Source: a virus
IMG/VR virus record: IMGVR_UViG_3300044645_002168
Location: 1 to 28,254 of that record
Strand: one strand, 5' to 3'
DNA length: 28,254 bases
This document shows, in pieces, positions 1 to 28,254 of this stretch (within the stretch, counting starts at the first letter, position 1; every line of letters starts with the position of its first letter). The notes below the pieces were generated by a model. That model saw nothing but the letters and a program-made list of their open reading frames with translations, ran no database searches and was not told where the DNA came from. A program made the position numbers and the translations under genes.

Positions 1-674
1 AGCTTTTTGTAGTAGTTGGCGTTGGCGTTGATCATCGCTTCGGCTGACTCTTGCAGGCGCTCTTCGCGTTTCTGGCCCTTGTCATCCAGCTGTGCAAAGA
101 ACCGGCGCAGCATGTCGCTGTAGCTCAACTCACCCAGCGCTTCAGATGAATTGCCCAGCTCGGTGTAATCATTCGGCGCAGCTGTTGCCGTGCACAGCAG
201 CCGGTACGGCATCTTGGCCATGAAGCGAGTGATCGCCTTTCTGGTGGAGCCGTTAAACGATTTCAGGATGCTCGATTCGTCGCAGACAACCGCACCAAAA
301 TCAGCAGGATCAAACAGGTGGAGCCTGTCGTAGTTCGTGATCACGATCCGCCCCATCACGCTGCCATCGCTAGAGCGGTGAGCCTCAATGCCGAACTTTT
401 CACCCTCGCGGATGGTCTGCGCGGCGACGGCCAGCGGGGTCAGGATTAGCACCGGGTGGGCGGTGTGACGCGCCACGTTTTCAGCCCATGTGAGCTGCAT
501 GGCGGTTTTGCCTAGGCCGCAGTCAGCAAAGATTGCGGCGCGGCCCTTGCGGACAGCCCACTCGACTAGGGCTTGCTGGAAGTCGAACAGCTGCGGCGGC
601 ATGAACACTGGATCGAAGCCGTGGTCAGCGCCGGTGTGGAGCTTGCGGTCTAGGAACTCAGCGTAGGTGGTCAT
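1..674 (-). CDS. DEAD/SNF2-type SF2 helicase, partial at left edge
   Basis: The first 224 codons of a leftward gene that runs off the window. Visible SF2 motifs are a Walker A (CGLGKT, about residue 51), a Walker B-like VVCDESS and a motif III-like CTATAAPND. The Q-motif region lies just before Walker A (LFDFQQ). This order matches the phage SNF2-like DEAD/DEAH helicases often found in replication and recombination blocks; the product would be an ATP-dependent DNA translocase or helicase. The C-terminal RecA lobe is outside the window, so substrate and completeness cannot be judged. The ATG at 674-672 overlaps the upstream stop in an ATGA arrangement, suggesting coupled translation and placing it last in sequence in a chain of overlapping early genes. 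Confidence 0.85.
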   Translation of the reverse strand, partial: MTTYAEFLDRKLHTGADHGFDPVFMPPQLFDFQQALVEWAVRKGRAAIFADCGLGKTAMQLTWAENVARHTAHPVLILTPLAVAAQTIREGEKFGIEAHRSSDGSVMGRIVITNYDRLHLFDPADFGAVVCDESSILKSFNGSTRKAITRFMAKMPYRLLCTATAAPNDYTELGNSSEALGELSYSDMLRRFFAQLDDKGQKREERLQESAEAMINANANYYKK

Positions 675-886
675 CGCAGATCCTCCAGCAGCATCCGCGC
701 TGCGTCGTGCGCCGACAGCCGGCCCTCATTGCGCTGGTGCATCACCAGCAGCTCAGCGGCCAGATGCTCGATTACGGCAGCCACGCCACGGCGGCGGGCT
801 GAGGCGTCGGGCCAGGCCTGCAGTGCATCGTTAAAGGCCTCTTCATAGGCCACGGTGCAGCGGCCTAGCAGGGTGTTGTCAGGCAT
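671..886 (-). CDS. Small hypothetical early protein, 71 aa
   Basis: I do not recognise this protein. The frame stays open upstream of 886, but the ATG at 886-884 is preceded by a strong Shine-Dalgarno-like GGGAGGGG, so I start it there. It is predicted mostly helical and contains an acidic/leucine stretch (VIEHLAAELLVMHQ). Its start lies inside the end of the 43-aa membrane gene (879-1010), and its stop overlaps the helicase start by four bases (ATGA). It is therefore the middle link of a coupled early operon. No catalytic motif or cysteine cluster is visible. Confidence 0.6.
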   Translation of the reverse strand: MPDNTLLGRCTVAYEEAFNDALQAWPDASARRRGVAAVIEHLAAELLVMHQRNEGRLSAHDAARMLLEDLR

Positions 887-1010
887 CAATCCCCTCCCCC
901 ACCAACCGCTCACACAGCGCCCACCACAGCGACGTGGCGAGGGTGGCGGTGCCGACAATGACCAACACGGCGATGATCTCGACCATGCCGGCGAGGATGC
1001 AGAGGGTCAT
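879..1010 (-). CDS. Small membrane protein, 43 aa
   Basis: A short gene with a single strongly hydrophobic segment (about residues 3-31, rich in I, L, V, A and two W) followed by a charged tail (CERLVGEGIDA). It is very likely a one-pass membrane peptide. The ATG at 1010-1008 overlaps the stop of the preceding gene in an ATGA arrangement, and its last eight bases overlap the start of the next gene, so it fills otherwise empty space in the operon. This packing is the main evidence that it is real. The function is unknown; small phage membrane peptides of this kind can be host-modifying, but nothing here shows that. Confidence 0.55.
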   Translation of the reverse strand: MTLCILAGMVEIIAVLVIVGTATLATSLWWALCERLVGEGIDA

Positions 1011-1300
1011 GGCTGGGCCTCCGCATCAGCCGGTGGTTTCATGGCCTGGATTCGGCCGTAATTGCCTTGGGCCCGTTCAAGCTCGCGGCGGCAATAGGCC
1101 AGCTTGTTCTCCGCCCGCTCCAGCAGCGTGTGATACGCCTCTGCCCAGGTTTCGTGGTAGCTGTGCCGATCAGATCGGCGCGCCTCTTTGCCGCCCCAGT
1201 GATCATCTGCCGGCCAGACGTAGCAAGCGGTGGCCTTGGTGCATTCAACGAGCTTGATCTCGCCCCACTTGAGGCGCCAAAGAGTGATCGGTGCGCTCAC
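1007..1300 (-). CDS. Hypothetical early phage protein, 97 aa
   Basis: An unrecognised soluble protein. The start is a GTG at 1300-1298 overlapping the upstream stop (GTGA), which supports translational coupling. The N-terminal half is aromatic-rich with a WRLKWGEIKLVECTKA stretch. The second half (about residues 50-85) is a charged helix, possibly coiled coil (TLLERAENKLAYCRRELERAQ). There is no metal-binding pattern and no obvious fold. It lies between a coiled-coil protein and the 43-aa membrane peptide in the leftward early operon. Confidence 0.6.
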   Translation of the reverse strand: MSAPITLWRLKWGEIKLVECTKATACYVWPADDHWGGKEARRSDRHSYHETWAEAYHTLLERAENKLAYCRRELERAQGNYGRIQAMKPPADAEAQP

Positions 1301-1653
1301 GCCTCCACCTCCCTCACCTGCTGCCGCAACGCCCGCAGCAGCACCGCCGTAGGCGATTCCCTGAGCATCCCCAGCTGGTGGTCAATCAGCATCAGCACCC
1401 GGCCGCGCATCAGCTCCTGGCCCTGGGATAGGGCAGCCTGCAGCGCCGGGGATTCGTGCAGCGCTTCGGTGGCACGGGCGACGGCGGCCTGTTCGGCGGC
1501 GAGGGCCTGTTGATCGGTTTCGATTCGGGCTAGCAGGGTGTCGAGCTGCTGGCGGATGGTGTCGAGTGACGGGGGCGGCGCGCAGGGCGCCTGATGGTGG
1601 CCCATTGGTACATGGCGAGTGGTCTCCACCACCCTACCGCAACGGTTCCCCAT
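1297..1653 (-). CDS. Coiled-coil hypothetical protein, 118 aa
   Basis: An unrecognised protein dominated by a predicted coiled coil from about residue 28 to the end: heptad-like leucine and alanine spacing in QQLDTLLARIETDQQALAAE and again near the C-terminus. The start is uncertain. An ATG at 1653 and a GTG at 1659 are both possible, and both lie within 12 bases of the upstream stop at 1663. Its stop overlaps the next gene's GTG start by four bases. A structural or adaptor role is possible, but there is no sequence evidence for a particular partner. Confidence 0.55.
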   Translation of the reverse strand: MGNRCGRVVETTRHVPMGHHQAPCAPPPSLDTIRQQLDTLLARIETDQQALAAEQAAVARATEALHESPALQAALSQGQELMRGRVLMLIDHQLGMLRESPTAVLLRALRQQVREVEA

Positions 1654-1662
1654 TTGCACCCA

Positions 1663-2130
1663 TCAGCAGCCAGATTCGTCATCCCATGGGCTGCCTGCCA
1701 CCTGCCAGCGGCCTTTCATCGTGCGTTGGTGGCCGCCAAGAAAGCTCTGCATCGTTGCCCGAGGGATCCCTTGGCGCTCCGCCCATTGCCACCTGCCGCG
1801 GATCGTGACGCGAATGACTCGTCCGCGCTGAAGATCGCGCAGCCTCCACGCCGGCTCGGCGTCTGGACACGGCTGGTCATCCTCGCAACGCTTGACCCAC
1901 CAAACCCAGTTCCCGCCGGTGTTGCTGATCCGCTCGCGCCTGATCAATCCCATCGCCTCCAGCTTGGTCAGCGACCGATTCAGGGATGCGCGATCGGTGC
2001 CTAGCTGCTGGGCCATCTCGCTGAGGTCAGCCCACCAGCTAGGGCACAGCTGCTCTAGCTGCACCATCGTCAGCAGCAGTTCACAGCGCACCTGATGACG
2101 CAGTGCTGCCAGGTAGGCGGGTTCAATCAT
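1663..2130 (-). CDS. Winged-helix DNA-binding protein, 155 aa
   Basis: Residues about 30-70 read as a winged helix-turn-helix: WADLSEMAQQLGTDRASLNR, then a second helix with SLTKLEAMGLIRRE and a wing-like beta segment. This is the usual layout for MarR-type or replication-initiator-like wHTH domains. A second DNA-binding-like stretch (WQWAERQGIPRATMQSFLGG) occurs near residue 115. It may be an early regulator or an accessory replication protein. It is the first large gene of the outer leftward operon. Its ATG overlaps the stop of the small upstream frame (2127-2246), and its stop is close to the next gene. The DNA-binding call is firm; the biological role is inference. Confidence 0.65.
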   Translation of the reverse strand: MIEPAYLAALRHQVRCELLLTMVQLEQLCPSWWADLSEMAQQLGTDRASLNRSLTKLEAMGLIRRERISNTGGNWVWWVKRCEDDQPCPDAEPAWRLRDLQRGRVIRVTIRGRWQWAERQGIPRATMQSFLGGHQRTMKGRWQVAGSPWDDESGC

Positions 2131-2246
2131 GGCGCGGAATAGGAGCCACCCGCTCGTTGCTTGCTGCCGCCCTGAGCCTTACAAAGCCGGAACCAGCGGC
2201 AGTCCTCGATGGGACCCGTACAGACCAGAGGCCGATTGAGACCCAC
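2127..2246 (-). CDS. Possible small cysteine-containing protein, 39 aa (GTG start)
   Basis: A short frame starting at a GTG (2246-2244) whose TGA overlaps the ATG of the winged-helix gene (ATGA), as expected for a coupled operon gene. It contains three cysteines in a short span (CTGPIEDC, then C six residues later), which could bind a metal or be chance. It lies in the same frame as a 25-codon open frame upstream, separated by a single TAG. The pair may therefore be one gene with an in-frame amber codon, or the remains of one. Low confidence because of length. Confidence 0.35.
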   Translation of the reverse strand: MGLNRPLVCTGPIEDCRWFRLCKAQGGSKQRAGGSYSAP

Positions 2247-2249
2247 CGC

Positions 2250-2327
2250 CTAGCCCGGGCAGTGGTCGGCATCGTCAGGGAGCAGCGTGTGCGGATGGCC
2301 CCAGTACCCTACCTCATAGGTTCCCAT
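2250..2327 (-). CDS. Possible 25-aa leader peptide ending in TAG
   Basis: An ATG at 2327-2325 is preceded at good spacing by AGAGGG, one of the better Shine-Dalgarno-like sites in this block, and opens a 25-codon frame ending in TAG at 2252-2250. Two codons later, in the same frame, the 39-aa frame begins. Real initiation seems plausible; whether the product is a leader peptide, the N-terminal half of a broken gene, or part of a read-through protein cannot be told from sequence alone. Confidence 0.3.
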   Translation of the reverse strand: MGTYEVGYWGHPHTLLPDDADHCPG

Positions 2328-2365
2328 CCGGTACCCTCTAGAGTAGATTCACTGAACAGAGCGCG
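2328..2365. promoter_or_regulatory. Divergent promoter/operator region
   Basis: Only 38 bases separate the leftward early block from the rightward RHH gene. TAGAGT at 2339-2344 fits a cyanobacterial-like TAnnnT -10 box for the rightward gene. The 7-mer GTACCCT occurs twice as a direct repeat (2304-2310 and 2331-2337), 27 bp apart, and could be the operator of the adjacent RHH protein. No convincing -35 box is visible for either direction. Confidence 0.35.
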
Positions 2366-2557
2366 ATGCCCAGCTGGCCCCTGAAACCCGGACACCGGCA
2401 AATCTCCGTTGAACTGCCCGCCGAACAGGTGGATCACCTTGACCGCGAGGCCGAACTGCGGGGGCTCGGTAGGGTCGGATACCTGCGGCAGTTGCTCTTC
2501 GAGGACATGCGCCGGCAGTCTCGCGCTCAGCGTCAAGCCGCACGCAAAGCGGGGTGA
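2366..2557 (+). CDS. Ribbon-helix-helix (Arc/CopG-like) regulator, 63 aa
   Basis: A short protein with a clear RHH layout: a basic beta strand (RQISVELPAEQ, residues 11-21), helix one (DHLDREAELRG), a glycine turn, then helix two (GYLRQLLFEDMRRQ) and a basic tail. Such proteins dimerise and insert the paired strands into the DNA major groove, usually as repressors of their own promoter and of neighbours. It is transcribed away from the leftward early operon across a 38-bp divergent region, so it probably controls that operon and itself. Its last 25 bases overlap the 3' end of the exonuclease gene on the other strand. Confidence 0.7.
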   Translation: MPSWPLKPGHRQISVELPAEQVDHLDREAELRGLGRVGYLRQLLFEDMRRQSRAQRQAARKAG

Positions 2558-3405
2558 TCGCTGCCCAGCAGCTGCGCCACCGTCCACGCCCCATGTCCTG
2601 ATGGTGGTGTGGCCAGCTCCAGCGCTTCAGGGTGGAGCCGTAACACATGAGCCAGTGCGCCGGTGGCAGCAGCATCACTGCGCACCCCCTTGACGGCATG
2701 GGCCCAGGCGACGTGGCCGATGTAGCGGCGCCGCAGCTCGGCCATCTTCTCAGGCGGCCAGAACACCTCCTCGCAGCCGCCAGGCCACACCATCAGATTC
2801 ATCGCCCCATCCAAGCGGATGCCGTAGCGCTCCTGGGCCAGCAGGTCGTAGCCCGCCAGCTGCAGCGGCCACGCCTGATCGGGCTTTGCCTTCTCCTGGC
2901 TCACCTTGGTTTTCCAGTCCACGATCAGCCACTGCCCGGCTACGCGGGCGATCAGATCCGGCGTGCCGGTGTAGAACAACTGCAGTGAGGCCAGCGGCGA
3001 CTCGCAGGCAATCACCTCCTCAATCTGCGGCAGGAACAACCGCCGCCAGGTGGCCAACAGCATCAGCGACTCGGCGAACTGCACCGGCGGCGCGGCGACG
3101 CTCAGCAGCTCCTGCCTGATCAGGGCGTGGAGCTCGGTGCCGATGTCGGCGCGGCCGTTGCGATGTAGATCCATGTAGGCCTCGGCCTCATCCGGCCGCA
3201 TGCCTTCCTTGTTGATCAGCTTGCGGCGCCAGTGCTCGGGGTTGAAGCCCTTGGCGCCAGAGAGGCCGAGCACCTGTGAGCAGCTGGGCGGCTGCAGCCA
3301 CCGCCCACGGCGCTGCGACCACACCCAGTAGCGATGGCTGAGCTCATCAAATTGAATGCCCCCCTGCTGCGGCAGGAGGGCGATCCGTGGGCGATCGGTG
3401 GTCAA
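2533..3405 (-). CDS. PD-(D/E)XK nuclease (RecB/Cas4-like phage exonuclease)
   Basis: A 290-aa nuclease. The conserved core is readable: GTELHALI (residues 89-96), GTPDLIA (D150), VDWKTK (D163, K165) and a downstream QLAGY (Q182, Y186) typical of the RecB/Cas4/lambda-exonuclease superfamily. These residues coordinate metal for cleavage; the role would be resecting double-stranded ends to give single strands for the neighbouring Erf-like annealing protein. It is the distal gene of the leftward recombination operon. The start is a TTG at 3405-3403 directly after the upstream TGA; no ATG occurs before residue 69, and the N-terminal region (SHRYWVW) resembles the family's usual opening, so the TTG start is favoured. 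Confidence 0.85.
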   Translation of the reverse strand: MTTDRPRIALLPQQGGIQFDELSHRYWVWSQRRGRWLQPPSCSQVLGLSGAKGFNPEHWRRKLINKEGMRPDEAEAYMDLHRNGRADIGTELHALIRQELLSVAAPPVQFAESLMLLATWRRLFLPQIEEVIACESPLASLQLFYTGTPDLIARVAGQWLIVDWKTKVSQEKAKPDQAWPLQLAGYDLLAQERYGIRLDGAMNLMVWPGGCEEVFWPPEKMAELRRRYIGHVAWAHAVKGVRSDAAATGALAHVLRLHPEALELATPPSGHGAWTVAQLLGSDHPALRAA

Positions 3406-3912
3406 TCAGCCGCCCCATCCGCCGGGGGCAGGCTGTCCCCACTGCGGCGGTGCTGCTGCTGGCGGAGCAGCTGCCGGAGGCGCCGCAGGGTAGCCCGCTG
3501 GCGGCCCGGCAGGCTGCGGCGCTGCTGCTGGCGGATACCCAGCAGGCGCAGGCTGTTGGGCAGGCTGCCCATAGGCGGGCGTTTGGGATGGGGCTGAGGC
3601 AGGAGATCCCCACTGCCCGCCGCCCTGCTGCTGCGCCTTCTGCGCTAGGTAGGCGGCGCGTTCGCTGGGGCTTTCGATCTGGCCATTGAGCACCGGGGCG
3701 TTGTTCTCGCCGGTGCCGCGCCAGACGGACAGGCGCAGCTTGAAGAACTGCTCCCCGGTTTGCTGATTGACTTCCAACCCTTGGCCCTGCTGCATCGCTT
3801 GGGACAACTCCCAGATCAGCTGGGCGGGAAGCTCGACAGCACCGTTCAGGATCGGGGCCTTGGGGTTCTGGGACGGCTGGGCGTTCCAGAGATTGACACG
3901 TGCGCTCTTCAT
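3406..3912 (-). CDS. Recombination-operon protein with Pro/Gln/Ala-rich tail, 168 aa
   Basis: The protein has a folded N-terminal part (residues 1 to about 95, beta-rich: FFKLRLSVWRG, NAPVLNGQIESP) and a long disordered tail made of P, A, G and Q up to the end. This two-part shape resembles single-strand-binding proteins, and it sits between the Erf-like annealing protein and the exonuclease, where SSBs often occur. However, the acidic tip typical of SSBs (DDDIPF-like) is absent; it ends in GGWGG. I therefore call it only an SSB-like candidate. The start is the ATG at 3912, two bases after the upstream stop; the longer open frame upstream overlaps the Erf gene and is not used. Confidence 0.6.
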   Translation of the reverse strand: MKSARVNLWNAQPSQNPKAPILNGAVELPAQLIWELSQAMQQGQGLEVNQQTGEQFFKLRLSVWRGTGENNAPVLNGQIESPSERAAYLAQKAQQQGGGQWGSPASAPSQTPAYGQPAQQPAPAGYPPAAAPQPAGPPAGYPAAPPAAAPPAAAPPQWGQPAPGGWGG

Positions 3913-3914
3913 GG

Positions 3915-4493
3915 TCAGACGTATGCGGAGGGATCGGGTTGAGGCTGTGGAGCAGTGGCAGCCCAGGGCTGCTGTTGGGGCGGAGCGGCATAGGCGGGCG
4001 CCGCCGGTGCTGGCTGCTCCCACGGCTGTGGACCTGCAGCAGGCGCCGCGTCATGCGCTGCATCCTCATCGGAGGCGCAGATGCCGAGCAGCAGCTGCAG
4101 GTTCACCCTGAAGCCGCTGGTGGCCGCAGCGCTGATCGCGCTGGAGCTGGTCAGGCTCAGCACCGGGAACTGAGACAGTCGCCAGCCGCCGCCGCTGTGC
4201 CGCAGCATGGTGGACACCACAAACCCACCCGGCACGATGCTGATGGTATTGGCGATGATCACCTGCTGCGCCATCAGGGCAGGGCGGACGGCCTCCAGCA
4301 ACCCTGGCAGGTTCAGGTAGGCGTGACGCCGGCCTTTAATGTCGGCGACGTCGTTCGGAGCCAGGCTGCCGAACGCAGGGAAGGCGGCAGCCACTGCCGC
4401 ATCAAGCGCGGCCAGTTGCTGGCCAGTGGGGCCGCAATTCGGTGGCAGCAATTCATCGATCGGGGCGGCATCAGCCCCGCGTGCTGTGGGCAT
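3915..4493 (-). CDS. Erf-like single-strand annealing protein
   Basis: A 192-aa protein matching the ERF recombination family pattern: FPAFGSLAPNDVADIKGRRH followed by YLNLPGLLEAVRPALMAQQV and a beta region with TMLRHSGGGWRLSQFPV. ERF proteins anneal complementary single strands and work with an exonuclease and an SSB in phage recombination. In the usual family the next block reads like ITYARRYALxALLGI; here it is SGFRVNLQLLLGI, so the YARRY signature is degraded although the following LLGI..DED acidic segment is kept. Residues about 145-192 form a disordered P/A/Q tail. The gene is followed directly by the SSB-like candidate. Confidence 0.75.
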   Translation of the reverse strand: MPTARGADAAPIDELLPPNCGPTGQQLAALDAAVAAAFPAFGSLAPNDVADIKGRRHAYLNLPGLLEAVRPALMAQQVIIANTISIVPGGFVVSTMLRHSGGGWRLSQFPVLSLTSSSAISAAATSGFRVNLQLLLGICASDEDAAHDAAPAAGPQPWEQPAPAAPAYAAPPQQQPWAATAPQPQPDPSAYV

Positions 4494-4547
4494 GGTCAGA
4501 ATCGAGCGGTAGGACGGCCAGATTGGGCACGGCTCTGGCGGGCCGGG

Positions 4548-4703
4548 TCAGCTGCGGCGATCAAGCTCAGCCTCCAGCAGCAACGCTGCCATGCTGTTCA
4601 TTGATCGCCGGTCATCAGCTGCCGCCGCCCGTAAGCGGTCGAACAGTAGAACAGGCAGCCGCAGCGTAATGCTGCGCGCCTCAGTGGTTGCTGCTGGCAT
4701 CAT
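4548..4703 (-). CDS. Ribbon-helix-helix protein, about 51 aa
   Basis: A short protein with an RHH core: RSITLRLPVLLFDRLRAAAAD, then MNSMAALLLEAELDRR. The start is uncertain: ATGs at 4703 and 4700, or a GTG at 4739 inside the end of the helicase gene. A TATAGT -10-like box on this strand (4728-4723) lies about 20 bases before the ATGs, which favours those starts and suggests the gene has its own promoter. It may regulate the downstream Erf/exonuclease genes. The RHH assignment rests on the amphipathic strand and the helix spacing. Confidence 0.6.
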   Translation of the reverse strand: MMPAATTEARSITLRLPVLLFDRLRAAAADDRRSMNSMAALLLEAELDRRS

Positions 4704-4723
4704 CGCGGGCGCAGTTGCCGCCA

Positions 4724-6196
4724 CTATACCCCACCCCACGACCGCTGCAGCCGCTTCGTGGCCGCCAGCCGCTGCGCAGGGCTCAGCAGCATCCTCAGCA
4801 TCATCTGCCCTTGGGCCCAGCCCGGCTGCAGCCCTAGCGCTGGCTCCAGCACCTTCAACGTCTCATCCTCCATCACGTCAAGGTAGTTGAGCCAGCGGCG
4901 CAGGTCCGGGGCCCGCTGCTCCACCTCCAAGCGGCACCGCTCATTCAGCAGCCGCCGCGCGACCACAGGATGCGCCTGGGCCAGCAGGTCGGGGGTGATT
5001 TCGATCAGCTTGGCGCCGGTCTGGTGCACCTCCGTCTCGATCGGTTCGCCCTCCGTCACCTCACCCGTGTCCGGGTCAATCACTGCCTCGCGCTTCTCGC
5101 GGGGTTCCTGCACCTCGGCATTGAGCTTCCAGTCCATCTCCGCATCAGGCGGCGGCAGCCGGCGCCAGTTGTCCGTATGGTCGATGAGCAGCGCCGCATC
5201 CTTCCCTGGCGCTGGCCTGAGCACCCGCCCGATCAACTGGCGCCACAGCCTGAGGCTGGCAGTGGGCCGCAAGATCTGCAGGCAGGTCGCCTCCGGCACG
5301 TCGAGGCCCTCATCAATCACAGCACAGGCGCAAAGCACCGTGATCTGGCCGCGGCGGAATCGCTCAAAGATCCCCCGTCGCTCAGGCTTCGGGGTGTCGC
5401 CGTCCACCGCTTCGGCGGCGATGCCCTGGTCTCGGTACTGCTCCGCCACCTGGTGGGCATGCGGAACACTCACCGCCACGCAGATGGTCCGCTCACGGTT
5501 CGGGTTGAGCTGCATCCAGTCGCGGACGATCTCGCCTTGGATCTCGACCACCTTGCGCTCCATGTCGGCGGTGGTGAAGTCGCCGCCGCGCTTGCGCATG
5601 CCCCTGGAGTCGATCCGATGCGGGGCGGCGAATAGCCGGTAGCGGCAAAGCTTGCCTGCTGCCATCAGCTCGCCGGCCTCCGGGCCATTGAGCAGCAGAT
5701 CGAACATCTCTTCGTCGCCCAGCCCTTTGCCATCGGGCCTGACCGGCGTGGCAGTGAGCCCGCCAAAGCGCCGCGGCTGCGCCGCCTCGATCACCTTGCG
5801 CCAGGTGGGGGATGGTGCGTGGTGGCATTCATCGGCCAGCAGGGTGCAGCCCGTCAGCTGCTCCAGCAGCTTCAATCGCCGCACCATCGTGGGCACCATG
5901 CCCACCACCACCCGGCGATCCATCCGGGGGCGGCTGCCGGCCGTCACCATGGCGATCACCTGCTGCGGGCCTAGGTGCGCCTGCAGGCTGGCCACGATCT
6001 GCTGCAGAATCTCCTCTCGGTGGCAGATCACCACCACTTGCTCACCACGGGCGAGGGCGCGGCGAACCAGCTCGGCGATGATCACGGTCTTGCCGCAGCC
6101 GGTAGGCCCAACCATGCAGGGCCGCCGCCCGTCAAGCATGGCCGCGTCGCCGGCATCGGCGAGGTGGGTCTGGTAGTCGCGGAGCTGAAAGGGCAT
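4724..6196 (-). CDS. SF2 DNA helicase (UvsW/RecG/RadD-like)
   Basis: A 490-aa two-lobe helicase. Motifs are Walker A GPTGCGKT (residues 30-37), DECH (122-125), TATP (148-151), a second lobe with VLCACAVIDEGLDVPEA (motif V, about 287-303) and QLIGRVLRP (motif VI, 320-328). This is the complete catalytic core of a restriction-type/RadD-like SF2 enzyme that remodels branched DNA using ATP. The open frame reaches upstream to 6433, but the ATG at 6196 gives the N-terminus MPFQLRDYQ typical of the family (Q-motif) and leaves room for the divergent promoter. It is the first gene of the inner leftward operon, followed by RHH, Erf, SSB-like and exonuclease genes. Confidence 0.85.
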   Translation of the reverse strand: MPFQLRDYQTHLADAGDAAMLDGRRPCMVGPTGCGKTVIIAELVRRALARGEQVVVICHREEILQQIVASLQAHLGPQQVIAMVTAGSRPRMDRRVVVGMVPTMVRRLKLLEQLTGCTLLADECHHAPSPTWRKVIEAAQPRRFGGLTATPVRPDGKGLGDEEMFDLLLNGPEAGELMAAGKLCRYRLFAAPHRIDSRGMRKRGGDFTTADMERKVVEIQGEIVRDWMQLNPNRERTICVAVSVPHAHQVAEQYRDQGIAAEAVDGDTPKPERRGIFERFRRGQITVLCACAVIDEGLDVPEATCLQILRPTASLRLWRQLIGRVLRPAPGKDAALLIDHTDNWRRLPPPDAEMDWKLNAEVQEPREKREAVIDPDTGEVTEGEPIETEVHQTGAKLIEITPDLLAQAHPVVARRLLNERCRLEVEQRAPDLRRWLNYLDVMEDETLKVLEPALGLQPGWAQGQMMLRMLLSPAQRLAATKRLQRSWGGV

Positions 6197-6250
6197 GGCG
6201 GCTGGTGGTGCGTATGCTAAGGTTCTACAACCTATGCGCAACCCTACCAT
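6197..6250. promoter_or_regulatory. Divergent promoter with inverted repeat
   Basis: This 54-bp gap separates the leftward helicase operon from the rightward RHH-primase operon. TAAGGT (6218-6223) fits a TAnnnT -10 for the rightward side. On the other strand TAGCAT (6219-6214) is a possible -10 with TTGCGC 16 bases before it. An inverted repeat AGGTT-CTAC-AACCT (6220-6233) overlaps these boxes and could be the operator for the adjacent RHH protein. Confidence 0.45.
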
Positions 6251-6415
6251 ATGCCGCCCGCAGCCCGCAGCACCCCCCTCAACGTCATGGTCAAGCCATG
6301 GCACGTCGAGGCTCTTGACCGCATCGCCGCCGCCACGGCCGGGGTTGACACCCGCAGCGCCGTTGTCCGCATGCTGATCGAGCAGGCAGACAAGGCCCTC
6401 GCCGCCAAGGCGTGA
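6251..6415 (+). CDS. Ribbon-helix-helix protein, 54 aa
   Basis: A small rightward gene with an RHH pattern: strand STPLNVMVKPWHVEALDR, then a turn (GVDTRS) and helix two AVVRMLIEQADKALAAK. It starts at the ATG at 6251 and stops three bases before the primase start, so the two are co-transcribed. Placed at the divergent control region between the helicase operon and the replication operon, it is a good candidate for the switch protein of both. The spacing to the -10 box is normal; no clear Shine-Dalgarno sequence precedes the ATG. Confidence 0.65.
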   Translation: MPPAARSTPLNVMVKPWHVEALDRIAAATAGVDTRSAVVRMLIEQADKALAAKA

Positions 6416-6418
6416 ACC

Positions 6419-8956
6419 GTGCAGACACCTCAAGCCGCCGCTGCGGCAGGCCCCTATGGGCCCGATCGCTGGCGCCTAGAACGCCTGCCGATGCTCGCCA
6501 GTTTCGGGCCGTTGCTCCCTGGCGCGCCTGACAAACGGCCACTCGTTGGTGACGGCTGGGAGAACCATGCCGGCGTGCCCGTGGCCGAGCTACAGACCAC
6601 GGCGCCTGAATGCGTTTGCTGGCACATCGGCGCCGCCCCTGGCCACATCGCCATCGACATTGACGGGCCGAGGGCCGCGGCGTTCTGCCAGCAGCATGGC
6701 TGCGAGCCGTACACAGCCGACACCTGGCGCATCGTGCGCACCGGCAACAGCGACCGGCTGAAGCTGGTCTACACCGTCACCGCTGAGCAGAAGGCCATCC
6801 TTGCCGCCGGCGGGAAGACTGTGAAGGTCGGCATTGGCGAAGGTGGGCCCGATGACAAGGGCGAGGAGTTTGCCGTCTTTGCTAAGCACGGCACTCAGGT
6901 GGTGGTGCTGGGCCAGCACTACACGAAGGAATCTCACTTCACCGACAACGACGATCAGTATGCCTGGGCTGGCCGGCCACCTGCCGATGCGCAGCCGCTG
7001 CCGGCTGAATGGTTCGCGCTGCTGCAGGGCGTCTTCTGCGGCGATCGACCACTGCGGCCGAAAACACGACGCTCAATCTCGCCTCAGTCCACCCGCGGCC
7101 CGCGCAGCTACAGCGGCGCATCCGGCACCTGGCGCAACAGCAGTCAGCGGCAGCCATGCCCGATGTGCGGCCGCGACCACTCCGGCGCCTGCAGCATCCA
7201 TCAGGACGGCGATTCGGTCTGGTGTTGCCACGGCGAGACGAAATCAGCCCCTGATTGCAGCAAAAAGGGCGAGACGGTCACCGGCCACGATGGCCGCACC
7301 TGGGGTTATGTCCGCACCGAGGATCACGACAGCTTCGGCGAGCGCTCGCTGTTCGTGATCGACAAGCCCAAGCCGAAGCCTGACCCACCAACCCCACCCC
7401 TCAACGGCGAGCAGTTCATCCCGCCTGATGCGCCGGTGGAGCTGCCGCCGTGGCAGTTGGAGCCGGATGAGGAGGGCGACGACATCGAGCGCCAAGAGCT
7501 CGCGGTTGAGATCCGCAACTACCGCGACGTGGCCGCGGCCGCTGAGCTGGCATCGATCGATCTGGCATTCCCGCCTGGCCTGGCCAGCTTCATCAACACT
7601 TACGCCAAGGAGCAGACCCTCAAGCCCTGCGGTTTCCTGCTGCCGATCCTCTGCAGCGTGTGCTCTGTCATCGGCAACCGGGCCAGGGTGGCCATGACGC
7701 CCACCCACGCATGGAAGGAGGCCTGTGTGCTATGGGGTGCCAACATCGCTACCGCCAGCTCCGGTAAGTCGCCAACCTCCGGCCCGACCACCATGCAGGC
7801 GTTCAAGCCGTGGCAGGCGCAAGAACGCAAGCGGCACGCTGATGCCCTCTCGGACTGGAAGCATCGCCGGGCCCAGGCGGAGCGCGAGGCGAAGGCTGCG
7901 GCCTCTGAGTCAGGTGGCGCCGGTGGTGATCCCATGGCCCAGTTCCTGGCGGAGAACCCTCAACCTGAGCTGCGGCACCTGCTGGTCAGCGATGCCACCT
8001 TTGAGCGGATCGAGATGATCCTCAGCAACGGATCCAACCCGGGGCTGCTGGCCGTGCACGATGAGCTCGCTGGGTGGTTCAGCCAGTTGTGCCGCGCACC
8101 GAACCGCAGCGATCGGGCGAAGTGGCTCAGCCTATACCCCGGGGAGCAGATCATCACCGACCGGGTGGGGCGCGATTCGATCTTCGTGCCTAACCCTGCC
8201 GTCTCCCTGTTCGGCAGCTTGCAGCCGGCACGCCTCGAAGGCCTGTGGAAAGCGGACGCCGATGCCAATGAGGGCATGGCGGACGCTGATGGACTGTGGA
8301 GCCGCTTCCTGATGTTCGACCTAGGCGAGTGGGCCTATGACTATCAGGACTCGACCGTACTAATCGCCCCCGCGATCACCAACCTCTACAAGCAGGTGGA
8401 CGCGGCCGCATCAAAGCTGCCCATCGGCGAAGATGGCGAGCCGATCATCATCACCGTGGCCGAGGATGCCAAGGCCACGATGGTGCAGTGGGTCAGACAG
8501 GCGGAGTCGTTCAAGTTCGCCGCCAGCGATCCATCTGACCGGCAGTACTGGGGCAAGCAGCGCGGCGCCACCCTCCGCATTGCCCTGGCCATTCACGCGA
8601 TCAGGCAGGCCTCTGCAGGGCTGAGCCTGAACACCCCCATCCCTGAAGACGTGATCCGCGCCGCGATCATCTTCACGGCCCTCTTCGCCCGTGAGCGGGA
8701 CAAGGTGCTCGGCCCGGTGCGAACAGGTGCCGGTGGGGCGATCAAGCGGCTGCTCGACAAGGGCCGCGAGTGGCGCCGCAGTCACGGCAGCCGGCCCGTG
8801 CCTCAAGCGCAGATCAGGGCATGGTGCCTACCGGCGCGCCGCACCCCTGCCGCTGAGGTGCGCACCTGGCTGCTGTCCGTCGTGGCCGAGACCCCGGATT
8901 GCGGGCAGGTAATCCGCAAGGGCAAGGCCGTGGAGTGGGTGCCCCCTGGCGACTGA
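6419..8956 (+). CDS. Primase-polymerase / zinc / DUF3987-like helicase fusion
   Basis: An 845-aa replication protein. Residues about 25-205 read as a bifunctional primase-polymerase (PrimPol-like) domain: the catalytic DxD is in AIDIDGP (D80, D82) and a later VVLGQHY supplies the usual histidine. Residues 247-280 form a cysteine/histidine cluster (CPMCGRDHSGAC, WCC, C280), a zinc-binding primase-type module. From about residue 375 the protein resembles DUF3987 primase-helicases, with a P-loop-like TASSGKS (445-451) and a Walker B-like LLAVHDE (543-549). It would prime and unwind at the phage origin, whose iterons begin just downstream. The start is a GTG at 6419, three bases after the RHH stop; a later ATG at 6491 would cut the N-terminus. 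The gene ends 16 bp before a strong hairpin. Confidence 0.8.
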   Translation: MQTPQAAAAAGPYGPDRWRLERLPMLASFGPLLPGAPDKRPLVGDGWENHAGVPVAELQTTAPECVCWHIGAAPGHIAIDIDGPRAAAFCQQHGCEPYTADTWRIVRTGNSDRLKLVYTVTAEQKAILAAGGKTVKVGIGEGGPDDKGEEFAVFAKHGTQVVVLGQHYTKESHFTDNDDQYAWAGRPPADAQPLPAEWFALLQGVFCGDRPLRPKTRRSISPQSTRGPRSYSGASGTWRNSSQRQPCPMCGRDHSGACSIHQDGDSVWCCHGETKSAPDCSKKGETVTGHDGRTWGYVRTEDHDSFGERSLFVIDKPKPKPDPPTPPLNGEQFIPPDAPVELPPWQLEPDEEGDDIERQELAVEIRNYRDVAAAAELASIDLAFPPGLASFINTYAKEQTLKPCGFLLPILCSVCSVIGNRARVAMTPTHAWKEACVLWGANIATASSGKSPTSGPTTMQAFKPWQAQERKRHADALSDWKHRRAQAEREAKAAASESGGAGGDPMAQFLAENPQPELRHLLVSDATFERIEMILSNGSNPGLLAVHDELAGWFSQLCRAPNRSDRAKWLSLYPGEQIITDRVGRDSIFVPNPAVSLFGSLQPARLEGLWKADADANEGMADADGLWSRFLMFDLGEWAYDYQDSTVLIAPAITNLYKQVDAAASKLPIGEDGEPIIITVAEDAKATMVQWVRQAESFKFAASDPSDRQYWGKQRGATLRIALAIHAIRQASAGLSLNTPIPEDVIRAAIIFTALFARERDKVLGPVRTGAGGAIKRLLDKGREWRRSHGSRPVPQAQIRAWCLPARRTPAAEVRTWLLSVVAETPDCGQVIRKGKAVEWVPPGD

Positions 8957-8972
8957 GACGCACTGCTGCACC

Positions 8973-9035
8973 GTGGCCGGAGATCCCGGCCACCCTCATT
9001 TCAACTGAGGGTGTCAGCTGAGCTGACGCCCTTTT
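8973..9035 (+). terminator. Tandem hairpins and rho-independent terminator after the primase
   Basis: Three stems lie in line: GTGGCCGG/CCGGCCAC (8973-8980/8986-8993), CCCTCA/TGAGGG (8993-8998/9006-9011), and an 11-bp stem (9009-9019 with 9021-9031, one G-T pair) followed by TTTT. The last is a good intrinsic terminator; the second and third share bases and could be alternatives to each other. This ends the replication transcript just before the iteron region. Confidence 0.65.
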
Positions 9036-9414
9036 GGGACACGTCCCAAAGCTGCTGCCCGGCTGTCCCATGTAGCGGCAGGCCTGTCCCTGGCTGCAGT
9101 TTCAGGCGCTGGGGAGGGTGCTGGCATGGGCGGCACTGCAGCGTTTTTGGGACATTTGGGACAGTTTGGGACAGAAGTGTCCCAGAGCAAATCGACTGCG
9201 GCGCAACGGATCTGGGCAGGTTTTGGGACTTTGGGACAGCCCCTAAGAAAATACCTTTTCTATTATTTATTTAAGTATTAGTACCTAGTCCTATGGGTAT
9301 GGATGGAAATGTCCCTAGAGGCGTCCCAATGTCCCAAAACACAGCCAACCTGCTAGTGCTAGTGCGGTTTCTGCTTTGGGACAGCGCTGTCCCAAATGTC
9401 CCAAATGTCCCAAA
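9033..9414. repeat. Iteron cluster around an AT-rich core: candidate replication origin
   Basis: The 9-mer TTTGGGACA occurs exactly at 9033, 9146, 9155, 9165, 9230 and 9375, and its complement TGTCCCAAA at 9330, 9388, 9397 and 9406. There are further partial copies (9042, 9064, 9085, 9178, 9222, 9310, 9323). Copies 9146/9155 and 9388/9397/9406 are tandem; 9375-9396 is a perfect 22-bp palindrome. Most left copies point right and most right copies point left, flanking an AT-rich stretch (about 9244-9300) unlike the GC-rich surroundings. Iterons plus an AT-rich unwinding element beside a primase/helicase gene are the classic layout of an origin; which protein binds the iterons is unknown. The intergenic stretch 8957-9496 is otherwise without a convincing gene. 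Confidence 0.7.
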
Positions 9415-9467
9415 ACCACTTCAACCCTCCGAAATCCGGCTGTTTGGTGCTGATGGGTGCATCTGCC

Positions 9468-9484
9468 GGTAGGATGCCCCTACC
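9468..9484 (+). promoter_or_regulatory. Leader hairpin before the 9497 gene
   Basis: GGTAGG and CCTACC form a 6-bp stem with a 5-nt loop, 12 bases before the GTG start of the next gene. TAGGAT inside it fits a TAnnnT -10, so the element may be promoter, operator or leader hairpin. The upstream GTGCATC also occurs before the leader hairpin of the J-domain gene at 11295. Confidence 0.3.
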
Positions 9485-9496
9485 CGCCGCCATGCC

Positions 9497-9883
9497 GTGA
9501 ACGTCTTGCAGCAGCTGCGCGCCGCCGTGGCCCAGGAAGGCGCCTCGACCACTCCGCCGGTGCCCACACCCGCCCCATCGCTTGCAGCCCCCGCAGCGGC
9601 GCCCCTGCGGCCCTGCCCGTTCACGTTCGGCGACTGGCTGCCCCGCACCGACCCGCAGGCCCACCCCGGCGAGGCTCAGCGTGCAGTGCTGCTGGGTGGC
9701 GTTGTGGTGGCCTGGTGGCGCCGCGAGTGGGTGCCGCCGCTGCCTATCCCCAGCTACAGCCCGCCCCTCACGCTGGAGCCGTACCAGCGCAACGCGATCT
9801 ATCTGCCCGACGGCAGCGAGGTGGAGAGCAGCTGCTGCCCTCAGACTGCTCTGCAGCGACTCGCCGCACGTCTCGGCGCTTGA
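9497..9883 (+). CDS. Hypothetical protein, 128 aa
   Basis: An unrecognised protein. Residues 15-45 are a low-complexity A/P/T stretch, probably a flexible linker. The middle part has a hydrophobic segment with tryptophans (VLLGGVVVAWWRREW, about 64-78) that is too short and too charged at its end to call a membrane helix with confidence. The start is a GTG at 9497. An ATG five bases upstream (9492) opens only a two-codon frame, ATG CCG then TGA, across the real start. It is followed four bases later by the nuclease gene, so the two probably form an operon. Confidence 0.55.
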   Translation: MNVLQQLRAAVAQEGASTTPPVPTPAPSLAAPAAAPLRPCPFTFGDWLPRTDPQAHPGEAQRAVLLGGVVVAWWRREWVPPLPIPSYSPPLTLEPYQRNAIYLPDGSEVESSCCPQTALQRLAARLGA

Positions 9884-9886
9884 TCC

Positions 9887-10210
9887 ATGGCCAACCCCCA
9901 GAAACGCAAGGGCAGCGCCTTTGAGCGGCTGATCGCTGACTACCTGGCCGAGCGCATGCCCTGCGAGCGCATCCCTGCCGGCGCCACCCTTGACCGCGGC
10001 GACCTGTGGACACCGAGCTGCGCAATTCAGGCGAAGTGCTGCCGCACCCTGTCCCTCGGCGCCTGGCTGCGCGATGCGATGGAGCAGCAGGCCAACGCCG
10101 GCAAGCGCCTCCATGCCCTGGTGGTGAAGCGCAAGGGCAGCACGGCCGCGGCCGATCAGTTTGTGGTGATGAGCCTGGAGCAGTTCCGCGAACTGCTGGG
10201 CGAAGTGTGA
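9887..10210 (+). CDS. PD-(D/E)XK Holliday-junction-resolvase-like nuclease
   Basis: A 107-aa protein opening with a basic KRKGSAFERLIADYL (E13), then LDRGDLW (D39) and AIQAKCC (Q48, K50). This E...D...(E/Q)xK spacing is that of the small phage PD-(D/E)XK nucleases annotated as Holliday junction resolvases. The third catalytic acid is replaced by Q, a substitution tolerated in some members. It would cleave branched DNA produced by replication and recombination. The start is the ATG at 9887, four bases after the upstream stop. Length is normal for the family. Confidence 0.65.
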   Translation: MANPQKRKGSAFERLIADYLAERMPCERIPAGATLDRGDLWTPSCAIQAKCCRTLSLGAWLRDAMEQQANAGKRLHALVVKRKGSTAAADQFVVMSLEQFRELLGEV

Positions 10211-10214
10211 CGAT

Positions 10215-10248
10215 CGGTTAACCGGCCACTCATGGCCACCCCAGGCCA
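10215..10248. promoter_or_regulatory. Palindrome and inverted repeats after the resolvase gene
   Basis: CGGTTAACCG (10215-10224) is a perfect 10-bp palindrome. Directly after it, GGCCA and TGGCC recur as overlapping inverted repeats (GGCCA-CTCA-TGGCC, then TGGCC-ACCCCA-GGCCA). There is no T tract, so this is more likely an operator or processing site than a terminator. It lies just upstream of the repeated promoter motif at 10249. Confidence 0.25.
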
Positions 10249-10308
10249 TAAGGCACGCGCTAAGCTATGGGGACAGGAGCCGAGGCGCTCCGCCACTCGC
10301 CGCCAGCC
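10249..10308 (+). promoter_or_regulatory. Repeated promoter and hairpin leader, copy 1
   Basis: The 16-mer TAAGGCACGCGCTAAG (10249-10264) is found again at 11234-11249. Its end forms a TAAGCT -10-like box. The leader then has a 5-bp hairpin GGAGC-CGAGGC-GCTCC (10276-10291) and a CCACTCGCC segment before the ATG at 10309. Copy 2 has the same distances, with a different but still paired hairpin. Confidence 0.5.
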
Positions 10309-10494
10309 ATGACCCCTTCCGCGACCCTTCCCCAAGTCACATGCAAAGACGGCATCCTGTACGACGTTCTCAAGGCCAGCACCTACACCTTCAACGGCCG
10401 TAATCGCGTCAGCTACACCTGCAAGCGCCCCCGCGGCCGCCGTACCTACATCATCATCGGCTACGAAAACGGAACTTTCAGCACCGCCGCCTGA
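10309..10494 (+). CDS. Hypothetical protein, 61 aa
   Basis: An unrecognised small basic protein with a predicted beta-rich body (RNRVSYTCKRPRGRRTYIIIG) and two cysteines far apart in sequence. The frame is open from 10267, but that ATG lies inside the -10/transcription-start zone of the repeated promoter, so the ATG at 10309 is used. It is preceded by the structured leader rather than a Shine-Dalgarno site. The tyrosine/arginine-rich C-terminal part could bind nucleic acid; this is only a guess from composition. Confidence 0.55.
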   Translation: MTPSATLPQVTCKDGILYDVLKASTYTFNGRNRVSYTCKRPRGRRTYIIIGYENGTFSTAA

Positions 10495-10509
10495 CAGCCA
10501 CCCACGCCC

Positions 10510-10528
10510 GCCGGGGGCTCACCCCGGC
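10510..10528 (+). promoter_or_regulatory. Leader hairpin before the 10556 gene
   Basis: GCCGGGG and CCCCGGC form a perfect 7-bp stem with a 5-nt loop, followed by AACCACTCCACC and, 27 bases on, the ATG at 10556. It resembles the hairpin-CCACTC-ATG leaders at 10276 and 11261 in layout, although it lacks the 16-bp promoter repeat. It could also attenuate transcription from the gene before it. Confidence 0.35.
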
Positions 10529-10555
10529 AACCACTCCACCGCTATCCATCCCGCC

Positions 10556-10984
10556 ATGCCCCGCAACGTCAAGCTCCGTTTCCAGCGCAATCGATGCCAT
10601 GCTTCCGGCCCCGGCACTCGCTGGGGCAGCTACGAAGACACCATTGAAATCACCCCGGCATGGGCCGGCAAAGGGATCGCCATCCACAAGCCCGTCGGCT
10701 TTCATGGTGACGACGACCAGCCCTACTTCAAGCAGGTGCAAGGCCTGTGGAATTTGACCCACATCAACAGCGGCCTAGCCATGGGCAGCTGCCACGGCAA
10801 CATGGAGCGCGCCAAGGCCTACGCCAAGCAATGGGACGCCGAGTTCGCCGCGCTGCAGGCCGGCCAGCCCATGGCGCCTGATCGCATCGCCGCATGGAAG
10901 GCGGTCGTCGAAGAGATGCGCATTGAGCCCCCACGCAAGCCCAGCCAACCTGCTCACCGCCGCGGCCACCCCATAACCGCCTGA
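10556..10984 (+). CDS. Hypothetical protein, 142 aa
   Basis: An unrecognised protein with many aromatic residues and histidines in the first 90 residues (GFHGDDDQPYFKQVQGLWN, LTHINSG, GSCHGNMERA), then a helical stretch (ERAKAYAKQWDAEFAALQ) and a proline-rich basic C-terminus. The acidic/histidine stretch might bind metal but matches no motif I know. Its TGA overlaps the ATG of the next gene (TGATG), so the two are translationally coupled. Confidence 0.55.
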   Translation: MPRNVKLRFQRNRCHASGPGTRWGSYEDTIEITPAWAGKGIAIHKPVGFHGDDDQPYFKQVQGLWNLTHINSGLAMGSCHGNMERAKAYAKQWDAEFAALQAGQPMAPDRIAAWKAVVEEMRIEPPRKPSQPAHRRGHPITA

Positions 10985-11205
10985 TGGCCCTCACCAATGC
11001 CGAACACCAGCGCCGCTGGAGGGAACGCCAGGCCGGCCGCCTGCCGCCTGTGGAGCGCCCCTGCTGCACTGCCTGCGGCAAGGTCCACCGTGGCGCCCAT
11101 GGCGCCCTGTGCGCCATCTGCTGGGAGCGCACCACGCGAGAGGGCAAGGCGGCCCACTCCGAACGGGTCAGACGCGCTCAGCGCCGCAAGCGTGACAGAT
11201 TGTGA
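10984..11205 (+). CDS. Small zinc-ribbon-like protein, 73 aa
   Basis: A basic protein with two paired cysteine motifs, CTAC (residues 28-31) and CAIC (43-46), a spacing that suggests one bound zinc. The N-terminus (NAEHQRRWRERQAGR) and the C-terminus (ERVRRAQRRKRD) are arginine-rich helices. Such small zinc proteins occur in many phages and may bind nucleic acid, but the role is unknown. It starts at the ATG overlapping the stop of the preceding gene. Confidence 0.6.
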   Translation: MALTNAEHQRRWRERQAGRLPPVERPCCTACGKVHRGAHGALCAICWERTTREGKAAHSERVRRAQRRKRDRL

Positions 11206-11233
11206 ACTGGCCGCCCTGATGGTCGCCACACCG

Positions 11234-11294
11234 TAAGGCACGCGCTAAGGTATGTGCATCGGAGGCAAGCCCCTCCACCACTCGCCAGCCAGCC
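11234..11294 (+). promoter_or_regulatory. Repeated promoter and hairpin leader, copy 2
   Basis: The 16-mer shared with 10249-10264 lies at 11234-11249 and gives a TAAGGT -10-like box. The leader hairpin is GGAGG-CAAGCC-CCTCC (11261-11276), followed by CCACTCGCC and the ATG at 11295. Compared with copy 1 the fifth stem pair changed from C-G to G-C, so pairing is kept. Distance from repeat end to ATG is 46 bases here and 45 in copy 1. Confidence 0.5.
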
Positions 11295-11792
11295 ATGACC
11301 GCCACCTACTTCGCCGGCCTCAGCACCCCTGAAGAAATCAAGCGCGCCTACCGCGATCTCGCCCGCCAGCACCACCCCGACCTCGGCGGCGACCTGGAGA
11401 CCATAAAGGCGATCAATGCCGCCTACCACGCTGCCCTGAGTGGCCAAAACGGCAAGACCAACGACGGCCGCACCTACAAGTACAACGCCAAGTCGGAGCA
11501 AGAGATCATGGATGTGATCGCTGAACTGCTCAAGATCCCCAACCTGGAGATCAGCCTGATCGGCTACTGGATCTGGGTGCAGGGTGACACCAAGCCCGTC
11601 AAGGATCAGCTCAAGGCTCAGCAGTGCCGCTGGCACTCCGGCCGCAGCTGCTGGTACTGGAAGCCCGCATGGTGCGGCAAGAGCCGCAGCAACCCCGGCG
11701 GGCTGGAGACGCTGGCCGCCAAGTACGGCTATCAGGGTTTTACTAGCGAGGCTCAGCAGCCTGCCCAGCGCCGCCAGCTGGCCGCCACCTGA
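11295..11792 (+). CDS. J-domain (DnaJ-like) protein, 165 aa
   Basis: The N-terminal 50 residues are a J domain: EEIKRAYRDLARQHHPDLGGD with the diagnostic HPD at residues 27-29, then AINAAYHAAL. J domains stimulate DnaK ATPase, so this protein probably recruits the host Hsp70. The C-terminal part (about 85-145: IGYWIWVQGDTKPVKDQLKA, then a W/C-rich CRWHSGRSCWYWKP) is a conserved extension I have seen attached to J domains in mobile elements; its role is unknown. There is no zinc-finger region as in full DnaJ. It is expressed from the repeated promoter as a single gene and ends just before the early/late boundary terminator. Confidence 0.75.
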   Translation: MTATYFAGLSTPEEIKRAYRDLARQHHPDLGGDLETIKAINAAYHAALSGQNGKTNDGRTYKYNAKSEQEIMDVIAELLKIPNLEISLIGYWIWVQGDTKPVKDQLKAQQCRWHSGRSCWYWKPAWCGKSRSNPGGLETLAAKYGYQGFTSEAQQPAQRRQLAAT

Positions 11793-11803
11793 CGGCCATC
11801 CCC

Positions 11804-11870
11804 TACACTGCCCTCGGTGCATGGCGCATCGAGTGGACCCCAACCCTCGCCCTGGCAGGCGGGGGTTTTT
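11804..11870 (+). ncRNA. Short promoter-hairpin-terminator unit (6S/pR'-tR'-like leader)
   Basis: TACACT (11804-11809) fits a TAnnnT -10. Transcription would start near 11816 and give a transcript of about 55 nt. It carries an 8-bp hairpin CTCGGTGC/GCATCGAG (11813-11820/11826-11833, one G-T pair), whose first bases may lie just upstream of the start. An 8-bp terminator hairpin follows (11844-11851/11858-11865, loop CTGGCA) with TTTTT (11866-11870). Placed just before the late genes, it recalls lambda pR'-tR', where an antiterminator releases late transcription. A small RNA is the other option. No Q-like gene is recognised. Confidence 0.45.
11842..11870 (+). terminator. Rho-independent terminator
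   Basis: CCCTCGCC and GGCGGGGG pair over 8 bp with one T-G pair and a six-base loop; a run of five T follows at 11866-11870. It separates the J-domain gene from the late genes. A longer open frame from 11817 would run through this stem, which argues for the downstream GTG start at 11910. Confidence 0.7.
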
Positions 11871-11909
11871 CATGCCTGCTGGCAGACTGTGCGCAGATGC
11901 CCTGCCACC

Positions 11910-12140
11910 GTGAAGCGCGCCGCCACTCCTTGGCACCTGCTAGACCGCTCGACACCGTGGCTGGCCTGGTGGCAGGAGCTGATCCTTAACTGGGTGTCGT
12001 CGTGGAATTCCATCGGCTGCCTGACTGTTGTCAGCGCTGCTGACCCTGAAGAGTTCGCCGCCTGGGATCTGCCGACTGATCTGGAGCTGCAGCGGATGGA
12101 GCTGGAGGAGCTGCTGGCAGTGGGAGAGGATGAGGGGTGA
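11910..12140 (+). CDS. Hypothetical protein, 76 aa (GTG start)
   Basis: An unrecognised protein: a tryptophan-rich N-terminal half (WHLLDRSTPWLAWWQELILN) and an acidic, glutamate/leucine-rich C-terminus (LQRMELEELLAVGEDEG). The start is the GTG at 11910, downstream of the terminator. Its stop overlaps the ATG of the tail-like gene (TGATG), so it is the first gene of the late operon. Its small size, acidity and position before a tail-completion-like gene resemble small phage head/tail adaptor genes, but this is weak. Confidence 0.5.
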   Translation: MKRAATPWHLLDRSTPWLAWWQELILNWVSSWNSIGCLTVVSAADPEEFAAWDLPTDLELQRMELEELLAVGEDEG

Positions 12141-12883
12141 TGTTGGAGCTGAAGCTGACAATCGACACCAAGGCAATCGATCGATTCGCCCTGCTCACCG
12201 AGAAGAACATCCGCTACGCCACAGGCCGCGCCATGGCGGCCACTGTGCGAGCTGCTGAGAAGCAGCTGAAGCAAGACTTGGCCAAGAGCTCAGGCGGCCC
12301 CATTGAGGGCGGCGCCACACGCTGGACCATCGGCGGCACCTACACTCAGCGGCCATCACCCAACAACCTCAACGCCGAGGTGGGCCTGCGATCGGATCGG
12401 CCCCGCGCAGCCGGTCGCTACATCTCCACGATGACTCGTGGTGGGCCGCCGCGCACCAAGGGCGTAGACCTCAAAGCTGCCGCCCTCGCCGGTGGCTCAG
12501 GGCTCACCATCGTGCCAACGCCTGCGCAGCGCAAGGACAGCAAGGGCAACGTGAGCCGCGCTGCCTTCAGCAAGGCGCTGGCATCCGCCTCTGTCATCCG
12601 CAACGGTCGCCAGTACAACCGGGGCGCCGGGCGGTTCTTCATCATCCCGATCAAGGGCCCGGCGGGGCGCATGGGGATCTTTGAGCGGACCGGCAAGCCT
12701 GGCCGTGGCCGCTACGGCAGTTTCCAAGGCACTCAGATGCGGTTCACCCTGGAGCCACAGCCCAAGATCCGCCAGAGCACCTACGACCTCACCGGCGACC
12801 TGCAGCGGTCGGCTCAGGTGGTGTGGCCTGGGGAGATCACGGCGCAGCTCAGGGCTGAGCTGACGAGGGCGGGGTTCAGATGA
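12140..12883 (+). CDS. Minor tail / tail-completion-like protein (gpZ/gp10-like)
   Basis: A 247-aa protein beginning LELKLTIDTKAIDRFALLTEKNIRYATGRAMAATVRAAEKQL cut here only for description: a helix pair after a short strand, as in lambda gpZ and HK97 gp10-type tail-completion proteins. The body has many glycine/arginine stretches and a beta-rich end (GRFFIIPIKGPAGR, GIFERTGKPGRGRYG, MRFTLEPQPKI) typical of prophage minor-tail proteins. It would sit at the tail end that joins the head. The start is the ATG overlapping the preceding stop; a GTG codon stands directly before it. It is odd that it lies upstream of the terminase, whereas in lambda such genes follow the capsid genes. Confidence 0.5.
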   Translation: MLELKLTIDTKAIDRFALLTEKNIRYATGRAMAATVRAAEKQLKQDLAKSSGGPIEGGATRWTIGGTYTQRPSPNNLNAEVGLRSDRPRAAGRYISTMTRGGPPRTKGVDLKAAALAGGSGLTIVPTPAQRKDSKGNVSRAAFSKALASASVIRNGRQYNRGAGRFFIIPIKGPAGRMGIFERTGKPGRGRYGSFQGTQMRFTLEPQPKIRQSTYDLTGDLQRSAQVVWPGEITAQLRAELTRAGFR

Positions 12884-13130
12884 AGCGCTATTGAGAATCA
12901 GCCGGGCAGCTAGTTGAGAGTCAGCAAGCCGGTTTATTGAGAAACCTAGTTATACCAAGGGATTGCGGGTCCTCCTGGCGCCTAAGCCAAGCGGTTAGGT
13001 TCCGCCGCGTTCGGTTTGGCTTGGTATCAGGCCAAACAATTCTTGCCACTATTGAGAATCCTCCCCCGGCTGGTCGCTGCCTGCTATGCACTTGCGCAAG
13101 ATCAGCGCCAATCTTGCGTAGATTTCTTGC
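12884..13130. other. Candidate cos/terminase-binding region with 23-bp-spaced repeats
   Basis: No gene is seen here. TTGAGA repeats start at 12891, 12914, 12937 and 13052: spacings of 23, 23 and 115 (five times 23), with AATC/AGTC/AAAC following. Between them lie inverted repeats ATACCAAG/CTTGGTAT (12952-12959/13020-13027), AAGCCAA/TTGGCTT (12984-12990/13016-13022) and CCTAA/TTAGG (12981/12995). In lambda, cosB with repeated gpNu1 sites lies directly before the small-terminase gene, as here. The alternative is a late promoter/operator. Confidence 0.45.
13095..13118. promoter_or_regulatory. Inverted repeat before the small-terminase gene
   Basis: CGCAAGAT (13095-13102) and ATCTTGCG (13111-13118) are perfect 8-bp inverted repeats with an 8-bp gap, ending 12 bases before the ATG. 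The first arm overlaps a TTGCGCAA palindrome. It could be a protein-binding site (terminase or repressor) or a translational hairpin that hides the start region. Confidence 0.45.
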
Positions 13131-13739
13131 ATGGATCCACTGAATTGGTCGGCAGCTGCGGCGATTGTCGGGAAATCTCGGCAAGCGGTCTGCGACCTCG
13201 TGAAACGGGGGGTATTGACTGATTGCGTGGTGCGCGATCCAAATGGCAGGGCGATCGGCGTCAAGGATGCGGCGTCGTTCACCGAGGAGTACGCGGCCAA
13301 GGTCAGGCCTCGCGCTGGTGGCGGTGGCAAGGAGGCCGGCCGTGTAGCCGCCCGTAGCAGGCGCTCAAAGCCGGCTTTGGTCTCAGCAGCTGAGCGCGCT
13401 CCACAGCAGCATCGCCCAGCTGATCGTCCGCGCACCACCAATGCCGAGGTGCCGGACTACAACGAAAGCCGAGCAAAGACGGAATACGAAAAGAGCCTGC
13501 TGCTGGAGATCGAGCGCCGGCAGAAAGAGGGCCAGTTAGTGGAGCGTGAAAGCGTGGTGAACACTTGGGCCCAGCTGATCAACAGCGCCAAGACCAAGTT
13601 GTTGGGCGTCAGGACAGCGTGCCGCCAGCGCATCCCGCACCTGACCGCAGAGGAAGCGGAGATCATTGATGCCCTGATCAGGGACGCGATGGAAGGGCTG
13701 GCGGAGGATGCCGGCTGCCCTGCGCAGGTGCAGCTGTGA
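13131..13739 (+). CDS. Terminase small subunit (Nu1-like)
   Basis: A 202-aa DNA-packaging protein. Residues 5-40 form a helix-turn-helix (WSAAAAIVGKSRQAVCDLVKRG) that would recognise the packaging site. Residues about 40-105 are a basic low-complexity linker. The C-terminal half (YNESRAKTEYEKSLLLEIE, GQLVERESVVNTWAQLI, KTKLLGVRTACRQRI) matches the helical region by which Nu1-family small subunits bind the large subunit. The gene overlaps the large subunit by four bases (GTGA), as is usual for this pair. The ATG at 13131 has no strong Shine-Dalgarno sequence; an inverted repeat lies just before it. Confidence 0.85.
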   Translation: MDPLNWSAAAAIVGKSRQAVCDLVKRGVLTDCVVRDPNGRAIGVKDAASFTEEYAAKVRPRAGGGGKEAGRVAARSRRSKPALVSAAERAPQQHRPADRPRTTNAEVPDYNESRAKTEYEKSLLLEIERRQKEGQLVERESVVNTWAQLINSAKTKLLGVRTACRQRIPHLTAEEAEIIDALIRDAMEGLAEDAGCPAQVQL

Positions 13740-15616
13740 GCGCGATCGATCTGCCGCTGCTGCGGGCCGGTGCGGCGATGTGGCGGCCACCACGGAAACT
13801 CAGGCTGAGCGAGTGGGCCGATGAGTACGCCATGCTCAGCGCCGAGAGCTCGGCGGAGGCCGGCCGCTGGCACTCGTTGCCGTATCAGCGTGCGGTGATG
13901 GATGCGTTTACCGATCCAACCGTGGAGATGGTGGTCTGGCAGAAATCGGCGCGGGTGGGCGCCACCAAGATCTTCAACCATGTGATCGGCTACCACACGC
14001 ACCAGGACCCCTGCCCGGTGATGATCGTGCAGCCAACGGTGGAGGACGCCGAGGGCTACAGCAAGGATGAGGTTGCCCCGATGCTGCGCGATACGCCTGT
14101 ATTGCAGCCGCTGATCGTTGACCCGAAACAGAAAGACGGCAGCAACACCATCCTGCTAAAGCAGTTCAAGAACGGCGCCGCGCTGCAGATGGTGGGGGCC
14201 AACAGCGCTAGGGGGTTTCGCCGCGTCAGCCGGCGCATTGTGCTGTTCGATGAGGTGGACGGATATCCGGCCAGCACGCCCGAGGGCGATCAGATCAAGC
14301 TGGGCATTAAGCGATCGGAGTATTTTTGGAATCGAAAGATTGGGCTGATCAGCACGCCAACCCTGAAAGGGTTTAGCCGAATCGAGAAGTGGTTTGAGCT
14401 GTCGGATCAGCGGCGGTATTTCGTGCCCTGCCCGCACTGTGACCACTACCAGGTGCTGCGGTGGACTCAGATGAAGTGGGAGAAGGATGCCGACGGCAAC
14501 GGGCTACCGGAAACGGCGGCCTACGAATGCGAGAACTGCCAGCAGCTGATCCCGCACAGCAAGAAGCGATGGATGGTGGAGCGGGGTGAGTGGCGGGCCA
14601 CAGCGGAAAGCAAGCGTCCTGGGCTGGCGGGATTCCATATCTGGGCGGCCTACAGCTACAGCCCGAACGCCAGCTGGGCCCAGCTGGTTCAGGAGTTCTT
14701 GGAGGTGAAGAGCGACCGCACGCAGCTGCAGACCTTTGTCAACACGCTGCTGGGCGAGACGTTCGAGGATGACTACGCCGCTGCTCTGAGCGCCACAGGG
14801 CTGGCTGCACGCCGCGAGGAATACCCACCGGGGCACTGCCCTGCTGGCGTGTTGCTGCTGACTGCTGGCGTGGACGTGCAGGACAACCGTTTAGCGGTGA
14901 GCGTGTGGGGCTGGGGCGCCGGTGAAGAGGCGTGGCTGGTGTGGCACCAAGAGATCATGGGCGACCCTACGCAGTCCAAGGTATGGGATCAGCTTGATGC
15001 CGTGCTGGACACTGCCTGGCCTGTGGAGGGTGGCGGAGAGCTCAGGCTGGCGCAAGTGGCGATCGACTCAGGCGGCCACGCAACCCATGAGGTGTACCAG
15101 TACGCCAGGGAGCGCCGAGATCGATACGTGGTGGCGATCAAGGGCAGCAGCCGCCGCAGTCAGCAGCCCGTCAACAAGGGGACGCCGCAGGATGTGAACT
15201 GGAAGGGCAAGACAATTAAGCGCGGCGTGGTGCTGTATCAAGTGGGCACCGACACGGTGAAGACCACGCTGTTTGGCCGGCTGCGGCACAACAAGCCAGG
15301 GCCTGGCTATGTGCACTTCGGCCTATCGGGTGATGACGAATGGTGCAGCCAAGTGACCAGCGAAAAGCAGCAGCTGCGCTACGTGAAGGGATTCCCGGTG
15401 CGCGAATGGGTCAAGAGCCCGAGCGCACGGAATGAGGCGCTGGATTGCATGGTGTACGCCTATGCGGCGCTGCAGCTGGCGTCGAGGCGCTATGCGAAGG
15501 CGAGCATGTGGGAGAAGCTGGCCGCGCAGCTGCAGGCATCAAGGGATCTGGCGGCGTCAGTAGCCTTAGACCAGCAGCCCGCGCCGCGCCGGGCCCGATC
15601 CTTCAAGGTGATCTAA
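13736..15616 (+). CDS. Terminase large subunit (lambda GpA family)
   Basis: A 626-aa packaging motor and nuclease. The ATPase has a Walker A-like KSARVGATK (residues 70-78) and Walker B VLFDEVDGYP (D172, E173). A zinc-like pair of CxxC motifs follows (CPHCDHY and CENCQQ). The nuclease half shows LLTAGVDVQDNRLAVSVWGWG and VAIDSGGHATHEVYQYAR, where the aspartates of the GpA nuclease fall. It cuts concatemeric DNA at cos and pumps it into the prohead docked at the portal. The start is a GTG overlapping the small-subunit stop. Length is normal for GpA. It is followed by the moron-like cassette instead of the gpW-like gene. Confidence 0.93.
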   Translation: MSAIDLPLLRAGAAMWRPPRKLRLSEWADEYAMLSAESSAEAGRWHSLPYQRAVMDAFTDPTVEMVVWQKSARVGATKIFNHVIGYHTHQDPCPVMIVQPTVEDAEGYSKDEVAPMLRDTPVLQPLIVDPKQKDGSNTILLKQFKNGAALQMVGANSARGFRRVSRRIVLFDEVDGYPASTPEGDQIKLGIKRSEYFWNRKIGLISTPTLKGFSRIEKWFELSDQRRYFVPCPHCDHYQVLRWTQMKWEKDADGNGLPETAAYECENCQQLIPHSKKRWMVERGEWRATAESKRPGLAGFHIWAAYSYSPNASWAQLVQEFLEVKSDRTQLQTFVNTLLGETFEDDYAAALSATGLAARREEYPPGHCPAGVLLLTAGVDVQDNRLAVSVWGWGAGEEAWLVWHQEIMGDPTQSKVWDQLDAVLDTAWPVEGGGELRLAQVAIDSGGHATHEVYQYARERRDRYVVAIKGSSRRSQQPVNKGTPQDVNWKGKTIKRGVVLYQVGTDTVKTTLFGRLRHNKPGPGYVHFGLSGDDEWCSQVTSEKQQLRYVKGFPVREWVKSPSARNEALDCMVYAYAALQLASRRYAKASMWEKLAAQLQASRDLAASVALDQQPAPRRARSFKVI

Positions 15617-15780
15617 GGCGCGTCAGCAGGCCTTGCGAGGTCAGGTATCGCCCGCAGGCCCGCCTCGATGAAGAACGCCCCCATGGCGGAGACGGTGCGA
15701 CCCTCCGCCTTGGCGCGGGCCCTAAGGGCCTCGACGGTGGGCACCGGCAGAACGACCTGGACCCTGATTCCTTGCGCCAT
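15613..15780 (-). CDS. Ribbon-helix-helix protein, 55 aa
   Basis: A leftward gene inside a rightward late region. It has the RHH pattern: strand GIRVQVVLPVPTVEALRARA, a turn (EGRTVS) and helix two AMGAFFIEAGLRA. The frame is open upstream to 15861, but the ATG at 15780 gives the RHH strand right at the N-terminus and lies about 12 bases after a TATACC -10-like box (15797-15792). Its 3' end overlaps the terminase stop by four bases. Facing the HNH gene across overlapping divergent promoters, it probably represses this cassette. Confidence 0.65.
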   Translation of the reverse strand: MAQGIRVQVVLPVPTVEALRARAKAEGRTVSAMGAFFIEAGLRAIPDLARPADAP

Positions 15781-15863
15781 GCTCTGATCGTGGTATAGTT
15801 TGATCCAACAGCAGCCTAGCGGCCGCTGACACCTCGCCCGGTCCAGAACCGGCTTTACCATGC
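15781..15863. promoter_or_regulatory. Divergent promoters and leader of the inserted cassette
   Basis: Rightward: TATAGT (15794-15799) with an extended TGG just before it is the best -10 box in the late region. Leftward: TATACC (15797-15792) overlaps it. Downstream of the rightward start are a 10-bp palindrome AGCGGCCGCT (15818-15827), a candidate operator for the RHH protein, and a small hairpin CCGGT/ACCGG (15838-15842/15848-15852) before the HNH start. Confidence 0.5.
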
Positions 15864-16361
15864 TTGAACACTCCTAGCGGCTACTACCTGTCTCGCCAGT
15901 GGCGGCAGCGCAGGCAGCAACGCCTTGAGATCGACGGCCACCAGTGCCAAGGGTGCGGCATCACTGCTGCGCAGTTGGCTGAGCTGGGCTGGCCTGTGCT
16001 TCAGGTTCATCACAAGAACGCTGGCCCACCGAACTACACGTACCCGTCATTCGGCAACGAGCAAATGTCAGACCTGCTGACGCTGTGCTCCGAGTGCCAT
16101 GACGGCATCACCAATTCAGTTCGGCGCCAACGATTCAAGCTGGACCCCAAAAAGCAAGTCGATCCGGTTCACATTGCCCCGCCTTCACTTTCTGTTCCAA
16201 CAACTTCACGGAGACAAAATGTCCAGCCTTCCTTCTGTTCAGATTCGACTGCAAGGCGTGAGCCCACTGTTGTGCCACAACGGTCAGACCGCCGATCCGC
16301 GAAATACTTACGCGAAGGCGATGAAAGCAGTCAGCAGCAAGCGCAAGAAGACCGACGCTGA
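15864..16361 (+). CDS. HNH endonuclease (TTG start, long out-of-frame 3' overlap)
   Basis: A 165-aa frame. Residues 1-90 are a classic small HNH nuclease: YYLSRQWRQRR, CQGC (C28, C31), VLQVHHKN (H49, H50), then LLTLCSECHDGI (C75, C78). The two CxxC pairs bind structural zinc and the histidines cut DNA. Such genes are often homing endonucleases, or help terminase when next to it. Residues 95-165 look unlike any HNH domain and are read partly from the 5' 143 bases of the next gene in another frame, so the true tail may be lost or new. An ATG at 15860 opens only a five-codon frame; the TTG at 15864 is the likely start. Confidence 0.7.
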   Translation: MNTPSGYYLSRQWRQRRQQRLEIDGHQCQGCGITAAQLAELGWPVLQVHHKNAGPPNYTYPSFGNEQMSDLLTLCSECHDGITNSVRRQRFKLDPKKQVDPVHIAPPSLSVPTTSRRQNVQPSFCSDSTARREPTVVPQRSDRRSAKYLREGDESSQQQAQEDRR

Positions 16362-16851
16362 TTACGACGAGCTGGCCCGGCTTGAATGGCTTGCTGGCCT
16401 ATATCGCATCGACGGCGACTTGGTGATCCCTGATTACGTGATTGAAAGCACGATGATCGGCGGCGCCAAAAAGTCAAAGCGCGGCCCTCAAGCGAAGTGC
16501 GGCCTGTTCTTCACTGAGCACGCTTCACTGCAGTTTGACGGCAAACCTGAGATCATCACCGATGAAACGCTTTCGGAAATGTTTGCCAGTGGCGACTTCA
16601 CCCACACGATTGGCGTCAAGGTAGGCATGGCCAAGGTGATGCGCACCCGCCCCGTGTTCCGCAACTGGAACATCACTGCCTTGGCTCAGTACGACCCCGA
16701 CGTGCTCAACATGCGGGACGTTGAAGAGATCGCCATCGACGCCGGCAAGCTGGTGGGGATTGGCGATTGGCGGCCTAAGCATGGCCGGTTTGATGCTGAG
16801 GTGATACCTGTCGCCGAGCAACTAGATCGACTGCTGGCGGAGGTGGCCTGA
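16219..16851 (+). CDS. Conserved phage protein of unknown function, 210 aa
   Basis: I recognise the family pattern from phage and prophage genomes but not a proven function. It opens with a strand ending in VSPLLCHNGQ, then NTYAKAMKAVSSKRKK, a D/E-rich helix (DADYDELARLEWLAGL), IPDYVIESTMIGGAKKSKRG (about 85-104), MAKVMRTRPVFRNW and a C-terminal KLVGIGDWRPKHGRF glycine loop. The start strand with SPLL, the IP...E...GA segment and the late glycine-rich loop are reminiscent of RAMP/Cas7-like RNA-binding folds, but this is a weak visual likeness. The ATG at 16219 has a good GGAGA ribosome site. It overlaps the HNH frame by 143 bases and ends exactly where the non-coding GG-periodic array begins. 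Confidence 0.6.
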   Translation: MSSLPSVQIRLQGVSPLLCHNGQTADPRNTYAKAMKAVSSKRKKTDADYDELARLEWLAGLYRIDGDLVIPDYVIESTMIGGAKKSKRGPQAKCGLFFTEHASLQFDGKPEIITDETLSEMFASGDFTHTIGVKVGMAKVMRTRPVFRNWNITALAQYDPDVLNMRDVEEIAIDAGKLVGIGDWRPKHGRFDAEVIPVAEQLDRLLAEVA

Positions 16852-16967
16852 TGCGCTGGCATCCGGTGACGGTGTAAGTCCCAGCAAGGCCTGGCGGGGT
16901 TCGGTCAGGCGGAGCCCGGCATGGTCAGGTCAGGCAGGGCGAGGCATGGCGCGGCAAGGGCTGCGAT

Positions 16968-17003
16968 GGCAGCACGGAGGGCCTACGGGCCTTCCCTGCC
17001 GCC
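16968..17003 (+). repeat. Array hairpin 1
   Basis: Lower stem GGCAGCA/TGCCGCC (one A-C mismatch), C-C mismatch, upper stem GGAGGGCC/GGCCTTCC (one G-T pair), loop TACG. It is preceded by GGCAAGGGCTGC, which also precedes hairpin 3. Confidence 0.65.
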
Positions 17004-17094
17004 TTCATTGGCGGATGAGGCGCGGCGAGGCCTGGCTAGGTCAGGCGGGGCGATGTCAAGCTCGGCAGGGCTGGGCATGGTGTGGGCCACAGAC

Positions 17095-17126
17095 GGTGGC
17101 ACGGAGGCTCCGGCCTCCCTGCCACC
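17095..17126 (+). repeat. Array hairpin 2
   Basis: Lower stem GGTGGCA/TGCCACC (perfect, 7 bp), C-C mismatch, upper stem GGAGGC/GCCTCC (perfect, 6 bp), loop TCCG. It starts 127 bp after hairpin 1 and has the cleanest pairing of the set. Confidence 0.7.
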
Positions 17127-17220
17127 CTCACAAGGGGTGGGCAAGGCCAGGCGCAGCGGGGTACGTTGTGGCGGGGCGAGCCCATGCGAGGCATGGCCGG
17201 GCCTGGCAAGGGCTGCAGAC

Positions 17221-17256
17221 AGCAGCACGGAGCTTCTGCGGAGGCTCCCTGCTGCT
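17221..17256 (+). repeat. Array hairpin 3
   Basis: Lower stem AGCAGCA/TGCTGCT (perfect, 7 bp), C-C mismatch, upper stem GGAGC/GCTCC, ten-base loop. It starts 126 bp after hairpin 2. CTCTTTT follows, so it could also act as a weak terminator. Confidence 0.65.
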
Positions 17257-17367
17257 CTCTTTTGAGGGCAGACGCGGCACCCTGGGGCGCGGCTGGGCGA
17301 TGCTAGGCCAGGCATGGCGTGGCAGGGACTGGCGTGGCAAGGCGAGGGCCGCTTCCGGCGGCAAGGC

Positions 17368-17389
17368 AAGGCGGGGCAACCCGCCTTTT
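17368..17389 (+). terminator. Rho-independent terminator closing the cassette
   Basis: AAGGCGGG/CCCGCCTT is a perfect 8-bp stem (17368-17375/17380-17387) with a GCAA (GNRA) tetraloop; the T run is 17386-17389. It ends the array, so the cassette from the TATAGT promoter at 15794 to here is a complete transcription unit. Confidence 0.7.
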
Positions 17390-17442
17390 CCTGTTCTCCC
17401 TAGTCTTGAGTCAGGATCTAGACAGGCTGCCGACACTGATCA

Positions 17443-18006
17443 ATGACCCAGCCGCTGCAGATCTACCAAGGCGATCAGGTCACCTGGCTTGAGCCTGCGC
17501 CTGATGACGCTACGGCCGTGGTCGCATGGCTCCGCGCCGCTGCAGCCGGCGCCGGCGTCGAGGCCCCGGCGACGCTGACGGATGACGGCTGGCGCGTCAC
17601 GCTGACCACGGCCACCACCGCTGCGATGGCATCGGGCGACTGGACTGTGCAGGTGGTGGCCACGGTTGACGGCGTGCCGCACACTCTGCGCCGCGGCAGC
17701 CTGACCGTCCGCAAGACTTTGGCCTTCAGCGGAACGTCTGGCGCGTTCGACGATCGCAGTCAGGCCGAGAAAGATTTGGCTGCTGCCGAGGAAGCCATTC
17801 GGGCCTTGGTCGGTGGTGCGGTTGAGTATCAGATCGGCAGCCTCGGCTCCGGCGGCAGGAAAGTTCGCCGGGTGGACCTGCCCGATCTAATCATGTGGCG
17901 CGACCGCCTCAAGGCCGAGGTCGCCCGTGAGAAACGCGCCGAGATGATCGCGCAAGGCCTCGGCGATCCGCGCCGGCTCTATGTGCGGTTTCAGGGGGTG
18001 AGCTGA
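17443..18006 (+). CDS. gpW-like head-tail joining protein with N-terminal beta domain
   Basis: A 187-aa protein. The C-terminal part (about 105-187) fits the gpW/head-joining pattern found before lambda-type portal genes: QAEKDLAAAEEAIRALVGG, AVEYQIGS, RKVRRVDLPDLIMWRDRLKA. In gpW-like proteins these helices plug the portal after packaging. The N-terminal 95 residues are beta-rich (WTVQVVATVDGVPHTLRRG) and look like an immunoglobulin-like or DUF-type structural domain fused in front, making it much longer than lambda gpW (68 aa). Its stop overlaps the portal ATG (TGATG). The ATG at 17443 has no clear Shine-Dalgarno sequence. Confidence 0.65.
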   Translation: MTQPLQIYQGDQVTWLEPAPDDATAVVAWLRAAAAGAGVEAPATLTDDGWRVTLTTATTAAMASGDWTVQVVATVDGVPHTLRRGSLTVRKTLAFSGTSGAFDDRSQAEKDLAAAEEAIRALVGGAVEYQIGSLGSGGRKVRRVDLPDLIMWRDRLKAEVAREKRAEMIAQGLGDPRRLYVRFQGVS

Positions 18007-19538
18007 TGGGTGTTCGATCCTGGCTGCAGCGGCAGATCCTGACCACCCGGCACGGCCGGCAGCAGGGCCAGCGGATGTTTGAGGGCGCCCGGCGTAACCG
18101 GCTGCTCCACGACTTGGTGGCGCCAACCACCTCCGCCGATGCCGAGCTGCGCGTCAGCCTGGCGGTGCTGCGCGACCGCTGCCATCAGCTGGTCAGGGAC
18201 AACCCCTATGCCCGCCAGGCCAAGCGGACCACGCAGATCAACGTGGTCGGCCCTCGCGGGATCCAGATGCAGGGGCAGGTGATGCGCCCTAACGGCACGG
18301 AAAAGGACGTGCGCCGGAATCGGCTGCTGGAGGAAGCATGGCGCCGCTGGTGCCGACCGGATACCTGCGACGTGGCGGGCCGGCTGTCGTTCCACGGCTT
18401 TGAGATGATGATCGCAGGCAGCCTGCCGGAGTCGGGCGAGTGCCTGATCAGGATCGTGCGGCAGCCGATGGGGCAGGGCCGCACCCCGCTGGCGCTGGAG
18501 CTGATCGAGGCGCACCAGCTCGATGAGGACAAGAGCGGGGTATCAGATCGCGCTGGCCACGAATGGCGGCTGGGCGTCGAGATCAACGAATGGGGCCGCC
18601 CCACCCGGTACGCCATCCTGACCCGCCACCCTGGTGATGTGGAGCTCGGCCTGAACCGCCGTGGCGTAGAGCGGAAGCACGTCCTAGTGCCGGCGGCGGA
18701 CATGATCCATGTGTTCCTGCCGGAGCGGATCGGGCAGAACCGGGGCGTGCCGTGGCTGGCGTCGGTGATCACAACTGTCCATGGGCTTTCTGAATACGAA
18801 AAGGCTCACCTGGTACGGAAGCGCGTCCAAGCGGCAGCTCTGGGATGGATCCGCACCCCAGACGGTGAGTTGCAGGGTGATGAGGTCCAGAACGGCCAGC
18901 AGCTGTTCAACACTGAGCCCGGCAGCTGGAACATCCTCGACCCCGGCCAGGAACCGGTACCGCCGAACTTCGGACCTGACGACGGCCAGTACAGTCATGT
19001 AGTAAAGAACCTTACGAGGCGGTTTGCGGCTGGGTTTGGGTGTAGTTACGCGACCATTAGCAAGGATTTCAGCGACACGAACTACAGCAGCATGCGCACC
19101 AGCGTGCTGGAGGATCGCGACCACTGGCGGGTAGTGCAGAGCGCAATCATTGAGGTGTTCCACCAGCGCGTATTTGAAGAGTGGCTACGCGCTGCAATGC
19201 TGGCGGGTGAGTTGCCGTCGCCAGCTTTTAATGACTATTGGACCAGGCCAGAAAGGTATAACGCTCCACGCTGGCAGGCTAGATCATGGGACTGGGTGGA
19301 CCCAGTTAAGGATGTTTCCGCCATGGAAAAAGCCAAGGCGATGCTATTGAAATCTCACAGCGAGCTGATAACTGAATACAGCGGCGAGCAGTTTGAGCAG
19401 GTGATGGCGCAAATCGCCATGGAAAACGAGCTGAAAGAATCACTGGGCCTGATGCCCACCGTGGAGCAACCGCCTGAGCCCGTGGTGCAACCGCCTGAGC
19501 CGGAAGAGGACGACGACGCCCCAGAAGATGTAGAATAG
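18006..19538 (+). CDS. Portal protein (lambda family)
   Basis: A 510-aa portal. Recognisable blocks are the N-terminal GARRNRLLHDL, RVSLAVLRDRCHQLVRDNPYAR, VVGPRGIQMQG, then ELIEAHQLDE, HVLVPAADMIHVFLPERIGQNRG and SYATISKDFSDTNYSSMR. These follow the order of the lambda gpB portal family (phage_portal_2). Twelve copies form the ring at one capsid vertex through which terminase pumps DNA. The C-terminus is a short P/E/D-rich tail. It starts at an ATG overlapping the preceding stop within GGGGGTGAGCTGATGG, a 16-base context that recurs exactly at the fibre gene start at 25324. It is followed by an HNH gene rather than the protease. Confidence 0.92.
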   Translation: MGVRSWLQRQILTTRHGRQQGQRMFEGARRNRLLHDLVAPTTSADAELRVSLAVLRDRCHQLVRDNPYARQAKRTTQINVVGPRGIQMQGQVMRPNGTEKDVRRNRLLEEAWRRWCRPDTCDVAGRLSFHGFEMMIAGSLPESGECLIRIVRQPMGQGRTPLALELIEAHQLDEDKSGVSDRAGHEWRLGVEINEWGRPTRYAILTRHPGDVELGLNRRGVERKHVLVPAADMIHVFLPERIGQNRGVPWLASVITTVHGLSEYEKAHLVRKRVQAAALGWIRTPDGELQGDEVQNGQQLFNTEPGSWNILDPGQEPVPPNFGPDDGQYSHVVKNLTRRFAAGFGCSYATISKDFSDTNYSSMRTSVLEDRDHWRVVQSAIIEVFHQRVFEEWLRAAMLAGELPSPAFNDYWTRPERYNAPRWQARSWDWVDPVKDVSAMEKAKAMLLKSHSELITEYSGEQFEQVMAQIAMENELKESLGLMPTVEQPPEPVVQPPEPEEDDDAPEDVE

Positions 19539-19596
19539 GTGTGCCCCGGCGCTGTGTCACCAGCCCGAGGCGTGACCAACCTGAAAGGACAGGCCG

Positions 19597-20382
19597 ATGG
19601 CATCAGTATCGCAGAGCAGCCGTCAGAAGCGTCGACCGTGGACAGCGCAAGACCAAGTAACCGCCGAAGTCATGGCGGCGTGTGGCATAAAATGCAAGGC
19701 GATTGCTCGGTATATGGGCCGATCAGACGGCACCATTTCAGCGCACCTAATCCAAGGTGAAACAGAAAAAATCTTTGAGCGCAACAAGCGATACTATTAC
19801 GACAATTTACATGAAGAGCGCCAACGAAGGCGCCGCTACTATCAATCGAACATCAAGATTGAACGCGAACGCGCTCGGCTCCGTTACAGAGCCAATCCTG
19901 AAATAGAGCGAGAAAGAACCCGTCGATGGCAAAGAGAAAATCCAGAAAAAGCATTTGAGCTTCGGCGCCGCGTGTATCAGAACAATCCTGGAGCTGCTCG
20001 GGAAAAGTGCCGTCGGCGTCGCGAATGGAGGAGGTCATCCCGCCGCGCCGCCCTCCACCCCGTCACCCGCGCTCAAATCGACGCTCGCTTCGCCATCTGG
20101 GACAACCGCTGCGCATTCTGTGGAGTGGATGCCAGCCACGAACGAAACCACGGCCGCGAACGCCTCACGGTTGAACACGTGTTGGCCCTGACCAAGGGCG
20201 GGCTTGACGAGGCGAGCAACATCATTCCCGCCTGCACCGCTTGCAACTCCAGCAAGCACAACTCACCGGTTGAGGATTGGTACCGGCAGCAACCGTGGTT
20301 CACAGAGGCTCGCTGGCGCAAGATCCAGCGCCATTGCCCCGCCGCCGTGGTGGGCCAACTACCTCTGGCGCTGGCGGCGTAG
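19597..20382 (+). CDS. HNH homing-type endonuclease with HTH and 15-residue repeats
   Basis: A 261-aa protein inserted between portal and protease genes. An N-terminal helix-turn-helix (EVMAACGIKCKAIARYMG, about 24-41) is followed by five basic repeats of exactly 15 residues, marked by N70, N85, N100, N115 and N130 (YxxN-P then ER-rich helix), probably a DNA-gripping tether. The C-terminal nuclease has CAFC (C172, C175), LTVEHVLALTKGG (H194), N208 and CTAC (C213, C216), a zinc-bound HNH. Domain order and location suggest a free-standing homing endonuclease. The region is less GC-rich and uses more AGA/GAA codons than neighbours, consistent with transfer. A ribosome site AAAGGACAGG precedes the ATG. 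Confidence 0.85.
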   Translation: MASVSQSSRQKRRPWTAQDQVTAEVMAACGIKCKAIARYMGRSDGTISAHLIQGETEKIFERNKRYYYDNLHEERQRRRRYYQSNIKIERERARLRYRANPEIERERTRRWQRENPEKAFELRRRVYQNNPGAAREKCRRRREWRRSSRRAALHPVTRAQIDARFAIWDNRCAFCGVDASHERNHGRERLTVEHVLALTKGGLDEASNIIPACTACNSSKHNSPVEDWYRQQPWFTEARWRKIQRHCPAAVVGQLPLALAA

Positions 20383-20417
20383 GCCGTCTTTAACCTGAGA
20401 CCAGCGACTATCCGGCT

Positions 20418-22406
20418 TTGGATCTCACGAAACTCAAAGGCCCCCAGCGGCGAGAGCTGCCGATGGGTCTCCAGATTGAAGAGAAAACGGATGAGACCCT
20501 CACCTTTTCGTTTTCCAGTGAACAGCCAGTAGATCGCTGGTTTGGCCGCGAGATCCTAGTGCACGAGGAAGGCACCATGGACCTCTCGCGCCTGAACGAC
20601 GGCGCACCATGGCTCTGGGGGCATGACCCTAACAAGGTCCTGGGAGTCGTTGAAAAGGCCTGGCTCGGCGACGATCGCCGGCTCTACAGCACGGTGCGGT
20701 GGTCGCCCAACACCACTGAGCGCGGAACTGAGGAGTTCCGTCGCCGCGTCGATATTGAAGCCGGCATTACGAAAAACGTCTCGTTCGCCTACAGCATTGA
20801 CGACATCGAAGAGCGCAGCGGCGACTTTTACGTGACTAGCTGGAAGGCCCTGGAAGTCTCCAGCGTCAGCGTCCCCGCCGATCAGACCGTAGGCCTGGGC
20901 CGCGCCATGGATGAGCCGGCGGCTGAGCCTGAGCCTGCTGCTGAGCCCACCCCGGAGCCCTCCGCACCGGCAGAGCCGACCGTGACGGCTCACGATGAGG
21001 CAATCAAGGCAGCCGTTAGTCAGGCCCTCCATAGCCTGACAGCACAGACCGCCGAGCGGACTGACACCCCTGTTCAGACTCTCATGACCACTGAAACGAT
21101 CAACGTGGAGGAGGTGGCGCAATCCGCTCGCATTGCTGAGCGTGAGCGCGTCGCGTCCATCAAATCAATGTGCGACCAGTTCCAGCTTTCCGAGCTGGCC
21201 GAGAAACTCATCAATGACGACGCTTCCATCGACGCCGCCCGTGCGGTGGTGATGGAACAGATCGGCATGCGCAAGGTTTCCTTTGAGGGCCGCGTGCACG
21301 ATGCCGGCGGCGCTGAGCTTGGCCTGAGCAAGCGTGAAGTGAAGCGCTACAGCTTCCTGCGCGTCGCTCAGTATTTGGCCGACCCCAACCCCCGTACCGC
21401 TGAGGCCGCCGGCTTTGAGCTGGAGGTGGCCCGTGCCGCCCAGGCCAAGCACAGCCGCTCTGCCAACGGCGTGCTGATCCCCTGGGAAGTGCTGGGCTCC
21501 AGCCGCGCTGCTGAGACCCCCGGCCAGGTGGTCGGCACCTTCGGCGATGGCGGCGCACTGGTCGGCACCGATCGGCTCGATGCGCAGTTCATTGACCTGA
21601 TCCGCACCCGCAGCGCCTTCCTGAACAGCGGCCTCACCATGCTCTCCGGCCTGGAGGGCAACGTTGAGATTCCCAAGAAGCTCAGCTCCAGCCAGTATTA
21701 CTTTGTCGGCGAGAATGCTGGGGTTGCCAACAGCAAGCTCACCTTCGGCCTGGTGAACATGATCCCCCGGACCATCGGCGTTCGCGTGCCGATCAGCCGC
21801 CGGATGATGATCCAGAGCTCCCCTGACGTGGAGAACCTGGTACGGATCGACATGGCCGAGTCTGTCGCTTTGGGCATGGATTACACCATCGGTTATGGCA
21901 CCGGCTCCAACGGTCAGCCGCTGGGCATCATCAACACCACCGGCATCGGCAGCGTGACCTTGGGCGGCGGCACTGCCAAGGCATTCCCTGTGAGCCTCGG
22001 CGGCGACGGCTCCACCACTCACAACTGCGGCGACTGGGCCGACTACGTGGACCTGGAAACCGAACTGGCGATCGACAATCTTGACGCCGGCTCAATGCGC
22101 TACATCGGCAACAGCGTGGTGCGCGGCGCCCTGAAGCAGACCCTGAGGGCATCCTCGGCTGGTTCTGACTACATCATGACCGATGCCGGCACTGTGAACG
22201 GCTACCAGTTCACCGTGTCCAACCAGATGCAGCTGAACGATGTTCTGTTCGGCAACTTTGCCGATTGCGTGGTGGGCATGTGGAGCGGCCTGGATGTGGT
22301 GGTTGACCCCTACACCCAGAGCGCCAGCGGCCAGGTAATCCTGACCGTGCATCAGGACTTCGACGTGGCGGTTCGCCGCCCGCAGTCCTTCGCTCTGGGC
22401 ACCTGA
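20418..22406 (+). CDS. Prohead protease fused to HK97-fold major capsid protein
   Basis: A 662-aa fusion. Residues 1 to about 165 are an HK97-type protease: PWLWGHDPNKVLGVVE (catalytic H69), KNVSFAYSI (nucleophile S122) and EVSSVSVPADQTVGL. Residues 167-190 are a P/E/A linker, and 195-290 a helical delta-like scaffolding stretch (RIAERERVASIKSM). From about 290 the capsid domain follows, with FIDLIRTRSAFLNSG, GENAGVANSKLTFG, VPISRRMMIQSS and GYGTGSNGQPLGI. The protease would cut itself and the scaffold from the capsid domain after assembly. The start is a TTG at 20418; the ATG at 20463 is the alternative and would leave the catalytic residues intact. Confidence 0.9.
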   Translation: MDLTKLKGPQRRELPMGLQIEEKTDETLTFSFSSEQPVDRWFGREILVHEEGTMDLSRLNDGAPWLWGHDPNKVLGVVEKAWLGDDRRLYSTVRWSPNTTERGTEEFRRRVDIEAGITKNVSFAYSIDDIEERSGDFYVTSWKALEVSSVSVPADQTVGLGRAMDEPAAEPEPAAEPTPEPSAPAEPTVTAHDEAIKAAVSQALHSLTAQTAERTDTPVQTLMTTETINVEEVAQSARIAERERVASIKSMCDQFQLSELAEKLINDDASIDAARAVVMEQIGMRKVSFEGRVHDAGGAELGLSKREVKRYSFLRVAQYLADPNPRTAEAAGFELEVARAAQAKHSRSANGVLIPWEVLGSSRAAETPGQVVGTFGDGGALVGTDRLDAQFIDLIRTRSAFLNSGLTMLSGLEGNVEIPKKLSSSQYYFVGENAGVANSKLTFGLVNMIPRTIGVRVPISRRMMIQSSPDVENLVRIDMAESVALGMDYTIGYGTGSNGQPLGIINTTGIGSVTLGGGTAKAFPVSLGGDGSTTHNCGDWADYVDLETELAIDNLDAGSMRYIGNSVVRGALKQTLRASSAGSDYIMTDAGTVNGYQFTVSNQMQLNDVLFGNFADCVVGMWSGLDVVVDPYTQSASGQVILTVHQDFDVAVRRPQSFALGT

Positions 22407-22408
22407 TT

Positions 22409-22630
22409 ATGAGGCTGCAGATTCTCTCGAACTGCAGAGCAGACGGTCGCCACCTCGCTATGGGTGAGGTGGCTGACCTTCCTCAAGGCCCAGCCAACGA
22501 GCTGCTGGCGCTGGGCATGGCGTCAATTGCGCCAGAGCCCGAACTTGAGCCCGCCCCGGCCTGTCCACCCAAGCCGCGGCGCTCTGCAAAGACTTCCACC
22601 CCTGACCCCACCCCCACCCCGGAGGATTGA
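22409..22630 (+). CDS. Small protein following the capsid gene, 73 aa
   Basis: The N-terminal half (LQILSNCRADGRHLAMGEVADLP, then ELLALGMASI) has the short beta pattern of small proteins commonly found right after major capsid genes, where a G-containing turn and an A/G-LGxA segment recur. The C-terminal half is a P/E/T-rich disordered tail with an internal basic patch (PKPRRSAKTS). It might be a capsid accessory or head-joining protein; I cannot say which. The ATG follows the capsid stop by two bases. Confidence 0.6.
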   Translation: MRLQILSNCRADGRHLAMGEVADLPQGPANELLALGMASIAPEPELEPAPACPPKPRRSAKTSTPDPTPTPED

Positions 22631-22633
22631 TCC

Positions 22634-23014
22634 ATGGCCATTGAACTCAGAAACCTGGAGCAACTCCAGACCTTCAACATCCGCACTCCCGCGACCCTCA
22701 GCTCCAACAGCGACACCACCGGCGTCGATCTGTCGGGCATCGATGGTGACGCCCTGTTCATCCTGAGCGCCGGCACCAGTTCGACGGGAACCATCAACGC
22801 CAAGCTGCAGCACTCGCTGACCGTCGGCGGCACTTATGAAGACGTGCCCAACGGCGCGTTCGCTCAGCTGACCGCTACTGCCAGCACCCAGAAAGTGGCG
22901 GTTGCCCGCGAGGAACTGCGCCCCTTCCTGCGCATCAACTTCTCCGGCCTGGCATCCTCCTACTCGGCTGCCGTGAGCTGTGTGGCAGTCGGCGGCGCCC
23001 GTTACGCGGTCTGA
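22634..23014 (+). CDS. Head-associated structural protein, 126 aa
   Basis: A beta-rich protein resembling a group often found between capsid and head-tail joining genes: ATLSSNSDTTGVDLSGIDGDALFILSAG cut short here as VDLSGIDGDALFILSAG, then INAKLQHSLTVGGTYEDV, QKVAVAREELRPFLRINFSG. These look like the repeated strands of a small beta barrel; a decoration or head-completion role is likely but not certain. It has a clear ribosome site (GGAGG at 22621-22625) eight bases before the ATG, and the neighbours on both sides are head proteins. Confidence 0.6.
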   Translation: MAIELRNLEQLQTFNIRTPATLSSNSDTTGVDLSGIDGDALFILSAGTSSTGTINAKLQHSLTVGGTYEDVPNGAFAQLTATASTQKVAVAREELRPFLRINFSGLASSYSAAVSCVAVGGARYAV

Positions 23015-23016
23015 CC

Positions 23017-23376
23017 ATGATCCAGGAAATCCCCGATGATTTCCTGCTGGCTGACTTCGGCTCCAGCGTCACTGCTGGGGCCGTTGTTGGTTTGGGGTTT
23101 ATGGACCGCGCTAGCCAGATCATTATGAATGACAACGTGGTGACGGTGGACTATGCGCTGACTGCCAGGACTGATCAGTTCGGCGGTTTGCAGTATGGCG
23201 ACCAGGTGCAGCACGAAGGGCAGACATACAGGCTGCAGCATGAGCCGCTACGGCTAGCTGATGGCCGGTTCTGCGTGATGGTGCTGGAGATGGTGGAGGC
23301 AGCTGTCACGTACCTCACCACGCTGAGCGGCCTGCGGATCACGACCCTGAATAACAAGCAACTCCGCATTCTGTAG
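23017..23376 (+). CDS. Head-tail joining protein (gpFII-like)
   Basis: A 119-aa protein with the lambda gpFII-type pattern: N-terminal DFLLADFGSSVTAG, then a beta sandwich (YALTARTDQFGGLQYGDQV, HEGQTYRLQHEPLRLADGRF) ending in VMVLE. gpFII-like proteins bind the filled head beneath the portal and gpW and form the attachment site for the tail. The C-terminal 25 residues extend beyond the usual fold. Placed after the head proteins and just before the fibre gene, two bases downstream of its neighbour. Confidence 0.65.
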   Translation: MIQEIPDDFLLADFGSSVTAGAVVGLGFMDRASQIIMNDNVVTVDYALTARTDQFGGLQYGDQVQHEGQTYRLQHEPLRLADGRFCVMVLEMVEAAVTYLTTLSGLRITTLNNKQLRIL

Positions 23377-23378
23377 GC

Positions 23379-24794
23379 ATGGCTGAAACCACGATCACAG
23401 GCCTGCCGAACGCCACGACCCCGCTCGATGGAACCGAGCGGGTGCCGATGGATCAGAACGGCGCCACGGTGGACGCCAGCACCCAGGCGATCGCGAATCT
23501 GGCGGCTGGCGCGATCAGCAGTGCTGTGGCTGCCCACGTAGCAGCTGCAGACCCGCATCCTGGCTACCTGACCGCCGCCGAGGGTGACGCGGCCTATGTG
23601 GGGTTGAGCGACGCCCGGCTGAGCGACGCCCGCGAATGGACCGCTGCCACAATCGAGCAGGCTGAGGCCGAGACCGGCACCGCGACGACCCGACGGGCGT
23701 TTACCGCGCAACGGGTGCGGCAGGCCATCGCGGCATGGTGGACCAGCGCCAGCAGCGTGGCAGGCCGCGCCATGGTGGAGGCCCTTGACGCGGCCGCACA
23801 GCGCACGCTGCTGGGCCTGGGCACGGCTGACAGCCCATCATTCACCGGCCTGACGATCACCGGCACGGCGCCGGTCGTCATCCCCCACATCCACGGCAGC
23901 ATCGCCGGCAATTTTTACGTTCACGTCAAAAACACCAGCGGCGGCCCGCTAGCAGCGGGCACGGCGGTCTATGCGACCGGCAGCGTGGGCGACACCGATC
24001 GGATCACAGTGGCGGCCTGCGACCCGACCGATCCGCTCAAAATGCCGGCGATCGCCGTGCTGGAGACCACCCTTGCCAACAACGACCCCGGCGATGCCGT
24101 GATCTTGGGCGAGCTGAGGCCGTTCAATTCCAATAGCTATCAGCTGGGCGATCAGCTCTATGTCGGCGCTGGTGGCGCCATGGTGGCGACGATCCCGGCA
24201 TCTGGCGAGGTGCAGCAGGTCGGCAGCGTAGTGAGGGTGAACGTCAACACCGGGACCATCCTGGTGAACACCGGCGCGGCGATGGCCCGGGTGGGATTCA
24301 CGGGGGCCTATGGCGATCTAAGCGGGCGCCCTGCCATTCCCTCCCCCGCCGACGCCGCCCCGCAGCCGCTGGCGGCCACTGCAGCCATCGGCAGCAGCGC
24401 AGACTACGCCAGGGAGGATCACGCCCACCAGCGCGATTCCGATGTAATCGTGATTCCTGTTGGCGACGAGACCACCGCGCTCACCACCGGCACCAACCGG
24501 GTGAGATTCAGGATGCCGTTTGCTGCCACGCTGCTGGCGGTGCGGGCCAATGTGAACACAGCGCCGACCGGCAGCACGCTGATCGTGGACGTGAACGAGG
24601 CAGGCGCCAGCGTGCTGGGCACGAAACTCAGCATCGACGCCAGCGAGTTCAGTAGCACCACAGCAGCTAGCGCCGCGACGATCACCGATTCCAGCCTGGC
24701 GGACGACGCCGAGATCAGCATCGATATTGACCAGATCGGTTCAACGGTGGCCGGTGCGGGCCTGAAGGTCTCGCTGTTCGTGCGGAGGGCATGA
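23379..24794 (+). CDS. Phage fibre protein, 471 aa
   Basis: The N-terminus (TITGLPNATTPLDGTERVPM) is the common attachment-like opening of phage fibre proteins. Fibre motifs follow: AAHVAAADPHPGYLT (about 50), LSDARLSDAREW (about 76), AYGDLSGRPAIPSP (about 311) and YAREDHAHQRD, a histidine-containing triple-helix motif near residue 345. These belong to trimeric tail or head fibres that reach the host surface. The C-terminal 120 residues form a beta-rich domain that may bind the receptor. The fibre follows the head genes directly, with no tape-measure or tail-tube gene between, so it might be a head fibre. The stop overlaps the next ATG (ATGA). Confidence 0.7.
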   Translation: MAETTITGLPNATTPLDGTERVPMDQNGATVDASTQAIANLAAGAISSAVAAHVAAADPHPGYLTAAEGDAAYVGLSDARLSDAREWTAATIEQAEAETGTATTRRAFTAQRVRQAIAAWWTSASSVAGRAMVEALDAAAQRTLLGLGTADSPSFTGLTITGTAPVVIPHIHGSIAGNFYVHVKNTSGGPLAAGTAVYATGSVGDTDRITVAACDPTDPLKMPAIAVLETTLANNDPGDAVILGELRPFNSNSYQLGDQLYVGAGGAMVATIPASGEVQQVGSVVRVNVNTGTILVNTGAAMARVGFTGAYGDLSGRPAIPSPADAAPQPLAATAAIGSSADYAREDHAHQRDSDVIVIPVGDETTALTTGTNRVRFRMPFAATLLAVRANVNTAPTGSTLIVDVNEAGASVLGTKLSIDASEFSSTTAASAATITDSSLADDAEISIDIDQIGSTVAGAGLKVSLFVRRA

Positions 24795-25324
24795 TGGCCA
24801 ACCTGGTGATCTGGAACAGCCAGACCAACGAGATCCGCGATTACCCACGCGGCGACGATGAGCCGGTCGTGGGGCTGGAGCAGCCGCCGCTTTTCGCGCT
24901 GCAGGTGGTGCGGGAGCCTCAGCCTGAGTACGACCCTGCCACGCAGCGCCTGTCAGAAACTCGCGCTGTGAACCCTGAGGCGCTGACCTGGATCTGGGGC
25001 TGGGACGTTCAGGATCTGCCGCCGCCGCCCCCGCCGGAGCCGAACTATCGGTCGTTCTATGACGCCCTGCTGGCCAGCCAGGTGTATGGCGCCGTGGTGG
25101 CCACGCCGGGGAAAAGTGGCGATCAGGCCGCCGCGATGACGGTGTTTCTCGGCGCGATCCAGGACTCCCTCAGTGGCCGCGAAAACCGCCCTGCACTGCA
25201 GCAGGCAGTCTGGCTGCTGCTGGGCCAGCTCCAGTTGAGCGCCGAGGGGCTGGCTGAGCTGCTGGCGCTGATGGATGAGCACCGCCTGTCGGGCGTTTAC
25301 TCGCTGTCGCCGGGGGTGAGCTGA
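24791..25324 (+). CDS. Fibre-associated protein, 177 aa (chaperone-like candidate)
   Basis: A protein coupled to the fibre gene through an ATGA overlap. The N-terminus has strands (LVIWNSQTNEIRDYP) and a central run of seven prolines (about 77-83). The C-terminal part (90-177) is helical with LYDALLASQVYGAVV-like spacing, and looks like proteins encoded after cyanophage fibre genes. Its position suggests fibre assembly or attachment, but there is no clear tail-fibre-assembly domain. Two ATGs in a row (24791, 24794) start it. It ends with the same GVS-stop context as the gene before the portal. Confidence 0.5.
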   Translation: MMANLVIWNSQTNEIRDYPRGDDEPVVGLEQPPLFALQVVREPQPEYDPATQRLSETRAVNPEALTWIWGWDVQDLPPPPPPEPNYRSFYDALLASQVYGAVVATPGKSGDQAAAMTVFLGAIQDSLSGRENRPALQQAVWLLLGQLQLSAEGLAELLALMDEHRLSGVYSLSPGVS

Positions 25325-26157
25325 TGGCGATTATCTGGGTTGGAACGGGGAGGTTTAGCGCCTACATCGGCCCTGTTCAGGATTACATCGACCGGGTGGT
25401 GGCTGCTGATGTAGCAGCGGGCAACACGCTGGGCCTAGAGGTTGGCGTGCGTGACGCCTACGACGTGTTCATCCGCGACTCAATCAACGTCGGCGACCTG
25501 GGCACCAGCGGCGGCGTGCTGAGCCAAGCCAACAGCATCATCAAGGCCGCGCCGATCATGGCCGGCGCCCGCACGCTGGCCGGTGCGCTGACGCCGTTGG
25601 TGGGGACGGCGCCGACACGGTTTGGCACGGCTGGCGGGTGGAATTACAACCGAAAGACGGGGTTACAGGCGAATGGGACCAATAACTATTTAGATAGCAA
25701 TAGGAGTAATAGCGCTGACCCACAAAATAGCAAGCATGTCGCAGTATTCACCTCCGAATCGGAAACACGCAATGCCACTAGAGCTGCGATTGCCTCGCGA
25801 AGCCCCAGCGGAGCCGTTGGATCAACGCATATTCTAACAACCGCCAGCGTAGTGGTTGCGCGCATAAACACCTCAGGCACGTCAAGTACGGCAAACGCTA
25901 CACCATTTACAGGGCTATTTGGTGGGTCTAGATCTAGCGACACTCAATGCACTGTAAGGTTTAGCGGAGCAAGTACAACGATCAACGAAAGCAGCTCCGC
26001 CCCGGCAGCGGTTCCTATTGATGTTTTCTCTAGGAACGGCGGCGATTTCTCCAACGCCCGCTTCGCCTTCTACTCCATCGGCGAATCCCTCAACCTCGCC
26101 CTGCTGGATACCCGCATCACCGCCCTAATCAACGCCTTCGCGGCTGCTATCCCATGA
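25324..26157 (+). CDS. Tail or receptor-binding structural protein, 277 aa
   Basis: A likely virion protein. The N-terminal part (1-100) is alpha/beta (FSAYIGPVQDYIDRVVAADVAAG). From residue 100 it reads as a lectin-like beta sandwich: NYNRKTGLQANGTNNYLDSN, KHVAVFTSESE, AFYSIGESLNLALLDTRI, the last block being the strand-loop pattern found at the end of phage laminin-G/concanavalin-like domains. The DNA of about 25640-26040 is visibly less GC-rich than the rest of the gene, suggesting a swapped binding domain. It begins at an ATG overlapping the previous stop with a GGGGGTGAG ribosome site. Confidence 0.6.
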   Translation: MAIIWVGTGRFSAYIGPVQDYIDRVVAADVAAGNTLGLEVGVRDAYDVFIRDSINVGDLGTSGGVLSQANSIIKAAPIMAGARTLAGALTPLVGTAPTRFGTAGGWNYNRKTGLQANGTNNYLDSNRSNSADPQNSKHVAVFTSESETRNATRAAIASRSPSGAVGSTHILTTASVVVARINTSGTSSTANATPFTGLFGGSRSSDTQCTVRFSGASTTINESSSAPAAVPIDVFSRNGGDFSNARFAFYSIGESLNLALLDTRITALINAFAAAIP

Positions 26158-26231
26158 CCCATGTAATGAGCTATAGCAAGCCAACCCCATTTTCCACTGC
26201 CTCTACGAAGTGCGCGGAGGTGTTGCGATGA
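26154..26231 (+). CDS. Possible 25-aa coupling peptide
   Basis: A 25-codon frame whose ATG overlaps the preceding stop (ATGA at 26154-26157) and whose TGA overlaps the next gene's ATG (ATGA at 26228-26231). It thus bridges exactly the gap between two genes. Such double coupling is suggestive, but the product is short and unrecognised. It may simply carry ribosomes across to the 63-aa gene. Confidence 0.3.
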   Translation: MTHVMSYSKPTPFSTASTKCAEVLR

Positions 26232-26419
26232 GTTGGATAACTACAGGAAAATCTGATGCTGCGATGCCCAATTTCAGCAGCCTGACATTCTCCGGCCCGT
26301 TCCTACTGCCCCGTGATGGCTGGGACATCGGCACTGCGGGACAGTCTCCTTACGGCGTCGGCATCAAAAACGTGGGCGTTGATGAGCCCATTCACGATCT
26401 CTCTGGGAGCATCATGTAA
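26228..26419 (+). CDS. Small protein upstream of the lectin-fold target gene, 63 aa
   Basis: An unrecognised 63-aa protein with aromatic and glycine residues (WITTGKSD, SLTFSGPFLLPRDGWD, GQSPYGVGIKNVG), probably beta-rich and possibly virion-associated. It has an excellent ribosome site (GCGGAGGTG). Its TAA overlaps the ATG of the 508-aa gene by one base (TAATG), so the two should be made together. It may be a partner or adaptor of that protein. Confidence 0.55.
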   Translation: MSWITTGKSDAAMPNFSSLTFSGPFLLPRDGWDIGTAGQSPYGVGIKNVGVDEPIHDLSGSIM

Positions 26420-27945
26420 TGACAATCTCACCACTTCTCAAGGTTAAAGAACGCATCGTCGGCCCCTCTGGGATCTACAACATCCAAAATGAATGGTACG
26501 GCTACGCCGACGAGTTCAGATACACGATTGGCCTGGCTGGTCTGATGGGGTTCGGCGTGGGCTGCTGCCCACCTGAGCTGCTGCCGGATGACATGGCGCC
26601 AATGCCAGGCACAGAGGATCGCTTCAGCCCCAACTACGGCACCTATGTCCACATCCCGAGCGCCTCGATCATGTGCTTCCTGCCGAAGCACTTTATTGAT
26701 GTTCAGGGCGGCGCTGATACTAACGCCCCGACTTATGGACAGCCAATTGTCATCAGCAATAGCCAGACGGGCAACGCGGTGCTGGCACGAGCTTTTAGGG
26801 ACGGCGGTAGCGAACTGGCTGGCGTGTTCATTGACAAGTACCACCCGAGTAATTGCCGCCCTGACGGCTCTGGGCTGCCAAATCGCGCTGACGCTTCGCC
26901 TGGCGGCTATCCAGATAGCGGTGGAGTGGCTGCTTCTAGACCCCTTCATTGGCCTGTATCGGCGAACTTGAGCGGCATCCTTAGGAGCCCGTTCAGCCTG
27001 TGCAATAGCACCGTGCTAAATCCTGCGGCCACCACGCCAGCAAACAATCTTGGCGGCTGCTGGGCATTGGCACGAAGCCGTGGCGCAGATTTCAACCCCG
27101 TGCCGATTTGGGTGTATTCGCAGTTGGCGTATCTGAGCCTCGCCCATGCACAGGCTTTGTTAGGCACCGACGGCCTGCCCATCAGTGGTGCGACCAGTAA
27201 TGCTGCATGGATGGATGTTGCGCCTTATGCGCCTAAGGGCAACAACAATAACAACTGCGCTGACGTCAACAAAACCTCGCTGCGGTTTGATCGCACTGAC
27301 ATTACAGGCAACGTCAACAGTGGTCGTGCTGGCGAAAACCACCGCGCCTTCACTGGTGCCGCGTGGATTGGCAGTGTGTCAACCCCTGCGCTCGCAGACA
27401 CAACACACAACGGACAGCTCAGTGGCATTGTTGACCTCAATGGCAACCATTGGGAATGCGCTCCGGGGCTGACCAATATTGGAGGCAATAACGCTGGATA
27501 TCGAATGTTGGCGGATTCAGTGGGCTGGAATACTATCAACAGCAATGCCAACATTTCATCAGCAAGCACAGTAAGCCTGATTGCAAATGTCAGTGACAAC
27601 GGAGTTTGGTGGACCGATGCCAATACATGGATTTACATGATCCCGGCGGTTGGCGGAACGTACCACCCGGCCAGCTCGTGGAGCGGTGAGGCAACTAGGC
27701 AAGCAATGACCGAGTGCTTGCTGCCCCGTGAATCAGGAACCAGTACGACGCAGACGAGCACCAACCACTTTGGAGGTGATGGCCTGTTCCGGCGTCATCT
27801 AAACGACCTGCTGCCTCTTGCCGGTGGTCACTGGGGCGCCGGCGCCGCCGCAGGGATGTTTACAGTCTTTCTGAGCACCACCTCCGGCACCAGCGGCGGC
27901 TTCGTCTTCAGCGGTGCCCGTTGCCTGCGCCTTCTGTCCGCGTGA
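26419..27945 (+). CDS. C-type-lectin-like protein, candidate DGR variable protein
   Basis: A 508-aa tail-tip or receptor-binding protein. The C-terminal 57 residues read like the CLec fold of diversity-generating retroelement targets: GGDGLFRRHLNDLLPLAGGHWGAG is the conserved entry (given here as LPLAGGHWGAG), then AGMF and FSGARCLRLLS at the end, matching the W...GG.W..G..AGVF...GFRC pattern. Between them nearly every codon ends in C (GGC, GCC, ACC, AGC, TTC, GTC), as expected if template AAC codons were mutated at adenines. Earlier parts include many N/S/T-rich loops. Its stop lies in the loop of a hairpin (27935-27952). No reverse transcriptase or template repeat is in the window. Confidence 0.65.
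   Translation: MTISPLLKVKERIVGPSGIYNIQNEWYGYADEFRYTIGLAGLMGFGVGCCPPELLPDDMAPMPGTEDRFSPNYGTYVHIPSASIMCFLPKHFIDVQGGADTNAPTYGQPIVISNSQTGNAVLARAFRDGGSELAGVFIDKYHPSNCRPDGSGLPNRADASPGGYPDSGGVAASRPLHWPVSANLSGILRSPFSLCNSTVLNPAATTPANNLGGCWALARSRGADFNPVPIWVYSQLAYLSLAHAQALLGTDGLPISGATSNAAWMDVAPYAPKGNNNNNCADVNKTSLRFDRTDITGNVNSGRAGENHRAFTGAAWIGSVSTPALADTTHNGQLSGIVDLNGNHWECAPGLTNIGGNNAGYRMLADSVGWNTINSNANISSASTVSLIANVSDNGVWWTDANTWIYMIPAVGGTYHPASSWSGEATRQAMTECLLPRESGTSTTQTSTNHFGGDGLFRRHLNDLLPLAGGHWGAGAAAGMFTVFLSTTSGTSGGFVFSGARCLRLLSA
27823..27942 (+). repeat. Candidate DGR variable repeat (VR)
   Basis: This codes the last 40 residues of the lectin-like protein. In the stretch 27829-27921 most codons are NNC with varied first and second bases (CAC, GGC, GCC, AGC, ACC, TCC, TTC, GTC), while TGG, GGG ATG and the final CGT TGC look conserved. 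This is the footprint left by adenine mutagenesis of AAC codons in a template repeat. No second copy was found in the window. Confidence 0.5.
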
Positions 27946-27975
27946 GCGGACATGCTCGGGATGCGACAGCATCCC
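27935..27975 (+). other. Twin tetraloop hairpins after the candidate VR
   Basis: TGTCCGC-GTGA-GCGGACA (27935-27952) is a perfect 7-bp stem with a GNRA tetraloop, overlapping the stop codon. GGGATGC-GACA-GCATCCC (27958-27975) is a second perfect 7-bp stem with a 4-nt loop. In the Bordetella phage DGR a hairpin/cruciform of about 8 bp with a GAAA loop lies just after VR and aids target recognition. There is no T tract, so these are not ordinary terminators. Confidence 0.55.
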
Positions 27976-27998
27976 CTCCCCGAACGGATTAGGACCCC

Positions 27999-28142
27999 AT
28001 GCCCTACCTAACCCGCTTCACCGCCGCCGTTGCACTGGTGGCCGGCCTGCTGATCTGGCTGCTGAATGCCGCGCCCCTACCGGTGGCGCTGGGCGTCGCG
28101 GTCGTCTGCGCTTGGCTGGTGTTCGATCTGGTGCAGCCGTAG
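27999..28142 (+). CDS. Small two-pass membrane protein, 47 aa
   Basis: A short protein with two hydrophobic segments (about residues 8-23 and 28-45: AAVALVAGLLIWLL and PVALGVAVVCAWLVF) separated by a short loop, so probably a hairpin membrane protein. Its size and topology suit a small holin, but there is no lysis gene beside it to support that. The ATG at 27999 follows AGGACCCC, a modest ribosome site. It is the last gene before the terminator and could equally be an accessory of the retroelement or tail region. Confidence 0.5.
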   Translation: MPYLTRFTAAVALVAGLLIWLLNAAPLPVALGVAVVCAWLVFDLVQP

Positions 28143-28164
28143 GGGGCTGAGCTACAGCCCTGCG

Positions 28165-28184
28165 GCCATACTCATGAATATGGC
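28165..28184 (+). other. Small inverted repeat near right edge
   Basis: GCCATA and TATGGC (28165-28170/28179-28184) pair around an 8-nt loop, in an AT-richer stretch between the membrane-protein gene and the terminator. Possible operator or RNA hairpin; no more can be said. Confidence 0.25.
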
Positions 28185-28214
28185 GCTGGTTGAAATGCCT
28201 GAATTATAAACGAC

Positions 28215-28235
28215 AGGCCCCTAAGGGGCCTTTTT
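28215..28235 (+). terminator. Strong rho-independent terminator
   Basis: AGGCCCC and GGGGCCT pair over 7 bp around a TAA loop, and a run of five T follows (28231-28235). It ends the late transcript carrying the fibre and lectin-like genes. Confidence 0.85.
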
Positions 28236-28254
28236 AATGTCTATTTTTTCTAAA

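Follow-up and report, generated by a model that had tools for sequence, protein, structure and literature searches.

Gene organization of the locus

The stretch of DNA analyzed here, referred to as the window, is a linear IMG/VR virus record of 28,254 bp that encodes small and large terminase subunits, a portal, and a major head protein. Judged by terminase and portal, it is nearest among cultured phages to the Synechococcus siphophages S-LBS1, S-CBS3, and S-CBS1 (43-51% identity), and a cyanobacterial host is therefore likely; a scan of a genome collection with the helicase alignment returned one match only, the distant relative L067. The minus strand at 1663-2130 encodes a small protein, possibly a phage regulator, that has a MarR/Crp-like winged helix. 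The plasmid-prophage lifestyle entertained in the first-pass annotation of this DNA gained no support, as integrase (PF00589), ParA (PF13614), and resolvase (PF00239) domains were all absent from 11 contigs of up to 43.6 kb, each possibly a fragment.

The gene at 6419-8956 encodes a primase-helicase fusion (Table 1). Its N-terminal half, designated type A, had no match in Pfam, including to any primase family model. The corresponding type C half of a related contig matches the Prim-Pol family PF09250, and this match and the type A motifs suggest that the type A half is archaeo-eukaryotic-primase-like. The DUF3987 helicase domain in the second half of the protein is recognized at 162.6 bits against a curated cut-off of 27. 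An AlphaFold2 model of the helicase half, built from 12 sequences with a mean pLDDT of 72, resembles MCM helicases and SCCmec Cch weakly in fold, with no match below an E-value of 0.001. Modeled alone with AlphaFold2, the C-terminal 105 residues take up a winged-helix arrangement of helix, short strand, helix, helix, and two-strand wing (block pLDDT 66-91), and the PDB matches of this model include many winged-helix domains, no single entry being significant; the C-terminus of the DUF3987 gene product is accordingly given here as a predicted winged helix. A PHROG search with the product of the next gene downstream returned no match.

Table 1. Features of the primase-helicase gene and the downstream repeat array (window coordinates).
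Feature	Position	Strand	Remarks
N-terminal primase half, type A (residues 1-341)	6419..7441	+	AEP-like; IDID motif near residue 80; CxxC cluster 247-280
Shared linker PPTPPLNGEQFIPPDAP, left crossover point	7385..7441	+	Joins primase and helicase halves
DUF3987 helicase domain (residues 408-765)	7640..8713	+	Pfam PF13148, E 2e-47
Predicted C-terminal winged helix (residues ~771-841), proposed iteron-binding domain	8729..8941	+	AlphaFold2 model
Block exchanged as a unit (helicase half and putative origin)	7443..9422	+	blastn and sliding identity
Left iteron arm	9033..9238	none	Exact TTTGGGACA at 9033, 9146, 9155, 9165, 9230
Near copies in left iteron arm	9042(-), 9178(-), 9222		One-mismatch search
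AT-rich core, proposed melting site	9239-9299	none	85% AT, 94% conserved
Right iteron arm	9311..9414	none	TTTGGGACA at 9330(-), 9375(+), 9388(-), 9397(-), 9406(-)
Perfect 22-bp palindrome	9375-9396		Within right iteron arm
Next gene downstream	9497..9883	+	ORF; start conserved in relatives; outside exchanged block

A repeat array follows the primase-helicase gene

Ten exact copies of the 9-mer TTTGGGACA occur in the 28,254-bp window, every one of them inside 9033-9414, compared with 0.14 copies expected in the whole window, and none of 100 shuffles contained ten or more. The DUF3987 gene stops at 8956, and the array begins 77 bp beyond it. The first-pass annotation was thus accurate in reporting at least ten exact copies within ~380 bp directly after the primase/helicase gene, and the perfect 22-bp palindrome and AT-rich core that it described are likewise present. 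Allowing one mismatch adds three further array copies, and the GGGAC/GTCCC core of the repeat is found at 17 sites over the ~380 bp. Two iteron sets flank the AT-rich region, which reaches 85% AT in its best 40 bp versus 45% for the gap. The repeats had been described as converging on this core, and most do, with GGGAC in six forward and four reverse sites to its left and in one forward and six reverse sites to its right; convergence is not strict, as the four reverse sites on the left and the one forward site on the right show.

When a 400-bp frame is slid along the whole window, the array site comes out on top, with one 8-mer present 10 times, and the next unrelated site has four copies of an 8-mer. 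The 9-mer is similarly confined to the array in six contigs with the same helicase type (type 1; 29-44 kb), except that two of them each have a single additional copy elsewhere. No sigma-70-like promoter was found in the array region, and the gap contains no DnaA-box-like site at up to one mismatch. The terminator earlier placed after the primase/helicase gene was not recovered by a consensus scan near the array, although inverted repeats are visible upstream. An RNA element was considered for the array and set aside, there being no Rfam match. GC skew, which had been suggested as a check on the origin, does not turn at the array: the cumulative minimum of the window is at 12793, away from ~9270.

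The repeats are conserved. When 14 distinct type 1 gaps are aligned, conservation is 98% in the GGGAC/GTCCC cores, 94% in the AT-rich core, and 87% at the remaining positions. None of 392 circular shifts matched the conservation under the core mask, although the 14 sequences are related, so that the result lies in the difference between 98% and 87%, and the number of shifts serves as a guide only.

Iteron sequence follows the helicase half

Scans with the full protein and with the helicase half identified 20 related contigs, making 21 with the window; the 21st scan match, L066, is a distant DUF3987 relative and was left out of the 20. In our reading of the alignment outputs, which underlies both the type grouping and the tally of pairings, these contigs carry three primase types, A (window), B (L041, L043, L044, L063, and L064), and C (L062), and two helicase types, 1 and 2, with 44% protein identity to each other. 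The pairings are A1 (10 contigs, window included), B1 (three), A2 (three), B2 (two), and C2 (one), and two further type 1 contigs are truncated before the primase. Since types A and B are each found with both 1 and 2, the primase and helicase halves recombine. The linker PPTPPLNGEQFIPPDAP is identical or nearly so behind all three primase types. Scans with primase types B and C yielded no further clear pairing.

All 15 contigs with helicase type 1 (window included) have TTTGGGACA arrays, and all six with type 2 have ATTCCACCC arrays at the same place. The iteron sequence therefore tracks the helicase half in 21 of 21 contigs, without exception and whichever primase type is present, although these 21 contigs stand for only a handful of exchange events. 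Alignment by blastn of the window with the A2 contigs L042, L039, and L040 ends at 7442, and sliding identity between the window and L042 is 90-100% up to ORF position 1020 (residue ~341), 35-71% across the helicase half and array, and 95% again from ~9423, nine bases past the last iteron. L043 and L063 show the same profile, with recovery tens of bases beyond the array. The A2 contigs keep the primase half, with 90-100% DNA identity in each 60-bp step, but differ in the iterons and the remainder of the gene. At the left crossover, identity shifts within ~60 bp at the linker in the A1/A2, B1/B2, A1/B1, and A2/B2 comparisons; the right crossover falls within tens of bp past the last iteron, and the downstream gene is unchanged while the iteron switches with the helicase half.

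This pattern argues strongly, though not conclusively, for reading of the iteron by the helicase half, because adjacent pieces can travel together by linkage and the independent events are few. The primase itself had been listed among the candidate initiators. The primase-helicase protein remains the candidate, but it is the helicase half, and not the primase half, that tracks the iteron.

Some other observations were made in these contigs. In the A2 contigs L039, L040, and L042, the interval from the array to the next conserved gene is longer by a few hundred bp, which are absent in the window and L063. Tandem TTTGGGACA pairs in L007, L008, and L016 were rejected as candidate arrays, as these records lack DUF3987; the pair in L007 lies inside an apparent terminase coding region and was treated as chance. 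L016, a 125-kb contig, also has five close TGTCCC copies at 10916-10985, just 5' of an ORF.

Repeat arrays after other phage helicase genes

Plasmid-like iteron origins were described as untypical of lambda-type phages in the first-pass annotation, a view at odds with the gaps that follow VapE primase-helicase genes in several cultured phages. We inspected 13 such gaps from phage or satellite records, drawn from one tblastn list rather than a survey. At least four copies of one 8-mer within 300 bp were present in 7 of the 13; of 196 control windows taken at the same loci, one had as many (Fisher p 4e-9). Clear arrays, varying in unit and spacing, lie 3' of the VapE genes of CL31, AJG77, APSE-7, phiFL4A, and PLE2. 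Six of the 13 gaps are without a clear array: none was found 3' of the VapE gene in BK735P2, FoX1, SFCi1, or RcSalem, and the Javan405 and Stiles gaps are borderline. The recurrence of this layout in cultured phages indicates that the array of the window belongs to an already known kind.

S-LBS1, the best cultured terminase match (51%), also has a primase-helicase gene followed by iterons, in this case AGGTTGGGC / CCTAACCT at 9-bp spacing around an AT-rich stretch; it differs from the window in its helicase, which is VapE rather than DUF3987, and in its iteron sequence. The skew minimum of S-LBS1 (34063) is close to its array but was not used, as it also falls where the record ends. The same record (L090) contains an exact 127-bp duplication, 34261-34387 and 34515-34641, inside the iteron array, possibly an assembly overlap.

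S-CBS1 (L115) and S-CBS3 (L114), of the same portal family as the window, have a RepA-type helicase instead, and within the 3' part of its gene (28754-28875 in L115, 31521-31671 in L114) are found the short repeats GTGCGAAA x4 and TTTGTCAC x4, which perhaps constitute an in-gene origin. In L111, a type B-related primase (37%) is joined to a helicase-like region of another kind, for which Pfam gives only PriCT_1 and did not confirm an initial guess of DUF927; CGTAAC-type repeats occur 3' of this gene at 3765-4100, around a TC/AT-rich stretch.

Discussion

The array, its conservation, the predicted winged helix at the end of the helicase half, the same layout after VapE genes, and, most strongly, the natural swap support the iteron-type origin suggested in the first-pass annotation, and we consider it highly probable that the array is a replication origin read by the helicase encoded beside it. 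The repeats would be the iterons of a phage origin, and the protein encoded directly upstream would be its own initiator. Its C-terminal winged helix would bind the 9-mers on either side of the AT-rich core and, once bound, would seat DUF3987 helicase rings; these would melt the AT-rich core at 9239-9299, and the fused N-terminal primase would then prime both strands. We infer these steps, from binding and ring loading to melting and priming; the repeats, their conservation and confinement to one site, and the joint inheritance of their sequence with the helicase half are observed.

Other readings of the array have to be weighed against this one. The repeats could be operators for the genes from 9497 on, bound by a phage regulator or by the helicase, with no role in replication. 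An array upstream of a same-strand gene, a palindrome at 9375-9396 that resembles an operator, and a MarR/Crp-like winged-helix regulator encoded at 1663-2130 would all be consistent with this. However, 17 sites spread over 380 bp to either side of an AT-rich core would be unexpected of operators, as would the lack of a sigma-70-like promoter in the region and of repeat copies at other promoters, and when the helicase half is exchanged the iteron changes but the downstream gene does not; we regard this reading as quite improbable. A role for some other initiator at a true iteron origin, whether a separate phage DNA-binding protein or a host protein, with the helicase merely recruited, appears very improbable. 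The helicase C-terminus is a DNA-binding domain by prediction, and 1663-2130 does encode a second DNA-binding protein, but the iteron sequence varies with the helicase half, not with the primase half or the next gene, and the gap contains nothing resembling a DnaA box at one mismatch or fewer.

The swap itself is open to a further reading, in which iterons and helicase travel together only as neighbors and their joint exchange says nothing about recognition. As the helicase half adjoins the array, a few exchanges could move both without recognition, and few independent exchanges are represented. The two helicase types, on the other hand, are only 44% identical and so diverged long ago, yet no contig pairs one with the iteron of the other. 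We judge such neutral linkage to be unlikely, though a good deal less remote than the operator and other-initiator readings; it is compatible with an origin, and its probability is not exclusive of the other readings.

An origin recognized by its neighboring helicase would have parallels in characterized systems. The alpha protein of satellite phage P4 unites a primase, a helicase, and a C-terminal winged-helix iteron-binding domain in one polypeptide, its primase and helicase belonging to families other than those of the window. In dairy streptococcal phages, origins have been mapped next to primase genes.

The closest comparison is with the origins of PICIs, which lie immediately 3' of rep and consist of an AT-rich region with a set of iterons on each side, a layout ascribed by its authors to PICIs and to no other known bacterial replicon (PMC6092414). 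The C-terminal domain of SaPI Rep recognizes the iterons (PMC6092414, PMC7581432). Cch and SaPIbov1 Rep are DUF927-related, Cch2 and SaPI5 Rep carry Primase_Cterm, and the isolated Cch2 C-terminal domain binds repeats downstream of its gene (PMC7581432). The window resembles the SaPI/PICI Rep-ori in having a helicase gene with iterons directly 3' and a primase fused or adjacent. It is not a PICI: it carries terminase, portal, and major head genes and so belongs to a tailed phage rather than a satellite, and its helicase is of the DUF3987 family. SCCmec Cch2 is alike in that a helicase acts through its C-terminal domain on direct repeats just 3' of its own gene (PMC7581432), and unlike in that its origin has only three 5-nt iterons, its primase is a separate polymerase-type protein, and its helicase is of another family. 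The best explanation of the module in the window is that it works like the SaPI/PICI Rep-ori, with iterons that would be recognized by the helicase C-terminal domain and that, together with the helicase, would drive autonomous replication. A literature search, conducted mostly outside subscription journals, found no paper that mentions both DUF3987 and an iteron, and earlier reports are possible.

DUF3987 is an uncharacterized family, predicted to be a helicase and found fused to primases in mobile elements (PMC5862659), to which the present analysis attaches a proposed mechanism. We lean towards the view that DUF3987 helicases are self-loading, origin-recognizing initiators, and that phages trade the helicase half and its matching origin as a plug-in cassette, compatible with unrelated primase halves by way of a common linker. 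Ordinary tailed phages also have the origin layout ascribed to PICIs alone, and in them it accompanies at least two families of helicase. The natural swaps among these phages provide ready-made pairs of protein and iteron, with which recognition may be tested without designed sequences.

Follow-up and report, generated by a model that had tools for sequence, protein, structure and literature searches.

Two copies of a putative mobile expression leader before unrelated small genes in a probable cyanophage

Why should two unrelated small genes of one phage start behind the same promoter and the same leader hairpin? The question is raised by the 28,254-bp virus record IMGVR_UViG_3300044645_002168, the whole stretch of DNA analysed here and referred to as the window. 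Its plus-strand genes run from a DUF3987 protein (6419) through g9497 and a RusA-like resolvase (9887, PHROG 244) to a cassette region (10309-11792), which is followed by tail and packaging genes. The first cassette gene (10309-10494) encodes a 61-aa protein of unassigned function that has relatives, although it matches nothing in Pfam, PHROG or NCBIfam. The second (10556-10984), a 142-aa protein likewise of unassigned function, has other genes in its place in several relatives, and is followed by g10984 (10984-11205), which directly precedes the next leader and whose small Cys-rich product is zinc-ribbon-like (its DZR_2 match is weak and below the cut-off). The third (11295-11792) encodes a 165-aa protein with a DnaJ domain (PF00226, 30 bits against a cut-off of 27.8). 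All of these lie on the plus strand, and the family scans of the window (Pfam, PHROG) took in ten proteins.

The window terminase matches the GpA families PF05876 and PF20454. Because the nearest named phage to the large terminase (TerL) is Synechococcus phage S-LBS1 (51% over 95%), with S-LBS1 matches among 8 of the 28 window proteins, a cyanobacterial host is likely. We infer the host in this way since the searches turned up the leader in no named phage. Among named phages there was no near DNA match to window positions 9300-12000, no match to the leader DNA of a related contig (L122) and no tblastn match to the 61-aa protein or g10984, and the leader was not seen at the 25 S-LBS1 gene starts inspected; the DnaJ-like protein has four matches among named phages, of which two span most of the protein at ~31%. 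The annotation of S-LBS1 includes a sigma factor of the cyanobacterial RpoD-like kind (L093, 21999-22952).

The two leaders in the window

The first-pass annotation had picked out a duplicated 16-mer, TAAGGCACGCGCTAAG, and this is indeed present at 10249-10264 and 11234-11249; allowing up to three mismatches adds a single weak match on the minus strand (15709-15724), where 0.26 are expected by chance. Both copies lie within a direct repeat of 61 nt, whose units (10241-10301 and 11226-11286) are 79% identical and which is the longest repeat family listed in the window. On the plus strand the promoter block of leader A (10249-10266) joins TAAGGCACGCGC to a -10-like hexamer, TAAGCT (10261-10266), and that of leader B (11234-11251) joins the same TAAGGCACGCGC to TAAGGT (11246-11251). 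Judging by the -10 spacing, transcription is predicted to start at 10273 and 11258, so that the predicted 5′ UTRs occupy 10273-10308 before the ATG of the 61-aa gene (10309) and 11258-11294 before that of the DnaJ-like gene (11295). The hairpins stand at 10276-10291 in leader A (GGAGC-CGAGGC-GCTCC) and 11261-11276 in leader B (GGAGG-CAAGCC-CCTCC). After both comes CCACTCGCC (10293-10301 and 11278-11286), which in leader A opens a C-rich spacer, CCACTCGCC..GCCAGCC (10293-10308), without a Shine-Dalgarno sequence. Promoter forms related to leader A, TAASGG..GCGCTANNNT, are found in 21 other viral contigs.

Judged on the window alone, the hairpins do not exceed chance. A TANNNT box followed after 9 nt by a hairpin occurs at four sites, both strands counted, where 30 shuffles average 4.7, which is not significant; the folding energies of the two leaders are no better than those of shuffles (z 0.34 and -0.59), and positions 10273-10311 folded alone favour a structure different from hairpin A. 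It is therefore the relatives that decide. One reading can be weighed in the window itself, namely that these GC-rich stems within the leader are transcription attenuators or terminators at the start of the transcript. Both stems lack a T run, however, and a terminator scan of 10150-11900 finds sites only at 11849-11866 (two overlapping sites; shuffles average 1.5), a weak terminator-like hairpin with a T run on the plus strand downstream of the DnaJ-like gene, which leaves attenuation extremely improbable.

Similar hairpins had also been claimed before the genes at 10556 and 9497. Hairpins are present at both places, but neither is of the same kind as the two leaders. The one before 10556 (10510-10528, plus strand, GCCGGGG-GCTCA-CCCCGGC) represents a separate intercistronic class, here called type C, before which no promoter box was seen by eye in the window and which a pattern scan places in 17 viral stretches. 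It precedes several downstream cassette genes, its inner pair is by eye G-C in the window, G-U in L128 and A-U in L172, and it might guard cistrons at their 3′ or 5′ end after processing. The hairpin before 9497 (9468-9484) is nearly invariant in the relatives that carry it and shows no covariation among them; its one change (L127) breaks the outer pair, and two relatives (L064 and L070) lack the hairpin. As a leader-type element it is not supported.

Occurrence and spacing in related phages

Protein searches, in which the leader was not used, retrieved the DnaJ-like gene from 19 viral loci, the 61-aa gene from 11 (two of them, L091 and L092, weak and partial) and g10984 from 27. Pattern scans gave overlapping sets of 18 stretches for the promoter block, 17 for the intercistronic hairpin and 55 for the spacer pattern, many of the last by chance. 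Inspected by eye, the leader (promoter, 9-nt gap and hairpin) stands before the DnaJ-like gene in all 15 loci that reach far enough upstream, the others ending inside the leader (L077) or inside the gene (L079-L081). It lies downstream of g10984 in 24 of 27 loci, being absent at L167, L168 and L172, and before the 61-aa gene in three of the eight loci with upstream sequence (L082, L083 and L084), being absent at this spacing in L085-L089. These last five hold distant relatives of the 61-aa protein (53-57% identity), three of them in clearly AT-richer contigs. The motif, whose presence in other phages the first-pass annotation had left to be checked, is thus found in them.

The spacing was examined with a hairpin-blind promoter expression, TAA[CG][AG]NNNG[CG]G[CTG]TANNNT, which returned 40 matches distinct over 90 nt, the sequence searched having in large part been selected through the leader or through genes that it fronts. 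A hairpin of at least 4 bp begins exactly 9 nt past the hexamer in 38 of the 40, distributed over the window and 21 other contigs, and in 33 of these it has at least 5 bp; the two matches without a hairpin (L024, L065) resemble chance sites. Stems of at least 5 bp number 0-5 at each of the other offsets from 0 to 39, except for 16 at offset 10, which are interpreted as those stems without their outer pair. For background [TC]ANNNT boxes before ORFs the count is 46-86 of 3356 (~1.4-2.6%) at the other tested offsets and 102, leaders included, at offset 9. A fixed gap behind a -10-like box is what transcription of the hairpin would predict, and a gap of 9 nt places its predicted start at about +4 of the mRNA. 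The predicted +1, the seventh base past the hexamer, is a purine in all 41 distinct leaders (A in 38, G in 3), and their predicted 5′ UTRs measure 32-46 nt.

The same spacing is kept behind unlike promoters. In L111 TTGACG-17-TATTGT occurs twice, its hairpins GGGCC-GCGA-GGTCC and GAGGC-GCGA-GCTTC each lying at 9 nt, and the contig holds a third TATTGT leader; the GAGGC-GCGA-GCTTC hairpin recurs behind another TATTGT box. A CGCCACGGGTTACAGT box in L106 fronts two hairpins, GGGGC-GAGAGA-GCCCC and GAACCG-GAA-CGGTTC, and in L170/L171 the promoter is GTTATCTACGGATTACATT. The -10 boxes of L083, L084, L111, L170 and L171 were chosen by eye with the hairpin in view, and L111 also has exceptions, a leader before the gene at 5520 with a gap of 8 nt and another at 5957 without a clear -10 box. 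The exact 16-mer makes a poor probe, since its occurrences in 37 genome_contigs stretches come from unrelated organisms and are chance-like. A leader model had no match in 38 sources, comprising the 16-mer stretches and S-LBS1, compared with 37 matches in 31 phage sources, many of which are its training sequences and one of which (window 21990) is probably due to chance.

A paired RNA before exchangeable genes

Comparison of hairpins A and B had suggested a shared leader with a compensatory change, the changed pair staying paired, and covariation among relatives had been put forward as the check. An alignment made by sequence alone took in 32 of the 34 distinct leader pieces, L170 and L171 being left out for their composite hairpin with an internal loop. 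In it the five-pair stem pairs in 94.3% of cells, and RNAalifold unaided returns the same five pairs; the 100% pairing of a hand-entered alignment arises by construction, the arms having been entered as paired. The covariation score of 0.403 exceeds all 500 shuffles (0.231±0.023; 0/500 as high) and slid versions reach at most 0.160, but since the relatives are not independent the shuffle counts overstate significance and such figures are not probabilities. Two of five covariation measures fail to stand out, double-change pairs numbering 3 against 2.2 in shuffles (136/500 as high) and further pair types 7 against 5.9 (75/500). On this evidence the relatives bear out the shared hairpin and its compensatory change.

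Tallied over 25 distinct hairpins, with one non-standard pair allowed per stem, pair 3 is A-U in 11, G-C in 9, G-U in 4 and another pair in 1; pair 4 is G-C, G-U, A-U or C-G; and pair 5 is C-G in 10, G-C in 9, G-U in 1 and A-U in 1. Read in the sense of the transcript the wobbles are nine G/U and no A/C, the remaining three non-Watson-Crick pairs being G/A, G/G and C/C, and the imbalance therefore points to RNA of the coding strand. It also bears on the reading of the hairpin as a DNA inverted repeat, the operator of a dimeric regulator overlapping the start site: although the start of the transcribed region is the usual place for an operator, the stem letters vary at pairs 3-6, and G/T mismatches confined to one sense (nine G/T, no A/C) fit coding-strand RNA and not a DNA palindrome. 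An operator is accordingly very improbable.

The loops are diverse in length and sequence (ACG, CGAGGC, CAAGCC, GACGCA and ACAAGAG, for example), and 11 of 12 four-base loops are GNRA. Recurrent GNRA loops, together with the place of the leader as the next element after g10984 in 24 of 27 loci, would suit a binding site through which an RNA-binding protein of phage or host origin (g10984, for example) jointly controls the cassette genes. Such wide loop variation is nevertheless unlike a specific protein site, and in L064, L065, L073, L078, L127 and L134 the leader directly follows rusA with no g10984 between; we regard a protein site as unlikely. Some of the 41 leaders, such as those of L083 and L084, are predicted to mispair with downstream sequence.

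The first-pass annotation had raised a further possibility, that the hairpin hides a GGAGG. In its general form this is a translational switch, in which GGAGG or the start region stays hidden until a factor or temperature opens the stem. Leader B does pair GGAGG with CCTCC, and the 5′ arm contains GGAGG in 15 of 41 distinct leaders; in the other 26, however, it does not, and the GGAGG of leader B (11261-11265) lies 29 nt from the ATG, too far to be the Shine-Dalgarno sequence of that start. Moreover, 40 of the 41 leaders have no Shine-Dalgarno-like 4-mer close upstream of the ATG (the exception is L107_4152), and the last 18 nt before it are 56% C and 22% A. Hiding of GGAGG is thus unsupported and a switch very improbable.

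What follows the leader is exchanged between phages. Altogether 49 ORFs in 29 protein clusters are fronted by it. Of ten relatives set against the window, eight resemble it across the first leader as far as 10313-10339, 4-30 nt past the ATG at 10309, and in most of these eight the similarity resumes near 10490-10560, at the intercistronic hairpin, and at 10977-10995, at g10984; L064 and L075 are differently arranged. For one gene, beginning MTATFKFF, the leader is of type B in L097, in L122 it combines a TAACGG promoter and a GAAA hairpin, and in L127 and L134 it has a TTGCGCTC..TAGGAT promoter with a GAGA hairpin, the promoter in the last two being that of the DnaJ gene of L064 joined to a different hairpin and gene. 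In L098 a GAGA hairpin stands behind a type B promoter. Going by these sequences, promoter, hairpin and gene recombine with one another, and the leader stays while the small gene behind it is swapped. Otherwise unrelated cassette proteins (L009, L011, L064, L070, L097 and L098) begin alike, with MTAT or MTSHATAA, as if recombination joints extended into the first codons.

That the leader is common to unrelated genes, with similarity ending at or just past the ATG, would also be expected of a recombination module akin to the PeSLs taken up below, in which the repeat is kept only as homology for cassette exchange and the hairpin has no RNA role. Homology alone would preserve letters, but neither covariation nor a fixed 9-nt gap behind unlike promoters, and we find such a module decidedly unlikely. 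The hairpin is instead, with high confidence, an RNA structure that has been conserved at a constant distance from the promoter, and the cassettes that carry it are modular.

Proposed role and known counterparts

The best explanation, to which, taken together with the role proposed for the hairpin, we assign a probability of roughly 0.5, is that the window holds two copies of a mobile expression leader for exchangeable small genes. Such a leader would consist of a promoter, an RNA hairpin whose first base is near the fourth of the transcript and, before the ATG, a spacer rich in C and free of Shine-Dalgarno sequence. The hairpin may shield the 5′ end of the mRNA from 5′-end-dependent decay, through 5′ sensing by RNase E or through RNase J, and may act as an insulator by blocking pairing of the 5′ end with whichever gene is plugged in, so that cassettes would be expressed reliably. 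The anatomy of the leader gives this pair of functions about an even chance; a hairpin preceded by only three bases at the 5′ end, whose letters are free and whose loops are stable, has the look that we would expect of a 5′-end shield. In E. coli a 5′ hairpin can stabilise bla mRNA and impedes RppH, and RNase E prefers an accessible 5′ monophosphate (PMC3997798). Cyanobacteria possess both RNase E and RNase J but lack a close homologue of RppH (PMC10989914), and for want of the latter 5′-end protection may matter less there than in E. coli. More tentatively, we can picture a portable, insulated start unit (promoter, 5′-capping hairpin at +4 and spacer free of Shine-Dalgarno sequences) that takes up new small genes, probably for host takeover or counter-defence, the recurrence of one geometry behind several unlike promoters suggesting selection on the RNA 5′ end across probable cyanophages, perhaps as infection raises 5′-end-directed RNA decay; this wider picture is possible but doubtful.

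The proteins behind the leaders give few clues to function. The representatives of 28 clusters, the DnaJ cluster being left out, yielded a single Pfam match (E 0.0011, limit 0.01), four function-less PHROG families each matching one of them, and no PADLOC match.

We place the leader among the mobile promoter-leader cassettes of phages; it resembles PeSLs in gene shuffling and the ompA-type 5′ stem-loop in form and is assigned to neither. PeSLs are reportedly the promoter early stem-loops of T4-like phages treated by Arbiol et al. in 2010 and Comeau et al. in 2014, the latter said to call them, in its title, promoter-terminator motifs of T4-like myoviruses. They have been tied to gene shuffling between related phages (PMC4503421), and in the leader phages, too, a promoter with a stem-loop is repeated before unrelated exchangeable genes. 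Unlike PeSLs as that title presents them, the leader has its stem-loop at a set distance past the -10 box and without a T run, and the stem covaries; unlike the T4-like phages that carry PeSLs, the window phage has a GpA-type terminase with TerL nearest to S-LBS1. The E. coli ompA and papA mRNAs bear 5′-terminal stabilising stem-loops that can be transferred to bla mRNA (PMC3997798). At its predicted +4 (from the -10 box) the leader hairpin would likewise lie at or near the 5′ end, but it is a phage-borne module before at least 29 protein clusters and not part of a host gene, and any stabilisation by it is putative.

In cluster K mycobacteriophages many unrelated non-structural genes start with the repeated SAS/ESAS, the SAS being a conserved 13-bp sequence within a few nucleotides of the start codon and about half having an upstream inverted repeat (PMC3203893). 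In the phage leader, by contrast, it is structure and not sequence that is kept. At two mismatches the SAS, GGGATAGGAGCCC, is found three times in the window where 1.04 are expected, which is near chance, and the match at 10270-10282 stops 26 nt short of the ATG. The structured RNAs manA, wcaG and PhotoRC-I/II of cyanophages and cyanobacteria, several in potential 5′ UTRs (PMC2864571), are tied to particular kinds of gene, unlike the leader. Rfam gave no match in the window at the gathering threshold, and below it, over 10200-11310, two snoRNA models only, far under their cut-offs. The literature searched, which left out subscription papers, yielded no published account of the leader.

The leader provides a marker for small accessory genes that annotation leaves unnamed in probable cyanophages, and a portable leader that works before any gene would serve as an expression part. 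It also makes the protection of phage mRNAs by 5′ hairpins in cyanobacteria a testable question; a cyanophage factor induces the RNase E of its Prochlorococcus host, and antisense RNAs are credited with shielding phage transcripts from that enzyme (PMC9692554).

Two features beside the cassette region may be recorded. The mechanically called ORF at 11817-12140 has its start, 11817, ahead of the terminator-like hairpin at 11849-11866, and the true start may be GTG 11910. On the other side, window positions 9023-9416 contain TTTGGGACA / TGTCCCAAA repeats that look like iterons and adjoin an AT-rich patch, an origin-like arrangement, and repeats recur at the matching place in relatives, as TTGAAATGGG in L066/L014, GTGACCAG in L127 and GTAACG in L068.
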